From Synechococcus sp. BSA11S (GTDB taxonomy: Bacteria; Cyanobacteriota; Cyanobacteriia; PCC-6307; Cyanobiaceae), in assembly GCF_014224355.1 (NCBI RefSeq), contig NZ_VNWP01000001.1:248001-312000 (forward strand): a stretch of DNA of 64,000 nt. Reading direction: 5' to 3'. Position numbers and translations under genes: made by a program. Each line of letters starts with the position of its first letter. Position 1 is the stretch's first letter. The notes under the pieces are model-generated. The model did not search any database, was not told the DNA's origin, and was given only the letters and a program-made list of their open reading frames with translations. This document shows, one piece after another, positions 1 to 64,000 of the stretch.

Positions 1-464
1 TGCTCACGGCCCTTCTCCAGCACCAGTCCCATGGCGCGGATTCCGCCTGGATCCACCATGAACCCGTGCTGCTGAAGTGCTGAGAGCGCCTCAGGCGGGG
101 CTGCCACCGAAATGCTGCAACCGCTGAGCTCACGGCGCAGGCGGCTCAGGGCGCCGTGCACCAGCACCGCCAGCACCGTCGACTGCTGGGGATCCAGAGG
201 GCAGGCCGAGAGATCCCAGAGGTTGGCGTTGAGGGCCTGATCGCTGGTGGCCCTCACGAAACCCACCAACCGTCCCTGAGGATTGCGCACGCACAGCTGC
301 CAGGCGCTGCGTTCCAGCACCAGAGCCAGGCGGGCTTCATCCCGTGGCGTCTCGCCGCAGTCCACCAGCAACAGGTTCAACTCCCCGGGCTCAGGGGCCT
401 CGACCTCCGTTCGGTAGCCCTCGGGAAGCCGTGGGGCGGGCGGTTGACTGCGGAAGGGAATCAA
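1..464 (-). CDS. GNAT-family N-acetyltransferase, 3' end cut by the window
   Basis: The translated minus strand reads as a small GNAT-like protein. It has a run with Leu-Val-Leu-Glu-Arg-Ser-Ala-Trp-Gln-Leu, then GRLVGFVRATSD, which fits the beta-strand 2-4 core of acetyltransferases, and later SALQQHGFMVDPGG, which fits the usual C-terminal helix and strand. The stop codon lies beyond position 1. No ATG is well placed. A TTG at 464 gives a start 8 bases after the ppc stop, and a start inside the end of ppc is also possible. Close spacing suggests cotranscription with ppc. The substrate cannot be read from the sequence. The family call is moderate because only the distant fold pattern supports it. 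Confidence 0.55.
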   Translation of the reverse strand, partial: MIPFRSQPPAPRLPEGYRTEVEAPEPGELNLLLVDCGETPRDEARLALVLERSAWQLCVRNPQGRLVGFVRATSDQALNANLWDLSACPLDPQQSTVLAVLVHGALSRLRRELSGCSISVAAPPEALSALQQHGFMVDPGGIRAMGLVLEKGRE

Positions 465-471
465 GCGCGGC

Positions 472-3400
472 TCAACCGGTGTTGCGCATGCCCGCGGCGA
501 TGCCGTTGATGGTGAGCAGAGCTCCGCGCAGCAGTTCGCTGCGGCTGTAGGTGCGTCCATCCTGGCCTTCCCCGCTGCTGGCTTCGCTCATGGGGGGCTG
601 TCGGTTCTGATCGCGCAGACGCCGCAGCAGGGCCACCTGCAGATACCCCAGGGGCACGATCGTCTGGTTCCGCAGCTCGACGGAGAGCTGCAGGGCCGGA
701 TCCCCATCGAGCAGGCGGGTGTGGCCCGAGATCATCAGCACCAGATCCCGGGTGAGCACGAATTCGGCAGCGATCACTTCGAAGATCCCCTCGAAGGCCT
801 CGCGGTGGCTGGGGCGCCCCAGGGCCTGCACATAGTGGTGGGCCAGGTCGAGATCCACCTTGGAGAGGGTCATCTCCACCTTCGAGATCAGCATCCGGAA
901 GAAGGGCCAGCGCTGGTACAGCAGCCGCAGCAACTCCAGCTGTCCGGGGTCCTCGGTCAGTTCCTCCTCCAGGGCCGCCCCAACACCGAACCAGCTGGGC
1001 AGAAGGAAACGGCTCTGGGTCCAGCCGAACACCCAGGGGATCGCCCGGAGGCTGGAGAGGTCCTTGGCGCCACTCTTGCGGCGGGCGGGGCGGCTGGAGA
1101 TCTGCAGCTTGCTGATCTCCTCGATCGGCGTGACCTGCTGGAAGAACGCCACCAGGTCGGGGTTTTCATGCACCAGCCGGCGGTAATGAACCCTGGAGCG
1201 GGCCGCCAGGCGGCCCATCAACTCGTTCCAGGTGGGGGTGTCATCGACGCTGGTGCTCACCAGGCTGTTCTGCAGCACGGCTGTGGTCACCGTTTCGAGG
1301 TTGTAGAGCGCCAGTTCAGGCAGGGAGTACTTGGAGGCCAGCACTTCCCCCTGCTCGGTGATCTTGATGCGGCCGTTGAGGGTGCCACTGGGCTGGGCCA
1401 GGATCGCCTGGTAGGCCGGTCCGCCCCCCCGTCCCACCGAGCCACCACGGCCGTGGAAAATGCACAGGGCCACATCGTGCTCGCAGGCCAGCCGCTGCAG
1501 GGCGATCTGGGCCTTGTGAATTTCCCAGTTGCTGGAGAGGAACCCCGAGTCCTTGTTGCTGTCGGAATAGCCGAGCATCACCTCCTGAAGGGGCTTGTCG
1601 GATTCGGAGCTGCTGGCCAGCAGGGTTCGGTAGAAGGGTTCGCTGAACAGGCGTTGCATCACCGCCGGGGCGCGCTGCAGATCCTCCACCGTCTCGAACA
1701 GGGGCACCACCAGCAGCTGGGTCTGCACGGCCTTGGGGTCCACCAGACCGGCCTCCTTGGCCAGCAGCATCACTTCGAGCAGATCGGAGACCGTGTGCGC
1801 CATCGAGATGATGTAGCTGCGGCAGATGCGCGGGCCGAATTCCTCCTGCAGCCGCTGCAGCATGCGGAACACAGCGAAGGTTTCGTCGGTCGCGGGGCTC
1901 CAGCGGGCGGCTGGGGGCAGCAGCGGCCGCCGGGTCTGCAGTTCCTGGAGCAGCCACTGCACCCGCTGTTCCTCGTCCATGTCCCCGTAGGGGACGGGCA
2001 GTTGCAGGTAGCGGGTCAGTTCGTCGAGCGCATCGCTGTGGCGGGTGCTCTCCTGGCGGATGTCGAGACTGGCCAGGCAGAAGGCGAAGATGTGGACCTG
2101 GCTGAGCAGGGTCTGCAGGGGTGCACAGCTCAGGCCTGTGGTCTCGAGGCTGTCGCGCAGCAGTTCCAGGTCCTGGCGCAGCTCGTTCACCGAGCCGTAG
2201 TGCAGTTCGGGCGGGGCGGCGGCCATCGGCCCGGTGCCTGTGATCAGCACAGCCGGCCCGGCGTTGTCGCAGGGGGATTCCCAGCCGGCTTCGGCCAGCT
2301 GCTGGTTGCGCTGATGGGTCAGGCGCAACCGCTCCACGATGTAGCTGAGCTTGAGGCGGTAGGGCTCGAGCCGGTAACGGGCCGCCCGCTCCTCGTAGAT
2401 CTCGGGGAACCGCAGGCGGTCCATCTCCAGAGACTCGAGCAGGGGGGCGCTCACCTGGGACCACTGCATCGAGATGCTCAGCTGGTCGCGCAGGCCCTGC
2501 ACCGCCGTGATGTAGCGCTCGATCATCAGCTGACGCTGATAGCAGGCGGTACGCCAGGTGATGTCGGGGGTGACGGAAGGGTTGCCATCGCGGTCGGAGC
2601 CCACCCAGGAGCCGAAGGTGCAGAAGGCATCCCGCGGCGCCACCACGTCCGGGTAGCTGCCGCTGAGGGCATTGATGATGCGCTGGCGCAACAGCGGCAT
2701 CGCATCGAAGAGCACCTGCTGGAAGTAGTGGAGCGCGTAGTCCACCTCGTCGAGCACCGAGGGTTTGAACTGGTGCAGCTCGTCGGTGCGCCACCAGAGC
2801 CGGATCTCCTCCTCCAGCTGCAGCCTGAGGCTGCGTTCGTCCTGCAGTTCGGTGGGACTGTCCTGCTGAAGGCGATGAATCAGTGCCGCCACGCGCCGCT
2901 GTTTGTGACGCACGGTATGGCGCACGATCTCCGTGGGGTGTGCCGTGAACACCAGGCGGATGTCGAGTTCCCGCAGCAGGTTCTCGATCTGGGCCGGAGG
3001 AACGTTCAGTCCCCGCAGCCGCGTGAACAGCTCCCGGAAGGTGGCGGGATCGGTCTGACTGGCGAGCGGGGGCGCGAAGGGATCGGGGCTGGTGGGAGGG
3101 GCGGTCTCCTGCAGGCTGGCGAGATAGCTGTCTTCCTCGATGTGCTGCTCGAGGATGTTCACCAGCTGGAAGTACAGGGAGAAGGCGCGGGCGGCCGCGA
3201 TCGCCTCCGAGAGGTCCATCTCCCTGATCAGCTGGACGATGGCCGCGGTGGTATCCAGAGTTCCATCGGCGGCCTCCGTCGGGTCACTCAGCCGCTTGAG
3301 GCGCAGCAACCTCTCGGACTGATCGGGCGGACATTCGCTGCGCAGAACTGTTCGCCACAGGTCTTCGACCAGCTCCAGCCGCTCTCCCAGCAGCCTGGTG

Positions 3401-3516
3401 ACACGGGGAGATGGAGCCGTTGGCACGGCCTGGGAAGCCTGGGCGAGAACGGCTGATGGGGCGGACAGGGGCTGCCGCATGGGGGCCGACGCAGGCGAGG
3501 AAGGCTCCATGATCAT
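472..3516 (-). CDS. ppc: Phosphoenolpyruvate carboxylase
   Basis: Adds bicarbonate to phosphoenolpyruvate to give oxaloacetate, the anaplerotic carbon entry for amino acid synthesis in cyanobacteria. The 1014-residue product is the usual size. Visible signatures are VFTAHPTE with the catalytic His, the [16 protein letters not shown] loop, and the [14 protein letters not shown] glycine-rich loop. The protein ends RNTG, the conserved C-terminal residues of the family. The first ~45 residues are Ala/Ser/Pro-rich and probably disordered, so the true start could be slightly inside. Its ATG overlaps the stop of the upstream gshA by 4 bases, which suggests translational coupling in a trpE-gshA-ppc unit. 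Confidence 0.97.
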
Positions 3517-4667
3517 CCCAAAGGGTGAGAAGTCGCCGTGTTGCGTGGTGCTGGTTCCGCTTCCGCCAGCTGCATGGCCTCGGCTTCATCCGAGAGGATC
3601 TCAGCCAGAGGCAGGCCTTGGGCGTGCCTCTCCAGCCAGCGCATCGCTTCATTGCCCTGTCCCAGGATCAACTGGAGCGGCTCAAGCCAGGGGCTCAGGC
3701 CGAGCTCGGCGGCGAGGGGTGCCATCCCATCGAGCTCCCGTTGAATCCAGCTGGCGGCCTCGATCTCTTCCCCCGAGCGCCAGTCGCTGAGCGTGGCCTT
3801 CAGGCTCAGGCGGGCGGCGGCACGGTCGTTGCGGTCGGCAAGCTGGGCCAGCCGATCCGGCCCCAGTGAGCTGGCCAGCAGAGGATCGTGGGCCGCAGGA
3901 TTCTCCAGCATCTGGAGCAGGCGCAGTTCCGCGAACACGGTGACGGCCAGGAGCTGGCGCGGTTGGCTGATCAGATCACAGATCCGGATCTCCAGCCGGT
4001 TGAGGTCGTGGGGTCGATTCTCCCCATTGGGTCGCACGGAGGTCCAGAGATGACGCACGTTGCGCATGGACCCGGCGGCCAGCTGGGCCTCCATCCACTG
4101 GATGTAGTGCTGATGATCGAGAAACAGCGGCACCCTGGCCGGCGTGAGCGGAAACTGCAGCCAGCGCTGGGAGTGGGCACCGGTGACGACCCCATCGAGG
4201 AAGGGTGAGCTGGCACTGAGGGCCAGCAGCAGGGCCCCCTCGCAGCGCAACAGCCGACAGCCGGCGAACAGGCCGTCCATCTCGGTGAGCCCCAGGTTGA
4301 TGTGCACACTGGCGGTCACCACCCGGGTGCCGTAGGTGGCCTCGATGTAGCCGTGGTAGGGGTTGGTGGGATCGGAGCGCTCGAAGCGCCGGCTGTCCCC
4401 GCGGCTGAGGGTGCTGCCTGGGAGCAGCGTCAGGCTCCGCTCGTTCAGCCAGCGGCGCAGGCGTCTGCGGGGCTCCAGCAGCAGCTCCAGCTGGTGGCCG
4501 TAGTCGGCATCCGGCGAGGTGATGTACTCGAGGTTGCGGTGGTCGGGTTCGGTGACGAAGCCCTCCAGATCGGTGGCGGCCTGCTCCGCCACGCCCACCA
4601 CCGTGCCGTCGGCCCTGCCGGTGAACAGTTCCACCTCGAAGCCCTTGAGCAGGAGACGATCGTTCAT
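3513..4667 (-). CDS. gshA: Glutamate-cysteine ligase, cyanobacterial type
   Basis: Catalyses the first step of glutathione synthesis, the ATP-dependent joining of glutamate and cysteine. The 384-residue protein begins [17 protein letters not shown] and contains the [13 protein letters not shown] stretch typical of the cyanobacterial ligase group, followed by [11 protein letters not shown] and the [18 protein letters not shown] segment characteristic of the GCS2-like fold. It overlaps ppc by 4 bases downstream and trpE by 4 bases upstream, so the three genes look like one translationally coupled operon. I know the family from other Synechococcus genomes; the order next to trpE and psaD is also familiar. 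Confidence 0.9.
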
Positions 4668-6193
4668 GAACCGCTTCCCTGCAGGCAGGCCAGAGCCTTG
4701 AGCAGGCCGCGGGCCTTGTTCAGGGTTTCCTGGTATTCGGCGGCCGGCTGGGAGTCGGCCACCAGTCCTGCGCCGGCCTGCACCTGCACCCGCCAGCCAC
4801 CTGCGCCGTCGGGGAGCACCACCATGGTGCGGATCGTGATGGCGGTGTTGAGGGCGCCGGCCAGATCCACCGCTCCGTAGACCCCGGAATAGGGGCCGCG
4901 GGCATCCGGTTCGTGGGCGTGGATGAGCTGCATGGCCCGGATCTTGGGCGCGCCGCTGACTGTTCCGGCGGGGAAGGCGGCCTTGAGCAGATCCCAGACG
5001 TCCTGGTTGGGATCGAGCAGGCCCTCCACCTGACTGACGATGTGCATCACGTGGGAGTAACGCTCGACAACCATCAGCTCGGTGACCCGGACACTGCCCG
5101 GCCTGCAGACCCGGCCCAGGTCGTTGCGACCCAGGTCCACCAGCATCACGTGCTCGGCGCGCTCCTTGGGGTCGGACAGCAGCTCCTGCTCCAGAGCCAG
5201 GTCCTCGGCCTCGTCGGCTCCGCGGGGGCGAGTGCCGGCGATCGGGCGCAGTGAAGCCTGGATGCCGCCGGTCACCGGTTCGGCCTTCACCATCACCTCC
5301 GGGCTCGAGCCGATCAGATACCAGCCGCCGAAGTTGAAGAAAGCCATGTAGGGCGATGGGTTCACCATCCGCAGGCTGCGGTACAGCTCGAAGGGATCCC
5401 GATGGATGCGCGTCTCCAGCCGTTGGCTGAGCACCAGTTGGAACACGTCACCCGCGGCGATGTGCTCCCGGGCGGCCACCACCGCCGCCTCGAAATCGGC
5501 CTGGGTTCGGTTGCTGCGGGTGTCCAGGTCCTGCTCGGGCTCAGCCTCCCACTGCAGGGGTGTGACGCCAGCCGGCAGGGGGCCGTGCATGCGCTCCTCA
5601 AGCGACTGAATCCTGGCGGCGGCCTCAGCGTAGGCCGCCAGGGGATCGGCCCCAGTGCTGAGGTCGGCATAGGCCACGGCCGTGATCTGTCGCTTCACCT
5701 GGTCGAATACCAGCAGGCTGTCGGCCAGCATCCAGCAGCCGTCGGGAGGGCCCTCGGGATCACTGGGATGGACCGGCACGCTGGGCTCGATCCAGCGGAT
5801 CAGCTCATAGCCCCAGAAACCGAACAGTTGCCCCAGGGGTGGCAACCCGGGGATGACCGTGGGATGGATCGAGGCCAGGCAGCCAGCCAGCAGCTCGAAG
5901 GGATTCCCTTGAAACTGCGTCTGGCGGCCATCGCGCCAGCACTGCTGTCCGCTGTCTCCGCGGGCGGTGAAAGTCCAGACCGGATCGGACACCACGACGC
6001 TCCAGCGCCCCAGCCGCTCGCCCCCCTCCACCGACTCCAGCAGCACGCCATGGCTGCTGGAGGCCCCCACCTTCAGCCAGGTGGTGAGAGGGGTTTCCAG
6101 ATCAGCAGGCCAGCGCTTCCAGAGAGGGATGAAGGTGCTGTCGTTGCCGTCCGCCGCCTGGGCAAGGAATGCGTTGCGATCGGGGAAGGGCAT
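4664..6193 (-). CDS. trpE: Anthranilate synthase component I
   Basis: Converts chorismate to anthranilate, the first committed step of tryptophan synthesis, with a separate glutaminase subunit. Chorismate-binding core motifs are clear: DVFQLVLSQR, SPEVMV, RPIAGTRPRG, the DLGRNDLGRV block, and the AFPAGTVSGAPKIRAM block near residue 420. I chose the ATG at 6193 (MPFPDRNAF, 509 residues) rather than the upstream in-frame ATG at 6226, because the extra 11 codons would overlap the psaD terminator hairpin. The protein belongs to the cyanobacterial group in which the TrpE-like protein follows psaD on the same strand. Confidence 0.92.
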   Translation of the reverse strand: MPFPDRNAFLAQAADGNDSTFIPLWKRWPADLETPLTTWLKVGASSSHGVLLESVEGGERLGRWSVVVSDPVWTFTARGDSGQQCWRDGRQTQFQGNPFELLAGCLASIHPTVIPGLPPLGQLFGFWGYELIRWIEPSVPVHPSDPEGPPDGCWMLADSLLVFDQVKRQITAVAYADLSTGADPLAAYAEAAARIQSLEERMHGPLPAGVTPLQWEAEPEQDLDTRSNRTQADFEAAVVAAREHIAAGDVFQLVLSQRLETRIHRDPFELYRSLRMVNPSPYMAFFNFGGWYLIGSSPEVMVKAEPVTGGIQASLRPIAGTRPRGADEAEDLALEQELLSDPKERAEHVMLVDLGRNDLGRVCRPGSVRVTELMVVERYSHVMHIVSQVEGLLDPNQDVWDLLKAAFPAGTVSGAPKIRAMQLIHAHEPDARGPYSGVYGAVDLAGALNTAITIRTMVVLPDGAGGWRVQVQAGAGLVADSQPAAEYQETLNKARGLLKALACLQGSGS

Positions 6194-6210
6194 CACAGCA
6201 ACGGGCAGAC

Positions 6211-6236
6211 AAAAAAAACGGGGCACCCGGCCCCGC
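6211..6236 (-). terminator. Rho-independent terminator of psaD
   Basis: On the minus strand a GC-rich hairpin (GGGGCCGGGTGCCCC core) is followed directly by eight T residues. It sits about 90 bases after the psaD stop and just before the trpE start. Confidence 0.8.
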
Positions 6237-6324
6237 CTTTCTAAGGGTTGGAGGAATCAGGCCAGAGGGCCGATCCCCCAAGGAGATTCCAGGATGGATC
6301 AAGAAGCGCACCCAGGCCCGGAAT

Positions 6325-6756
6325 TCAGGAATCGAAGGTGTTGCGGCCGGAGAACTTGAGGGTGGAGGGATCGGGGTTCTCTCCGATGCTGCGGGGGTTG
6401 TGACCCACGATCGGACGACCTTCGTTCACTTTCTCGGGGAAGACACCATCTTTGGGGTGCAGGTATTCGGTATCACCGCCGGGGAAGATGCGGTAGATCT
6501 TGAAATCCTCGATGCGTGGCTTGAACTTGGTACGCAGCTGGGTACCGAGGGCAAGGCACTGCTCCTTGCGGGAGAAGTACATGATGTTCTCGCCTTCGTT
6601 CATCTCTGCAGCTCCACCGGTGGGAAGCTCAAACACCTGGCCCTTGGCGCTGGTCCAGGTGATGGCGTACTTCTCCTCGGTTTCGGCGGAGTTGAGCAGA
6701 CCGCCCGTGCTGCCGATGGACTTGGGAAGTTGACCGCTCAGCGCCGTTGCTGTCAT
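6325..6756 (-). CDS. psaD: Photosystem I reaction centre subunit II (PsaD)
   Basis: Stromal (cytoplasmic-side) subunit of photosystem I that helps dock ferredoxin and stabilise PsaC. The ATG at 6756 ([13 protein letters not shown]) gives 143 residues, the normal size. The upstream extension is unlike the family and was not used. Conserved PsaD stretches include [40 protein letters not shown], and [11 protein letters not shown] followed by [18 protein letters not shown]. It has its own terminator, so it is probably transcribed alone at high level. Confidence 0.97.
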
Positions 6757-6872
6757 GGCTGTTGGGGGTGTTGAGTCGGCGGACCCGTCGGGGAGTCGGC
6801 GGACCATGTCGGCTGGAAGCTAGCACTGCAATCTTGGCCCCCCTGGCTGCTGCCCCGCTCTCTTCACACCCG

Positions 6873-8264
6873 TCAACAAACGTCTGTGTCGTGGACGGTT
6901 TCACCCCCCGCCACGGGAAAGAACACGGTCAGACCCTGGCCGGCCCGTTCCGTGAAACGTCCTCCCAGGCTGTGGAAGAGGCGCTGGGTGGCCTGGCGGC
7001 TCAGTTGCAGGCTGCCCGTGAGGGGATTCCAGCGCAGCACCGGACCAACATCGTCGGCCGTGTCTTCTTCGGGTGTGCTGGCCAAGGTCGTTGCGCCCCC
7101 GGGCGGTTCGGTGCAGCGCAGCTGCAGCTTCAGGCGCGAGCCTGCGGGTTGCAGGCGGATCAGCACCGTGCTGCCCGAGGGCAGACTGCGGATGAAGCGA
7201 TCCACCAGCCCCCCAAGCATCGTCTCGAGCCGGTTCGGGTCGCTCAGCACCGGTGGCAGCTGGCCGCTGATCGCCAGCTCCAGTTTCAGTCCACGGCGCC
7301 TCAGCTGCCGTTGCCAGAGCTCTTCGAACCCTTGCAACAGCTCGGCCAGGTCGGTGCGGGCCAGGGTCTGGTGGGGCCGTGGCCGCCGCTGCAGCTCGGC
7401 GGCATGGAAGATCAGGCCGAAACGGTCGATCTGTTCGCTGCATTCCCCGTCGATCTGCTCCAGCCGTTGGCGAACCACAGGCGGCAGGTCGGTGCGCCGC
7501 AGCACCGAGCGGATCAGGGTGCGGATCGTGGCCAGGGGCGTGCGCACCTCGTGGGTGAGGGCCTCCAGCAGGGCCAGTTCCCCGTTGCTCACCGCCCGGT
7601 CGTCTTCCTGACCCTGCACCAGGGGCTGCAGAGTCAGGCTCGGGGCCATCGCCGCCAGCCGCTCAGCCAGCCTCGGCCAGAAGCGCAGTGCTGTGCTCTC
7701 CTCGCTGCGCAGGGGGCCGAGCTCCTGGAGGGCCTTGCGCAAGCGCAGGGCCGACCGGGGGTCCGTGGCCCTCAGGCGCTCATCCACCAGAGCCAGGGTT
7801 TCCGAGAGGGTGGTGGGATCGAAGCGAAGCACCAGCCGCCGCTGCTGTGGGCTGCCTTCGAGGGCCATGGCCAGCTGCAGCTGGGGCGTGATCAGTACGA
7901 GCAGGGGGTCTGTGCCGTCTTCGGGCTCCAGGGCCAGGCGTTCGTAGGGGTTGGCGCCGCCGGGGGGGCCTGGTTTCGCTGCGGATTCCGCTCCGGGCAG
8001 CAAGGGACCTGATGGGCGCAGGCCAGTGCCGATCTGAGCCGGAGCCCACACCCAGCCCTGCAACTGCTCCAGCAGCGCGGGCTCGTAGAGGGCCGGCAGC
8101 GGTGAGGCCAGCCAGACGCCCCGCAGCGGTTGCAACGGAAGCAGGAAATCGTCCTGCAGGGTGGCCAGCGCGGCCCACCACTGGCGCCGCACCGTGTCGT
8201 CATCGCTGCGGCCCGGCGGGACTCCCTGCGACAGCCTGGCCTGCAGGACGGCCAGGCTCACCAT
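6873..8264 (-). CDS. Sensor histidine kinase-like protein with degenerate ATPase domain
   Basis: A 463-residue soluble protein with an N-terminal region of unknown type (about 1-225) and a clear dimerisation/phosphoacceptor helix around His238 (ALTHEVRTPLATIRTLIRS). The C-terminal half has the length of a HATPase domain, but the usual Asn of the N box is missing (LETMLGGLVDRFIRS) and no DxGxG motif is visible. The first strong start is the ATG at 8264, overlapping the rodA stop by 7 bases. A longer in-frame extension would be read inside rodA and looks like shadow sequence. It may be a pseudokinase, or an unusual kinase needing a partner; the signal is unknown. Confidence 0.75.
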   Translation of the reverse strand: MVSLAVLQARLSQGVPPGRSDDDTVRRQWWAALATLQDDFLLPLQPLRGVWLASPLPALYEPALLEQLQGWVWAPAQIGTGLRPSGPLLPGAESAAKPGPPGGANPYERLALEPEDGTDPLLVLITPQLQLAMALEGSPQQRRLVLRFDPTTLSETLALVDERLRATDPRSALRLRKALQELGPLRSEESTALRFWPRLAERLAAMAPSLTLQPLVQGQEDDRAVSNGELALLEALTHEVRTPLATIRTLIRSVLRRTDLPPVVRQRLEQIDGECSEQIDRFGLIFHAAELQRRPRPHQTLARTDLAELLQGFEELWQRQLRRRGLKLELAISGQLPPVLSDPNRLETMLGGLVDRFIRSLPSGSTVLIRLQPAGSRLKLQLRCTEPPGGATTLASTPEEDTADDVGPVLRWNPLTGSLQLSRQATQRLFHSLGGRFTERAGQGLTVFFPVAGGETVHDTDVC

Positions 8265-9532
8265 CGCCGATGGGGCGCTCGGCCATGGCGGGACACCGAG
8301 GCGCACAGCCCCAGGGAGATGAAGTTGACGAGCATCGCCGAGCGCCCGTAACTCAGCCAGGGCAGGGGAATGCCGGTGATCGGGCCCAGGCCGATGGTCA
8401 TGTTGATGTTCACCACCACCTGGAACATCAGCATCGCCCCGATGCCCACAACCACCAGGGATTCGTAATCGTTGCGTGCCCCCCCGGCGATCTGGAGGAG
8501 GCGCCACATCAGCACCACGAAGCCCACCACCACCAACATCGAGCCGATGAAACCGGTTTCCTCCCCCAGGGCACTGAAGATGAAATCGGTGTGCTGCTCA
8601 GGGATGAAGCGCAGCAGGGTGAGATGACCCTGCATCAGGCCGGTGCCCCAGAGCCCCCCCGAGCCGATGCCCACCGTGCTCTGCAGGAGGTGGTAGCCAC
8701 CTCCGAGGGGATCCTGGGAAGGATCGAGAAACATGGTCAGCCGCGCTCGCTGGTGCTCCTTGAGGCCGTGGGACCAAAGCCAGGGGGTGCCCAGGGCGAA
8801 CACCCCCTGAATCAGAACGGTGAGGGAAGCCGCCTGGGCCTTCCAGGGGAGGCTGCGCCAGGCCAGCAGGCCCATGGCGGGGATCCAGGCCACCAGCGCC
8901 CAGGGAATGGTGCCGGCGAGGATCGCTGTGACCAGTGGCGAGAGCAGGAGCAGCAGCCAGGCCCCGGGCATCCCCGACCAGAACATCATCACCAGCAGCA
9001 AGGCGCCGAACACCAGGGAGGTGCCCAGGTCGGGCTGGACGAACACCAGCAGCCAGGGCACGCTGATCATCGCCACGGGGCGGATCAGATCCACCGGACG
9101 CTCCACAGGATGGCGGGCGAGCACCCCAGCCAGCAGCAGGATCGCGGCCACCTTGGCGAATTCCGAGGGCTGCACGTTGAAGCCGGCGATGTTGATCCAG
9201 CTCTGGGCACCGAGGGCGCTCACCCCCACCACCCGTACTGCCACAAGGCTCGCCACCATGACCCCATAGATCAGCCAGCGGAACGGCTGGTAACGCTCCA
9301 GCGGGATCCGGGCCAGCACGAGGGCGAGGCCCAGGCCCACCGCCGCGGTGATCCAGTGCTGGTACCAGACGGCATAGGGGGCCTGGCGCTGGGTGCTGGC
9401 GATCAGGAGGCCGGCCACTGCCACCATGGCCAGGGGAATGCCCCACAGCACCAGATCCACCCCCTCGAGAGGCCGCCGCCGGGACGGCCGCGCCGTCGAG
9501 AACATGCTGCGCCGGGTGCCCAGCCAGGCCAT
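8258..9532 (-). CDS. rodA: Rod shape-determining protein RodA (SEDS glycosyltransferase)
   Basis: Polytopic membrane protein of the SEDS family that polymerises peptidoglycan during cell elongation. The 424 residues contain about ten hydrophobic segments. Family stretches include GAQSWI, FAKVAAILLLAGVL, VFVQPDLGTSLVF, GYHLLQSTVGIGSGGLWGTG, FIPEQHTDFIFSALGEETGF and the GIPLPWLSYGRSAML end. These fit RodA better than FtsW. It lies 5 bases downstream of mrp and overlaps the histidine kinase, suggesting a mrp-rodA-kinase unit. Confidence 0.92.
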   Translation of the reverse strand: MAWLGTRRSMFSTARPSRRRPLEGVDLVLWGIPLAMVAVAGLLIASTQRQAPYAVWYQHWITAAVGLGLALVLARIPLERYQPFRWLIYGVMVASLVAVRVVGVSALGAQSWINIAGFNVQPSEFAKVAAILLLAGVLARHPVERPVDLIRPVAMISVPWLLVFVQPDLGTSLVFGALLLVMMFWSGMPGAWLLLLLSPLVTAILAGTIPWALVAWIPAMGLLAWRSLPWKAQAASLTVLIQGVFALGTPWLWSHGLKEHQRARLTMFLDPSQDPLGGGYHLLQSTVGIGSGGLWGTGLMQGHLTLLRFIPEQHTDFIFSALGEETGFIGSMLVVVGFVVLMWRLLQIAGGARNDYESLVVVGIGAMLMFQVVVNINMTIGLGPITGIPLPWLSYGRSAMLVNFISLGLCASVSRHGRAPHRRW

Positions 9533-9537
9533 CGTGA

Positions 9538-10644
9538 TCAGGCGGCGGCCAGGCTGAGGCTGGTGATCCGCTGGGCCAGGGACTGGAAGGCGCGGGCAGT
9601 GGCCGACTCGGGTCGAGCGATCACCACCGGCCTGCCCTGGTCACCCCCATCCACCACGGCCATCTCGAGGGGCAGCTCGGCCAGCAGGGGCACGTTGGCT
9701 TCGGCGGCCAGGGTGGCCCCACCGCCACTGCCGAAGATGGCGTAACTGGCCTCGGGCCTGTCGGGGGGGATGAAGGTGCTCATGTTCTCGACAACGCCCA
9801 GCACGGGAACACCCATCTGCAGGAACATCGCCAGGCCGCGGCGGGCGTCCTGCAGGGAGACCCGCTGGGGTGTGGTCACGATCACCACGCCGGCCATCGG
9901 CACCGCCTGGGCGAGCGTGAGCTGGGCATCGCCGGTGCCGGGTGGCAGGTCCACCACCAGCACGTCGCGCTCCCCCCAGTCGGCCTGGTAAAGAAACTGA
10001 CGGATGATGCCGTTGAGCATCGGGCCCCGCCACACCACCGGTTGGTTCTCCTGGATCAGCAGGCCCATCGACACCATGCCGATGCCGCAGGTCTCGATCG
10101 GCACCAGCACCTGCTCGTTGCCGCTGCCGCGCACCTCCGGGGTGCGGTCGGCCACCCCGAGCATGGTCGGGGCGTTCGGGCCGTAGATGTCGGCATCCAG
10201 CAGACCCACCCGAAGACCGCTCTGGGCCAGGGCGCAGGCCAGGTTCACCGCCACGGTGCTTTTGCCCACGCCTCCCTTGCCACTGCTCACGGCGATGATC
10301 CGGCCCACGCCGGGGATGCCCTGGCGCTCGGGCAGGTTGCCGCCGCCACCGGGGCCGTGGCCCGCGCCACCGATCGGTGACCCCTCAGGCCGCCCGCCTC
10401 CGCTGGGCTGGGCCAGCTCGATCTGCACTTCCTCGATGCTCTCGAGCGCCATCAGCGCCGCGCGGGCTTCGGCGGCGATGCGCTCCCGCTGGCTGGTGGC
10501 ATAGCCCGGCAGGGCCAGGCTGAAGACCACACGGCTTCCCTGGGGACGCACCTGCTGGATCCAGCCCAGTTCGAGCAGACTCTGCCCCGTGCCCGCATCG
10601 CAGAGGGGCTCAAGGGCGGCAAGGGCCTGTTCAGCGGTGGCCAT
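9538..10644 (-). CDS. mrp: Mrp/ApbC-type iron-sulfur cluster carrier ATPase
   Basis: P-loop NTPase thought to carry Fe-S clusters to apoproteins in the cytoplasm. Residues 1-85 form an MIP18 (DUF59-like) domain. A Gly/Pro-rich linker then leads to the deviant Walker A motif VSSGKGGVGKSTVAVNLA, LLDADIYGPN (switch), and VVDLPPGTGDAQLT (Walker B). Length 368 is normal. The CxxC pair of classical ApbC proteins is not evident near the C-terminus, so cluster binding may differ. It is first in the rodA transcription unit and diverges from hemF. Confidence 0.92.
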   Translation of the reverse strand: MATAEQALAALEPLCDAGTGQSLLELGWIQQVRPQGSRVVFSLALPGYATSQRERIAAEARAALMALESIEEVQIELAQPSGGGRPEGSPIGGAGHGPGGGGNLPERQGIPGVGRIIAVSSGKGGVGKSTVAVNLACALAQSGLRVGLLDADIYGPNAPTMLGVADRTPEVRGSGNEQVLVPIETCGIGMVSMGLLIQENQPVVWRGPMLNGIIRQFLYQADWGERDVLVVDLPPGTGDAQLTLAQAVPMAGVVIVTTPQRVSLQDARRGLAMFLQMGVPVLGVVENMSTFIPPDRPEASYAIFGSGGGATLAAEANVPLLAELPLEMAVVDGGDQGRPVVIARPESATARAFQSLAQRITSLSLAAA

Positions 10645-10774
10645 CCATGGGTGCCGGCATCAGGGACGATCCTAGGGGCCGCCCCCATGACAGAGGCTCT
10701 CGAAGGCTTGTGCGCCGGTTCGGCTGGCTGGAATGGTGGAGAGGTTTCGGACGTCCGGCGGGGCGTGATCCTCA

Positions 10775-11863
10775 GTGGTGGAGCAGGGACAGACGGGTGT
10801 GGCCGGTGGGGAGCAGGGCCGGGAAGTGCCAGAGCCCCTGCAGCGCCCCCCGGCCGATTCCCGCGCCCGTGCCCGCGCCCTGCTGATGGGCCTGCAGGAC
10901 AGCATCTGCACGGGCCTGCAGGCCCTTGATGGCGAGGGGGTGTTCCAGGAGGAGAGCTGGGAGCGGCCGGAGGGGGGCGGAGGTCGCTCGCGGGTGATGA
11001 AGGCCGGGCGGGTCTTCGAGCAGGGCGGCGTGAATTTCTCCGAGGTGGAGGGTGACCAGCTCCCTCCATCAATCCTCAGCCAGCGGCCGGAAGCCGCCGG
11101 CCAGCGCTGGTTCGCCACCGGCACCTCGATGGTGCTCCATCCCCGCAGCCCCTACGTGCCCACGGTGCACCTCAACTACCGCTATTTCGAGGCGGGGCCG
11201 GTGTGGTGGTTCGGCGGCGGCGCCGACCTCACGCCCTACTACCCCTTTCTCGCGGATGCCCGTCACTTTCACCACACCTTGAAGGGGGCCTGTGACAGTG
11301 TCGATCCCACGCTGTATCCGGTGTTCAAGCCCTGGTGCGACGAATACTTCTTCCTCAAGCACCGCGGTGAAACCCGGGGAGTGGGCGGCATCTTCTACGA
11401 CTACCAGGACCACGGTGGAGCCCTCTACAAGGGGCAGGATCCCAGCGGTCGTGCTGCGGCCATGGCCGCAGCCACCGGCCCGGTCCCCCACAGCTGGGAG
11501 CAGTTGTTCCAGCTGGCGAGCGCCTGTGGCAACGCCTTTCTGCCCAGCTATGTGCCGATCGTGGAGAAGCGGCACGGCACCCCGTACGGGGAGCGGGAAC
11601 GCCAGTTCCAGCTCTATCGCCGTGGCCGTTATGTGGAGTTCAACCTGGTGTTCGATCGCGGCACGATCTTCGGCCTCCAGACCAACGGCCGCACGGAATC
11701 GATCCTGATGTCGCTGCCGCCGCTGGTGCGCTGGGAATACGGCTACGGCCCCGAGCCCGGCAGTCGCGAGGCCCTGGTCACGGAGGTGTTCACCAAGCCC
11801 CAGGACTGGTTCGGAGATGCCGCTCTGGAGGACCTCTGTCGGGCCCGGGGTGCCTTTGGCTGA
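10775..11863 (+). CDS. hemF: Oxygen-dependent coproporphyrinogen III oxidase
   Basis: Decarboxylates coproporphyrinogen III to protoporphyrinogen IX using oxygen, feeding heme, chlorophyll and bilin synthesis. The family signature is strong: [57 protein letters not shown], and [20 protein letters not shown]. The longest frame starts with GTG at 10775, and another GTG at 10799 is possible. The first ~30 residues are poorly conserved in the family. The gene is monocistronic and divergent from mrp, with a 130-base intergenic region that should hold both promoters. Confidence 0.95.
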
Positions 11864-11898
11864 ATCCCTGGCCCTGGCCAGGTGCCGCCCGCAGTTGC

Positions 11899-12735
11899 TC
11901 AGGGGCGGGTTGTTGCCGGGTTACCGAGGGAGGTGGCCGGCAGAGTCGTCGGTCGGGGGCTGAGGCCCTGCTCCAGGGCCAGAACCACCCGCTCGGCGAT
12001 GGCGTTGAGGGCTGAATCCCGGCTGCGGGGATCCCTCAGAGCCGATTCCAACGGACTCTCCAGCTTGCCGATCTCGAGGATGGCAATGCCGCGGCGGGGC
12101 GCACCAAGGCCGCCTCTGAACGCGAAGGGAAAAGCCCCGAAGGAGGCCGCCAGGCTTTCGTCGAGCAGGGTGGGAGCCTGATGCAGCGGCGGGATCAGCC
12201 CCGAGCCGAAGCCGTCGGGTCCGTAGGCGTCGTAATGGATCTCCATGGCGTACCCACCGCGGCGCACATGGGCCTTGCCCACACTCCAGTTGGTGCGGGG
12301 ATCATCGCCGTCGGCGATGGTGCGCTGCGAAGGGACGTAGAGGCGGATCGGCAGACCGCGCCGGCGGCCGATCGCCACGACCCGCTCGGCGGTGCGCAGA
12401 TTCCAGTAGAGCTCGTCGCGGATGCCAGGCTGCATCGGCCGGGCTCCGAAGCGATCCACCGCTTCACCACTGGTGCCGGACCCTTCCATTCCCTGGGAAT
12501 CGGCGTGGCCTGCCATCACCAGGATCGGCGTGCCAGACGCCAGGGATCTGCGGCCGATCCAGTCCTTGCTCAGGGGTGAGCGTGGGCCGGTGAGCGGGTC
12601 AATGGCCAGACGTGCCGGGGCTTCAGCGGCGCTGCCCAGCACCAGCACAAGTCCCAGCCCCAGCAGGGCCAGGCCCAGGGACCTTGGTCGTGCCCGGAAT
12701 GGGCGTCGGGCTGGAGCCTTCGGGAGGAGTCGCAT
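11899..12735 (-). CDS. Exported N-acetylmuramoyl-L-alanine amidase-like hydrolase
   Basis: A 278-residue protein with an N-terminal Arg-rich segment and a hydrophobic stretch (LGLALLGLGLVLVLGSAAEAPA) that looks like a signal peptide or anchor. The mature part resembles the Amidase_3 zinc hydrolases: AGHADSQG for the first His ligand, a later MEIHYDAYG for the second, and ILEIGKLE with the likely catalytic Glu near the end. This family cleaves the peptide stem from peptidoglycan. The ATG at 12735 leaves 10 bases after the upstream gene; a longer start overlaps it by 74 bases and was rejected. Family assignment rests on motifs only. Confidence 0.65.
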   Translation of the reverse strand: MRLLPKAPARRPFRARPRSLGLALLGLGLVLVLGSAAEAPARLAIDPLTGPRSPLSKDWIGRRSLASGTPILVMAGHADSQGMEGSGTSGEAVDRFGARPMQPGIRDELYWNLRTAERVVAIGRRRGLPIRLYVPSQRTIADGDDPRTNWSVGKAHVRRGGYAMEIHYDAYGPDGFGSGLIPPLHQAPTLLDESLAASFGAFPFAFRGGLGAPRRGIAILEIGKLESPLESALRDPRSRDSALNAIAERVVLALEQGLSPRPTTLPATSLGNPATTRP

Positions 12736-12745
12736 GGCCTGGGGG

Positions 12746-13312
12746 TCAGATGGGTGAACTGAGCAGGGTGCCGTCACTGGCCAGCTGCAGCCTTGGTCCC
12801 AGTTCCAGTTCCAGGGCAATCAGCTCGTCGCGGTGAGCCCTCAACTGCAGTTGGCTGAGGGAGGCGTCGTCGGCGCTGATCAGGCGCAGTTCCACCAGTT
12901 CCTGACGAGCGGCCCGCTTGCGGTAGATCAGTCCCGCGAGAGGCCCGAGCAGGGCCAGCAGCAGCGGCCACCAGCCCAGCATCGGCAGCAGCTGGCGGAG
13001 CACCAGGCCCAGGCAGGCCGCTCCGACCGTACCCAGCAGCGTCAGCAGCAGGGCCAGGGTGCCGCTGGCCCCCACCTGGCCACGAAAGCGCAGCACCCGC
13101 CGCTCGGCATCCCCCGCTTCGGCCTGCCAGCCCCGTTGCCTCAGCCACTGGCTGAGGCCGTCGAGCACCTCCAGGGCCGGCCTCGGGGATTGCACCTCCA
13201 CCACCGTGGTGCGGTCCTTGCTTGCGGCCCGCAGGAAGAAGACCAGGCCGATGGCCAGCAGCAGGGTCAGCAGCAGGGTGGACCCCAGGGCAGGGGACAG
13301 GGTCGAAGGCAC
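12746..13312 (-). CDS. Cofactor assembly of complex C protein (CCB2/CCB4-like)
   Basis: A 188-residue membrane protein with one N-terminal helix (residues 8-28) followed by RAASKDRTTVVEVQSP and, after about 60 soluble residues, a hairpin of two helices (about 82-130). This layout and the FFLRAASKDRTTVV stretch match the cyanobacterial cofactor-assembly-of-complex-C subunit B group, related to chloroplast CCB2/CCB4, which help attach heme ci to cytochrome b6. It is 10 bases upstream of the amidase-like gene, likely in one unit. Function here is by family resemblance recalled from other Synechococcus genomes. Confidence 0.65.
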   Translation of the reverse strand: MPSTLSPALGSTLLLTLLLAIGLVFFLRAASKDRTTVVEVQSPRPALEVLDGLSQWLRQRGWQAEAGDAERRVLRFRGQVGASGTLALLLTLLGTVGAACLGLVLRQLLPMLGWWPLLLALLGPLAGLIYRKRAARQELVELRLISADDASLSQLQLRAHRDELIALELELGPRLQLASDGTLLSSPI

Positions 13313-13359
13313 GCGGGCAATGCAGGACGGAAGCGACTCATTCTCCCCCTTTCGGCACG

Positions 13360-14046
13360 ATGGCGTCGTTTGCTTCTGCCCTGATGTCCTCGACTCCCGG
13401 CTCCGCCCCTCACCGGTTTGCCGTCTTCGACGGGGATCTCGACCCTGAATGGCACGGGCTGCTCGCTCAGGCCCCCGCCCTGGCGGTGGACACCGAGGCG
13501 ATGGGTCTGGTTCATGGGCGGGATCGCCTCTGCCTGGTTCAGATCGCCGACCACCTCGACAACGTCTGCTGCATCCGCATCGCTCGGGGCCAGCGGCAGG
13601 CGCCGCGTTTGCAGGAGTTGATGGAAAGCCCGGCGATCGAGAAGGTGTTCCATTTCGCCCGCTTCGATCTGGCGGCCCTGGGGGAAGGCCTCGGCATCGC
13701 CGTGGCTCCGGTGTTCTGCACCAAGGTGGCCAGCCGCCTGGCCCGCACCTACAGCTCCCGCCACGGGCTGAAGGAGGTGGTGCAGGAATTGGTGGGTGTG
13801 GAGCTCGACAAGCAGTCCCAGAGCAGCGACTGGGGCCGGGTCGAGGACCTGGGAGAAGCCCAGCTGGCCTATGCGGCCAACGACGTGCGTTATCTGCTCG
13901 GCGCTCGCCAGGCCTTGGCTTCCATCCTCGAACGGGAGGAGCGCCTCGAGCTGGCCCAGCGCTGTTTTGCCTGCCTGCCGGTCTTCGCCGAGCTCGATCG
14001 CAGCCGTTTCGGCTCGGTGTTCGAGCATTCCTCTTCGTCCCGCTGA
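13360..14046 (+). CDS. Ribonuclease D-like 3'-5' exonuclease
   Basis: A 228-residue single-domain DEDDy exonuclease. The catalytic acids are visible: ALAVDTEAMG (Exo I, Asp and Glu), FHFARFDLAAL (Exo II, Asp) and YAANDVRYLL (Exo III, Tyr and Asp). It lacks the HRDC domains of enterobacterial RNase D, as is usual for cyanobacterial versions. It probably trims structured RNA 3' ends. I started at the ATG at 13360; the ATG at 13384 is also plausible. Longer upstream readings enter the promoter of the divergent gene at 13312. Confidence 0.88.
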   Translation: MASFASALMSSTPGSAPHRFAVFDGDLDPEWHGLLAQAPALAVDTEAMGLVHGRDRLCLVQIADHLDNVCCIRIARGQRQAPRLQELMESPAIEKVFHFARFDLAALGEGLGIAVAPVFCTKVASRLARTYSSRHGLKEVVQELVGVELDKQSQSSDWGRVEDLGEAQLAYAANDVRYLLGARQALASILEREERLELAQRCFACLPVFAELDRSRFGSVFEHSSSSR

Positions 14047-14082
14047 AGGTCCCTGACCCCCGGCTCAGAAGGGCAGCGGCGA

Positions 14083-14340
14083 TCAGTCCTCGAGGATGAA
14101 GCCGCTCTCGTCGTCTTCGGCGACCAGGAGTGCATCCAGCAGTTGGCCCTGAGTCCTGGCTGCCCCCTGGGATTCCTGGATCATGCGCTCAGCGATGGCG
14201 ACGCGCCCGCCTGTCTCCCGGGTCCCTTCCCGCGCGGCCTGCTGGTCGACCCGGCGGCGGGCCGCGGCGATGCTGACCCCCAGCAGGGTGGCCAGCTGAC
14301 CGGTGACGGTGGCGTAAGCCCGGTCGATGGGAGCTGGCAT
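14083..14340 (-). CDS. Small conserved hypothetical protein
   Basis: An 85-residue soluble, mostly helical protein: an Ala/Arg-rich first half (LATLLGVSIAAARRRVDQQAAREG) and a very acidic tail (AEDDESGFILED). It lies 30 bases downstream of the lpxB-like gene on the same strand and 36 bases from the convergent exonuclease. I do not recognise a domain; similar short proteins occur in marine Synechococcus. The start ATG is followed by a coherent frame with strong codon bias, which supports a real gene. Confidence 0.6.
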   Translation of the reverse strand: MPAPIDRAYATVTGQLATLLGVSIAAARRRVDQQAAREGTRETGGRVAIAERMIQESQGAARTQGQLLDALLVAEDDESGFILED

Positions 14341-14370
14341 GGGGGTGAGCCTGGATGGTGGGAAGTTCCA

Positions 14371-15648
14371 TCATCCCTGGGGCTGTGACAGCAGCTTCCA
14401 ATCCACAAGGGCCGCCAGCCGTTCGCTGCCGCCGGCGTCCCCCATCCGCCGCCGGCCGATGCAACCGCGCTGGCGGCGCAACTGGGCATCTTTGAGCAGC
14501 CGATCCAATTCACCAGCCAGCTCCAGGGGTGAGGTACAGACCCGAACGCCCCCCCCCAGAAGCCGGCTCTGCCGGCGGGCAAAACCGCGCTTGAACTGAG
14601 GACCTGGGCCCGGCATCGAGAGCACGGGCACCCCGAGCCCCACCAGTTGTTCGGTGGCGGTTCCAGCCGTGGCCAGGCCCACCTCCCCCCAACCGGCCCA
14701 GCTCTCGAAGCAGCCCTGCCCGAGCAGCACAAGCCTTTGCTGGAGACCCCAGGCCGCGCTGGCGCCGCAACCAGGCGTGATCGGCACCTGGGTGTAACCC
14801 TGGGCGCGCAGGAGTGGATCGAGATCCTGGCGACTGGGGCGGGAGCCGGTGGGGCAGAGCACCACCTGCGGCTCCAGGGTTGGCAAACAGGCCAGGCCTT
14901 CCAGCAGCCGCCGGGCATTGCCGAGGGCCTCCGGCAGGCGGCTGCCGCAGAGCAGCACGATTCTCCTCCGCTGCCGTAACGGCTCAGGCAGAGGAGCCGG
15001 ATCAAGCCCGTCCATCATCGGGTTGCCTGGTGCAAGAGCCGCCACCCCCCGGCGTCTCAGTCCCCTGGCCGTCAGACCATCACGGACCGCCACCAGCTTG
15101 GCGCGGCGATCAGCCATCAGCGCCCATTCCCACGGATCCCATTCGCTTCCCTTGCACCGGTGGTAGCGATCGGCCAGGGGGTCGCGATCAGGACCGCTGC
15201 GCCAGGTGTAATCGCTCTTGGGTGTTCCCAGGAAGCCATAGGGTGCGCCGCTGCCCCAGGCCAGCAGCAGGGGCAGCAGATCCCCCACCGCCAGAATCGG
15301 ATCGCCTGCATCGCCCCAGCGGCGCACCAGCTGCCACTGGCGCCAGCTCAGAGCGGGCAGTCCCGCCCTCAGGTCGTGGAGCAGAGCGGGAAGACTCTGG
15401 TTGCTGAAGCCACCGCTGGGCAACCGCTGGCGTGGTCCCACCTGCTGCAACCAGCCGTCCTGTTCAGCCTTCCGGTAGACCTCCCCCTCCCCCACAAGGG
15501 GCAGGGCGCACAGCTGCATCGCCGGACGTCGTTCGCGCAGGGCTCGCCCGATGCGCAGGGCGATCAGATCCTCCCCATGGCCATTGCTGAGCAGCAGCAG
15601 CCGGGCAGGCTGTGAACGGCTGATACGATCCGCAGTTCCGGGGTTCAC
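14371..15648 (-). CDS. Lipid-A-disaccharide synthase-related protein
   Basis: A glycosyltransferase-B-like protein of about 425 residues related to LpxB and found across cyanobacteria that also make lipid A-poor membranes. It starts with LLLLSNGHGEDLIALRI and later has ILAVGDLLPLLLAWGSG, LALLPGSR-like IVLLCGSRLPEAL, and GLATAGTATEQLVGLGVPVL followed by GPGPQFKRGFARRQ, the sugar-nucleotide binding region. The start is set at a GTG (15648), because a longer frame would cross the tRNA-Cys gene on the other strand. The substrate is not known; the true LpxB is a different gene. Confidence 0.82.
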   Translation of the reverse strand: MNPGTADRISRSQPARLLLLSNGHGEDLIALRIGRALRERRPAMQLCALPLVGEGEVYRKAEQDGWLQQVGPRQRLPSGGFSNQSLPALLHDLRAGLPALSWRQWQLVRRWGDAGDPILAVGDLLPLLLAWGSGAPYGFLGTPKSDYTWRSGPDRDPLADRYHRCKGSEWDPWEWALMADRRAKLVAVRDGLTARGLRRRGVAALAPGNPMMDGLDPAPLPEPLRQRRRIVLLCGSRLPEALGNARRLLEGLACLPTLEPQVVLCPTGSRPSRQDLDPLLRAQGYTQVPITPGCGASAAWGLQQRLVLLGQGCFESWAGWGEVGLATAGTATEQLVGLGVPVLSMPGPGPQFKRGFARRQSRLLGGGVRVCTSPLELAGELDRLLKDAQLRRQRGCIGRRRMGDAGGSERLAALVDWKLLSQPQG

Positions 15649-15657
15649 CCCTGGAAT

Positions 15658-15728
15658 GGCGGCATGGCCAAGTGGTAAGGCAGAGGATTGCAAATCCTTT
15701 ATCCCCAGTTCGAATCTGGGTGCCGCCT
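15658..15728 (+). tRNA. tRNA-Cys (GCA)
   Basis: A 71-base cloverleaf: acceptor stem GGCGGCA pairs with TGCCGCC, the anticodon loop reads ATTGCAAAT (anticodon GCA), and the T loop has GTTCGAATC. The discriminator base is T, as usual for tRNA-Cys. The 3' CCA is not encoded. The gene lies antisense to the region just upstream of the lpxB-like gene. Confidence 0.95.
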
Positions 15729-15766
15729 CTGATTCCGATCCCGACGGCATTCCGCTAGGGGGTCGT

Positions 15767-16423
15767 TCACAGTTCAGCTCTGGCCGACCAGCGCTCGCCC
15801 GAGAGAGCCCTGGCTTCGCAGTGCACGTCGTGCTTCTCGACCTTGCAGGTGCCATCGGCGGGCCAGGCGCTGGGCAGGCCGGTGGGCAACCCACGCTGGT
15901 CGAAGCCCAGTTCACTGACGCTGGTGACCTCGGTGCTGAGGGGGCCATCCAGGCGGCAGCGTCCTTCGCGGCAGTTCAGGCCGGCCGCCCCATCCTTGAC
16001 CACCCCCACGAAGGTGACCAGGTTGCTGGTGATCTCGCCACTGCCGGGGCCGACGAAGCGGATGTTGAGCAGTCCTTCCCGGTTCTGCTCGAAGCGCAGC
16101 TCTGAGCAGGGTCCGGGGCTGGCGTCGGAGAGGTTGCGCTGGCAGGTCCGGGTGGCGCGTTGCACCCGGCCGAAGTCAACGGGGGGGTTCTCGGCCGCCA
16201 GCAGATCGCCCCCTTGGGGAAGCAGGCTGAGCAGGGCCCCGGCCAGCAGTGGCGCCAGCTGGCGGAAGCCTGTCCTGGGGCGGGGCTGGCACTTGAGCGG
16301 CTTGGAACTGGTGGTGTCGGCCAAGGAGGTCCCGCGTGCAGGGCTCCCATTCTGGAGCTGCAGGGTGTTCGGAAGGGTGGGGAGTGACGTGGCCGTGTTC
16401 AGTAGTCCGAGTCGGCCACGCAA
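15767..16423 (-). CDS. Hypothetical exported protein
   Basis: An open frame of 218 residues with a hydrophobic segment (QLAPLLAGALLSLLPQGGDLLAAE) after a basic stretch, so the mature protein is probably secreted to the periplasm. The rest (about 140 residues) has several Cys (TCQRN, GPCSEL, LNCREGRC, GTCKVEKHDVHCEA), consistent with disulfide bonds. The start is unclear: the ATG at 16423 overlaps the small Cys-rich gene by 25 bases, and TTG at 16324 is an alternative close to the signal-like segment. I do not recognise the family. Confidence 0.6.
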   Translation of the reverse strand: MRGRLGLLNTATSLPTLPNTLQLQNGSPARGTSLADTTSSKPLKCQPRPRTGFRQLAPLLAGALLSLLPQGGDLLAAENPPVDFGRVQRATRTCQRNLSDASPGPCSELRFEQNREGLLNIRFVGPGSGEITSNLVTFVGVVKDGAAGLNCREGRCRLDGPLSTEVTSVSELGFDQRGLPTGLPSAWPADGTCKVEKHDVHCEARALSGERWSARAEL

Positions 16424-16578
16424 TAGCCCTGGCAGCTGATGCCATTGCTGGCGGTGCGGCCACAGTGATGGCAGAGCACCGGGTCACCGGCCGGCTTCGA
16501 GCCGGGTGCCTCCCTCCCCGGGGGGGTCTGGGCCTGCGGCTCAGGTTGCGTCTGGGTCGAGGGGGATGGGGAGGTCAT
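16399..16578 (-). CDS. Small four-Cys protein, possible zinc knuckle
   Basis: A 59-residue protein. The first half is Pro/Gln/Ser-rich and probably disordered. The C-terminal 26 residues carry LCHHCGRTASNGISCQGYC and end VADSDY. The CxxC...CxxxC spacing with nearby His residues suggests a single small metal site. I recall short proteins with the same tail in other picocyanobacteria, but their function is unknown. Its stop overlaps the frame of the next gene downstream. Confidence 0.65.
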   Translation of the reverse strand: MTSPSPSTQTQPEPQAQTPPGREAPGSKPAGDPVLCHHCGRTASNGISCQGYCVADSDY

Positions 16579-16619
16579 GCTCCGATCATGGCGAGGTCGC
16601 TTGCAGCCCGGAGAGTCCC

Positions 16620-17588
16620 ATGGCGCAGTCCGTCTCGATCGGCGTGGGCACCTGGGCCTGGGGAAACCAGTTCCTCTGGGGCTACCGGCCCGAGCTCCAT
16701 GACGCGTCTCTTGAGGCCACCTTCCGGAGGGCGGTGGCCCTGGGACTTCATTTCTTCGACACGGCCGATTCCTATGGCACCGGCCGTTTCACGGGCCGCA
16801 GCGAGCAACTGCTCGGTCGATTCCTGAACGCCATGCCTCAGGAGCGGCGCCATCAGCTGTGTGTGGCCACCAAGCTGGCCCCGTTCCCCTGGCGGCTGGG
16901 TCGCCGTGGCTATGACCGCGCCTTCCAGTCCTCCCGCCAGCGGTTGGGTGGCCAGCTTGATCGGGTGCAGCTCCACTGGAGCACGGCCCGTTATGCCCCC
17001 TGGCAGGAGGGCCCCCTGCTGGATGGACTGGCGGATCGGGTGGTGGCCGGGGATGTGGCCAGCCTGGGGGTCTCGAACATGGGGCCTCGTCGTCTGGCGC
17101 AGGTGCAGCGGCGACTGGCCGATCGGGGGGTGCGCCTGGCCAGCCTTCAGGTGCAGGTGTCGCTGCTGGCGCCAGAGGCTGTGACCAGCGGGGATCTGGC
17201 GGCGTGTTGCCGGGATCTGGGGGTGGACCTGATTGCCTACAGCCCACTCGCCCTCGGACTGCTCAGCGACCGGAGCTGCGCGGGGACGGAGGGTCCCAAA
17301 GGAGCCCGGGGGCTGCTGTTCCGTCGACTTCGGCCCCGGATCGAATCCTTGTTGGTGCTGATGCGGGGAATCGCGGATGACCGTGGGGTGCCGGTGAGTC
17401 AGGTGGCCCTGAACTGGTGCCGGGCCCATGGGGCGATGCCGATCCCAGGCCTTCGCACACCTGAGCAGGCGGAGGCCGCGGCGGGGGCCCTGAGCTGGCA
17501 GATGGACGACGCTGAACGCGCTGCCCTCGATCGCCAGGCCCTGGCCCTGCCGGTGAGGATGCCGGCGAATCCCTTCCTGAGTGATTGA
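16620..17588 (+). CDS. Aldo/keto reductase family oxidoreductase
   Basis: NADPH-dependent reductase with a TIM-barrel fold; substrate unknown. The 322-residue protein has GVGTWAWGNQFLWGY at the start, FFDTADSYGTGRFTGRSEQLLGRFL (catalytic Asp and Tyr), a Lys in CVATKLAP, HWSTARYAP (the usual HW position), SNMG, and AYSPLALGLLSD with the NADPH-binding PIPGLRTPEQAEAAAG near the end. The ATG at 16620 is the best start; upstream reading runs through low-complexity sequence overlapping the divergent small Cys-rich gene. It is convergent with the next gene, only 4 bases apart. Confidence 0.87.
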   Translation: MAQSVSIGVGTWAWGNQFLWGYRPELHDASLEATFRRAVALGLHFFDTADSYGTGRFTGRSEQLLGRFLNAMPQERRHQLCVATKLAPFPWRLGRRGYDRAFQSSRQRLGGQLDRVQLHWSTARYAPWQEGPLLDGLADRVVAGDVASLGVSNMGPRRLAQVQRRLADRGVRLASLQVQVSLLAPEAVTSGDLAACCRDLGVDLIAYSPLALGLLSDRSCAGTEGPKGARGLLFRRLRPRIESLLVLMRGIADDRGVPVSQVALNWCRAHGAMPIPGLRTPEQAEAAAGALSWQMDDAERAALDRQALALPVRMPANPFLSD

Positions 17589-17592
17589 ACGC

Positions 17593-18261
17593 TCAGGGGG
17601 AGTCCGCGTCGGCCGGGGGGCTGGAGGGGTCGGGAGAGAGCACCACGGGCAGAACGTCGGCCGTCGGAAGCCGTATCACCTGAGCAGGCCTCCCGGCCAG
17701 GGGATCCGTGGGGTTGGTTATGGCGCTGGCCTCGCTGCCCTGGTCGGCCTGCCTGGGCATGGGGGCATCACAGGCGGTAAGGGCTTCCTGCAGCAGGGAG
17801 TCGAATGTGGCTCCCGGCAGGCGATGCCGGGAGATTTCCAGGAAGGCCCGCGCCAGCGACTCCCCTGCGGCCGCTCGCAGGGCTGGATTGTTGCGCCTGT
17901 CGCACTGCTCGTCTTCGATGGCCTGAAGGAAGCGCTCGGTGACACTCCGTTTGGTGCTGGCTCTGATCTGGGTCTCCTGCTCGATCGGCTGGAGGCTGGT
18001 CAGCTGATCGAGTTCCTCGAGGCGGCGGTTGAGACTCTCCAGCACTCCCTGAGCCTCCTTCGCCACCCGTGAGAGCTGGCCATCGGAGAGGCGGGGAAGG
18101 TCAGCCACGTAGACCTTCCCATGGTCGCGAAGGGTGAGATAGGTGGGTCTGCTGGCTCCTGAACGGGTCTGGGGAGGAGCGTTGAGCCGCCGGGGTGGAG
18201 CGGCGGGCTGAGGCCCCGCTGAACTGCGCCGTCGGGTGGTGCGGCTGCCGGAGCTGTGCAT
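17593..18261 (-). CDS. Conserved hypothetical protein
   Basis: A 222-residue soluble protein. Residues 1-35 are basic and Pro/Arg-rich and probably disordered. Residues 36-55 read PTYLTLRDHGKVYVADLPRLSD. This is followed by a long helical region (about 55-160) with coiled-coil-like heptads (LESLNRRLEELDQLTSLQ), then a Pro/Ala-rich tail. No known domain is seen. It is monocistronic between purM and the aldo/keto reductase. Similar proteins exist in related cyanobacteria, but I cannot give a role. Confidence 0.6.
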   Translation of the reverse strand: MHSSGSRTTRRRSSAGPQPAAPPRRLNAPPQTRSGASRPTYLTLRDHGKVYVADLPRLSDGQLSRVAKEAQGVLESLNRRLEELDQLTSLQPIEQETQIRASTKRSVTERFLQAIEDEQCDRRNNPALRAAAGESLARAFLEISRHRLPGATFDSLLQEALTACDAPMPRQADQGSEASAITNPTDPLAGRPAQVIRLPTADVLPVVLSPDPSSPPADADSP

Positions 18262-18350
18262 GGGTAGAAGCGTATGGATTTTCGGGTGCGCCGCCGGCGA
18301 TCAGGCGCCGAGCAGGCCCTTGCAATCTGCCAGGACGGTGGATGGGCTGG

Positions 18351-19385
18351 TCAGTACGGCAAACCCGCCAGGGGTTCCACACCAGCATCGCCCGGCTCCA
18401 CCACTCCCAGGGGCCAGGCCTGGTAGGAGTGCTGCCTGCAAACGTCGAGGGTGCGGGACACAGCAGACTCCGGCACCACGAGGCAGAAGCCGACGCCCAG
18501 GTTGAAGGTGTTCCAGAGATCCGCTTCCGGGACCTCGCCTGCGACCTGGAGCCAGCGGAACAGCTCCGGCCGCTCCCAGCTGGTGGTCTCGATCCGGCCA
18601 TGGGTTCCAGGCGGCAGGCAGCGGGGGAGGTTCTCGGGCAATCCTCCGCCGGTGATGTGGGCCATGGCATGAAGAGGGATAGCCGCTTCCTGCAGGGCCT
18701 TCACCAGGGATCCATACAGGCGGGTGGGTTCCAGCAGGGCCTGGATCACCGGAGGACCACCGTCTGGCAAGCGGGCGGTCTCACCGCTGCCGGTGCTCTC
18801 CAGGATCCGTCTCACCAGGCTGAACCCATTGCTGTGAACCCCACTGCTGGCCACGGCCAGGATCCGGTCACCAGGTCGTACCCGGTGGCCATCGATCAGC
18901 TCCTCCTCCTCCACCACGGCCACACAGAAACCTGCCAGGTCGTAGCGGCCTGGGCTGTAGAAGCCCGGCATTTCCGCCGTTTCGCCGCCAAGCAGGGCGC
19001 AGCCGCTCCGGCGGCAGCCGTCGGCGATCCCCTCCACCACCAGCGCCATGGCCTCGGGAGCGAGCTTGCCGGTGGCGATGTAATCCAGGAAGAAGAGTGG
19101 TTCCGCTCCGCTGGTGATCACGTCGTTGACGCACATCGCCACCAGGTCGATGCCGACGGCGTGGTGGTGGCCGTGGGCCTGGGCCAGCTCGAGCTTGGTC
19201 CCGACCCCATCGCTGCCGGCCACCAGCAGGGGGCGCCGCAAGCCCTGCGGCAACCGGCACAGCCCTCCGAATCCTCCGAGGCCGCCGAGCACCTCAGGGC
19301 GCCGTGTGCTCTCGACGCTGGAGCGGATCCGCTCGACGAAGGCCCTGCCTGCGGCCACATCCACTCCGGCGGCGCGGTAATCCAT
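18351..19385 (-). CDS. purM: Phosphoribosylformylglycinamidine cyclo-ligase
   Basis: Fifth step of purine synthesis: ATP-driven ring closure giving aminoimidazole ribonucleotide. The 344-residue protein begins [20 protein letters not shown] and contains [62 protein letters not shown] and [14 protein letters not shown], which are diagnostic. The in-frame extension upstream to 19511 lacks family similarity, so the ATG at 19385 is used. Confidence 0.96.
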
Positions 19386-19817
19386 GGCGTTGCTCCTGCT
19401 GGGCGGATCCAGATCACCGCTGATCCTCCGATGCCAGCGGGTCAAGGGGTGATCACGGCCAGCACCGCCGCGAAGGGGCGCTCGATCGGGAGTCGCCTGC
19501 TCGACTGTCACAAGAATTGATCAGTTGCGCTGATGCATCCGATTGGCGTCACTGATCAGTGCCGGCGCCCTGATTCGTTCGCTGCACTGCGGCTGACTGC
19601 GATGTCGCCGTTGATGACTCTTCCTGATCGATTCTTCTCCCCAATCTGCTCATCACATCTCCAGGGACTTCCTGTAGGTTTCCGAGGTCGTGATTTTTGA
19701 TCAGGAACTTTTTCGCAGGATCTGCGCTTTCATCTTCTTCAATCGTTAGCGCGATCAACCCAGCCACGAGTCTTCAAACGGAAGGCCGCTGCTTCGTTGC
19801 GTTGAGTTTCGTCTGTT
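19386..19817. other. Intergenic region between purM and rlpA
   Basis: About 430 bases between divergent genes, with lower G+C towards rlpA. It must hold both promoters. I see no convincing gene, hairpin or repeat. A 72-codon minus-strand frame (19549-19767) has no initiation signal or recognisable sequence. Confidence 0.5.
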
Positions 19818-20375
19818 ATGCGTCGCACTTTTCCCCTGGGGGCACTTGCCCTCCTGCTTTCCGGCAGCGGCGTAGCCGTTCCTGTTCTGGCCGAGTCGGC
19901 CCGTACGGAATCTGATTCCCGCGTCGCCATGGCCCGTCCGGCCGACACTGCACCGGCCGCTGAACCCTCCAAGCAGGGTCAGCCGACTGAACCGGTTGCC
20001 ATTCGTCAACAGGAAAGCGAGGCGCCGGCCGCCGAAGCCCAGCCCGAGCCCACGGCTCCAGCCCCCACGCCGCGTCGCTTCAAACTGGCCGGCACCGGTG
20101 AAGCCAGCTGGTATGGCCCTGGTTTCTTCGGCAACCGCACCGCCAATGGCGAGGTGTTCCGACCCGGCACCATGACGGCAGCCCACCGCACCCTGCCTTT
20201 CGGCACCAAGGTGAAAGTCACCAACCTCTGGAATGGTCGCAGCGCCATCGTGCGCATCAACGATCGTGGTCCCTTCCACGGCAACCGGATCATCGATCTG
20301 GCCCATGGGGCTGCCCAGCGACTCGGTCTTGTCTCGAGCGGCATTGCGCAGGTTCGCCTGGAAGTGGTCCAGTAA
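19818..20375 (+). CDS. rlpA: Septal ring lytic transglycosylase RlpA-like protein
   Basis: Exported double-psi beta-barrel protein of the RlpA family, which in other bacteria cleaves naked glycan strands. Residues 1-25 form a signal peptide (TFPLGALALLLSGSGVAVPVLA). A Glu/Ala/Pro-rich linker of about 65 residues follows. The barrel (residues ~95-185) has GEASWYGPGFFGNRTANGEV, LPFGTKVKVTNL, RSAIVRINDRGPF and RIIDLAHGAAQRLGL, including the conserved Asp-Arg-Gly-Pro. There is no SPOR domain. A strong terminator follows. Confidence 0.9.
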   Translation: MRRTFPLGALALLLSGSGVAVPVLAESARTESDSRVAMARPADTAPAAEPSKQGQPTEPVAIRQQESEAPAAEAQPEPTAPAPTPRRFKLAGTGEASWYGPGFFGNRTANGEVFRPGTMTAAHRTLPFGTKVKVTNLWNGRSAIVRINDRGPFHGNRIIDLAHGAAQRLGLVSSGIAQVRLEVVQ

Positions 20376-20408
20376 GGCCTGAAGCCCCCAGCTTCCATTC
20401 CGATGATC

Positions 20409-20440
20409 GGCCCATCCGGCAATCTGCCGGGTGGGCCTTC
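20409..20440 (+). terminator. Terminator hairpin after rlpA
   Basis: A long stem (GGCCCA, one mismatch, CCGGCA against TGCCGG, mismatch, TGGGCC) with a 3-base loop is followed by TTCGTTCT. The T stretch is short, so it may be an attenuator-like or weak intrinsic terminator. It argues that panC starts downstream, at 20454. Confidence 0.6.
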
Positions 20441-20453
20441 GTTCTGCGCTTCC

Positions 20454-22046
20454 ATGCAGCTGCTGCACACCTGTGATGAGTTGCGGCGCTGGTGCAGGCC
20501 CGCGGGGCAGCGGCCTGCGAGAGCGCTTCACTTCGTGCCCACCATGGGTGCCCTTCATCAGGGACACCGTCGACTGATCGAGAGGGCCGCTGCCCCCCTC
20601 TCCCCGTCAGGGTTGCCGCCACGGGTGCTGGTGAGCGTGTTCGTCAATCCCCTTCAGTTCGGCCCCGGGGAAGACTTCGCGCGGTATCCACGGGATCTGG
20701 GCTCCGATGCCGCTCTCGCCGCTGAAGCAGGCGCCATCGCCCTGTTCGCCCCGGATGTGCAGGAGTTGTTCCCCGGTGGTGATCCCGAACTCACCAGGGT
20801 GCTGCCTCCACCTGCCCTGCTACAGGGGCTCTGCGCCCGCACCAGAGCGGGTCATTTCGAAGGGGTGGCCACGGTGGTGGCCCGGCTGCTTGCCCTGGTG
20901 CAACCTGATCGACTGTTTCTCGGGGAGAAGGACTGGCAGCAACTGGTGATCCTCAGGCGGATCGTGGCGGATCTGGCCCTGCCGGTTCGGGTTCAGGGTT
21001 GTGCCACCTGGCGGGAACCCGATGGACTGGCCGCCAGCTCACGCAACCGTTATCTCAGCGGGAGCGACCGAATGCAGGCGGTTGGTCTGCCGGCAGCGCT
21101 CGCCTGGGGAGAACAGGCCTGGCGGGCGGGGGAGCGTGATCCTGCCCGCCTGATGCAGCTGGTGCGATCTGAGCTGGAGCGAGCCGACCTGACGGTGGAG
21201 TATGTGGAGATGGTGGAAGCCCTGCGGCTGCGCCCCCTGGATCCTTCCACCTCACCCCAGGGGCCCCTGCTGCTGGCGGCCGCGGTTCGCTGCGGTCCAA
21301 GCCGCCTGATTGATCACCTTGTTCTCATGAACCGTCCTCCGATCGTCGCCATCGATGGCCCTGCCGGGGCTGGCAAGAGCACCGTCACCCGGGCCCTGGC
21401 CCAACGCCTCGGCCTCATCTACCTCGACACCGGAGCCATGTACCGGGCCGTGACCTGGTGGGTGCTGCGCCAAGGGGCGAATCCAGCTGAGGCAGCCCAG
21501 GTGGCGCCTCTCCTCGAGGGGCTGGAGCTCAGCCTCGATACGGTGGCCAGCGGCATCCAACGGGTGACTCTGAATGGCCACGATGTGAGCGAGGCGATTC
21601 GCCATCCCGATGTGACGGCCCAGGTCTCCCTGGTGGCGGCCCATGCCTGCGTCCGGGAGGCCCTCACCCAGCAGCAGAGGGCTCTGGGCGCCAGGGGACG
21701 ACTGGTGGCTGAGGGTCGCGACATCGGTACTGCCGTCTTCCCCGATGCGGATCTCAAGGTGTTTCTCACCGCCACGGTGGCGGAGCGGGCCCGCCGCCGG
21801 GCCCAGGATCTGGAGCAGCGGGGGTTCGCCGTGCCGCCCCTGGTGGAGCTGGAGGCACTGATCGCAGAGCGGGACCGTCAGGATTCCACCCGGGAGGTGG
21901 CCCCCCTGCTCCAGGCCGAGGATGCGGTGGAGCTGATCACCGATGGCTTGGCCATCGAGGAGGTGATCACGACCCTGGTGGATCTATTCAGGGAGCGCAT
22001 TCCAGAGGAGGCCTGGCCAGCACCGGAGAATGGCGCAGCAGCCTGA
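20454..22046 (+). CDS. panC/cmk: Bifunctional pantoate-beta-alanine ligase / cytidylate kinase
   Basis: Fusion typical of cyanobacteria. Residues 1-285 are PanC, which makes pantothenate for coenzyme A: VPTMGALHQGHRRLIERA (HIGH-type nucleotide site), VSVFVNPLQFGPGEDF, LFLGEKDWQQLVILRRIV, and SRNRYLS. From residue 292 (NRPPIVAIDGPAGAGKSTVTRALA, P-loop) the protein is cytidylate kinase, with YLDTGAMYRAVTW, LVAEGRDIGTAVFPDADLK and DRQDSTREVAPL. Total 530 residues. The earlier ATG at 20403 falls ahead of the rlpA terminator hairpin and was not chosen. Confidence 0.94.
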   Translation: MQLLHTCDELRRWCRPAGQRPARALHFVPTMGALHQGHRRLIERAAAPLSPSGLPPRVLVSVFVNPLQFGPGEDFARYPRDLGSDAALAAEAGAIALFAPDVQELFPGGDPELTRVLPPPALLQGLCARTRAGHFEGVATVVARLLALVQPDRLFLGEKDWQQLVILRRIVADLALPVRVQGCATWREPDGLAASSRNRYLSGSDRMQAVGLPAALAWGEQAWRAGERDPARLMQLVRSELERADLTVEYVEMVEALRLRPLDPSTSPQGPLLLAAAVRCGPSRLIDHLVLMNRPPIVAIDGPAGAGKSTVTRALAQRLGLIYLDTGAMYRAVTWWVLRQGANPAEAAQVAPLLEGLELSLDTVASGIQRVTLNGHDVSEAIRHPDVTAQVSLVAAHACVREALTQQQRALGARGRLVAEGRDIGTAVFPDADLKVFLTATVAERARRRAQDLEQRGFAVPPLVELEALIAERDRQDSTREVAPLLQAEDAVELITDGLAIEEVITTLVDLFRERIPEEAWPAPENGAAA

Positions 22047-22088
22047 GTGTCGCCGCCTTCTCCTGTGGGCTTCCAGCCTGCCGTCGGC

Positions 22089-22589
22089 TCATTGTTCCGA
22101 TGGCTTCCAGGGTGTGCCGGTGGCCAGCAGGTCGTCGAGCAGGCCCGTGCAGGCATCCTCGAGCAGGTCCAGCACCTCATCGAAGCCATCGGCGCCGCCG
22201 TAGTAGGGATCCGGTACCTCACGGACCCTGTGCAAGCGGCAGTGCTGGGTGATCGGCCTGATCTGGGCCCAGGATCTACGGCCCCGGGTCATGGCCTGGA
22301 CCGCCGCCAGGTTGTCGTCATCCATGGTGAGTATGTGATCGAACTGATCAAGATCGGCTACCACGATCTGGCGGGCACGGCTGGGCAGGTGGATGCCGCG
22401 CCCGGTAGCCGCGGCTCGCATGCGCGCATCGGCCGGCTGACCGGCATGCCAGTTGCCCGTGCCGGCCGAATCGACACTGAAGGACTGTTCCAGACCTTGC
22501 AGCTGCAGGTGGTGCAGAAACACCCCTTCTGCGGCGGGGGAGCGGCAGATATTGCCCAGGCAGACGAACAACAGACGGGAACGTTCCAT
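22089..22589 (-). CDS. Low-molecular-weight protein tyrosine phosphatase
   Basis: A 166-residue phosphatase with the P-loop LFVCLGNICRSPAAEGVF (CxxxxxRS, nucleophile Cys12 or nearby) and the C-terminal VREVPDPYYGGADGFDEV, which carries the general acid Asp. It removes phosphate from Tyr or phospho-Arg residues; the targets are unknown. The ATG at 22589 overlaps the cpcF stop, so it is translationally coupled to the cpcE-cpcF unit. That association is of interest but may only reflect compact gene packing. Confidence 0.93.
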   Translation of the reverse strand: MERSRLLFVCLGNICRSPAAEGVFLHHLQLQGLEQSFSVDSAGTGNWHAGQPADARMRAAATGRGIHLPSRARQIVVADLDQFDHILTMDDDNLAAVQAMTRGRRSWAQIRPITQHCRLHRVREVPDPYYGGADGFDEVLDLLEDACTGLLDDLLATGTPWKPSEQ

Positions 22590-23311
22590 CAGCACCCCGC
22601 CCCGCCAGTGAGGCGGCTCAGGGCCAGTCCGGCCCGCAGTCGCACCACCGGGGTGTCGTCCCCGGGCTCGCCGGCCAGCTCCTGCAGGGCCTGCAGTCCG
22701 GAGCGATGCCCTGGCTCTGCCCTGCCCATGCCGAGCAGTAGTCGCTCCAGTCCCACCGCCACGGCGTAGCGGACCACCCATTCGCCATCGCCGCCACCGC
22801 CCAGAAGGGCGTCGAGGCAACGTTGCCTTACGTTGATTTGCTCGATCTGGGGCAGGGCCTCGAGGCGGAGCTGACCCAGGCCCCGGGCCGCGGCTCGCCG
22901 CACGCTGGGTCCGATATCTGAGGAAAGGGCGCTCTCGAGGAGGTCGAGTCCACGCACGTCGCCGATCCCTGCAAGGGCACGCACCGCCCAGGCCCGGGCT
23001 CCGTAGTTCCGTTGATCGAGGCTGCCCAGTAGCGGCTCCACAGCAGGGGGGCCGATCGCGATCACCCCATCCACAGCCGCCACAGCGGCGCCAGGATTGT
23101 TGAATCCAAGCACTTGGAGCAGGCAATCAATCGCGTCTAGGCCCTCGGGATCGCAGGGCGATTCACCCTGATGATCTGCCTTCGCCAGAGCAGCGAGGGC
23201 TCCAGCCAGATTTTCGGTCGCCTTCTGCAACCCATCCGCGCTGTCGGCGCGCTCCACGGCTCTGATCCAGGGCCTGATCAAGCCCAGCCCATCGTCTGCT
23301 GTCTTACTCAA
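22589..23311 (-). CDS. cpcF: Phycocyanin alpha phycocyanobilin lyase subunit CpcF
   Basis: A 240-residue HEAT-repeat protein, partner of CpcE. The pair attaches phycocyanobilin to the conserved Cys near position 84 of phycocyanin alpha. Repeats of the PBS-lyase type are visible: AVAAVDGVIAIGPPAVEPLLGSLDQRNYGARAWAVRALAGIGDV and SVRRAAARGLGQLRLEALPQ. It overlaps cpcE by 4 bases upstream and the phosphatase downstream. Assignment to CpcF rather than another E/F-type lyase rests on length, on coupling to the longer CpcE, and on the family order; a red strain could use a variant with other bilin specificity. Confidence 0.82.
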   Translation of the reverse strand: MSKTADDGLGLIRPWIRAVERADSADGLQKATENLAGALAALAKADHQGESPCDPEGLDAIDCLLQVLGFNNPGAAVAAVDGVIAIGPPAVEPLLGSLDQRNYGARAWAVRALAGIGDVRGLDLLESALSSDIGPSVRRAAARGLGQLRLEALPQIEQINVRQRCLDALLGGGGDGEWVVRYAVAVGLERLLLGMGRAEPGHRSGLQALQELAGEPGDDTPVVRLRAGLALSRLTGGAGC

Positions 23312-24132
23312 AGCAAGTCGTCCATCACCCTGAGCACAGTCTCGGTGTCAGGGGGGGCTTGGCCCCGTTCCACCAGCCCCCTCAGGGCGATCAGTTTGAG
23401 GCTGTTTTCCGCAAGGGTGTCCCGGATCGGCTCGAGCGCCGCTCGCCAACCCACGGCGCCCAGGTCCATCAGGGCGGAACGTCGGACCTGCAGCAGGGGA
23501 TGTTCAAGCAGTTCGATCAGGTTTTGTCCCCAGCGCCGATCCTGTGTGAGCTGGAACAGGGCCCGCGCGGCGGCGCTGCGGATCAGGGGCCGCTCGTGGG
23601 TGGCGAAAGGCTGGATCGCGGCCACCACATCGGCAGCGGCTACGCCGATGTCCCCCAGGGCCTCGATCAGGGCCTCGCAGGGTTCTCGTAACCTCAGGCT
23701 GTTGGGAAGGGGTTGCCCGGCCTGATCGCTGGCCAGGCGGGCACAGATTGGCGAAACGGCCTCGCTTGCACGGAGTTCCCCAAGAGCTCGCGCCGCCGCT
23801 TCCCTCAGCCCGTCGTCCTCGTCCTCAAGGGCAGCAAGCAGATCGGGGATTGCCTGTGGATCCCCCAGCTTCCCCAGCGCCCGGGCAGCATTGCGGGCCA
23901 CGGCGTTCTCTTCCACACCGGACGAAAGCGCACGGGGCTGGCGCCGACGCAAGGCCGCTCGAAGCAGGGGCACCGTCTCTGGATGGCGGCTGCGCATTCG
24001 GCCCAGCCACCAGGCGGCGTAGTACGAATCGGATTGATCCTCGCTCTGGCGCAGGCGCTGCAACGCTTCCTGCTCAGAGATGGGTTCGCCGGCTGTGGCC
24101 ATGGCGGAATCCAGATCAGCAGTGCCAGCCAT
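23308..24132 (-). CDS. cpcE: Phycocyanin alpha phycocyanobilin lyase subunit CpcE
   Basis: A HEAT-repeat lyase subunit of about 274 residues, partner of CpcF. It starts around ISEQEALQRLRQSEDQSDSYYAAWWLGRMRSRHPETVPLL, which matches CpcE, then has repeats such as VARNAARALGKLGDPQAIPDLLAALEDEDDGLREAAARALGELRA. It acts on CpcA, encoded 23 kb away in the window. The start is uncertain: ATGs at 24132 and 24102 both precede the conserved part. The two genes mark the left edge of the phycobilisome region, separated from cpcBA, unlike the cpcBACDEF order of many cyanobacteria. Confidence 0.85.
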   Translation of the reverse strand: MAGTADLDSAMATAGEPISEQEALQRLRQSEDQSDSYYAAWWLGRMRSRHPETVPLLRAALRRRQPRALSSGVEENAVARNAARALGKLGDPQAIPDLLAALEDEDDGLREAAARALGELRASEAVSPICARLASDQAGQPLPNSLRLREPCEALIEALGDIGVAAADVVAAIQPFATHERPLIRSAAARALFQLTQDRRWGQNLIELLEHPLLQVRRSALMDLGAVGWRAALEPIRDTLAENSLKLIALRGLVERGQAPPDTETVLRVMDDLL

Positions 24133-24956
24133 GGCCCGCACGGTGCATAGGGGAACCATTGATGTTGCCATTGCATCCATCCGATGGGCCCCATCTCCCC
24201 ATGTCCTGATGAGCACTCCGGCGGCGGGATCGTTTCTTTAGCGCTGGGTCTTGGCAGAAACCCCCGGTATCCAGGCTCTTCGAGGCCCATGCTCACCCTC
24301 CCAGCCAATGGGTCACCAGACGCCTGCTTCGAGGGGATCTCATCGGTGAGCCTCGCCGCCAGCTACGTGCCCCTTATGTTCCGCCTCAACTGTGCTCTCA
24401 GGGAGGGCACCGCCCTGCGGATCACCACCGAGGGCCACTGCTTCAACGCCTATCGGGAGAGGGTGCAGATCACCATTGATGTGAAGACGTAAATGCAGAA
24501 AATACAGTGGAGAACGGTACTTCGTCCAAAATTGCTGCTTGGTATTGTGGGTACATTCTTGGCTAAACATTGGTCTTTTGCCTTGCCTACAAGGTCTATC
24601 CCTTACAGGTGAAATGGCCAGAATCTCCTCTTGAATTGCCTTGCATATCAGCGATCAGGTGATCATCTAGTGCAGTAGTCGCACCCTGCGCTGAATCCGT
24701 GCCACTGCAACGAGATCATCGCTCTTGTCTCCGTCCACCAGCGGGTGGGCGCCACTCAGCTCTTTCAGAACGGCGTCTACGGGAACTCCACGCTAGTCTG
24801 AACAAGGGGCTTCTCCCCTGCTCAGACATGAGAAGCAGCTTCGCCACCCCGAGCCGGTGCCGCCGAACTTCACCTCCAAAAGGTCTACTTTTAGCTGGTC
24901 GTTTCTTCGACCTGAGAGAATCAGGCGATGACGATCCGGATTCTGGACTGAGCACC
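24133..24956. other. Spacer upstream of cpcE and the disrupted DUF3598-like gene
   Basis: About 820 bases with no firmly supported gene apart from one small frame (24289-24492). It should contain the cpcE promoter on the minus strand. The stretch 24493-24700 is AT-rich compared with the left flank and begins the compositional change of the phycobilisome region. I see no clear terminator or repeat. Confidence 0.4.
24289..24492 (+). CDS. Possible small protein of unknown function
   Basis: A 67-residue frame from ATG 24289. The C-terminal part (SYVPLMFRLNCALREG, then TALRITTEGHCFNAYRERVQ) looks like a beta-rich domain fragment rather than random sequence, but I cannot place it. No clear ribosome-binding site precedes the ATG. 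It could be a small gene of the phycobilisome region, a decayed gene, or chance. There is no neighbour on the same strand before the disrupted DUF3598-like gene. Confidence 0.3.
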   Translation: MLTLPANGSPDACFEGISSVSLAASYVPLMFRLNCALREGTALRITTEGHCFNAYRERVQITIDVKT

Positions 24957-25670
24957 ATGGCAAGCACGACCAGCCAGAGCAACACAGGAGCTGATCGTCA
25001 GTGGGATCTGATGCGAGCCAGCATTGATGGCGACTGGCAGGGGGTGACGACCTGGTACGGCCGAGAGAGCGCTGGAATAGATCTGGCCCGTGGAGAATCA
25101 GATCCAGCTGGGTCAACAATGTATGCGATAAGTTTTTCAGATGCCGACACGGGACTTTTGGCCTGGAACTGGCTTGCGATTTGCTTCAAACAGGGAACGC
25201 AAGTTTCCATTGCATAGGCATAACTATAATCTAGGCAACAGCTATTGGCATTTTCAAGATGCAGCTGATCAGTCAAGTCTGGAAATGGACGGAAGGGCTG
25301 GACGTGCAGGCCATGAAGTTAATTTTTCACCTCCTGCTCCCGATCCATGATCATTGCTCTCTATCAATGGCAGGATAACCGTGGTAGGAACCTTTAATCA
25401 TTGGCCGCGACACCCTTTGGCTGCTAGAGAGCTTGCATAGATCCCGTTCGGGACGAACCAGATTCTCAGCAAGATCTATGTTAGGCAATAGCAGGTTGGC
25501 CTGGAATGGAGCAGGAATTACGACCCGGCAAATGGACTGAGCACACGCCTTCAAAACGTGCGACCGCGGGGTTCGCTGCCAGAAACTTTCAAAAGCATGA
25601 TGTTAACGGCTATTTTGCTGACAATCTACTGTGCAGCGTGCCAGGAAGTTTTCTTCATGGACCATTTGAT
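24957..25670 (+). pseudogene. DUF3598-like gene, 5' part, frameshifted and interrupted by an IS
   Basis: The first frame starts at ATG 24957 with QWDLMRASIDGDWQGVTTWYG, a typical start of the DUF3598 family of the phycobilisome region. Near 25150 the similarity moves to another frame (GTGLRFASNRERKFPL, SSLEMDGRAGRAGHEVNF). Near 25325 it moves again (FFTSCSRSMIIALYQWQ) and hits a stop. Still further down, FLHGPFDLR fits the family. The element left end at 25671 then cuts the gene, and its last ~33 codons lie beyond the element at 27122. At least two frameshifts plus the insertion make it non-functional. The role of DUF3598 proteins is not established. Confidence 0.7.
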
Positions 25671-25731
25671 CTGAGGAACACCTGAAAAACCCGCTAAAAT
25701 CAGTCCAGATCCAAGACTGAGACTGGAACGG

Positions 25732-26841
25732 ATGGCCGCCCCCCTCCAGCTGGGCTTCACGGACTACGAGCAGATCTACGCCAAAAAGAGGACGCGTCGC
25801 CAGCGCTTCTTGGATGAGATGGAGGCCACAGTTCCCTGGGAAGCGTTTCTGGCCTTGATCGAGCCCGTGTATCACAAGCCGTCCAGCAAAGGAGGCCGTC
25901 CGCCGATTCCTTTGGAGGTGGTGTTGCGGATCCACCTGCTGCAGCAGTGGTTCACGCTTTCAGATCCATTGATGGAGGAGATGCTGATCGATACGCCCTG
26001 CTTCCGCCGCTTCGCAGGGATCGAGACGATGGATGGCCGGATCCCTGATGAGACGACGATTCTCAACTTTCGCCATCTGCTGGAAGAGCACCGGATCGCG
26101 GAGCAGATTCTTGAGGGTGTGAACCAGATGCTTAGCGAGAGAGGAGTGATGCTGAGGGAAGGAACGATCCTTGATGCCACGATCATCAATGCCCCCAGCT
26201 CCACCAAGAACAAGGCCAAGGAGAGGGATCCTGACATGCACTCAGTGGCCAAGGGTAAGCAGTGGTTCTTTGGAATGCGCTGCCACATCGGAGTTGATGC
26301 CGCATCTGGCCTGGTCCACTCTGTTGAGAGCACCGCCGCCAATGTTCATGAGCTGAACACAGCAGCTGAACGGCTCCATGGGGATGAACGCCTCATCTAC
26401 GGCGATGCAGGCCACATCGGCATCGAGAAACGAAACGACTTCCAGAACTGCGAGGCTGAGTTCAGAATTGCCATGAAGCCCGGCCAGCGCAGAGTGCTTC
26501 CAGAGACATCAGAGGGCAGGCTTCTGGATCTGATTGAGACGGCGAAAGCCCACTTCCGCGCCAAAGTAGAGCATCCCTTTCGGATCATTAAATGTCAGTT
26601 CGGATTCCGGAAGGTCTTCTACCGAGGCATCCGCAAGAACGACCTCAAGCTGAAGTTGCTCTTTGCCCTGGCAAACCTCTGGATGGTACGGGAGCGAATA
26701 CCTGATCCAGCGCAGTACAAGGGTTTAGTGTGTCTTAAAGGTCGACAATCGTCCAGAAATCAAGGCAAAATGCATGGTGAAAACTGCCTGAACGTCTCTG
26801 CAAGGACTGCTGTGAGCGAATGGGGGGTCAAATTCTGCTAA
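25732..26841 (+). CDS. IS5-family transposase
   Basis: A 369-residue DDE transposase. It begins with LQLGFTDYEQIYAKKRTRRQRFLDEMEATVPW (DUF772-type N-terminal region), then PPIPLEVVLRIHLLQQWFTLSDP. Catalytic region: ILDATIINAPSSTKNK with the first Asp, IYGDAGHIGIEKR with the second Asp, and EHPFRIIKCQFGFRKVFYRG near the Glu. Length and motifs are those of intact IS5/IS1106-like enzymes, so the protein may be active. The last ~40 residues (after QYKGLVCLKG) derive from the region that is also present in the tandem copy downstream. Confidence 0.93.
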   Translation: MAAPLQLGFTDYEQIYAKKRTRRQRFLDEMEATVPWEAFLALIEPVYHKPSSKGGRPPIPLEVVLRIHLLQQWFTLSDPLMEEMLIDTPCFRRFAGIETMDGRIPDETTILNFRHLLEEHRIAEQILEGVNQMLSERGVMLREGTILDATIINAPSSTKNKAKERDPDMHSVAKGKQWFFGMRCHIGVDAASGLVHSVESTAANVHELNTAAERLHGDERLIYGDAGHIGIEKRNDFQNCEAEFRIAMKPGQRRVLPETSEGRLLDLIETAKAHFRAKVEHPFRIIKCQFGFRKVFYRGIRKNDLKLKLLFALANLWMVRERIPDPAQYKGLVCLKGRQSSRNQGKMHGENCLNVSARTAVSEWGVKFC

Positions 26842-26908
26842 GTATCGTCTCATTGACGAGAATGAGACTAGGTTTTTTGGATTAAGCCGTCTTGATCAGA
26901 GCTTCCTC
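26718..26908 (+). repeat. Direct repeat copy 1, right end of the IS
   Basis: First copy of an imperfect tandem direct repeat of about 190 bases. It covers the last codons of the transposase, the GTCTCATT hairpin and the right terminal repeat. By eye it agrees with copy 2 at roughly 85% of positions, with small indels. Confidence 0.85.
26846..26877 (+). terminator. Hairpin with T run after the transposase
   Basis: GTCTCATT pairs with AATGAGAC across a 6-base loop, followed by TAGG and six T residues. It lies just after the transposase stop. The same hairpin occurs in the second repeat copy at about 27043-27064, but there the T run is broken. Confidence 0.6.
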
Positions 26909-26917
26909 AGCGTAAAG

Positions 26918-27105
26918 CAAGGGTATAGTGTGTCTAAAGACCGATAATCATCCAGAAATCAAGCCAAAACGAATGGTGGGAACTGCCTGAAGTCTTTTCA
27001 AGGGCTTCTCTGAGCGAAAAGTGGGCGAAATCTGCTCAGTATCGTCTCATTGATGAGAATGAGACTAGATTATTCGGATTAAGGCGTCTTGATCAGAGCT
27101 TCCCT
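26918..27105 (+). repeat. Direct repeat copy 2, solitary IS right end
   Basis: Second copy, starting CAAGGGTATAGTGTGTCT and ending GATCAGAGCTTCCCTGA. It lacks an open frame and lies between the element's right end and the 3' remnant of the DUF3598-like gene. It is probably the remnant of a related element inserted at the same place, or a duplication of the end followed by divergence. Confidence 0.8.
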
Positions 27106-27121
27106 GAATTTTGGCTGCTTG

Positions 27122-27223
27122 TTAAGTGCCAGGATCTTTGTGCATCTGATCATTGAATACGATGAGATGGATCAGCTGACTCGTTGGGTTGAATGGCGTT
27201 ATCAGCCCACCATGGAGGGTTGA
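27122..27223 (+). pseudogene. DUF3598-like gene, 3' remnant beyond the IS
   Basis: A 33-codon segment ending in a stop reads RIFVHLIIEYDE followed by MDQLTRWVEWRYQP, which resembles the C-terminal end of DUF3598 proteins (Arg-rich strand, Tyr/Asp, then TRW-E-RYQP). It continues the frame lost at 25670 after removal of the element and extra end, so I treat both as one disrupted gene. Its last 22 bases overlap the end of the convergent epimerase-like gene. Confidence 0.55.
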
Positions 27224-28119
27224 GTCAACGTGAAGCCGAGTCGCTTGAGTTTGGCATTACTCACTCTCGCATTGAGTACTCGATCGGTCGTGTCCACCGA
27301 CAGCCATTTTGCTGTAGGCAGGCCAGCCCGTTCGCACAAGCGATCGGTAAGTTCCTGACCGGTGTACTGAGTATCATTCACCAAATTGTAAATTTCGTTG
27401 AGTTTGTGCTCGAAAGCAAAATTTATTCCACGAACAATATCATCAAGATGGACCCAGCACGGCACATTCTGGCCATTGCGCTGAATCGTGCTGCCTGCTG
27501 CTGAAAGAAGTATACCAGGAATATCACGACCGGGACCATAGATGCCGCCCAGTCGTAGAATGCAGACGTTGACTGTCTCTGAGCGGACCGATTGAATCAT
27601 CTCTTCAGCTCCTGCCAGGACCTCATTGACGGGGTGAAGACAGTCGAGCTGGTCAGTCTCGTCGGTCATTGCTCCGCGCCGATTTCCATAAACGCCGCAA
27701 CTGCTCAAGTGAACCAACTGAAGTGGTGTTTCACTTAAACGATGCTTTATCGAATCAATCAATAATTCCAGGCCTCCAAGGAATGTTTCCTGATATTGGT
27801 TAATGTCAACATGAGCACTCTTTGAGGGCGCGAAGGACACCAGTATTCCATCAAGATTTCTGGTAAAATCCAGGTTGCTGCTGGAGTCCGTGGAATCAAA
27901 AACAACTGGCGCATCAACAAATTCAGCCAATTCGATCAAGCGTTCATGACGGGTTGTGGTTCCCCAGAGTTCATGTCCCTGCTGCCTCCAGGTCTTGGCG
28001 ACCGCTTCACCCACGTAGCCACAGCCCAGGATGGCCCTTTGCTCACCTGAGGGCAGGATGGGACGCTGCTTCTTGGCCAGCAGCTGGTAAAGCGAGGCCA
28101 GGTCTGGAGAGGAGGTCAC
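27202..28119 (-). CDS. NAD(P)-dependent sugar epimerase/dehydratase-like protein
   Basis: A 305-residue short-chain dehydrogenase-type protein of the extended (epimerase) group. The nucleotide-binding loop is ILGCGYVGEAVA near residue 30. The catalytic Ser-Tyr pair region is VHLSSCGVYGNRRGAM, and ILRLGGIYGPGRDIP follows. The usual Lys of YxxxK is not obvious after GVYGNRR, so catalysis is open. Base composition is lower in G+C than in the flanking housekeeping genes. I know similar genes in Synechococcus phycobilisome regions, but a role in the antenna is not shown. Confidence 0.75.
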   Translation of the reverse strand: MTSSPDLASLYQLLAKKQRPILPSGEQRAILGCGYVGEAVAKTWRQQGHELWGTTTRHERLIELAEFVDAPVVFDSTDSSSNLDFTRNLDGILVSFAPSKSAHVDINQYQETFLGGLELLIDSIKHRLSETPLQLVHLSSCGVYGNRRGAMTDETDQLDCLHPVNEVLAGAEEMIQSVRSETVNVCILRLGGIYGPGRDIPGILLSAAGSTIQRNGQNVPCWVHLDDIVRGINFAFEHKLNEIYNLVNDTQYTGQELTDRLCERAGLPTAKWLSVDTTDRVLNARVSNAKLKRLGFTLTQPSMVG

Positions 28120-28250
28120 GCGACTGTTGCATTTCGTAAAGTTTAGCTTAGAGTTGTTGAGGTCGTGTGGCGAAGGCTACTGTTCGTCTCCATGCAGGTG
28201 GTTTGCTGGCCGGCCTCACTTGAGAAGATGGAATGAGGTGTGCCGTTCCA

Positions 28251-28493
28251 ATGCCCAGCTACCGGATCACTGCGGAGGGACTTGAGGAACTTCAGGTGAC
28301 CTGTCCAGGTTGCAGTGGCGACGCCCTCGTTCTGGCCCTCAAGGACCAGGAGATGCGGAGCTATAAGGTGAAGCAGCGCAGCGATGACTGTCGCCAATGG
28401 TGGTTTCAGGTGACCTTGGGCCCTGCAGGAACCGGAGCCAGCGAAGACAGGTCTTTCACCAAGGAGTTCAGTGTCTATCGAATCGAAGATTGA
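28251..28493 (+). CDS. Small protein of unknown function
   Basis: An 80-residue frame: MPSYRITAEGLEELQVTCPGCSGDALVLALKDQEM, then SYKVKQRSDDCRQWWFQVTLGP. It has CPGC and a further Cys, a charged middle and a C-terminal SVYRIED. The compact beta-rich look and the codon pattern suggest a real gene. It is alone on its strand between the epimerase-like gene and pebB. I do not recognise the family. Confidence 0.5.
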   Translation: MPSYRITAEGLEELQVTCPGCSGDALVLALKDQEMRSYKVKQRSDDCRQWWFQVTLGPAGTGASEDRSFTKEFSVYRIED

Positions 28494-28979
28494 TGGTGCG
28501 ATTGGACACCACTGATCACTCACACCACTCCTGATGACGGAAATCCCTGCTGGTGCCCAGTAACCAGCCTTTGAGCGAGTGAGACAACGTCCTCCCCGTC
28601 AGCGCTATGCCGGTGGCTCCGGCCTGCCGATTGGTGGACCGCAGCATGAGCATCCTGATCAAAGGCGAGAGCTGCCGGCGTAAGCGCGAATGGCGAGCAG
28701 GCAGCTGCGCTTCGGCCAAGTTGATTTCGCCGCCACTCCGCATGATCCAGCACCCTTCGGTGCGAGGAGTGGCCTGACCCGCGAACAGGCTCATGGCATG
28801 CCCTGGCGGTGGTGCATCAGGCCAAGGAGCATGCCCGAAGTGAAGTCCTGTCCCGGTGATAGGGCTACGGGGATGCAGCCATTGAGCGATCGAGCCCGAA
28901 CCAGACAAACGATCCCGCAATCGCATGGGTGGGATGTGGGGGCTGACACGGCCGCCCCTTTCTGCCGGCAGGGCTGACC
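28494..28979. other. Intergenic region downstream of pebB
   Basis: About 485 bases between convergent genes. Open frames exist on both strands (28690-28977 on +, 28516-28926 on -), but neither has a recognisable sequence or initiation signal. The sequence may be the worn remains of another gene. No clear hairpin or repeat was found. Confidence 0.4.
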
Positions 28980-30505
<1,526 letters not shown>

Positions 30506-31114
30506 TCAGTGGCCAGTCGCTGGGGTGGAGAGGTGGAAACGACTCTGGGCGTTAGCAGACATGGCTTCCAGCTGATCGGTGCTGGGGCAGCGCAGCTCTG
30601 TGCAATAGGTTGTCATGCTGACGCCATCGAGAAACTGCACACTGCTGACACGGATTCGTACCCCCTCGGTCACAAACCAGCAACGCTCCACGCCGACATT
30701 TGTGTCATAGCGGGTGGTAATCGTCAACAGGCCGTCATCGGCAAAGGAGTAGGTGCTCATCACCGGCTGCTTCTCGATGTAGCCCTTGTCGCGCAGTAGA
30801 AATCCCTGGCGGGGATTCTGGTCATCCACCACATCGACCAGCACGGCCGCCTGCTCGTCACTGCGGCTCCCCTCCTTGAGGTTGCTTTCCCACCAGAAGC
30901 GAGCTCCGCCCGCCACTTGGGCTGAGGCCAGCCCAAGGCTGTCGCAGACCCGCTGAACCACCGCATCGGAGGCCTCGAATGGCTCGATTGTGAGGTTGGA
31001 ATCGCCGGCTTCATCGTCCTGATGATCGAGATGGTGAACGGCGCGGCGCGTCAACCAGGTACCGGCACTGGCGGCCAGGAACTCCGCCATGGTCAACGGT
31101 GGTGCGGTCTGCAT
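30506..31114 (-). CDS. CpcS/CpeS-family bilin lyase
   Basis: A 202-residue lipocalin-like chromophore lyase. The family pattern is FWWESNL, TYSFADDGLLTITTRYD, ERCWFVTEGVRIRVSSVQ and a C-terminal YCTELRC. S-type lyases attach bilins to the conserved Cys near position 82 of phycobiliproteins. It differs from the cpeS copy at 38581 and lies within the ho1-pebAB operon, so it may load a freshly made bilin or act on another subunit. Start: the ATG at 31114 is used; the ATG at 31090 is also possible. The exact target cannot be read from sequence. Confidence 0.85.
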   Translation of the reverse strand: MQTAPPLTMAEFLAASAGTWLTRRAVHHLDHQDDEAGDSNLTIEPFEASDAVVQRVCDSLGLASAQVAGGARFWWESNLKEGSRSDEQAAVLVDVVDDQNPRQGFLLRDKGYIEKQPVMSTYSFADDGLLTITTRYDTNVGVERCWFVTEGVRIRVSSVQFLDGVSMTTYCTELRCPSTDQLEAMSANAQSRFHLSTPATGH

Positions 31115-31118
31115 CGAA

Positions 31119-31832
31119 TCAGGCGGCGACAGCCTCGGTGCTGCCGGCCCGCTGGCGACGGGTGAGGAAGCCGAAGAGCACCTTTCCGATGGCCGCCACC
31201 AGGTTGCCTTCCAGTTCCTGGAACATCCTCATGTTGCAGTGGAAGGCCTCGTTGGCCTCGGCCACGATGCGATCAGCGGTGGCCTGGTCGATCGGCAGTG
31301 CGTCGAGGGTGGCGCGGTAGGTGGTCTTGAACGCCTTCTCGTCGGCGATGGCGTCGAACTCGTAGAAGCGCAGGCCGTCGTGCTCGCTCAGGTTCATCGC
31401 CTTCTGGGCGATGTTCTTGAGAATGATGCCGCCGGAGAGATCGCCGATGTAGCGGGTGTAGTGATGGCCCACCAGCAGCTCTGGGGCGTCCTTGGCCACC
31501 TGATGCAGACGGGCCACATAGGACTGAGCTCCAGGTGTGGCCTGGATCTTCTGGCGCCAGTCGCCTCCGTAGTAAAAGGTGAGATCCTGCTCAAGGGCCT
31601 CGCGGCGGTTGAGCTCGGCGAAGGCGATCGGCCCGACCACTGGATGAGAGGTGAGCTTGCCGATCGCCTCTTCCATGGCGCTGTACACATACCAGAGGTC
31701 GGCCACCAGGGTGCGGTAGCTGGCCTTGTCCACCACCCCCTTGAGGAAGCAGCTCACAAAACCGGTGTTCTCGGCCATCGTGTGGGCTTTTTTGGTTCCC
31801 TCCCTCAATTGGGAAGCAAGTGCGACAGGCAT
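31119..31832 (-). CDS. ho1: Heme oxygenase (biliverdin-producing)
   Basis: Opens heme to biliverdin IX-alpha, CO and iron, the first step to all bilins. The 237-residue protein has LREGTKKAHTMAENTGFVSCFLKG with the proximal His, HHYTRYIGDLSGG with the distal helix glycines, and FYEFDAI. The acidic/basic residues that bind ferredoxin are in the usual places. It is 4 bases upstream of the cpcS-like gene and starts the operon that ends with pebB. The upstream region 31833-31987 probably holds the promoter. Confidence 0.95.
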   Translation of the reverse strand: MPVALASQLREGTKKAHTMAENTGFVSCFLKGVVDKASYRTLVADLWYVYSAMEEAIGKLTSHPVVGPIAFAELNRREALEQDLTFYYGGDWRQKIQATPGAQSYVARLHQVAKDAPELLVGHHYTRYIGDLSGGIILKNIAQKAMNLSEHDGLRFYEFDAIADEKAFKTTYRATLDALPIDQATADRIVAEANEAFHCNMRMFQELEGNLVAAIGKVLFGFLTRRQRAGSTEAVAA

Positions 31833-31987
31833 GGGGAGGGAGGCGGAAGAGGGCAGTCTTGAACGCTACAAGTGCCCACCCCCTGAATACGTCCATCAGC
31901 CGGAGGGCCTTAAGGAAACTCTTGAAAACAATCGGTGGCGATGTGTCGCGACTGATCCAGCCACCGCCGGCTGAGCCCAGGGTTGGA

Positions 31988-32203
31988 TCAGGTGGAAGAG
32001 CTGGTGTCCCGTTGGCTGAGCAGTTGTGTCAGGACGGCCTCGATGCGCTGCAGTTCGGCGTGGGAGGCGAGGGTGGCATCCACCTTCTTCTGGGGGAGCT
32101 TGAGACGCTGGCCCATGGCCGTGACATCAGCCACTAGGCGATCCCTGTAGGCGGCAAGGACCTCGATGGAGTCGTTCAGTTCCTGAAGGCTGGGTTCTGA
32201 CAT
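31988..32203 (-). CDS. Small conserved hypothetical protein
   Basis: A 71-residue helical protein (SLQELNDSIEVLAAYRDRLVADVTAMGQRLKLPQKKVDATL, with heptad-like spacing), likely a short coiled coil. Similar short genes accompany phycobilisome regions in Synechococcus, but the function is unknown. It lies 155 bases upstream of ho1 on the same strand, and its start faces the cpeBA upstream region. The sequence is dominated by charged residues and Leu, without Cys. Confidence 0.6.
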   Translation of the reverse strand: MSEPSLQELNDSIEVLAAYRDRLVADVTAMGQRLKLPQKKVDATLASHAELQRIEAVLTQLLSQRDTSSST

Positions 32204-33176
<973 letters not shown>

Positions 33177-33184
33177 TCGGCTGA

Positions 33185-33724
<540 letters not shown>

Positions 33725-33743
33725 GGTCGGTCTGATCTGCAGT

Positions 33744-33771
33744 GGGGAGGCCTTTGGGCCTCCCTTTTTTT
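33744..33771 (+). terminator. Terminator after cpeBA
   Basis: Perfect 8-bp stem GGGAGGCC with GGCCTCCC, 4-base loop, then seven T residues. Between cpeA and cpeZ it would set a high cpeBA to cpeZ transcript ratio, the pattern seen for abundant antenna proteins followed by lyases. Confidence 0.9.
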
Positions 33772-33777
33772 CTGTTT

Positions 33778-34449
33778 ATGGCTACTCCTTCCTCCCAACG
33801 CCTCCTCTTGATGGCTCCTGCCACCAGCGCCACCGCTCTTGATCAGCTGTTCGTCGATCTCGCGCATCCCAATCCCTACGTGCAGACCGAGGCCTTCCTG
33901 GCCATGGTCCGCCACCACTCCGAGGCTTCCCTGCCGCGTCTTATCCTCCTGCTCGATCATGAGGACGTTGTTCGACGGCGGGCCGCCGTGCGAGCCCTGG
34001 GTGCTTTCGGGGAGAAGGCGATGCTGCCGCTGGCACAGAAATTTCAGTCAAGCCGCGATGGCACCGTTCGCGCCAGTTGCGTGAAGGCCTATGCCCAGAT
34101 CGCCTCGAATCTCCCCGGCCTTCAATTCCCCAGCGAAGCCATGGCTGTCCTCAAGACCGCTCTGGATGACGAGTCCCCCGTGGTGGCCATTGCGGCAGTG
34201 ATGGCCCTCGGCCAGGTGGGGGAACAGGCCCTTCCGCTGTTGATCCAAGTCTGCCGGGGAAGTAACGAGGCTCAAGCTGTGGCAGCGGTGAATGCCCTCG
34301 CCAACATCGATCATCCCGATGTTTCGATCTGCCTGGCCCAGTTGGCAGCCTGTGAGGACACCGACGCGTATGTACGGGAGTCTGTGTCCTCCGCATTGGT
34401 AAGGGTTGAGGATCTGCGTGGGCGTCAGCCTTCCTTGCTGTCCTCTTGA
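33778..34449 (+). CDS. cpeZ: Phycoerythrobilin lyase subunit CpeZ
   Basis: A 223-residue HEAT-repeat protein, partner of CpeY in attaching phycoerythrobilin to CpeA Cys82; CpeZ is also reported to act as a chaperone for phycoerythrin. The repeats are regular: PYVQTEAFLAMVRHHSEASLPRLILLLDHEDVVRRRAAVRALGAFGEKAMLPLAQ and VVAIAAVMALGQVGEQALPLLIQ. The ATG at 33778 is preferred, because an earlier in-frame ATG lies inside the terminator. It sits just downstream of cpeBA. Its tail overlaps the convergent HEAT gene by 25 bases. Confidence 0.88.
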   Translation: MATPSSQRLLLMAPATSATALDQLFVDLAHPNPYVQTEAFLAMVRHHSEASLPRLILLLDHEDVVRRRAAVRALGAFGEKAMLPLAQKFQSSRDGTVRASCVKAYAQIASNLPGLQFPSEAMAVLKTALDDESPVVAIAAVMALGQVGEQALPLLIQVCRGSNEAQAVAAVNALANIDHPDVSICLAQLAACEDTDAYVRESVSSALVRVEDLRGRQPSLLSS

Positions 34450-35360
34450 TGCTGCCTCAGTTGCTGAATAGAGAGGTTCAGGATGGGTTTCACTTCAGGG
34501 CTGGTTTCGCTGCCTGCAGCTGACTCCAGATCTGGTAGGGCGTCAATCGCCCCTAGTTTCATCAGAGAGAGGGCCGTGTTCTTGCGCACCTGAGCCGAGT
34601 TGTCATCGAGCAAGGGTTTCAGTAAAGGAGTTGCCCAGGTCGGCTCGTGGAGTTTCCCGAGCAGGATGACGGCTTCGGCTCGTACGAGTTCAGCGGAATC
34701 GCCAAGAGCCTCGATCACCAGCTCTCGGGCTTCCTGGTCATTGAGAGACTGAATTTGCTCACCAAGAGCAGCAATGGCTGCGATCCTCACCTCGGTGTGG
34801 GAGGACCGTGCGGCGCGTCGCAGGGCAGCGGGTGCCTGGGCGCCAACGAAGGCAAGCCCCCAACCGGCCAGGCCCAGATGCATGGAGCTACTCTCGCTGC
34901 TGGAGAGAACGGCAATGAGCGCATCCACGGCACACTCTCCGGTGGCGGCCATTGCGCCGACAGCCGATCCCTGCACCACTGGATCCCCATCGTTCAGCAG
35001 GGCATCAACCAGAACAGGCAGAGCTTCAGGATCAGCGATCAGAGTGAGGGTTTTCGCGGCTGCACGGCGAACTGTCACATTCTCATGGGTGCGCAGTGCG
35101 TGGCAGAGAGCCGGTACGGCTGCTGTGCCGATCGCACCAAGGCTTTCGGCGAATGTGAGACGCATCAGGCCACGTGGATCTCCCAGCCCTGCCACCATTT
35201 TTTCGATCAGAATCTCGTCGCCTTGGGGGCGTTCACCTGAACGAAGTTGCTTCTTGAGATCTGCGGCCAGCAGGGAGGCCTCTGACTCGCTGAGGAAGAC
35301 GGCTGGAGGTGTGGCTGGAACGCCGGTGGGCTCACTGCTCAAGGCTTCTGGGGGGAGCAT
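34425..35360 (-). CDS. HEAT-repeat protein of the E/F lyase clan (CpeF/MpeV or IaiH-like)
   Basis: A 311-residue protein. The first ~35 residues look flexible, then LSESEASLLAADLKKQLRSGERPQGDEILIEKMVAGLGDPRG, followed by regular HEAT repeats (VRRAAAKTLTLIADPEALPVLVDALLNDGDPVVQGSAVGAMAATGE; IRIAAIAALGEQ). This is the pattern of E/F-clan lyases such as CpeF/MpeV and of the IaiH group. Because CpeB needs a lyase for the doubly linked Cys50/61 bilin and other lyases in the window cover different sites, CpeF is a reasonable guess, but IaiH is possible. It is convergent with cpeZ. Confidence 0.65.
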   Translation of the reverse strand: MLPPEALSSEPTGVPATPPAVFLSESEASLLAADLKKQLRSGERPQGDEILIEKMVAGLGDPRGLMRLTFAESLGAIGTAAVPALCHALRTHENVTVRRAAAKTLTLIADPEALPVLVDALLNDGDPVVQGSAVGAMAATGECAVDALIAVLSSSESSSMHLGLAGWGLAFVGAQAPAALRRAARSSHTEVRIAAIAALGEQIQSLNDQEARELVIEALGDSAELVRAEAVILLGKLHEPTWATPLLKPLLDDNSAQVRKNTALSLMKLGAIDALPDLESAAGSETSPEVKPILNLSIQQLRQHQEDSKEG

Positions 35361-35438
35361 GGGTCATTGTCTCAGCATGGAAGCCATAGTGGTGACTGGT
35401 GACGTGGCAAGTAACATGTCAAGCTTCCAAGCACTCCC

Positions 35439-35879
35439 ATGACCACATTTCTGCTGTCCCACAACCTGCAGGTTCAGAGTGGATCTGTGCCGCCATGGGA
35501 TGCCCAACAACTGGCTGAGGGGCTGCCGCTTCACTGCTCCAGCATCACCAAGGCCGAGGCTCTGTCCCATCCTCACTGGTTGATCAGGATCGAGAGCCCA
35601 GCAGACTCGACGGCGCTGGCCAGGGAACTCTTGAAGGGCTGGGCCTTGCTGCGGCAGCACCATGGCCACGATACGAACCATACGATTCTGGCTCTGGGCG
35701 GCCGCAAGGACATGCCATCTGCACCCGGATCTCCACTGGAGCTGGGCGCCTGGGGGGTTGACATCGTGGAGACGGTGGATGCCGATGCTTTTCTTGCGTC
35801 CATCAACTGGCAAGCCCTGAAGGCGGGCCGACCTGCCGATGGTGTCTTCGAGCTGCTGCTTGATCCTGCACAGGGCTAG
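35439..35879 (+). CDS. DUF2656-like protein of the phycobilisome region
   Basis: A 146-residue soluble protein: MTTFLLSHNLQVQSGSVPPWDAQQLAEGL, HPHWLIRIESPA, WALLRQHHGHDTNHTILALGGRKD, and WGVDIVETVDADAFLASINW. I recall DUF2656 proteins with a similar start near phycobiliprotein genes; the function is unknown. It is divergent from the HEAT gene (78-base gap) and convergent with the small CpcD-domain gene (32-base gap). No Cys-rich or membrane segments are seen. The family name is from memory and should be taken as tentative. Confidence 0.6.
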   Translation: MTTFLLSHNLQVQSGSVPPWDAQQLAEGLPLHCSSITKAEALSHPHWLIRIESPADSTALARELLKGWALLRQHHGHDTNHTILALGGRKDMPSAPGSPLELGAWGVDIVETVDADAFLASINWQALKAGRPADGVFELLLDPAQG

Positions 35880-35911
35880 TGAGTGGCCAGGGGCTCGCTT
35901 GAAGCGCCCCC

Positions 35912-36166
35912 TCACCCCTTCTTGTTGCTGGCACGTTTACGTGATGGCCTGTCCTCCGAGGTGTTCTCTGCGGCTGTGGGAGCAGAGTCCGAATGTTCGG
36001 CGATGGATGCGCCCACATGGGTGACGACGGCACCTTGCTGGTGGAGGCCATTCATCATGCTGCTGAGGCTTTGCAGTGGAATCCTCAGGACTCTGCTGGA
36101 GAGGCGTTGGGGAGTCTGCGGATAGGCCACGGTGACGACGAGTGCGTCGGTGAGAGATGGTCCCAT
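35912..36166 (-). CDS. Small CpcD-domain linker-like protein
   Basis: An 84-residue protein. Residues 8-55 read as a CpcD-type linker domain: ALVVTVAYPQTPQRLSSRVL, IPLQSLSSMMNGLHQQGAVV, then VTHVGAS. The pattern V-P-L--M---H--G--V--V is the signature that caps phycobilisome rods. The tail (about 60-84) is Ala/Ser/Lys-rich and basic (PSRKRASNKKG). It has no PBS_linker domain, so it may be a small rod cap or core-side linker for phycoerythrin discs. It diverges from cpeY with a 145-base gap. Confidence 0.6.
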   Translation of the reverse strand: MGPSLTDALVVTVAYPQTPQRLSSRVLRIPLQSLSSMMNGLHQQGAVVTHVGASIAEHSDSAPTAAENTSEDRPSRKRASNKKG

Positions 36167-36311
36167 AGTATGTTGTGCGAGAGGATCGCATTATGCCGAA
36201 AAGTCTCGTTGGTTCCTCCTTTCGCAATGATCGTATACAACACTCTTCGTTAGGGGACAAACCGGGGAAAGGGAACGCGTAAATGGGACAATGGAGTATC
36301 GCTAGATCTGG

Positions 36312-37658
36312 GTGACGATGATGGGCGATTCCGGTCGCTTCAACAACCTCCATCCCGGCCTCAGTCACGATGAGGCATTGCGCATTCTTGCCTTGCCGGT
36401 GGAGCAGCTTGAGTCAAGCAGCGATCGCTACATGGCGGCAGCCCACATGATCAATTTTCCCGGTCAGCGTTCCGAGCAGGCACTACTGAGCCTACTTGAT
36501 GACAACGACGACAGCCAACCCACTCGACTGGCCAGGCGTAAGGCGGTGGAGGTGCTGGCGCGCCTTGGCTGTAAGGATGCCCTCACCAGCATTGGCAGAT
36601 GTCTCCTGAGTGAGGATCACTATCTGGTAGAAAATGCAGCGTGGGCCCTGCAACAATTGGGTTGCCAGGATCCACGCATCCTGAGCCAGATGATCATGTT
36701 GTTGGCAGATGCCGGGCAGAACCGGCGCATACTGGCTCAGAGTCTGGCCGGCTTAGGGGTGATGGAGGCCCTTCCGGCGATCGAACTCCTTCAGGATGAT
36801 GAAGTACCAGGAGTGCGTGGGGCTGCTCTGGCGGCAGTCGCCACCCTCTCGGGAAGCCATGAGAGAGTCAGTGAGCTGGCAGAGCACTTGTTTCTTGCCA
36901 ACCAGATGGATCGACAGTCGGCGATCCAGGATGTCATCAATTCCAGGGCCGCAGAGCTGCTTCCCCAGGTTCTGCAGGCGCCAGTCTCCTCAGTCTTTCG
37001 GCTTCGAGCCCTTCGGCTGCTTTGGCCGGAAGCTGAGCCACTTCATCAGGGCCTGTCACTTCTGGAAACGCTGGATAGGCTGCTCTTGGATCAGCCGGAA
37101 GGTGTCCAGGTTGTTCATCACTATGACGAAGTACCAGAGATATCCTTTCTGATCAATGAGTTGTTTGGTACCGACTTCAGTCGTTGCTATCTTGCTCTTC
37201 AAGCCATGAGCACTCATCCTGGGGCGTCACTCTGGCCTCTCCTAGAGCAGCGTTGGCTGGAGGAAGCTCATAACGATTATGGAGCTCACTATTTCTTCCT
37301 GCGGCTGTTTGGGCGGATTGCAAGCTGGGGAGATGCGCAGGATAGAGTGGAGGACCTTTGTGAAAACGCCATTCAAAATCGCAGGCCACAATTTGTGAAG
37401 TCCCGTCCTGCCGCTATTCTCTCATTGTTGCGTTTAAATCCTGAACGTCTGTCATCACGTCTGCCAGATTTGATGGATGCGCAGGAGGAAGCCAGTTGGG
37501 AGTGTAGATATGCTGCCTTGATGGCTATACAGGAATTAGTCTTGCAGGGATCCGTCAATGGCGTTTCCGGCTTAGCGGAGATGATCCTGAGTCCTGATCC
37601 TGATCTCTACGTAGAAAGCAAAAGAAAGCAAGTCCGTGCGCTACTGGCTGATCTCTGA
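36312..37658 (+). CDS. cpeY: Phycoerythrobilin lyase subunit CpeY
   Basis: A 448-residue HEAT-repeat protein that with CpeZ attaches phycoerythrobilin to CpeA. The start GRFNNLHPGLSHDEALRILALP and the repeat VEVLARLGCKDALTSIGRCLLSEDHYLVENAAWALQQLGC are those of CpeY. Later there is YHFFLRLFGR-like AHYFFLRLFGRIASWGD. A GTG at 36312 starts the frame; ATGs at 36318 and 36321 are equally likely. It is separated from cpeZ by about 2 kb, unlike the cpeYZ pair in Fremyella. Its end overlaps cpeR by 18 bases, tail to tail. Confidence 0.9.
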   Translation: MTMMGDSGRFNNLHPGLSHDEALRILALPVEQLESSSDRYMAAAHMINFPGQRSEQALLSLLDDNDDSQPTRLARRKAVEVLARLGCKDALTSIGRCLLSEDHYLVENAAWALQQLGCQDPRILSQMIMLLADAGQNRRILAQSLAGLGVMEALPAIELLQDDEVPGVRGAALAAVATLSGSHERVSELAEHLFLANQMDRQSAIQDVINSRAAELLPQVLQAPVSSVFRLRALRLLWPEAEPLHQGLSLLETLDRLLLDQPEGVQVVHHYDEVPEISFLINELFGTDFSRCYLALQAMSTHPGASLWPLLEQRWLEEAHNDYGAHYFFLRLFGRIASWGDAQDRVEDLCENAIQNRRPQFVKSRPAAILSLLRLNPERLSSRLPDLMDAQEEASWECRYAALMAIQELVLQGSVNGVSGLAEMILSPDPDLYVESKRKQVRALLADL

Positions 37659-37952
37659 ATAGCGGGTTCTGTTGCTTCCATGGTTTGCCCAGTAGCTGAC
37701 AGTTTCATTGCAAATAGGCCGTGGGACTCTCGCAACGGCTCTGAGGATTTTGAAGCTCCGGCGTGGGCCCATAGGCCATTGGCCAACATCCTTGACAGAC
37801 AGGACCTGTCCACCAAGTGCTGTCAAGCACGATTCAAATCGATCAATCAAGCTTTGATCAACCGTTTCAAAAATGAAGTCTGTGCCATTGCAGATCAAGT
37901 GATGGGAGCGAATCCAGGATTGAAGTTGCTTTTCTGGGCTGTGACTGCTCAT
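37641..37952 (-). CDS. cpeR: Phycoerythrin operon regulator CpeR
   Basis: A 103-residue protein with KQLQSWIRSHHLICNGTDFIFETVDQ, LTALGGQVLSV and GPRRSFKILRAVARVPRP, the pattern of CpeR. In Fremyella it is needed for expression of the phycoerythrin operon, probably by PP2C-unrelated activation. It lies at the end of a cpeS-cpeT-cpeR run, coupled to cpeT by a 4-base overlap. It could therefore link lyase and linker supply to cpeBA expression in this strain. Confidence 0.88.
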   Translation of the reverse strand: MSSHSPEKQLQSWIRSHHLICNGTDFIFETVDQSLIDRFESCLTALGGQVLSVKDVGQWPMGPRRSFKILRAVARVPRPICNETVSYWANHGSNRTRYSEISQ

Positions 37953-38584
37953 GCCGTTTCGATTTGAGCAGCTTGATTGTCTCTCAGCCAGTCAGCGCCG
38001 AGATGATCAGCGTAACGTTCCAGCCGCTTAAAGCGGAGTGGTCCATGTTCGGAGCCCCAGCGATAGGTATGGGTGGCAGGGTCGAAGCCGAGATCTCTGC
38101 TGATCCAATGGTGATCATCAAACTCAACTTCACTCACAAGATAGGTCATTTGACCTCCTCGCGGAATAAGGCATTGGCAGCCCGGCTCGACTTCACCGCA
38201 GTAACGATCGTTAGTCGTGGCACGGAATTCCATCGCGCAGCCGGGTCGAGGCAGCAGATCCTTCCGTTCTAACCCATTCAAGAGATCGGGTTTTGAACCA
38301 CCGCCAGCACAACGTAAGCCGTTGCGGAGCCCATAATTGAGCATGAGAATATGATCGGCGGATACCACCATGTGATGAATCCCTTGTCGGTATGGCCTCC
38401 AAGGATCGTAATCGTAGCTTTGCTCGGAGTAGAACCAGGGGCCCTGAAAAAGATTCCAAGCAAGGGGCCTAAAAAAAATATTGATGTGGGAAAACTTTGT
38501 AGGCTCTGCTTGGGCCTGTTCATGATTGCTAAATCGGCCTGAGAGAGTCTTTACGAAGTGGACAGCTTGTTTGGCATCCATCAT
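37949..38584 (-). CDS. cpeT: CpeT bilin lyase
   Basis: A 211-residue T-type lyase, which attaches bilin to the third Cys of the beta subunit (CpeB Cys167 here). Family motifs: NIFFRPLAW, GPWFYSEQSYDYDPWRPYRQGIH, PGCAMEFRATTNDRYCGEVEPGC, MTYLVSEVEFDDHHWISRDLGFDPATHTYRWGSEHGPL. It is more distant from the cpcT copy at 51169, which shares the last block. It is translationally coupled with both cpeS (4-base overlap) and cpeR (4-base overlap). Confidence 0.92.
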   Translation of the reverse strand: MMDAKQAVHFVKTLSGRFSNHEQAQAEPTKFSHINIFFRPLAWNLFQGPWFYSEQSYDYDPWRPYRQGIHHMVVSADHILMLNYGLRNGLRCAGGGSKPDLLNGLERKDLLPRPGCAMEFRATTNDRYCGEVEPGCQCLIPRGGQMTYLVSEVEFDDHHWISRDLGFDPATHTYRWGSEHGPLRFKRLERYADHLGADWLRDNQAAQIETA

Positions 38585-39117
38585 TCTGTTGCTATCCGCC
38601 TTACCTCAGAAGCAAAGGATGTTTGCAGCACTCCAGACCCGGCTGATGTACGCAGAACTGAGGAGCGACAGCGGACGTGTTCGGATATAAACCAGATTCG
38701 TTCTTCGGCAATGGATTGGCCATAAGCAGTGTGGAGGACGAAGGTATCATCGTCAAGAAAGTGATAGGTTGAAGCCGCGCTCTCTGTTTCAGCATAGCCA
38801 ACGCTACGGACCAGCTTTCCAGCCCTATCATTTTCAGGGATGGGAATCAGAATGCAGGAGCCCTTGGATTTAGCGGAAGGGTCGTCTGGTTCCCAATCCG
38901 ATTCTGCCTCCCATGACATCTGGAATGGAGAGAAGATAGTGGCGGGGTCTATGGATTCTCGGATTAGGATGTCGCTTACATCTGGATGGTCTGCCGATAA
39001 CAGTACAATATCGATATGACTGAGGACATCTTCAAACTGTCGAAAGGCAAGCGAATGGGCTGAACGCATCGACCGCCACTGGCCTTGCGATCGAGTTAAA
39101 AAACGCTCAATGGTCAT
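38581..39117 (-). CDS. cpeS: CpeS bilin lyase
   Basis: S-type lyase of 178 residues, probably attaching phycoerythrobilin to Cys82 of CpeB. It begins MTIERFLTRSQGQWRSMRSAHSLAFRQFEDVLSHIDIV, the standard CpeS start, and contains FQMSWEAESDWEP, STYHFLDDDTFVLHTAYG and ERIWFISEHVRCRSSVL. The ATG at 39117 gives this start; a longer frame begins at 39138. A small upstream frame (39107-39331) overlaps its first codons. It belongs to the run leading to cpeT and cpeR. Confidence 0.93.
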   Translation of the reverse strand: MTIERFLTRSQGQWRSMRSAHSLAFRQFEDVLSHIDIVLLSADHPDVSDILIRESIDPATIFSPFQMSWEAESDWEPDDPSAKSKGSCILIPIPENDRAGKLVRSVGYAETESAASTYHFLDDDTFVLHTAYGQSIAEERIWFISEHVRCRSSVLRTSAGSGVLQTSFASEVRRIATE

Positions 39118-39331
39118 GAACAAGGAGACCCGATCCATGACTTGCGGAAGGTTTTGGTCTGCCTGCCTGGACCATGCTCACCAGGCTATGAATCATCATG
39201 TCAATGGCAGAACCTTGGTGAGAGGGTTGTCGCTCTACAGGGGCTGACTGGCGATTCAACTGCTGTTCCATACGAGAAGGTTGAGCGCACCAATGGGGGG
39301 AAGGTGGCGTGATTCGGAGCTGCATGCTCAC
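39107..39331 (-). CDS. Possible small protein upstream of cpeS
   Basis: A 74-residue frame on the same strand between the linker at 39393 and cpeS, overlapping the cpeS start by 11 bases. The composition is Gln/Ser/Pro-rich with few hydrophobic residues (DMMIHSLVSMVQAG) and no known domain. Its position in a tightly packed operon is the only good support. It could also be part of a leader. Confidence 0.35.
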   Translation of the reverse strand: MSMQLRITPPSPHWCAQPSRMEQQLNRQSAPVERQPSHQGSAIDMMIHSLVSMVQAGRPKPSASHGSGLLVHDH

Positions 39332-39392
39332 ATGGCACTTGGGCAGAGAGCCACCGCCACCATCTATTTTAACCAGAGACGGGGGTTGTCAT

Positions 39393-40139
39393 TTAATCAT
39401 TTGTAACAGATACAATGGAACCTCCACGTCGCTGCAGGCTTTGCAGCGTTGAAGTGAGACTGCTAAACGGAACAATGGAGACCTGCACAGCCCTGCGGTT
39501 GAGTCCGCTAGGCGAGGCGGTAGTCCAGTTGATCCGAAAGCGTCTGTCATTCCGGTTCGTGCTGCCGCCTCTGCCGCCGCGAACGGCAACGGAAGGGGCG
39601 TCACCTGTGGCAAGACTGACCTGAAGCTTGGAAGAGGAGCTACCGTCAAAGGAAGCTTCTCCCCCCTTGAGTTTTAATGAACGCGTATAGGTGAGGTTGC
39701 TTTCCCCGGTTTGGGTATGAGTTGTGCGCCAGTAAGGCACCGTGTCGAAGCCGAAGGCTCCTATGTATTCCGGGGAGTAAACATAGCTGGCGATCTCGGC
39801 TTCATAGCCCTCGTTGGCTAAGCGTTGAACATGTTCGCTCACTTCGGCCTGATCGCGGGGAGCCCTTCCCAGCAGATGCTTGAAATTGAGCTCCACAAAG
39901 CGGTAGGGCCCATTCTTGTCGAGGAAGAGTCGGCGGTAGGTGTCTGAGCAGGCCAAGGCTGCAACCAGTCCCTGGACTGCGAGGTCCCCTTGGAGGAAGA
40001 GACTTTCAGCAGTTGATACCAGCTCCTCATCCATCAGATGGGCATTGCCGAAGACCTGGCGGTAGGCGGAGCGCAGCACCATCCGTGCATGGGCATAATC
40101 TTGAACTGAGGTTGTTGCTTGTCTGGTGATCACTGGCAT
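39393..40139 (-). CDS. Phycoerythrin rod linker (PBS_linker plus CpcD domain)
   Basis: A 248-residue linker. Residues 1-145 form a PBS_linker domain: LRSAYRQVFGNAHLMDEELVSTAESLFLQGDL, RFVELNFKHLLGRAPRDQAEVSEHVQRL and EIASYVYSPEYIGAFGFDTVPYWRT. The C-terminal 55 residues form a CpcD domain (NRRAVQVSIVPFSSLTSTLQSLQRRGGSIVSV). The middle is Ser/Gly-rich. This fits a CpeD/CpeE-type linker that joins phycoerythrin hexamers; which of the two cannot be decided. The ATG at 40139 is used, because the earlier ATG reads through low-similarity sequence. Confidence 0.88.
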   Translation of the reverse strand: MPVITRQATTSVQDYAHARMVLRSAYRQVFGNAHLMDEELVSTAESLFLQGDLAVQGLVAALACSDTYRRLFLDKNGPYRFVELNFKHLLGRAPRDQAEVSEHVQRLANEGYEAEIASYVYSPEYIGAFGFDTVPYWRTTHTQTGESNLTYTRSLKLKGGEASFDGSSSSKLQVSLATGDAPSVAVRGGRGGSTNRNDRRFRINWTTASPSGLNRRAVQVSIVPFSSLTSTLQSLQRRGGSIVSVTND

Positions 40140-40227
40140 GGCAAAGAGAAAACAGTTGAAGTCAGGGGAGAGAAAGGAATGGACAGGTTGCTCAGCGAGC
40201 CAGCCGGGCAGACGCCCCCTGCTTGGA

Positions 40228-41757
40228 TCAGGCCACTTCCGTGATTGAGACAATTCGGCCTCCACGGCGATGGATATAACCCAGCTGGGTCGTCATGTCC
40301 TTGCCGGATACCAGATAGCTGGCATTCGGGGTGCGCTGGCGCCCTCCAGCTGGTTGCGCTTGTACAACGATCCGATACCTTTTTGTGGTGGGATCGACAG
40401 AGCCACTGAAGACACTCGAGCGATTGATCCGCACGGTTGTGTTGCTCCATCCGGCAGGGAGCGCTTTGGCCGCCAGTGAATTCACCAGACTTGAGGAATT
40501 CTGAATGGTGTCACTGCTTGAATATCCTGCCACCAGAGACAGGTGGCGATTAAATCCGATCTGGTCGCGGCCATTCTCCGTCTGGATACGGGGGAAGGGA
40601 ACTGTATCTTCACCGAAGTACGTCTGATATTCGGTGCTATCGAGGTAGCTGCTGATGTCTGCCTCATAGCCTTTTTCAGCCAGCAGACGGATGTGTTCAC
40701 TCACTTCCGCCTGGGAGTTTGGTGCGCGGCCGAGCAGGTGCTTGAAGTTGAGCTCTACGAAACGATAGGGAGCGTTGGATTCAAAAAAGCGGCGACGGTA
40801 TTCCTGGGAGCAGGCAATGGAACGCACGAACTCACGGGTGCTCAGATAACCCTCGATGAACTTGCTTTCTGAGGTGAGCACGCGCTCGCTTTCCATCAGG
40901 TGAGGGTTACCCATCACCTGCCGGTAGGTGGCACGGATCAGTGCCTGGATCTGGTCGGCAGTGTCTCCCTGGCAACGCTGGAAGACCTCCTGACTGCGCT
41001 GGCCAAGACCGAAGCCCACATACAGATCACCTCTCAGGCTTGTGCTATCACCGCCATCGCTGCTGTTGCGGCGCACAGGAGCGAAGGCTCCTCGTCTGCT
41101 CATACCCGAGCCAGAAAGGCTTGTTCCGGACTGGGTAAGGTAAGCATGTGCAGGCAGACGAATGGTGATTGGCTGTCCCATGGCGAGGCTGGTCAGCAAC
41201 TGGCTACGTGACCCCATTGCGTTATCGCTGCCCGCGAAGTTCTGCTCCAGCGCGGCGATGCGATTGAAGGACGACTGTGCTGCCCCTTCTGGGCTGTTCC
41301 AGGAACGGATATGCGGTGCCGTGTGTTCTCCGAAGGCCGAGGCGTACTCGTCGGAATCGATCAGGGCGTCGACATCCGCTTCGAAGCCTTCTTTGGCGAC
41401 TATCGCTACGTGCGTGCCCACCTCAGCTTCGTCGATGGGAGGACGCCCCAGCAGGTGCTTGATGGCCAGTTCAACCGAACGGTGAGGCGTAACTGCTTCG
41501 TAAAAGCGTGCACGATAGAAGGGTGACTTGGCCAGGCAGCGGACAAAATCGCGTACGGAGATTGTGCCGTTGCGTAGTTGCGATTCGGCAGCGTCAAGAC
41601 GCTCGCTTTCCATGGGCATGGTGTTGCCGAACACATGCCGGTAAGAGGCGCTGATCACGAGGTTGAGGCTCGTCTCATCGGCGCCGGGCTTGTAAGAAGC
41701 AGGTGCATCGAGGAGAGTGGTGGCACCAAAGCTCAGGGCTACGGACTGGGAAGACAT
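40228..41757 (-). CDS. Two-domain phycoerythrin rod linker (CpeC-like)
   Basis: A 509-residue protein with two PBS_linker domains (about 30-180 and 260-405) and a C-terminal CpcD domain (last ~55 residues; NASYLVSGKDMTTQLGYIHRRGGRIVSITEVA). Key stretches are LVISASYRHVFGNTMPMESERLDAAESQL in the first domain and IRATYRQVMGNPHLMESERVLTSESKF with ELNFKHLLGRAP in the second. A two-domain linker would bind two hexamers. I recall CpeC of marine Synechococcus having this build, but leave the symbol open. It lies in the phycoerythrin linker run. Confidence 0.88.
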   Translation of the reverse strand: MSSQSVALSFGATTLLDAPASYKPGADETSLNLVISASYRHVFGNTMPMESERLDAAESQLRNGTISVRDFVRCLAKSPFYRARFYEAVTPHRSVELAIKHLLGRPPIDEAEVGTHVAIVAKEGFEADVDALIDSDEYASAFGEHTAPHIRSWNSPEGAAQSSFNRIAALEQNFAGSDNAMGSRSQLLTSLAMGQPITIRLPAHAYLTQSGTSLSGSGMSRRGAFAPVRRNSSDGGDSTSLRGDLYVGFGLGQRSQEVFQRCQGDTADQIQALIRATYRQVMGNPHLMESERVLTSESKFIEGYLSTREFVRSIACSQEYRRRFFESNAPYRFVELNFKHLLGRAPNSQAEVSEHIRLLAEKGYEADISSYLDSTEYQTYFGEDTVPFPRIQTENGRDQIGFNRHLSLVAGYSSSDTIQNSSSLVNSLAAKALPAGWSNTTVRINRSSVFSGSVDPTTKRYRIVVQAQPAGGRQRTPNASYLVSGKDMTTQLGYIHRRGGRIVSITEVA

Positions 41758-41809
41758 GGTTTTGCAGTGGCGAGGGAGTCGGCAAAGAGAAAACAAAGTA
41801 GTCCGTTAA

Positions 41810-42685
41810 TTAGGCCGGAGTGATACTGGCAATCACCCCTCCTTCACGGTGAATTTCCTTATAGGTTTGGGACAGTTTGTTAAAGGGGACGAAATAAGTC
41901 CGATTGGACTTTTTGTAGCGTGAAATCGGCCGAATTGAGTTGGCCCTGTAGGCCGTTACCTCAACCCGATAGATACGACCCTCCTGGCCGGCGCCGACGC
42001 CCAGTCGCGTTGCGGCGTCTTGGAAATTGGCAGAAGGCCTGAAGCTCCATCCTTGTGTATCCGTGGAGGAGGGAGGGACGACTGGGAGTGGGCGATTCAC
42101 ATAGACATTGCCACCTAGTCGTGCTGCCTTGCCGGAAAGATTGCCTTTGAAGCTACTGCTGCTGGCACCACGGAGCAGTTGGAAGCTCCAAGTGAATTCC
42201 TGCATGGTTTTGCAGCTTTCGGTCTTCCAGCCACGGTGGTAGGGGGCTGTCCACTCACCGAAGGTGTCCTGATACTCCGTTGAATCTATGAAACTGTCGA
42301 TATCCGCTTCATATCCTTTGCTATCGAGAAGTTCGGCATGGACGCGCATCTCGGCAAAGTCGGCTGGGGCCCGACCCAGGAGGTGGCGGAAGGCCAGCTC
42401 GATGTAGCGGTAGCGAGGGCAGGAATCAAAAAAACGAGCACGATACAGGTCACTTTTGGCAACGCTGCGTACGAACTCGCGCAGGCTCAGCTCCCCCAGC
42501 TTGAACTGGGATTCGGGGACCAGCTGCTGCTCGCTTTCCATCACATAGGAGTTTCCGAGAACCTGCCGGTACACGGCACGGATGAGCTGCTCTTTCTTGG
42601 CGTCCGTATCGTTTGGTAGCAGTTCAAGTGGGTCCTGGCTGTCAAACCGTTCGACGCCGAGGAGCGAGGCGGGACCAAAAGCCAT
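41810..42685 (-). CDS. Phycobilisome rod linker (CpeD/CpcC-like)
   Basis: A 291-residue rod linker. PBS_linker domain at about 20-170 (AKKEQLIRAVYRQVLGNSYVMESEQQLVPESQF, ELAFRHLLGRAPADFAEMRVHAE, FIDSTEYQDTFGEWTAPYHRGWK), followed by a Gly-rich hinge and a CpcD domain at the end (KSNRTYFVPFNKLSQTYKEIHREGGVIASITPA). The layout is close to that of CpcC but it is in the phycoerythrin cluster, where it may connect the phycocyanin and phycoerythrin discs. First gene of the linker-cpeSTR run; the 115 bases before it probably hold the promoter. Confidence 0.85.
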   Translation of the reverse strand: MAFGPASLLGVERFDSQDPLELLPNDTDAKKEQLIRAVYRQVLGNSYVMESEQQLVPESQFKLGELSLREFVRSVAKSDLYRARFFDSCPRYRYIELAFRHLLGRAPADFAEMRVHAELLDSKGYEADIDSFIDSTEYQDTFGEWTAPYHRGWKTESCKTMQEFTWSFQLLRGASSSSFKGNLSGKAARLGGNVYVNRPLPVVPPSSTDTQGWSFRPSANFQDAATRLGVGAGQEGRIYRVEVTAYRANSIRPISRYKKSNRTYFVPFNKLSQTYKEIHREGGVIASITPA

Positions 42686-42799
42686 TGTGAACGCAGAACC
42701 TGAGTGACCCTGCTATGGTGAAACACCATTGCAGGCTCCCACTGAGTTCTTAATAAAGCTAAACTATGTAGTTAAAATTGAGAGTAGTGATGCCCTACC

Positions 42800-44014
42800 T
42801 CAAAGCAGTCTGATGGCGTGGAGAGGTCCATTGCCGCTCAATAATTCCATCAGGATTGCCAAGAATCCCAGCATAGCAAGCCGCCCGTTCCACACTTCCG
42901 ATCTGTTGTTCCAGCCCCAGGCCCACCTGTCCTGTGGATACAGCTTCACCTTGGTGGGAAGTGTGGCTGCCTGGTCAAGGTTTATCTCCGGTCCGGCCAG
43001 GGCTTGCTGTACCAGATCGGCCAAGCCGTGGATGAAGGAGGGGGTGGTGTCGAGGGCCGGTACACGGCGGAAGTTAAGGATGCCGACCTGTGTGGCGATC
43101 TCCCGGTATTCGATGTCGATTTCCTCGAGAGTCTCGATGTGCTCGCTCACGAAGCTGATAGGCACCACCACCAGATCCTTCACGCCTGCTTCACCAAGCT
43201 CATGTAGGGCTTCATCGGTGTATGGCTTCAGCCACTCCACTGGGCCCACACGGCTCTGGTAGGCCAGGGTGTAGGGGTTGGAGTGGCCCAGGTCGCCGGC
43301 CAGTCTTTCCATGATCAGGCGGGCGCAGGTCTCGATCTCGTTCTGATAGGGGTCGCCCGCCTCTTCCACGTAGCTCTTGGGCACGCCATGGGCGCTGAAG
43401 AACACATGGGCGCTGCCGGGCTCGGGACAGGCCTGAATCTCCCGAGAGATCAGTTCGGCCATGGCCCCTAGGTAGCCGGGGTCGTCGTAGTAACCGCGGA
43501 TGCAGTGAATCGGAAGCTTTGCGAAGCCTGGATCGGCCAGGCGCAGGCGCTGCAGTTCTCGAAAGCTGGATCCGCTTGTGCTGATCGAAAAGTGGGGGTA
43601 GAGAGGCAACACCACCACCTGATCTATCCCGTCCGCTTTGATATCGGCCACGGCCGACTCGGTGAATGGATGCCAATAACGCATGGCTACGTAGCTGGTG
43701 GCCTCGATGCCTCGCCCCCGCAGTTCGCTCTGCAGTTCGCGGGCCTGCTGCTCGGTGATGCGGCGCAGGGGGGACCCGCCGCCGATGGAGCGGTAAGCCT
43801 CCTTGGACTTGTTGCTGCGCAGGCTGCTGATCAGCCAAGCGAGGGGCTTCTGCAACACCGGGGTCGGCAGTCGGATGATCTCCGGATCGGAGAACAGGTT
43901 GTAGAGGAACGGGGCGACATCCTCGATCCGCTCAGGGCCTCCGAGGTTCAGGAGAACCACGCCGACCTTGACATGGTCTGTGGGAGGGTGATGGTCCATA
44001 CATGCAGGCGGCAA
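42800..44014 (-). CDS. hemH: Ferrochelatase with chlorophyll-binding-like C-terminal helix
   Basis: Inserts iron into protoporphyrin IX to make protoheme. The 404-residue protein has [48 protein letters not shown] with the active-site His, [20 protein letters not shown] and [18 protein letters not shown]. After about residue 360 comes [29 protein letters not shown], the single-helix chlorophyll a/b-binding motif common in cyanobacterial ferrochelatases. It lies in the phycobilisome region, next to genes that need heme for bilins. The ATG at 43999 is an alternative start. Confidence 0.95.
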
Positions 44015-44017
44015 TGT

Positions 44018-44710
44018 TTAGGTCATCAGGCTGTCGCGGGTCGTACGGCGAGTGAGCGGGTTCCAACAGTCCAGCTCCTGGAACGGCCGTCCGATCAAGG
44101 TCTCTCGAATAGAGTCCAGCCCTGATGAGCTCGTGAAGTCGGAACCACGGATCGATTCGGCTGCGGAAAGGTCAGCATCGGTCAGATTCGCCCCGCGAAA
44201 ATCGGCATAATCCAGCTGGCAACCTGAGAAACGCACCCCTTCGCAAAGAGCACCGCGCAGCACAGCATGACGCAGATCTGCTCCTGCCAGGCGCACTCCT
44301 CTGAGGCAAGCACCGCTGAGATCTGCACCGCTGAGGTATGCACCCATCAATAGGGAGCCGCTCAGGTCCATGCCGGAAAGATCGGCGCTATTGAGAAAGT
44401 GGCCGCTTAACTTGGCCTTGGGTCCTACTGCACCGGAACCTCGAAACTCGTAGTTGTCTGGCCAGATGGTCATGCCGTCATATCGAGCCAGTCGCAGATC
44501 GGCTCCATCGAGTGTGCATCTACTCAGATTCGTTCCCCTTAAATCGACACGACAAAGGCGTGCTTCTGTGAGATCAGTAGCACCGAGATCCAGCTCACGC
44601 CAATCAGCTCCTCTAGCGTCGAAAGCACGACCGATGGCCTGGTTGGAAGGGAGTTTGGATTCCGGAGGAAGCCAACCAGGCACTAAGGAGGATTGCGATG
44701 CGCTATGCAC
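44018..44710 (-). CDS. Pentapeptide-repeat protein
   Basis: A 230-residue protein with about 15 A(D/N)LxX repeats: FDARGADWRELDLGATDLTEARLCRVDLRGTNLSR, LSGADLSGACLRGVRLAGADLRHAVLRGALCEG, LDYADFRGANLTDADLSAAES. Such repeats form a right-handed quadrilateral beta-helix. No membrane segment is seen. It ends 3 bases before hemH and is likely cotranscribed. Similar proteins are known in marine Synechococcus phycobilisome regions, with no assigned role. Confidence 0.85.
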   Translation of the reverse strand: MHSASQSSLVPGWLPPESKLPSNQAIGRAFDARGADWRELDLGATDLTEARLCRVDLRGTNLSRCTLDGADLRLARYDGMTIWPDNYEFRGSGAVGPKAKLSGHFLNSADLSGMDLSGSLLMGAYLSGADLSGACLRGVRLAGADLRHAVLRGALCEGVRFSGCQLDYADFRGANLTDADLSAAESIRGSDFTSSSGLDSIRETLIGRPFQELDCWNPLTRRTTRDSLMT

Positions 44711-44829
44711 GAGGCCTACGAATACTTAGAAACAATCTGCAAAGATGGAACTCTCCCAGTTCAGGTTACTGCTGGGGAGCCCTGTGGACCCCCTAGGAAG
44801 AGTGCGCTCCACGATGGAGAAATAAAACA

Positions 44830-45429
44830 TCACAGAACAGGGGCTCCTACCTCTCCAGCTTGGCAGGAGAACTCCCTGATCATCTCCTCCAGATGGCGAA
44901 TGACCATTTCAAGGCGCCAGGTATCCTTGCTTCCGCCGAGCGATCCGTAGTGAATAGATGAGACTTCACGCAGGTAGCATAAAGCCTTCGCCATGCTGTC
45001 GATAGGAACGGCCAGTTCTCGATAAAGTTCACGCAAGCCGCTGACTCCTGGTGGGTGCGTGAACGATTGCCGATCAGCGGCCACGGCATAGATGGCAATG
45101 CGGAGAAAATGCCAGCAGTCGCGCCAGCATGCCTCGGAGCGACTTTCCGGGAAAAGTGATCCACCGGGCTTGATCAGGCCAGGATCCTCTGCCACCAATC
45201 TTCTCTTGACATCTGCTACTACTTGTGAGGCGTTCTCTTGAAGCAGGCGTAGGGGTTCGGAATCAATGGAGGAGAACTGGCAAATCTCATCGAATTCCTT
45301 TGTGGTCAAAGGCCTGCTCTCATCATCAGCATGCCGGAAAATTGCACGAACATTCGCCGGGAGGGACTTGTCATGAGCAAGACCAAGGATGCGAGCCCCT
45401 GCAATCATCTCAGGCAAGTTTTTCGCCAT
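44830..45429 (-). CDS. Phycobiliprotein-like (AplA-like) protein
   Basis: A 199-residue protein that aligns by eye with the phycobiliprotein fold. Chromophore-region helix: LIKPGG, SRSEACWRDCWHFLRIAIYAVAADR; Cys101 sits where C82/84 is in phycobiliproteins, and another Cys is at 105. The stretch GVSGLRELYRELAVPIDSMAKAL matches the [12 protein letters not shown] helix of beta subunits. It lacks the other bilin Cys. Such divergent members (AplA of Fremyella) can bind bilin. The ATG at 45429 is preferred, as the longer frame overlaps the gene at 45458. Confidence 0.75.
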   Translation of the reverse strand: MAKNLPEMIAGARILGLAHDKSLPANVRAIFRHADDESRPLTTKEFDEICQFSSIDSEPLRLLQENASQVVADVKRRLVAEDPGLIKPGGSLFPESRSEACWRDCWHFLRIAIYAVAADRQSFTHPPGVSGLRELYRELAVPIDSMAKALCYLREVSSIHYGSLGGSKDTWRLEMVIRHLEEMIREFSCQAGEVGAPVL

Positions 45430-45457
45430 CACTTCTGCAGCATCGATGATTTTGCCT

Positions 45458-45922
45458 TCATGAGGAGATCGAGGAGAATCTGGCCATTGCCTCACGTCCC
45501 AACCCTGCAGAGACCACAGGAGTTGCGACTAGATGTCCATGTCGTTCATTATACAAGGCCCAGATGGCTCCATTTGCTATGCCAGGACAATGACGGACGA
45601 TCGCATCTGCCAAGTTAGGTCGCAGCCCGAGCGCATGAAAGAGCTGCCAACACTCATCCTCACTGCTAACATGAACATGGCGGATTGCGGATCCGACAAC
45701 CCAGGTCAATGTCGTATCCTCAATGGGTCCGCTTGAACTGGAGCAGGCAAGTAGAAGATTGTTGTCTGTATTGTCTGCCTGAGAGTAAGTGGCTCCCCAT
45801 AGATCAATGGTCTCGGGGAGAAGGTTTAGGCGTAGATCAGTTTGCCCTTCGTCAACGAGAATGTCATGCTGACCATATGCTGACTTCAGCATGGTGAGAA
45901 ATCTTTGAAAAGAATCACTCAT
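45458..45922 (-). CDS. Conserved hypothetical protein of the phycobilisome region
   Basis: A 154-residue soluble protein: MSDSFQRFLTMLKSAYGQHDILVDEGQTDLRLNLLPETIDLWGATYSQADN, then TLTWVVGSAIRHVHVSSEDECWQLFHALGLRPNLADAIVRHCPG. It seems to be an alpha/beta protein without a known motif. It sits 28 bases upstream of the AplA-like gene on the same strand, suggesting a shared transcript and perhaps a shared task. I do not recognise the family. Confidence 0.6.
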   Translation of the reverse strand: MSDSFQRFLTMLKSAYGQHDILVDEGQTDLRLNLLPETIDLWGATYSQADNTDNNLLLACSSSSGPIEDTTLTWVVGSAIRHVHVSSEDECWQLFHALGLRPNLADAIVRHCPGIANGAIWALYNERHGHLVATPVVSAGLGREAMARFSSISS

Positions 45923-46003
45923 GACAATCTCTCCCTGTGGTGTGCTCCCCCTTCCCCTTAGCGTTTTTTCCAGGAACTCGGACCATTCCCAACCTCTTGA
46001 ACA

Positions 46004-46780
46004 CTAGCCCCGTCCAGCAGTGCTGAGCATGGAGATGGCGATCCAAAGCACCAGTCCAGTGATTACGAAGCCCCCCGCAGCAACGGTGTTCAACCAGAGC
46101 TTGCGGGCCCATGGAGCAGGGGCATTGGCCAGCCAGGCAGGCCGTTGACCCATGGTGCTGTTCTGCCACAGCATCGATTGTGCGGGAGTTCGCTTGGCGA
46201 TGCTGTCCCGCCAGTAGGCCTGATAGCGGGGCGCTTGCTGGTTGAAGGGCATCGTGCCCACCGCCTGTCCAGGCAGAACACGGGACCGCTGGAAGGGTAC
46301 TGTATCGTAGCCAAAGTTTTGCATGTACTCCTCAGACTCCAGGAGTGTATCCACCAGGGAAGCCAGGCCACCCTGGGCGATCAGAATCGAATAGGCGATG
46401 CGTTCCCGCTCGCCGTAGACGGGCCTTCCAAGCACCCGGCCGATGGTCTGCTCGACCATCCGATAGTTGCTGTTGCAGCGGTAGAAGTCGTCGCGGAACT
46501 TCTGCGACAACAGCAGGCCACGCACGAAGTCCCTCATGGTGATCTGACCCTCGCGCAACTGGGATTCGAGCATGGGATCGCGGTCCACCTTGAAGGCGTG
46601 GAAGTAGATCTGTCGATAGGCCTGCTCGATTTGGATATCCAGGTCACGTCGATCGCAGGTCCCGTTGATGCTGCGCGCAGCCGACTGAGACTGCCGACTG
46701 CCTTCCTCGCCGGCCAGGGTGAAGCTGGCGACCCGCGCATTCATGGTGAGCGGCTTAACAGAAAGCAAAGGCAGTGCCAT
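46004..46780 (-). CDS. cpcG: Rod-core linker CpcG with hydrophobic C-terminal helix (CpcL-like)
   Basis: A 258-residue rod-core linker. The PBS_linker domain (about 45-180) begins LDIQIEQAYRQIYFHAFKVDRDPMLESQL and has DFYRCNSNYRMVEQTIGRVLGRPVYGERERIAYS and YDTVPFQRSRVLPGQAVGTMPFNQQAPRY. The C-terminal ~35 residues contain an uninterrupted hydrophobic stretch (WLNTVAAGGFVITGLVLWIA and on to ML), enough to span the membrane. CpcL proteins with this build hold rods next to photosystem I instead of the core. The family call is firm; the CpcL call is from the tail alone. Confidence 0.85.
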   Translation of the reverse strand: MALPLLSVKPLTMNARVASFTLAGEEGSRQSQSAARSINGTCDRRDLDIQIEQAYRQIYFHAFKVDRDPMLESQLREGQITMRDFVRGLLLSQKFRDDFYRCNSNYRMVEQTIGRVLGRPVYGERERIAYSILIAQGGLASLVDTLLESEEYMQNFGYDTVPFQRSRVLPGQAVGTMPFNQQAPRYQAYWRDSIAKRTPAQSMLWQNSTMGQRPAWLANAPAPWARKLWLNTVAAGGFVITGLVLWIAISMLSTAGRG

Positions 46781-46943
46781 GGTGACTTGATAGCTTGAAC
46801 GAAATCATCCCCTGGATCAATGGGCCTGTGCGGGAGGGAGGAAGGGATCCACACCAATCGTCACTTCCCCTGCTCGCGGATCGAGGTTCCTTGAACAGAG
46901 GGTAAAAGCTGTGGCTGTGAAGTGATCCCAATTGGCTAGCCCA

Positions 46944-46972
46944 AACATAAAGAAGGCCCCCCGAAGGAGGCC
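46944..46972 (-). terminator. Terminator after cpcBA
   Basis: On the minus strand a stem GGCCTCC / GGGGGCC with TTCG loop is followed by TTCTTTAT. It lies about 40 bases after the cpcA stop. Confidence 0.75.
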
Positions 46973-47014
46973 AGCATCATTGAAAACTGGCGATCTCAGG
47001 TCGCCTTGCCTGCT

Positions 47015-47506
47015 TCAGACAAGCGCGTTGATGGCATAGTCGATGTAGTTGTTCGCCTCGGTTCCAGGCTCTCCACTCATGCCGTGGTTGGCCTTGATGT
47101 AGCTCAGGGCCTCCACGTACCAGGAGGGAGAAAGTTCAAAGGTACGGTTGATCTCATCGATGCCAGCGATAAGGTATTCGTCCATTGGACCGGTGCCACC
47201 AGCCACAAGACAGTAGGTGACCATGCGCAGGTAGTAACCGATATCACGGGCGCACTTGTCCTTCCCGCGTTGGTCGGCAGCGTACGTGGGCCCCTGCATC
47301 TGGGTGGTGTAGGGGAACTTGCTGTAGACGGCTTGCGCGGCGCCATTCACAAGGGTGTCTGCTTTGGCTGTCAATCCTTTAGCAGCCTCAAGAGCCGACT
47401 TGGCTCGAGTGAAGCGTCCGAAGGCGGCATTGATTTCGGTGTTGCTGAGAAAGCGGCCTTGGGAGTCGGCAGCTGCGACAGCCTCGGTCAGCGGAGTCTT
47501 CGACAT
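47015..47506 (-). CDS. cpcA: Phycocyanin alpha subunit
   Basis: A 163-residue antenna subunit. It starts [21 protein letters not shown], has the single bilin Cys at position 85 ([14 protein letters not shown]) and ends IDYAINALV. One bilin is expected, attached by CpcE/CpcF. The upstream cpcB is 45 bases away. No clear ribosome-binding site is seen before the ATG. The lack of a second Cys indicates C-phycocyanin or R-PC-type alpha with one chromophore. Confidence 0.97.
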
Positions 47507-47551
47507 GGGTGAAGGGGGGAGCGGAAGGATTGTCCTGAAAGGGAATGCTGA

Positions 47552-48070
47552 TCAGGCCACGGCGGCGGCGGCGCGATCAAAGTAGGTGCCGATTTCGGAG
47601 ATCAAATTGCTGCAATCGCCCGATGTGATGCCGCCGCGATCGTTGACGATGGCAATGGAGGCATCCTTCATTTTGCGTACACCTTCGGCGACAGAAGCGC
47701 CAGGAGTGCCAAGGGCAAGATAGGTTTCCCGCAGGCCGTTGAGGCAACGATCTTCGAGAATGGATGTGTCTCCGGTGAAAATGGAATACGTGATGTAGCG
47801 GAGGATGATCTCCATGTCACGTAGGCATGCGGCCATCCTGCGGCTTGTGTAAGCGTTGCCCCCGGGTGCGATCAGCGCCGGTTGCTGAGCGAACAGATCG
47901 CGGGCTGCATTGGCAACGATCATGGAAGCGTTGGAGGTGATCCGGTTGACGGCATCCATCCGCTTGTTGCTGTCTGCGACGACCGACGCCAAGGCATCGA
48001 TCTGGGCAGAGCTGAGGAATTCGCCGCGGGCATCAGCCTGAGCAACGACCTTGGTGAAGGCGTCGAACAT
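47552..48070 (-). CDS. cpcB: Phycocyanin beta subunit
   Basis: A 172-residue subunit starting [20 protein letters not shown]. Bilin Cys are at 82 ([14 protein letters not shown]) and 153 ([12 protein letters not shown]), the standard positions. The ATG at 48070 is preceded by AGGAG 12 bases upstream, a good ribosome-binding site. The longer in-frame reading upstream does not resemble the family. Cys153 is the target of CpcT; Cys82 is the target of an S-type lyase. First gene of the cpcBA operon. Confidence 0.97.
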
Positions 48071-48414
48071 GTAAATAAAGCTCCTGTTCTCGACGGGTGG
48101 GGGTCGGGAGTTGGGTATTCCAGAGCGAGAGCGCCCAAGGCGAACTCGCGAGCCAAGGGGTGGGTATCTGGTGCTCACCGGCAAAACCGGCTGCACCGAC
48201 CGATGACCAGAAAGCCCTCGACTGGACATGAGTATTTTTAACCCTTGGGCCGTCGACTTGCTCGATGATTCACAAACGGTCATCCCCTTGACGACGGTTC
48301 TGCCCCCCGGGGGGGGGCTCAGGCTCGCAGAGGCGGTCTCGGCTTTGGCGCAGCCCCGGCAGGGGACACTTGTGTACGGGCTGAACAGTCAGATTCAGGA
48401 GGGTAGCGGCCATG
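48071..48414 (-). promoter_or_regulatory. cpcBA upstream region
   Basis: About 345 bases without a gene. A C6G9 tract (48303-48317) can fold as a GC-only hairpin; on the cpcBA strand it reads C9 then G6. No clear -10/-35 pair is certain. The 3' side borders the terminator of cpcD. Confidence 0.4.
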
Positions 48415-48440
48415 AAAAAAGCCCCCACGTTGAGGGGGCT
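48415..48440 (-). terminator. Terminator after cpcD
   Basis: On the minus strand AGCCCCC pairs with GGGGGCT around TCAACGT, followed by six T residues. It ends the cpcC-cpcD unit about 27 bases after the cpcD stop. Confidence 0.9.
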
Positions 48441-48466
48441 GCAGCTGGATCAGGTCTGCCTTGCGC

Positions 48467-48688
48467 TCAGGAGTCTGAGTTGTCGCCGGAGCCGCTCACA
48501 TTCACGCCGGTGATGGTTCCACCCAGGCGATGAACGAGCCGCATGGTTTCGTTCATGCGGGTGTAGGGAACCTGCATGGTGCAATCGGAGCTGCGCACAT
48601 AGGCGTTGTTGGCCAGTCCGGTGACTTGAATCGTGACTTGGCGGTTGCTGCTGAAGCTGCTGCCGCGGGTGCCTGCAGAGACCTTCAT
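48467..48688 (-). CDS. cpcD: Rod-capping linker CpcD
   Basis: A 73-residue linker that caps the outer end of phycocyanin rods. It reads VTIQVTGLANNAYVRSSDCTMQVPYTRMNETMRLVHRLGGTITGV, the CpcD pattern, with MKVSAGTRGSSFSSN at the start. The in-frame upstream part is a shadow of cpcC and was excluded. It lies 40 bases after cpcC and before a strong terminator. Confidence 0.92.
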   Translation of the reverse strand: MKVSAGTRGSSFSSNRQVTIQVTGLANNAYVRSSDCTMQVPYTRMNETMRLVHRLGGTITGVNVSGSGDNSDS

Positions 48689-48728
48689 GACGGGGGAGGA
48701 ACGATGGGGGTGTGGGGTTGAGGAGGAG

Positions 48729-49574
48729 TCAGTTGACGGGGCTGACGCTGGCGATGCGGCCGCCTTCACGCTGGATCTGGCGCTGATAGTCGAGCAGCTT
48801 GGCAAAGGGGATGAATCTCACCCGGTTGCTGCGCTTGTGCAGGCGGTAGTTGTTGAATCCCGAGATTTCGACCCGGTAGGTCCGGCCCTGCTCACCGGCG
48901 CCCACCCCCATGCGCGTCACACCGTCGGACTCGACCGAGCGGAAGGCGGAGCCCTTGGCGTTGGGGCTCACCACGGGGATCGGAGCCTCTTTGTGAACCG
49001 AGGGGTTGAGGCGTGACAGGTTCTTGGCGATGTCGCCCTTGATCGACGCCGCGGCGCCACGGGTCAGCTGCAGCAGGTAGGAGAACTGGAGACCCTGCTG
49101 GCCGACGGAGTAGTTCCAGCCGTGCATGTAGGGCACCTGCTCTTCGCCGAAGCGATCCTGATACTCGGGGCTGTCGATGTAGGAATCAATCTCGGCGTCA
49201 AATCCTGCGTTCTGCAGGATCGTGAAGTGGTGCAGCATCTCGGCCTTGTTCTGGGGTGCCCGGCCGAGCAGATGCTTGTGGTTCAGTTCGATGAATCGGT
49301 AGGGATTGCTGTTCTCGAAGAAACGCTGCCTGTAGAGATTGCTCTTGGCAACCTGGCGCACGAACTCACGCACGCTGAGGTAGCCACGGCGAAACAGCGA
49401 CTCGGGACCCTCGAGCCGCTCGCTCTTCATCACATATTGGTAGCCGAGCACCTGTTGGTAGACCGAGCGGATCAGGCCAGCGGTGTCGGCTTCGGTGGCG
49501 TTCGACCAGTTGTCCTTGTCGCGGGCGTTCTCGAAGCGATCGATGCCCAGGTAGGCAGCACAGACGAGTGTCAT
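48729..49574 (-). CDS. cpcC: Phycocyanin-associated rod linker CpcC
   Basis: A 281-residue rod linker between phycocyanin hexamers. PBS_linker domain (about 20-165): IRSVYQQVLGYQYVMKSERLEGPESLF, RFIELNHKHLLGRAPQNKAEMLHH and YIDSPEYQDRFGEEQVPYMHGWN. The C-terminal CpcD domain is GRTYRVEISGFNNYRLHKRSNRVRFIPFAKLLDYQRQIQREGGRIASVSPVN. It is close in layout to the linker at 41810. Its upstream region up to 49795 is shared with the divergent 134-residue gene. Confidence 0.93.
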   Translation of the reverse strand: MTLVCAAYLGIDRFENARDKDNWSNATEADTAGLIRSVYQQVLGYQYVMKSERLEGPESLFRRGYLSVREFVRQVAKSNLYRQRFFENSNPYRFIELNHKHLLGRAPQNKAEMLHHFTILQNAGFDAEIDSYIDSPEYQDRFGEEQVPYMHGWNYSVGQQGLQFSYLLQLTRGAAASIKGDIAKNLSRLNPSVHKEAPIPVVSPNAKGSAFRSVESDGVTRMGVGAGEQGRTYRVEISGFNNYRLHKRSNRVRFIPFAKLLDYQRQIQREGGRIASVSPVN

Positions 49575-49795
49575 GGGCGTGCAGGCCGGGAAGTGAAGGG
49601 AGATGTGAGGGAGTCGGGGGTCATCGAGGGAGGCTGAACACAGGCCACAGCGTCCCCGACGATGCTGTCTGCAAGCCGGATCCTATGGGGGCTCTTCCGC
49701 TCTCACCAAGGGTTTTCGGAATCGTTACAAACTCGGCCCCTGGCGCCTGGAGAAGATACCGATAGCATCCGGCCATCGCGGTCCTTGCCTGACCC

Positions 49796-50200
49796 ATGAC
49801 ATCGGCACCTGATTCCGAAGCCTGGCCGCTTCGCTTCGGCGTCCAGCTCAAGGCCCTTGGTGAGCTCAGCGAAACCCTCACCCTGCGCCTCCTGGAGTTG
49901 GAGGAACGTCTGGGGCGGTTGGAGGAGCACCAGGCCCACCTGCTGGCTGGGCGTGACCAGGAGGGTGTTGATTCGGCCGCTGTCATGGATCTGCTTGAGC
50001 AGACCGATGATCGACTCAGCCGACTGGAAGCTCTGCTGGAGCAGTCTCGCCAGGGCCCAGCGGCTTCAGCCCAGCCCGGCGACCCGGTCAGGCCCCTGCG
50101 GGTCTTGGGCGATGCGGCCCCCTCCCCAGGTGAGTTCGTATCGGAGTCCGTTTTCCCCGAGGAGGGCGAGCAGCCCTTCATGGATGAACTGATCGCCTGA
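49796..50200 (+). CDS. Conserved hypothetical coiled-coil protein
   Basis: A 134-residue soluble protein. Residues 10-85 are helical with heptads (LGELSETLTLRLLELEERLGRLEEHQAHLL, VMDLLEQTDDRLSRLEALLEQS), and the C-terminal part is acidic and Pro-rich. It lies between cpcC (divergent) and cpcG (convergent, ending 48 bases on). A similar gene at this place occurs in other Synechococcus. No known role. Confidence 0.65.
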   Translation: MTSAPDSEAWPLRFGVQLKALGELSETLTLRLLELEERLGRLEEHQAHLLAGRDQEGVDSAAVMDLLEQTDDRLSRLEALLEQSRQGPAASAQPGDPVRPLRVLGDAAPSPGEFVSESVFPEEGEQPFMDELIA

Positions 50201-50248
50201 TTCAGGCCGCCACGGCTGCCCATGAAGGCTTCGGCTGGCCCGGCTCCC

Positions 50249-51017
50249 TCAGCCCGCAGAGCCTGTGCTGAGCATGGCAGCTGCGGTGGTGATCAGAATC
50301 CGCAGGAGCTCGAGTCCACCGATGGCTGCAAGCCCCAGCCAGATCGCCTTGGCCTGCTTCGGCGGTTGTCCCATCGACCCAAGCGGCCGAGCGCAGACCA
50401 CGCTCCAGCTGGTTGCCTCCGCTGAACGGGCCGGCTGGAGCCAGGGAGCCGCTGATGTCGCGCCAGTAGGAGGAATAGAGGGGAGCCTGCTGGTTGAAGG
50501 GCATCTCCCCAGGGCTGCGTCCGGGTAGGACGCGGGAGCGCTGGTAGGGAACCTCGTCTTCGCCGAAGGTGTCGATGTATTCAGCGGAGTCGAGCAGGGC
50601 ATCGACAAAACTCGGGAATCCTTCGGCGGCGATCAGAATCGAGAAAGCAATCCGTTCGCGACTGCCATGCACCGGCCTGCCAAGTATACGGCCTACCACC
50701 TGCTCCACAACATCATAGTTGCTGTTACAGCGATAGAAATCCCTGCGAAACTTGTCTGAAAGCAGCAGGCCCCGGATGAATTGCTTGGTGCTGATCTGAC
50801 CTCGACGCAGCTGCGATTCCAGCCTGGGCTCCCGATCGACTTTGAAGGCATGGAAGTAAATCTGGCGGTAGGCCCTTTCAATCAGCTCATCCATGGCCTG
50901 GGGGCTGCGCCTCACCCCTTCAGGTGTGCGGCGTGGCTCTTCTTCGTCGCCGACGGCCAGGCTGGCGACGCGTGCATTCAGGGTGACGGGTTTGAGATCA
51001 AGCAGGGGCAGGGCCAT
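50249..51017 (-). CDS. cpcG: Rod-core linker CpcG with an apparent +1 frameshift
   Basis: A second rod-core linker. The first ~210 residues are normal (MALPLLDLKPVTLNARVASLA, ERAYRQIYFHAFKVDREPRLESQL, RCNSNYDVVEQVVGRILGRPVHGSRERIAFSIL, VPYQRSRVLPGRSPGEMPFNQQAPLYSSYWRD). Past QLERGLRSAAW the frame becomes unlike the family and runs to 50202. Removing one G in the GGG at about 50378-50380 restores SMGQPPKQAKAIWLGLAAIGG and a tail ending AAAMLSTGSAG, which matches the paralogue at 46004. The region 50249-51017 is 769 bases, one over a multiple of three. It is either a sequencing error or a real mutation. Confidence 0.8.
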
Positions 51018-51168
51018 GGGGTCGTGGGTGAGGTGGCGACGAACCTAAGCATCCCTGGTGAGCACAAACCCCTAGAGACAAAAGACCTTACAGAGCCTCA
51101 CTGTTTGGGTTTAATTGATTGAGGCAGCTTCATTTCCTTTTGTTGAGCGGGCCTGGAGCCGGGTCCGA

Positions 51169-51774
51169 TCAGCTCGCCCATCGCTCCAGCCAGGCGCCTG
51201 GAATTTCAGCACTGAAGTCGTCGGTACGCTGAAACTCGAACGGCCCCGCCAGAGATCCCCAGAGCTGGTCGTGGGTGGCCGGGTCGTGGCCCCGGTCGAT
51301 CGTGCGCATTGACTGCCCGTCGAGCTCGAAACTGCTCACCAGGTAGGCCGTGGCCCCCTTGCGCTCCACCAGGCAGCGGCAGCCGGGTTCCACTTCCCCG
51401 ACGAAGCCTTCTCCCTGCTCGCGCACCACATAGGTGCACCCTTCCAGCAGACGCAGATCCTCGGGTTGGATCTGGGCCATCCGCTCTGGATCCTCCACAG
51501 CTCCCCAGAACCGCCGCTCGTCGTGGATGGCGTGGTTCTGAATGCGCAGGCTGCCATCCTCGGCACACGCGGCCCGGAGCACCCGGATCCTGTACGGCTG
51601 GCCGGGAGCAAAGGCGTACGACTGCTCCAGCAGCAGGGATCCTGGATCCAGCTGCTGCAGCGGCCGGAAGCGCACCAGGATGTGGGCGTAAATGGGGGGA
51701 TTCTCGAAAGCCTGGTCCTGGTTGCTGAACCCGGCGCTCAGCATCCGGACCAGGCGGGGCAGGGAGCTGGTCAT
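51169..51774 (-). CDS. cpcT: Phycocyanobilin lyase CpcT (T-type)
   Basis: A 201-residue T-type lyase that attaches phycocyanobilin to CpcB Cys153. Motifs: LVRFRPLQQLDPGSLLLEQSYAFAPGQPYRIRVLRA, VVREQGEGFVGEVEPGCRCLVERKGATAYLVSSFELDG, DRGHDPATHDQLWGSLAGPFEF. It is the closest lyase to cpcBA in place. It is more distant from cpeT at 37949. It lies 150 bases upstream of the second cpcG. Confidence 0.9.
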   Translation of the reverse strand: MTSSLPRLVRMLSAGFSNQDQAFENPPIYAHILVRFRPLQQLDPGSLLLEQSYAFAPGQPYRIRVLRAACAEDGSLRIQNHAIHDERRFWGAVEDPERMAQIQPEDLRLLEGCTYVVREQGEGFVGEVEPGCRCLVERKGATAYLVSSFELDGQSMRTIDRGHDPATHDQLWGSLAGPFEFQRTDDFSAEIPGAWLERWAS

Positions 51775-51803
51775 GGGCCAAATCCTATGGGGCGGTCCAG
51801 CCT

Positions 51804-52040
51804 TCAGCGCTGGAGCAGGCGCAGGCGGAATTCCGCCACCTGGCGCACCAGTTCCGGTTGGCTCAGGGCGAAGGGGTGGTCGCTCAAGGCGCTGATCACA
51901 CCCTCGAGAGCCGCTTCCCGGGCGGTTGGATCCTCTGGGTCGAGGGTTCCGATCCGCGCCCAGGCCTCATCGAAGGCCATGCCGTAGCTGTCTGCATTGC
52001 TGAACTGCTGGTTCGCCGGGCGATCGGGAGGAGTTCTCAT
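51804..52040 (-). CDS. Small conserved hypothetical protein
   Basis: A 78-residue protein (MRTPPDRPANQQFSNADSYGMAFDEAWARIGTLDPED, then LSDHPFALSQPELVRQVAEFRLRLLQR). Helical C-terminus. The ATG at 52040 is preferred because the longer frame overlaps the tRNA-Phe. It lies 29 bases upstream of cpcT on the same strand, so it is probably part of that transcript. No known domain. Confidence 0.6.
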   Translation of the reverse strand: MRTPPDRPANQQFSNADSYGMAFDEAWARIGTLDPEDPTAREAALEGVISALSDHPFALSQPELVRQVAEFRLRLLQR

Positions 52041-52107
52041 CACGTCTTCAGACGGGCCGCTCGGGGTGGTATCCCCGGGGATGGTCTTGAGCCCTGCAAC
52101 AGGAGCT

Positions 52108-52884
52108 TCAGAAAAAGATGCCAGGACCCAGATTTGAACTGGGGACACGGCGATTTTCAGTCGCCTGCTCTACCAACTGAGCTATCCCGGCTGGCCGCTT
52201 GGCAGCACCGCTGGATCTTAGATCACTGCCTGGAGCGGGGGTCCGGGCCAGGCAGAGCAGCCCCATCACCGGGTAACCGGCCTCCTCCAGGGCGGCGGCA
52301 GCCGTCTTGGCCGTGGCTCCTGTGGTGAGGATGTCGTCCACCAGCAGCAGTCCCTGGCGTGATCGCCGGCTGGGGGAGAGTCCGGAGGGAATCACCCGGA
52401 AGGCACCTTCCTGGTTCAGAGCCCGCAGTCGGCGGTTGAGGTGGTGCTGACCAAGAGTGGCTCGGCTGCGCTCCAGGGGAGCCAGGCGAGGCAGGCTCAG
52501 TCCCTGGCAGATCAGCTGGGGCAGCGGGTTGGCCCGTTGTTTCCAGCTGGGGATCGCCACGATGCTCAACTCCCGCAGCTGTGCAGGAAGGGTCCTCGCC
52601 AGGGCCCTGGCCAGGCAGGGGATCGCCTGGTCGCTGGGGTTGCGCCGCTGACGCAGCAGCAGGTTGCGCAAGGGTCCCTGATAAAGCCCAAGGGCCCACC
52701 AGGGCAGTGGCTCGGATCCGCACAAGCCAGTGTTGGCCTCGAGATCCAGCTCAAGCCGGCAGGCCTGGCATGGCTCCTGCCGGTCGCTCGCAGGCCTGGA
52801 CCCTGGCTCGTTCAGGCGGCCGCAGAGTGGGCATGTGGCCTGGGTGATCAGCTCAAGACATCCCCTCAACAGGGCCTGGACCAT
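52108..52884 (-). CDS. comF: ComF-family phosphoribosyltransferase-like protein
   Basis: A 258-residue protein of the ComF/GntX group. N-terminal zinc ribbon-like Cys (CPLCGRLNEPG, EPCQACRLEL, GLCGSEPL), then GLYQGPLRNLLLRQRRNPSD and the phosphoribosyltransferase motif GLLLVDDILTTGATAKTAAAALEEAG. ComF proteins are needed for DNA uptake in several bacteria. The ATG at 52884 is preceded by coding-like bases only in another frame. The normal family end would be near residue 232. Here the frame has no stop there and runs through the tRNA-Phe gene, so the last ~25 residues are translated tRNA sequence. Confidence 0.85.
   Translation of the reverse strand: MVQALLRGCLELITQATCPLCGRLNEPGSRPASDRQEPCQACRLELDLEANTGLCGSEPLPWWALGLYQGPLRNLLLRQRRNPSDQAIPCLARALARTLPAQLRELSIVAIPSWKQRANPLPQLICQGLSLPRLAPLERSRATLGQHHLNRRLRALNQEGAFRVIPSGLSPSRRSRQGLLLVDDILTTGATAKTAAAALEEAGYPVMGLLCLARTPAPGSDLRSSGAAKRPAGIAQLVEQATENRRVPSSNLGPGIFF
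52119..52191 (-). tRNA. tRNA-Phe (GAA)
   Basis: A 73-base cloverleaf on the minus strand: acceptor GCCGGGA with TCCTGGC (one G-T pair), D arm GCTCAGTTGGTAGAGC, anticodon loop CTGAAAATC with GAA, T arm GTTCAAATC. Discriminator A. The CCA end is not encoded. It lies at the right edge of the phycobilisome region. Confidence 0.97.
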
Positions 52885-52972
52885 GGAGACCTCCCCCTGG
52901 CACAACGGCCAGCAACGTTGCTGAGAAGTGTTCCCAGCTGCCAAGGAGCCGGCTCTGATCCCCGGAATCGGC

Positions 52973-53242
52973 TCAGGACTCGGGCAGGGCCTTGAGCATC
53001 GCCACCAGGGTGCGGTGGGCGTCCTCGCTGTCGGTGAGCAGGTGGTCAAAGGGCACCGACAGGTTCCCGCCATCCACCTCCAGCTCCATCGCCTCGGGGT
53101 TGACGCGCAGCATCCTGGCGGCGGTGGCCTGCTGGGCCCCGCCGTAGTGGCGGGCGTAGGCCAGAACCGCTTCGCCGTGGTCCTTGTTCATGTGCCGGCA
53201 GATCCGGTCGCTGACGGCTTCGGTGAGGGGATCGCTGGCCAT
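52973..53242 (-). CDS. DUF2470-domain protein
   Basis: An 89-residue protein that is just a DUF2470 domain (ISDRICRHMNKDHGEAVLAYARHYGG; AARMLRVNPEAMELEV; VPFDHLLTDSEDAHRTLVAMLKAL). The HMNKDH segment is its hallmark, as in the C-terminal part of HugZ-like heme proteins. It may bind heme or a related tetrapyrrole. It lies 88 bases upstream of comF on the same strand. Confidence 0.8.
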   Translation of the reverse strand: MASDPLTEAVSDRICRHMNKDHGEAVLAYARHYGGAQQATAARMLRVNPEAMELEVDGGNLSVPFDHLLTDSEDAHRTLVAMLKALPES

Positions 53243-53286
53243 GGCGGCTAAGCAGAGGGAGAGGCTGATTGTGGCGGAGAAGCGGC

Positions 53287-53406
53287 TCAGGCCAGCGTGA
53301 ACCGCTGCCAGAGCAGCAGGCCCAGCCGGATGGCACTGAAGCCGACATAGCCGGCCAGGATCACGAACAGGGCCATGGAGATGACGGTGCGCAGGCGTTC
53401 GTTCAT
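53287..53406 (-). CDS. Small single-helix membrane protein
   Basis: A 39-residue protein: MNERLRTVISMALFVILAGYV, then GFSAIRLGLLLWQRFTLA. One transmembrane helix with charged ends. Its ATG overlaps the stop of the FGGY kinase gene by 4 bases (ATGA), which supports translation. Small helix proteins like this often attach to membrane complexes, but the partner is unknown. Confidence 0.6.
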   Translation of the reverse strand: MNERLRTVISMALFVILAGYVGFSAIRLGLLLWQRFTLA

Positions 53407-54710
53407 GGTCTGGCGGGTGAGGGAGGGGCGGACCCGTCCATCTTCGGCGGTGGGCTCGTTGTCATCAGGGCGCCGAGGGCCAGCCGTGCCATGCCCAGGG
53501 CCGGCGCCAGGCCCGGTCGGTTCAGCACCGGCAGGCCGATCGCCTGCTGGCGTAACTGCCGCCACTGGGGATTGCGGGCGCCACCTCCCAGGCTGATCAC
53601 CCGCTGAAGCGCTGGCGCTCCCGACGCACCCAGCCGCTTCCACCCCCGGGCTTCGATGCGGGCCAGCCCTTCCAGCAGCCCTTGCAGGAAGAGCACGTCG
53701 CTCACCGGCCTGGGCTCAAGGATCGGCAGCAGGTCCGGATCGTCGTGGGGGAAACGCTCTCCCCTGCCGGGCAACGGAAGGTAATTCAGGCCGCTTGGTC
53801 TGCTGGGGTCGATCTGACGACTGAGCCGCTCCAGTTCGGCATCGCTGAAGAAGCGGCGCAGCACCCCACCGCCGGCATTGGAGGCACCGCCTACCAGCCA
53901 ACGCCCCCCCAGCCGATGACAGCTCAGGCCCGGGGTTTCGATTGGTGCCTCCACGAATTGTTTGAGCACCAGGGTGGTGCCCAGTACCGTGATGCCTTCG
54001 CCGGCAGCGGGATCGGCTGCCAGTACGGCGGCGTTGGCATCGGTGCTGCCGGCCACCACCAGGCAGGAGCTGGGCAGCCTCAGTTCAGAGGCCACGGCGG
54101 GAGCCAGTGAACCCAGCACCTGGCCGCTGGGCACGACCTGCGGCAACGCCGCTGCCCAGGGCTGCCGGGGGAGTTTTCCCGTCCAGCTTTGCCGCCTGAG
54201 ATCCCAGCCCAGCCGAAGGTTGTTGCCTTCTTCGCCCCAGCGCCAGTCCCCCAGCAACCAGCCCATCAGCCAGTCGGCCTGGTGGCGCAGAAGCAGGCCT
54301 GGGCCAGGCGTGGCCCCAGTGAGGGAAGCGAGCAAATGCAGGGCCCGGGCCAGGCTGCCGCTCACACTGGCGGCGGGGCAGCCGGGAGGCACCAGCTCTG
54401 CCAACGTCTCTGCCTGCTCGGGACAGGCATGGCCGTAGGCCAGGGCAGGGCCCAGGGGGGCACCGTCGGAGCGGCAGGCCAGCAGGGTTCCGGAGGTGCC
54501 GTCGAGGCTGATGGCGCCCAACCGCTTTCTCAGGCTGGCCGGCAACTGCTGAAGGAGGCCGGCAAGGCCCTGCCGCCAGCCAAGCGGGTCTTCGAAGCTG
54601 CTGGGATAGGCCGTGGCCCGCTCATCGAGCAGCTGCCCCTGGGGATCGATGAGCACGAGGCGGATGCCGCTGCTGCCCAGATCGACCCCTGCCGCCAGCG
54701 CGCTGGCCAC
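53403..54710 (-). CDS. FGGY-family carbohydrate kinase
   Basis: A 435-residue sugar kinase: AAGVDLGSSGIRLVLIDPQGQLLDE (phosphate 1 loop), AISLDGTSGTLLACRSDGAPLGPALAYGHA (Thr and substrate region), VVAGSTDANAAVLAADPAAGEGITVLGTTLVLKQF, and the second ATP segment RVISLGGGARNPQWRQLRQQAIGLPV. The cyanobacterial members include D-ribulose/xylulose kinases, so a pentulose is likely, but the substrate cannot be read. It is shorter than E. coli xylulokinase. It lies 5 bases downstream of metK. Confidence 0.85.
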   Translation of the reverse strand: MASALAAGVDLGSSGIRLVLIDPQGQLLDERATAYPSSFEDPLGWRQGLAGLLQQLPASLRKRLGAISLDGTSGTLLACRSDGAPLGPALAYGHACPEQAETLAELVPPGCPAASVSGSLARALHLLASLTGATPGPGLLLRHQADWLMGWLLGDWRWGEEGNNLRLGWDLRRQSWTGKLPRQPWAAALPQVVPSGQVLGSLAPAVASELRLPSSCLVVAGSTDANAAVLAADPAAGEGITVLGTTLVLKQFVEAPIETPGLSCHRLGGRWLVGGASNAGGGVLRRFFSDAELERLSRQIDPSRPSGLNYLPLPGRGERFPHDDPDLLPILEPRPVSDVLFLQGLLEGLARIEARGWKRLGASGAPALQRVISLGGGARNPQWRQLRQQAIGLPVLNRPGLAPALGMARLALGALMTTSPPPKMDGSAPPSPARP

Positions 54711-54715
54711 GGGGG

Positions 54716-55978
54716 TCAGGCGGCGGGCTGGCCCACGGGAACACGATCGGCCGTGGCCTGTTGCAGGCGGGCTGCGGCTTCGCTCACGTCCTCCCAGGGA
54801 AGGTTCAGGTCAGGGCGACCGAAATGGCCGTAGGAGGCCACGTCCTGGTAGAAGCGACCGCCCCGCTGTCGCGGCAGATCGCGCAGACCGAAGCTTTCGA
54901 TGATCGCCCCGGGCCGCAGGTCGAAGTGTTCCTGGACCAGGGCGGTGAGGTCGTCATCGCTGATTCTGCCGGTGCCGAAACTCTGCACCAGAATGCTCAC
55001 GGGCCTGGCCACACCGATCGCGTAGCTGAGCTGAACCTCCACCCGGCGGGCGAGGTTGGCGGCCACCAGGCTCTTGGCCACGTGGCGGGCTGCGTAGGCC
55101 GCGGAACGGTCGACCTTGGTCGGGTCCTTTCCGGAAAAGGCTCCACCACCATGGCGTGCCGAACCGCCGTAGGTGTCGACGATGATCTTGCGCCCTGTCA
55201 GGCCCGCATCACCCTGGGGCCCGCCCACCACGAACTTTCCGGTGGGATTGACGAGAAAACGCACGCTCCCGCGCTCGGGTTGAAGCGGCAGGTCAGCGGT
55301 GGCCGGCAGCACCACATGGGCCCAGAGGTCGTCGGCGATGCGCCGGCGGAGTCCATCCTCATCACTGATGCCGTCGATCTCGGCCAGGTGCTGGGTGGAG
55401 ATCAGCAGGGTGTCGATGGCCACCGGGCGCTCGTTCTCATAGACCACGCTGACCTGGGTCTTGCCGTCGGGCAGCAGGTAGGGAAGCGTGTTGTCGTGCC
55501 GCACACGGGCCAGCCTGCGGGCCAGGCGATGGGCCAGGCTGATCGGCAGGGGCATCAGCTCAGGTGTTTCGTCGCAGGCGAAGCCGAACATGATGCCCTG
55601 ATCTCCAGCACCCACCAGGTCGAGGGGATCGCCGTTGTGGTCCTCAGCCTCATTCACGCCCTGGGCGATATCAGGCGACTGCTGGTCGAGGGCGGTGAGC
55701 ACCGCACAGCTGTTGGAATCAAATCCACCGGCTTTGGCCCCGCTGTAGCCGATCGTTTCGATCACGCTCCGCACCAGGGTGGTGATGTCCACGCGGGCCG
55801 TGGTGCTGACCTCACCGGTGACGAGGCACAGGCCAGTGTTGACGACGGTTTCGCAGGCCACGCGGCTGGCGGGGTCGGCGCTCAGCAGGGCATCGAGAAC
55901 GGCATCGCTGATCTGATCACAGATCTTGTCGGGATGGCCCTCGGTGACAGATTCAGACGTGAAGACGTAGCGGCTCAT
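54716..55978 (-). CDS. metK: S-adenosylmethionine synthase
   Basis: Makes S-adenosylmethionine from ATP and methionine. The product from ATG 55978 is 420 residues: [70 protein letters not shown], and the tail [23 protein letters not shown] slightly longer start (55990) adds four residues. It starts the transcript with the FGGY kinase and the small membrane protein. Confidence 0.97.
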
Positions 55979-56035
55979 CCCGGTTTGCACCGACCTCAGG
56001 ATGGCTGAGCTTATCGTCCGGTTCCTGTGCAGGTG

Positions 56036-56821
56036 TCACTGCGGGGCCCCAGCCACCTGCAGCTCGTGCCAGTGATCAATCTGGGGCAGATGATCCGGCA
56101 GCGGCGGCCGGCTGCTCCAGCCGGCGCTGTACCCCAGCGTCAGGGCCACTCCCGCCTGCTCAGCCATGTGCAGATCACTGCTGGCATCACCGATCAGGCC
56201 ACAGGCGGAGGGGCTCACCCCCAACCTGGAGCAGAGCCCGTGAACGGCCTCCGGATCCGGCTTTCCGGGACGCATGTCGGCACTCCAGTGGTCCTGGAAC
56301 AGGCCAGCAAGTCCGTGGCCGCTCAGGAACCGCTGGATGCCTTCGCTGTCGTCGTTGCTGATCACAGCCAGCTGCACGCCCGATCGGTGCAGGGACACCA
56401 GCAAGGGGCGCAGTCCCTGGGTGAGCGGTGCCAGGAGCCCCTCGCCTGGGCTGTTCTCCGGATGCAGCAGGGGCTTGTGATCGACGGCAGCAAAAACGGA
56501 TTCACTGCGGGCGAGGGCCTCAGGCCAACCCAGGCCCACCTGACAGAAGACTGTGGCGGTGGAGATCAGATTGTGGCTGCGGCAGGCCACTGCCGTGGTC
56601 CCTCCTGGGTGGAGCTGATCACCCTCGAGGCCGTAGGCACGCTCCAGCAGGCTCTGAAACTGGAGGTGGTCTGAGGGTGGAACATGCTCCAGACAGGCCT
56701 GGATCCGGGCACGGCTGAGGGCCAGCAGGCCCGGCTCGCTGAGGCTGAGGGTGCCGTCCTTGTCGAAGAGAATCGCCTCCACTGACCCGATGGGCTGACC
56801 GCGCAGCAGCAGTTGAACCAT
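56036..56821 (-). CDS. HAD-family phosphatase
   Basis: A 261-residue HAD-superfamily hydrolase with a C1 helical cap. Motif I FDKDGTLSLSEPG (nucleophile Asp), motif II VISNDDSEGIQRFL, motif III/IV RPGKPDPEAVHGLCSRLG and LIGDASSDLHMAEQAGV. Similar to phosphoglycolate phosphatase-like proteins. The substrate is unknown. It begins a transcript downstream of rpsA (32-base gap). Confidence 0.85.
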   Translation of the reverse strand: MVQLLLRGQPIGSVEAILFDKDGTLSLSEPGLLALSRARIQACLEHVPPSDHLQFQSLLERAYGLEGDQLHPGGTTAVACRSHNLISTATVFCQVGLGWPEALARSESVFAAVDHKPLLHPENSPGEGLLAPLTQGLRPLLVSLHRSGVQLAVISNDDSEGIQRFLSGHGLAGLFQDHWSADMRPGKPDPEAVHGLCSRLGVSPSACGLIGDASSDLHMAEQAGVALTLGYSAGWSSRPPLPDHLPQIDHWHELQVAGAPQ

Positions 56822-56853
56822 CGGATCGGTGCAGGCGCCCCAGGGTATGCCGC

Positions 56854-57939
56854 TCAGTCGAGGGTGACGCCCATCGGTTCGTTCTCCTCGGCCTGCTCCA
56901 GCAGCATCTGCTTGTAGCGGGCGGCCATCTCCTCGGCCTTCTCGAAGACCTTCTGGGGATCGGTGAGCATGTCGCCGGGTTCCGGTTCGAGAGCCTTGGT
57001 GGAGAGGGAGATGCGGCCCCGCTCGGCGTCGAGGTCGATGATCATCACCTTCATCTGATCGTTGACGTTGAGCACCGTGTGGGGGGTCTCGATGTGCTCG
57101 TGGCTGATCTCGGAGATGTGCAGCAGGCCGCTGACGCCGCCGATGTCGATGAAGGCGCCATAGGGCTTGATGCCCCGCACCGTGCCGATCACGACCTCGC
57201 CCACCTCCAGGCGATTCATCTTGCGCTCCACCAGGGCGCGGCGATGGCTCAGCACCAGGCGGTTGCGCTCCTCGTCCACTTCCAGGAACTTGAGGGGGAG
57301 GAAATCGGCGACCAGATCTTCCTTGGGCTTGCGGGTGCTGATGTGGCTGCCTGGAATGAAGCCGCGCAGACCCTCCACCCGCACCAGGGCACCACCTCGG
57401 TTGGTGGCGAACACTTCGCTGTAGATGGTGGCGTCTTCCTTCTGCAGCTGGCGCACCCGCTCCCAGGCCCGCTGGTACTCGATCCGCCGGATCGAAAGGG
57501 TGAGCTGCCCGTCTTCGTTTTCCTCGCTGAGGATGAAGAACTCACGGATCTCACCCGGCTCCAGCACGTCGGAGAGGTTCTCGACCCGGTTGATCGACAC
57601 CTCCTGCAGGGGCATGAAGGCAGCCGTCTTGGCGCCGATGTCGATCATGGCGCCCTTGGGCTCCATGGCGAACACGGTGCCGTTCACCACGTCACCGGGC
57701 TTGAAGTTGTAGTCGTACTTGCTGAGAAGGGAGGCGAACTCCTCGAGGGTGAAGCCCGCACCGTCGGTGTCGCGGTTCGCGGCACGGCTGCTCGGGTCGT
57801 CAGCTGTGGGGACCTCTTCCGGAATGTCGAGGTTCAGCTCATCCGGGGCCTCGCTCGTCGGATCCAGATCAGCCGAGGCCTTGCTCGTCGGATCCAGTTC
57901 GGCCTCGGTGCTGCTGATCTCGGAAGGGGTCACGGTCAT
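56854..57939 (-). CDS. rpsA: 30S ribosomal protein S1
   Basis: The 361-residue cyanobacterial form with three S1 domains. The first ~70 residues are acidic and variable (an ATSEAP/TSKAS-type repeat of DLDPTS is visible). S1 domains at about 75-145 (KPGDVVNGTVFAMEPKGAMIDIGAKTAAFMPLQE), 165-230 (IYSEVFATNRGGALVRVEGLRGFIPGSHI) and 250-325 (VGEVVIGTVRGIKPYGAFIDIGGVSGLLHISEIS). It binds mRNA on the small subunit. The long leader upstream (57940-58069) likely carries its promoter. Confidence 0.95.
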   Translation of the reverse strand: MTVTPSEISSTEAELDPTSKASADLDPTSEAPDELNLDIPEEVPTADDPSSRAANRDTDGAGFTLEEFASLLSKYDYNFKPGDVVNGTVFAMEPKGAMIDIGAKTAAFMPLQEVSINRVENLSDVLEPGEIREFFILSEENEDGQLTLSIRRIEYQRAWERVRQLQKEDATIYSEVFATNRGGALVRVEGLRGFIPGSHISTRKPKEDLVADFLPLKFLEVDEERNRLVLSHRRALVERKMNRLEVGEVVIGTVRGIKPYGAFIDIGGVSGLLHISEISHEHIETPHTVLNVNDQMKVMIIDLDAERGRISLSTKALEPEPGDMLTDPQKVFEKAEEMAARYKQMLLEQAEENEPMGVTLD

Positions 57940-58069
57940 GAAAGGGTTGGCGGTCTGCCCGGGGCAGAGCGAAGGGATGGACGTGCCTGCCCGCCGACAG
58001 CCGCACGCAATCCATGATCATACAAATCTGGGTGCCACCGCCAAATCCCTGGATGGCCAGGGGGCGGCT

Positions 58070-58567
58070 TCAGCTCACGGCTGCCAGGGCACCGTCCGGG
58101 CGTTTGTGGGCCGGCCGACGGGTGAGTGATTCCAGGGTGGCCACGAAATCGCTGATTCCCTGAAACTGCCTGTACACCGAAGCGAAACGCACGTAGGCCA
58201 CCTCGCTGATCTCGCTGAGCTGCTGCAGGACCAGTTCACCGATCTCCGCGCTACTCACCTCCCGGCCATGCCGCTGTTGCTGCAGCTGCAGCTCGATCTC
58301 GTCGACCACGGATTCCAGCCGTGCCGGTTCGAGTCCGGTTTTCTCACAGGCTCGCACCAGGCCGTGCAGGAGTTTGCTGCGGTTGAAGATTTCGCGGGAG
58401 CCGGTGCGTTTGACCACCGTGATCGGAACTGTTTCCACCCGTTCATAGGTGGTGAAACGAAAGTCGCAATGGAGGCACTCACGGCGCCGACGCACGCTGC
58501 GACCGCCGTCCGCGGAGCGGGATTCCAGCACCCGACTGTCGGTGTGTTGGCAGGAGGGACATTGCAT
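58070..58567 (-). CDS. nrdR: Transcriptional repressor NrdR
   Basis: Zinc-finger repressor that senses ATP/dATP and controls ribonucleotide reductase genes. The ATG at 58567 gives 165 residues. Zinc ribbon: [22 protein letters not shown], then [22 protein letters not shown]-cone: [26 protein letters not shown]. The tail is somewhat extended. It is downstream of psbT on the same strand but a terminator lies between them. Confidence 0.95.
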
Positions 58568-58743
58568 CCCTTGATGACCCACGCGGATTGGATAGAGCAA
58601 GTGTAGACAGTCGTGCCCCAATTGAGAAGTCAGACGTGATGAGTTCCGTGCTGAGGCCACCACAGCGCGATCCCTTGCTCGTCCCACTGCAACGGCGGGA
58701 GGCGGGTAGGGCCTGACAGTTGTTGGTCAAGAGCCTGGGCATG

Positions 58744-58770
58744 AAAAAGCCCCCGCAGGGGGCGGGGGCT
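58744..58770 (-). terminator. Terminator after psbB-psbT
   Basis: On the minus strand GCCCCCGC pairs with GCGGGGGC around CCCCT, followed by five T residues. It lies about 35 bases after the psbT stop. Confidence 0.9.
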
Positions 58771-58803
58771 TGGTGTGTCTTCAGCCCCGGGGGGCTCTGA
58801 CTC

Positions 58804-58899
58804 TCACTTGCCGATCTTCGGGGGATCGCGGAAGGCGATCGCAAAGAAGAGGGTGGCGATCGCCAGGGTGAGGATGAGGATGTAAGCGAAGCTCTCCAT
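58804..58899 (-). CDS. psbT: Photosystem II reaction centre protein T
   Basis: A 31-residue single-helix subunit at the photosystem II dimer interface: [20 protein letters not shown], then [11 protein letters not shown]. This is the typical PsbT with the charged stromal tail. It lies 24 bases downstream of psbB, the conserved order psbB-psbT. Good ribosome-binding site (GGAGATTCTCC) directly upstream. Confidence 0.96.
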
Positions 58900-58923
58900 G
58901 GAGAATCTCCTGAGTGGGGGCGA

Positions 58924-60483
58924 TCAGCTGAGCTTGGTGCCAGCGGGTGGGATGTAACCCTCGGGTAGACGCCGGGTGGTGCGGTCTCCAAGTTTCTGGA
59001 AGAGACCGAATTCAACCTGCTCACCGAGGTCGGGATCGATGCCGGCGAACACATCCCGGTAGAGGGTGCGGGCGCCGTGCCAGATATGACCGAAGAAGAA
59101 AAGCAGGGCGAAGGTGGCGTGGCCGAAGGTGAACCAACCGCGGGGTGAGCTGCGGAAGGTGCCGTCGGAGTGGTAGGTCTCGCGATCGAATTCGAACGCC
59201 TCACCCAACTGGGCCTTGCGAGCCAGCTTCTTGACAGCAGAAGGCTCAGTGAAGGTCTGGCCGTTGAGAGCGCCGCCGTAGATGGTGGCCGTCACTCCGG
59301 TCTGCTCGAAGGAGTAGCGGGCTTCGGCGCGTCGGAAGGGGATGTCAGCTCTGACGATTCCCTGGTCGTCTTCGAGAACGACAGGGAAGTTCTCGAAGAA
59401 GTTGGGGAGGCGGCGCACCTGGAGGTTGCGCCCCTCACTGTCGGTGAAGCTGATGTGACCCAGCCAGCTGGTGGGCAGGCCATCGCCGTTCACCATCGGA
59501 CCGACCCGGAACAGACCTCCCTTGGCCGGGCTGTTGCCGACGTAGTCAAAGAAGGCCAGCTTCTCAGGAATGGCGCCATAGGCCTGCTCGGCCGTGGAGC
59601 CGTTCTCGAGGGCTGTCTGAACGCGGCGGTTGATTTCAGTGCGGAAGTACCCCTGATCCCACTGGTAGCGGGTGGGGCCGAACAGTTCGATCGGGGTGGC
59701 CGCCGAGCCGTACCACATGGTGCCGGCCACGATGAAGGCCGCAAAGAAAACGGCGGCGATGGCGCTGGCCAGCACTGTTTCGATGTTGCCCATCCTCAGG
59801 GCCTTGTAGAGGCGCTCGGGAGGACGGGTGGTGATGTGGAAGATGCCGGCGATGATGCCCACGATGCCGGCGGCGATGTGGTGAGCCACGATGCCTCCAG
59901 GGTTGAAGGGGTTGAATCCTTCAGGCCCCCAGGAGGGCTGCACTTTCTCGATGTGTCCGGTGAGGCCGTAGGGGTCGGAGACCCACATCCCCGGACCGAA
60001 GACACCTGTGAGGTGAAACGCTCCGAACCCGAAGCAGCCAAGACCGGCGAGCAACAGGTGAATGCCGAAGATCTTGGGCAGATCAAGGGCAGGTTCTCCA
60101 GTGCGTGGATCCTGCCAGATCTCGAGATCCCAGTAGGTCCAGTGCCAGATGGCGGCCAGGAAGAGCAGTCCACTGAAAATGATGTGTGCGGCGGCTACGC
60201 CTTCGAAGCTCCAGAAGCCGGGGTCGACGCCCGTTTCTCCGGTGATGCTCCAGCCGCCCCAGCTGCCGGTCACACCCAGGCGGGCCATGAACGGCATGAC
60301 GAACATGCCCTGGCGCCACATGGGGTTGAGCACCGGGTCGGATGGATCAAAAATGGCGAGCTCATAGAGCGCCATGGAGCCGGCCCAGCCGGCGACCAAA
60401 GCGGTGTGCATGAGGTGCACGGCCAGCAAGCGGCCCGGGTCGTTGATCACGACCGTGTGCACCCGATACCAGGGCAATCCCAT
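58924..60483 (-). CDS. psbB: Photosystem II CP47 chlorophyll protein
   Basis: Inner antenna protein of photosystem II with six membrane helices and a large lumenal loop. Length 519 from ATG 60483 ([20 protein letters not shown]). Helices I-V carry His ligands ([104 protein letters not shown]). The upstream in-frame extension does not resemble the family. A 6-bp inverted repeat (60547-60563) lies in the 5' leader. Confidence 0.97.
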
Positions 60484-60718
60484 GGGGGTCAGGTCCGGGG
60501 TAACTAACAGCTGTTTGCCACAGCTGGACGCCATGGCAAACAGCGGACGATCAAAAGGATCGTTCCGTGTTGGGGATCGTAAGGGGTTCCCCTGGCCTGC
60601 GGGACCGTTGCGCAGGAGCTGAAACGAGCCGTGACGCGGTATCCGGCCGTTTGGAGCGGCAGCTATTTACAAAACTCAACGTCCACGCCCCAGAATGGAG
60701 GCTTCCGCGCCTGTTCCC

Positions 60719-61198
60719 ATGCCCGTGATCCGCTTCGTCCGTGAGGGCCGTGATGTGGAGTGCTACCCCGGCGAAAACCTGCGGGAGGTGGCCCTTCGAG
60801 AGGGCTTGGAGCTCTATGGGCTCAAGGGGCAGCTCGGCAATTGCGGTGGATGCGGCCAGTGCATCACGTGCTTTGTCGACGTGGTGGCTGAGGCCTCTCC
60901 AGGCGCGTTGAGCCCCCGCACTCCCGTGGAGGAACGCAAGCTTCGCCGGCGCCCCGAGGGGTGGCGCCTGGCCTGTCAGGCCCTGGTGCAGCGTTCCCTG
61001 GTGGTCCTCACCAGGCCCCAGGCGGGTCTCTCTGATCGTGAGGCGGTGCTGGCTGCGGCACGTGAGCAACCCCTGGCTGCCGGCCCCACTGCCTGGCCCG
61101 TGTCTGCGGAGCCCGCCATGGCCGAACCCGAACCCGAAGCCGAGCAGCCAACCGCTACGGCCGATGAAGCGGCGGCGGAAGGCCCGGCTGGTGGGTGA
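60719..61198 (+). CDS. 2Fe-2S ferredoxin-like protein with extended tail
   Basis: A 159-residue protein. The first 105 residues are a plant-type 2Fe-2S ferredoxin: IRFVREGRDVECYPGENLREVALREGLELYGL, LGNCGGCGQCITCFVDVV (three ligand Cys in a CxxCxxCxxC-like run), and GWRLACQALV for the fourth. The C-terminal ~45 residues are Ala/Glu/Pro-rich and disordered. It lies next to psbM in the usual psbB-ferredoxin-psbM arrangement. The redox partner is unknown. The ATG at 60695 is a possible longer start. Confidence 0.88.
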   Translation: MPVIRFVREGRDVECYPGENLREVALREGLELYGLKGQLGNCGGCGQCITCFVDVVAEASPGALSPRTPVEERKLRRRPEGWRLACQALVQRSLVVLTRPQAGLSDREAVLAAAREQPLAAGPTAWPVSAEPAMAEPEPEAEQPTATADEAAAEGPAGG

Positions 61199-61240
61199 TA
61201 CGGTCGCTTCAAGTCATTTTCAACCCGCTCGAGAGCTCCC

Positions 61241-61348
61241 ATGGAAACCAATGATCTGGGTTTTGTGGCCAGCCTCATGTTCGTGCTGGTTCCTGCGGTG
61301 TTCCTGATCGTTCTCTATATCCAAACGAATAGCCGGCAACAAGGTTGA
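61241..61348 (+). CDS. psbM: Photosystem II reaction centre protein M
   Basis: A 35-residue single-helix subunit near the photosystem II dimer axis: [20 protein letters not shown], then [15 protein letters not shown]. It matches PsbM closely. It lies 42 bases after the ferredoxin gene and before a long terminator-like hairpin. It is too short for many gene finders. Confidence 0.96.
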
Positions 61349-61378
61349 ATCAGGCCTGAACAGCCACTTGGCGCCCCT

Positions 61379-61426
61379 CCTCGGTTGCAGTAGCCCCTCG
61401 AGGGATGCATCAGCCGAGGATTTTTT
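61379..61426 (+). terminator. Terminator-like hairpin after psbM
   Basis: CCTCGG (61379) pairs with CCGAGG (61414-61419), with an inner CCCTCGAGGG hairpin, followed by six T residues. It lies 30 bases after the psbM stop. Confidence 0.7.
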
Positions 61427-61482
61427 GTCATTCAAGGGGGTCACGAAATCTGCGGCAGGATGCGGCCTGCTTGGGGCCAAAC

Positions 61483-62331
61483 TCAACGGCCTGCTTCGGG
61501 TTCGCGCACCAGCAGCACCGGAGCAGGAGCATGGACACGGATGTAGTCGCTCACGGAGCTGCCCAGCAGCCGGTCGATGTCCACCAGGCTCTTGGCCACC
61601 AGCGGCCTTCGATCCTGGGAGGCGATCACCAGCAGGTCGGCCTTGAGCTCTTCGGCGGTGGCGCAGACTCCGCGGCCCACATCACCGGTGCCATGCACCC
61701 CCTTGAGGTCCACGCCCAGGGATCGGGCCCGCTGCACCGCCTTCTCGATCACCATGTCGGCAGGGCTTTTGCCGCCGCGGCTGGGTTGGATGTCCTGGCG
61801 GGAGATGTGCACGCCCGTGAGGGTGCCACCGGGGATTTCACGCACCAGTTCGCAGGCGATCCTCAGGGCGTCGTCGCCCACGCCGGTGCCATCAAGGGCC
61901 ACCATCACCCGGTTCACGTGGCGCACGTAGAGGTCGTCGCGCACCAGCAGCATCGGTCGCGTCGAAAGCTGGAAGACGTACTGGCTGGAGCTGTTGGCCA
62001 GGATCGACTGCAGGCGCCCAAGCCCCCGGGATCCCATCAGGATCAGATCGGCATCGAGCTCGTCGGCCACCTTGAGCACAGTCTGCTTGGTGTCGCCCTG
62101 ACGGATGATGGCGTTGACGTCGGCCGGATCGAGGCCAAGGCGCTGGATGGCATCAGCCACGATGCCAGCGGCTTTCTGCCAGTGCTCCTGAAAATCGTCA
62201 CCGGCTTGCTCGGGAACCACGTGCAGCAGGTTGAGTCGGGCCTGACGGAATGCCGGCAGGTCGCGCAGCATGCGCACCATTTCTTCGACGTGGCCTTTGC
62301 CGGAATCGGCGATCAGCAGATTGCGGAACAC
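61483..62331 (-). CDS. Universal stress protein, two tandem USP domains
   Basis: A 282-residue protein with two USP domains (about 1-135 and 140-280). First ATP loop: ILMGSRGLGRLQSILANSSSQYV, near-complete G-2x-G-9x-G-(S/T). Second: LLVIASQDRRPLVAKSLVDIDRLLGSSVSDYI, which lacks the clean Gly spacing, so only the first domain may bind ATP. USPs are helpers in stress survival. It is convergent with psbM and divergent from the thioesterase. Confidence 0.9.
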   Translation of the reverse strand: MFRNLLIADSGKGHVEEMVRMLRDLPAFRQARLNLLHVVPEQAGDDFQEHWQKAAGIVADAIQRLGLDPADVNAIIRQGDTKQTVLKVADELDADLILMGSRGLGRLQSILANSSSQYVFQLSTRPMLLVRDDLYVRHVNRVMVALDGTGVGDDALRIACELVREIPGGTLTGVHISRQDIQPSRGGKSPADMVIEKAVQRARSLGVDLKGVHGTGDVGRGVCATAEELKADLLVIASQDRRPLVAKSLVDIDRLLGSSVSDYIRVHAPAPVLLVREPEAGR

Positions 62332-62387
62332 GAGGCTGTCGCGAGTGTGGGGCAGCCTATGGCCTGGATCTGACTGCTCGAAGGGTG

Positions 62388-62861
62388 ATGGCAGAGGCTG
62401 TAATGGAGTGGCAAGGGGGGAAGAGCAGCTGGGTGCTGCGGCGCAGGGTGCTTCCCCAGCACACCGACCACGGGGGCGTGATGTGGCATGGCGCCTATCT
62501 CGCCTGGCTGGAGGAGGCCCGGGTTGAGGCCCTCGCGGCGTCGGGGCTGCCCTACGCCAGTCTCTCCGCCCAGGGCCTGGAGCTTCCGGTGGTGACCCTT
62601 CAGATCGACTACCGCCGGGCCGTGGGTCATGGCGAAGTGGTCGAGCTGCGCAGTGTGGCGATGCCTCGCCGCGGGCTGCGGCTGCCCTGGATCAGCCGTT
62701 TTCTGCTCGGAGGTGGTGGGCTGGCAGCGGAGGCCCATGTGGAGCTGGTCCTCGTGCGGCGCCTGGGGGCGGGTGAGGGGCTTCGCCCGGTGCGGCGCTA
62801 CCCGCCTGAGTTTGAGCGGGCCCTGCAGCGGCTGCTGGCCGGGCCCAGGGAGCCGTGCTAG
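62388..62861 (+). CDS. 4HBT-fold acyl-CoA thioesterase
   Basis: A 157-residue hotdog-fold thioesterase. LPQHTDHGGVMWHGAYLAWLEEARVEALAASGLPY carries the D-x(3)-G-x-M/V-x-H-Y core, with TLQIDYRRAVGHGEVVEL following. The cyanobacterial relatives include DHNA-CoA thioesterase for phylloquinone, which is a likely role. The ATG at 62388 is chosen, as the upstream extension is shadow sequence of the USP gene. It ends 25 bases before dprA. Confidence 0.82.
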   Translation: MAEAVMEWQGGKSSWVLRRRVLPQHTDHGGVMWHGAYLAWLEEARVEALAASGLPYASLSAQGLELPVVTLQIDYRRAVGHGEVVELRSVAMPRRGLRLPWISRFLLGGGGLAAEAHVELVLVRRLGAGEGLRPVRRYPPEFERALQRLLAGPREPC

Positions 62862-62886
62862 TACGTGTGTACTGAGCGGGCTGGCC

Positions 62887-64000
62887 ATGGGCGAGGTGGT
62901 GTCGGTGACTTTTGCGGGTGTCTCGCCCCGTGGTGCCGGCGGGGCGGCGGCAGATCTTCCCTCGCGGCCGCAGCTCTCTCCGGCTCCGGCCGGAGGTCGT
63001 GATTGGGCTGAGCAGCGGCAGTGGTGGTTGCTCTGGAGTGCCTGCCCGGGCCTGGGTTGGCGCCGTCTGCGGGAACTCGAGAAGGGCTGCGGCTGTTTAG
63101 CGGCGGCCTGGCAGACCCCCAGCAGCCAGCTGGCCAGGCTGAATGGCTTCGGGGCTGGGGTTCTTGCCAGCATTGAGGTTCATCGCCAGAGCTGGGGAGC
63201 GGATCCCATGGGCCCGGGCGGCTGGTCGTCCCAGGCGCCCGGGCCGGTGCTGGTGCCTGGGGACCCAGCACGACCAGCCTCCCTGGAGGCGCTGGCGCGG
63301 CCGCCGCTGGCCCTGCACTGGGCCGGGCGCGGATCCCTTTGGGCTCCCTTGCGGCGCCGGCAGTCGATTGCCGTCGTCGGCACCCGGCGCCCATCCCCCC
63401 ATGGGCAACGCATGGCCGAGGCGCTGGGCGCGGCCCTGGCCGAGGCCGGCTGGCCTGTGGTCAGCGGCCTGGCGGAAGGCATCGACGCGGCGGTTCACCG
63501 CGGTTGCCTCGGGCGGGGTGGAAGGCCCATCGGGGTGCTGGGCACTCCCCTGGATCGCGTCTATCCCCGCCATCACCACAGCTTGCAGGCCGCCGTGGCC
63601 CGCAGCGGTCTGCTCCTGAGCGAGCATCCCAGGGGGACCCTCGTGCGTCGTGGCCATTTCGCCGCCCGCAACAGGCTTCAGGTGGCTCTGGCTCAGGCGG
63701 TCGTGGTGGTGGAGTGCCCCGAGGCCAGTGGTGCCCTGCATTCCGCTGCGCTGGCCTGGGAGCAGGGGCTGCCGCTCTGGGTGGTTCCAGCTGACACTGG
63801 CAAGCGATCGGCCCTTGGCAGCAATCGCCTGCTGGCCCAGGGGGCGAGCCCACTGCTGGCGGCCTCCGATCTGATCGCCCAGCTGGGCCCTGGACCCCTG
63901 GATCCAGCTGACGCTGTCACCACCACCAGGCCCATCTCCCCTCCAGCCGCAGGGGTTGTGGCCGGGGATCAGGTCCTGCTCGCCGCTCTGGGGCAGGGTG
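62887..64000 (+). CDS. dprA: DNA processing protein DprA, 3' end cut by the window
   Basis: Loads RecA on incoming single-stranded DNA during natural transformation. The visible 371 residues have no stop. After a flexible start come WWLLWSACPGLGWRRLREL (HhH-like), then SIAVVGTRRPSPHGQRMAEALG, VVSGLAEGIDAAVHRGCL (the SGxAxGID-AH Rossmann motif), GTLVRRGHFAARNRLQVALAQAVVVVECPEASG. The last visible part is the linker to a winged-helix domain. The family call is firm. The ATG at 62887 is the first in frame. Confidence 0.95.
   Translation, partial: MGEVVSVTFAGVSPRGAGGAAADLPSRPQLSPAPAGGRDWAEQRQWWLLWSACPGLGWRRLRELEKGCGCLAAAWQTPSSQLARLNGFGAGVLASIEVHRQSWGADPMGPGGWSSQAPGPVLVPGDPARPASLEALARPPLALHWAGRGSLWAPLRRRQSIAVVGTRRPSPHGQRMAEALGAALAEAGWPVVSGLAEGIDAAVHRGCLGRGGRPIGVLGTPLDRVYPRHHHSLQAAVARSGLLLSEHPRGTLVRRGHFAARNRLQVALAQAVVVVECPEASGALHSAALAWEQGLPLWVVPADTGKRSALGSNRLLAQGASPLLAASDLIAQLGPGPLDPADAVTTTRPISPPAAGVVAGDQVLLAALGQG

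Follow-up and report, generated by a model that had tools for sequence, protein, structure and literature searches.

AplA of Synechococcus sp. BSA11S, a phycobiliprotein relative associated with phycoerythrin and carrying a second cysteine near its candidate bilin site

What does a relative of the antenna phycobiliproteins do when it is itself probably not an antenna chain? The question is posed by aplA, a gene in the phycobilisome rod cluster within the window, the stretch of 64,000 nucleotides from Synechococcus sp. BSA11S analysed here (Table 1). Its product is a picocyanobacterial AplA, a known but little-studied antenna-protein relative. We lean slightly towards a reading in which AplA, a protein of the phycobiliprotein fold, would carry one covalently bound bilin at the candidate site Cys101 and act outside the phycobilisome as a phycoerythrin accessory that holds or hands on phycoerythrobilin, or reports its supply, within the same-strand unk4-aplA-unk5 gene set of the rod cluster. 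Function is what we infer here, from bilin binding and the type of bilin to the place outside the phycobilisome and a part in phycoerythrin assembly over light sensing. The association with phycoerythrin and an apparently moved second cysteine are the parts worth following, and with them the vague question of what AplA might be a photoreceptor for becomes testable, through phycoerythrin assembly, single cysteines and Unk4. New here are the conserved AplA residues, the co-occurrence with CpeB, C105, an Unk4 model without a clear match, and the occurrence of Unk4 without AplA.

Table 1 Features of the rod cluster in the window, in window positions.
Feature	Position	Strand	Description
cpeB	32616..33176	plus	Phycoerythrin beta; G000:C1:280616-281170 over cut-off
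cpeA	33230..33724	plus	Phycoerythrin alpha; by position beside cpeB and PF00502 match
hemH	42800..44014	minus	Ferrochelatase
unk5	44018..44710	minus	Pentapeptide-repeat protein, 230 aa; gene name after PMC2246261
aplA	44830..45429	minus	199 aa; candidate bilin-site residues C101/R103/D104, apparent AplA signature W102 and F108, second Cys C105
unk4	45458..45922	minus	154 aa; C60 and C112 conserved; without a Pfam family; modelled as a compact alpha/beta protein
cpcG-type rod-core linker gene	46004..46780	minus	Top NCBIfam match CpcG1, 170 bits, under the 430-bit cut-off
cpcA	47015..47506	minus	Phycocyanin alpha; over equivalog cut-off
cpcB	47552..48070	minus	Phycocyanin beta; over equivalog cut-off; ATG at 48070

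The aplA gene and its neighbourhood

By its sequence, the product of aplA is a member of the phycobiliprotein family, with a match to Pfam PF00502 (E 9.7e-31, 107.3 bits, cut-off 22.2) that lies far beyond chance. The genome as a whole has twelve PF00502 matches, this one included, and two of them fall within a single 1103-residue frame. An earlier note on this DNA had described here a protein with Cys101 and the motif LRELYRELAVP, coupled to a 154-residue protein and near hemH, and all of these are present, the motif at residues 132-142. The frame, of 199 residues on the minus strand, opens with an ATG at 45429 and ends with a stop at 44830, and an alternative longer reading with a GTG start (44830-45495) encodes 221 aa. 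Allophycocyanin alpha (ApcA) is the top-scoring NCBIfam model, at 63.1 bits against a cut-off of 270 bits, and the ApcA, ApcB, CpcA, CpcB, CpeA and CpeB models all stay below their NCBIfam cut-offs; AplA differs from ApcA in this and in belonging to a separate clade (see below). The closest solved relatives are allophycocyanin and phycocyanin chains. In the best matches AplA residues 28-34 align with chain positions 6-12, so the protein has an N-terminal extension of about 22-24 aa. Such an extension relative to allophycocyanin is one of the features by which AplA is recognized, and Montgomery et al., who reportedly named AplA in 2004, are said to have given it as 28 aa.

The unk4-aplA-unk5, cpcG and hemH gene set is already in print without an assigned function. 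According to Six et al. 2007 (PMC2246261), all PEII-containing marine Synechococcus have aplA upstream of cpcGII; unk4 lies upstream of aplA, and the pentapeptide-repeat gene unk5 is generally found downstream of cpcGII. The window contains the same genes as this unk4-aplA-cpcGII-unk5 set but arranges them differently, with cpcG before unk4, unk5 directly after aplA, and hemH after unk5, the unk5-hemH order being shared by 11 of 41 related loci (L039-L041, L043-L050). Type IIB clusters are described by Larsson et al. 2014 (PMC4139726) as having the order cpcA-unk4, hemH downstream of pebAB and hmuO inside, and by Sanchez-Baracaldo et al. 2019 (PMC6363710) as having cpcBA upstream of aplA. The window resembles them in having cpcBA at the unk4 end, hemH and a heme oxygenase (assigned by eye) inside, and phycoerythrin genes in the cluster. 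It differs in that the cpcG-type gene intervenes between cpcA and unk4, which are in cpcA-unk4 order in L042, L068, L071, L074 and L077, and in that hemH follows unk5 rather than pebAB (28980-30490). The earlier note had spoken of a small unit lacking a described function. This is half right: the set has no known function, but unk4, aplA, cpcGII and unk5 were catalogued in marine Synechococcus in 2007 (PMC2246261), and type IIB clusters that enclose hemH and hmuO followed in 2014 (PMC4139726). AplA is also named in figure legends by Callieri et al. 2019 (PMC6776005) and in a reservoir-genome paper (PMC5478717).

Some minor observations concern these neighbours. The putative heme oxygenase (31119-31832), placed in the same cluster as in type IIB, has no NCBIfam match at E 0.001. 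The C-terminal stretch of the ferrochelatase gives a weak match to a chlorophyll a/b-binding family (PF00504, E 0.0011, 19.9 bits, cut-off 22.3). The start of cpcB was picked by eye, and the longest ATG frame reaches 48283.

Fold, phylogeny and bilin-site residues

The structure was predicted with AlphaFold for an Unk4-AplA reading frame that occurs naturally in one metagenome-assembled genome (MAG; L043); the AplA part of this frame shares 47-49% identity with window AplA and stands in for it. The read-through model has a mean pLDDT of 90.0 and a pTM of 0.66. All 50 Foldseek and all 50 VIA-align matches shown for it are phycobiliprotein or phycobilisome entries. Foldseek reached E 1.4e-6 and a TM-score of 0.67 by target length, with an rmsd that is high, mostly 8 to 9 A; VIA-align gave Z up to 16.1, with 148 residues at 3.8 A and, for another entry, 131 residues at 1.9 A. 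The predicted fold of this ortholog is that of a phycobiliprotein, and the deviating structure that the earlier note had named as grounds for rejection did not appear.

The phylogeny proposed in the same note likewise gave AplA a place of its own. In a maximum-likelihood tree all 78 AplA proteins (54 from the family of the window and 24 from elsewhere in the class) group in a single clade, supported at 100/100, to which none of the eight other phycobiliproteins included from this genome belongs. AplA sits on a long separate branch, and the window protein clusters with AplA-like proteins of other cyanobacteria. Columns 105 and 111 were taken out before the tree was built, its bootstrap had yet to settle completely, and a number of long branches drew flags; the outgroup comprised eight of the nine other single-domain phycobiliproteins in the genome, C41:78948 being left out. 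Omitted from the 78 were G119, where the aplA frame is split in two, and the duplicates L080 (a copy of L037) and L190/L191 (copies of L100/L104). Kinship of window AplA with Fremyella AplA would run through the outside-family members of the clade, the tree being built without the Fremyella sequence.

Fold and tree both bear on whether AplA might be built into the phycobilisome as a minor structural component, for instance near the rod-core junction given its cpcG neighbour. The fold of the L043 model agrees with this, as does a cpcG-type gene beside aplA or one gene away in 36 of 41 picocyanobacterial loci. We nevertheless consider such a role improbable, given the long separate branch, the N-terminal extension, the lack of a phycobiliprotein partner gene adjoining aplA, and the lack of a gene labelled cpcG at the 24 loci outside the family. 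Fremyella AplA is reportedly also absent from phycobilisomes, a finding ascribed to Montgomery et al. in 2004.

AplA is further recognized by a chromophore cysteine with a neighbouring arginine and aspartate, found here as C101, R103 and D104. C101 and D104 are present in 78/78 AplA proteins and R103 in 77/78. The sole exception (L085, from G171) has a histidine at position 103 and keeps C101, D104 and C105. In addition, W102 and F108 occur in 78/78 AplA and in 0/8 of the other phycobiliproteins of this genome, from which, at the level of aligned residues, they set AplA apart. The conservation of C101, R103 and D104 speaks against a chromophore-free scaffold that has lost bilin binding. The overall divergence of AplA, with 21-32% identity between the L043 model and the chains listed in the structural searches, would suit such a scaffold, but the bilin-site residues are retained even though 18 of the 19 other rows in alignment A1 are just 33-48% identical to window AplA, and we give this explanation little credence. 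In fold, N-terminal extension and chromophore residues the window protein is like the known AplA of Fremyella, also annotated in marine Synechococcus; the position of the gene, upstream of cpcGII in marine strains, is listed as a further likeness. The view of an AplA-like protein that possibly binds a bilin and is not an antenna chain is thus backed by profile, fold, chromophore residues and phylogeny, with bilin binding predicted from the residues.

Association with phycoerythrin

The phycoerythrin part of the preferred reading comes from the distribution of AplA across genomes. Among 103 genomes of the class outside the family, AplA was found in 24, CpeB in 21 and both in 20, that is, AplA is present in 20 of the 21 CpeB genomes and in 4 of the 82 without CpeB (Fisher p 2e-16, uncorrected for relatedness). 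The 20 genomes with both are spread over nine family codes. All 24 AplA scored 120 bits or more, the next match reaching 99.7, and CpeB was counted over its cut-off; because neither search scores more than 11 candidates in a genome, a few cases may have been missed. The exceptions are G236, G414, G416 and G429, with AplA and no CpeB over the cut-off, and G291, with CpeB and no AplA. Relatives of peb, cpe, lyase or phycoerythrin-linker genes occur within about 8 kb of aplA at 16 of the 24 outside loci. These genes were labelled by their best match in the window, and one labelled as a linker or lyase may be a phycocyanin relative. At the other eight no such neighbour was seen in the fetched stretch, which in some cases was ended by the contig.

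Within the family, 52 of the 55 AplA genomes carry CpeB at E 1e-94 or better, while G096, G119 and G183 have none over the cut-off. AplA was counted here at E 1.5e-20 or better (next match 6e-18), a threshold at which more divergent AplA could be missed. The reverse does not hold: of the 123 family genomes whose CpeB passes the cut-off, 71 lack AplA at this threshold, and strain WH7805, according to Six et al. (PMC2246261), has a phycoerythrin and lacks aplA. Phycoerythrin therefore does not require AplA. AplA is mostly found in phycoerythrin-making cyanobacteria, an association that is strong and not strict. In the literature searched, with most subscription papers and the naming paper outside its reach, we found neither an earlier statement of this co-occurrence beyond PEII strains nor a demonstrated function for AplA.

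The second cysteine and Unk4

The earlier note had pointed to one candidate bilin cysteine. C101 stands, but C105 had been left out, a cysteine four residues and one helical turn further on that occurs in 42/42 intact AplA encoded next to unk4, none of which has a cysteine at position 111 (0/42). For the 36 remaining AplA (12 in the family, 24 outside) the pattern is reversed, with Cys111 in 33/36 and Cys105 in 1/36; among the outside-family proteins alone, C111 is present in 23/24 and C105 absent in 23/24. This separates the unk4-linked clade from most other AplA, a comparison that did not include the Fremyella sequence. The 41 loci fetched by the AplA motif itself were kept out of these counts, and the 42 unk4-linked proteins are not independent because related sequences share descent. 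The fewest changes on the AplA tree are three for position 105 and two for position 111. The contrast between the two groups may go back to roughly one gain and one loss early in the unk4-linked clade. Residues aligning with C101 and C105 fall inside a single helix (260-282) of the L043 model.

A cysteine in this place would suit a photoactive site, and with it the possibility that AplA is a bilin photosensor, in which light would change the bilin, AplA would signal to the phycoerythrin genes, and Unk4 would serve as its output or reset partner. The conserved bilin-site residues fit this, and Six et al. (PMC2246261) cite Fremyella AplA as a photosensor or photoreceptor unlinked to the phycobilisome. 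A sensor nevertheless seems rather unlikely: PF00502 is the only Pfam family over its cut-off in the aplA frame, with no signalling domain, and the labelled neighbours are phycobilisome, lyase and bilin-synthesis genes (the labelling did not cover regulators). The phycoerythrin accessory remains our preferred reading. As a long shot, the second cysteine of the unk4-linked clade might have moved from 111 to 105 and, together with C60 and C112 of Unk4, form a thiol-gated bilin site. This would be either a second, reversible bilin link, making AplA a two-cysteine photosensor, or a hand-over site where Unk4 puts phycoerythrobilin on or takes it off. Should C105 be a second bilin-contacting residue, this would be a two-cysteine bilin site in a phycobiliprotein fold.

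A strict dependence of C105 on Unk4 was not upheld: G236, the lone AplA with C105 that is not adjacent to unk4, carries both C105 and C111 and has no Unk4 match. Co-evolution of C105 with C60 of Unk4 was a mere hint. G083 and G084 have leucine at AplA position 105 and serine at Unk4 position 60, but they represent one lineage, and C60 is kept in nine AplA-less Unk4 proteins examined. The tree places their AplA within the unk4-linked clade, but the AU test (p 0.11, long branches flagged) does not reject one clade made up of unk4-linked AplA, and a reversal of C105 in this lineage is therefore not shown. At the loci of these two genomes (L190, L191) cpeBA is doubled, aplA lies amid phycoerythrin genes, and a diverged Unk4 is 7-9 kb away. 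A DNA pattern for ACWRDC was located 20 times, in 17 of 292 genomes. No AplA match was obtained at six of these loci (L136, L139, L149, L151, L152 and L154), and the pattern alone is therefore not specific.

Unk4 gave a confident alpha/beta model (pLDDT 89.4, pTM 0.87). Among 54 aligned rows, which include the window protein twice, 52 have C60 and 52 have C112, G083 and G084 being the only two with Ser60. A Foldseek search of the model against PDB and BFVD returned nothing at E 0.001 or better, and VIA-align gave no clear match to a solved structure (best Z 4.0 for a designed protein, CcmS at Z 2.4). The Unk4 profile found nothing below E 0.34 among PDB sequences, and Pfam searches with 31 members hit ten families, one member each (best E 0.0067), which we judged to be chance. 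Lack of a structural match does not show a new fold.

The coupling of AplA to this protein, proposed in the earlier note, holds as adjacency, unk4 lying directly upstream of aplA in 41/41 motif-fetched loci (in the same frame once), but Unk4 is not specific to AplA. Among 201 family genomes Unk4 occurs in 66, AplA in 55 and both in 45, with Unk4 counted at E 0.001 and four of the 66 weak, at E above 1e-10 (G020, G029, G055, G058). Unk4 as an AplA-only partner was rejected on the 21 of 66 Unk4 genomes that lack AplA at the threshold used, all of which carry CpeB at E 1e-92 or better and most of which appear to be of Prochlorococcus size. In five small genomes of this kind, unk4 and cpeB share one stretch in L182, L183, L184 and L189, and cpeB is on another contig in L181. 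Unk4 matches are absent in 10 of the 55 family AplA genomes, and a search of the 24 outside-family AplA genomes gave 0 matches. The read-through of unk4 into aplA was considered as proof of contact and set aside: it is found in one MAG (L015, the same as L043), whose close relatives L014 and L016 have a TGA at this point, and it may be an assembly error. No contact between Unk4 and AplA is claimed, because both domains are confident but the overall pTM is 0.66, with no interface score.

Both genes look to be under purifying selection, judging from substitution rates against Synechococcus sp. RedBA-s (L041; aplA dS 0.082, dN 0.031; unk4 dS 0.48, dN 0.057) and 1G10 (L039; aplA dS 0.059, dN 0.011; unk4 dS 0.49, dN 0.058). 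At synonymous sites unk4 diverges several-fold more (dS 0.48-0.49) than aplA (0.06-0.08), although the genes are 28 bases apart. Over about 45400-46900 of the window, identity to L039, L040 and L041 is 83-92% across cpcG-unk4 and about 94-100% in the flanks, as if a recombination boundary lay between unk4 and aplA. A second dip, to 83-86% against the same three loci, is found near 43000-42700.
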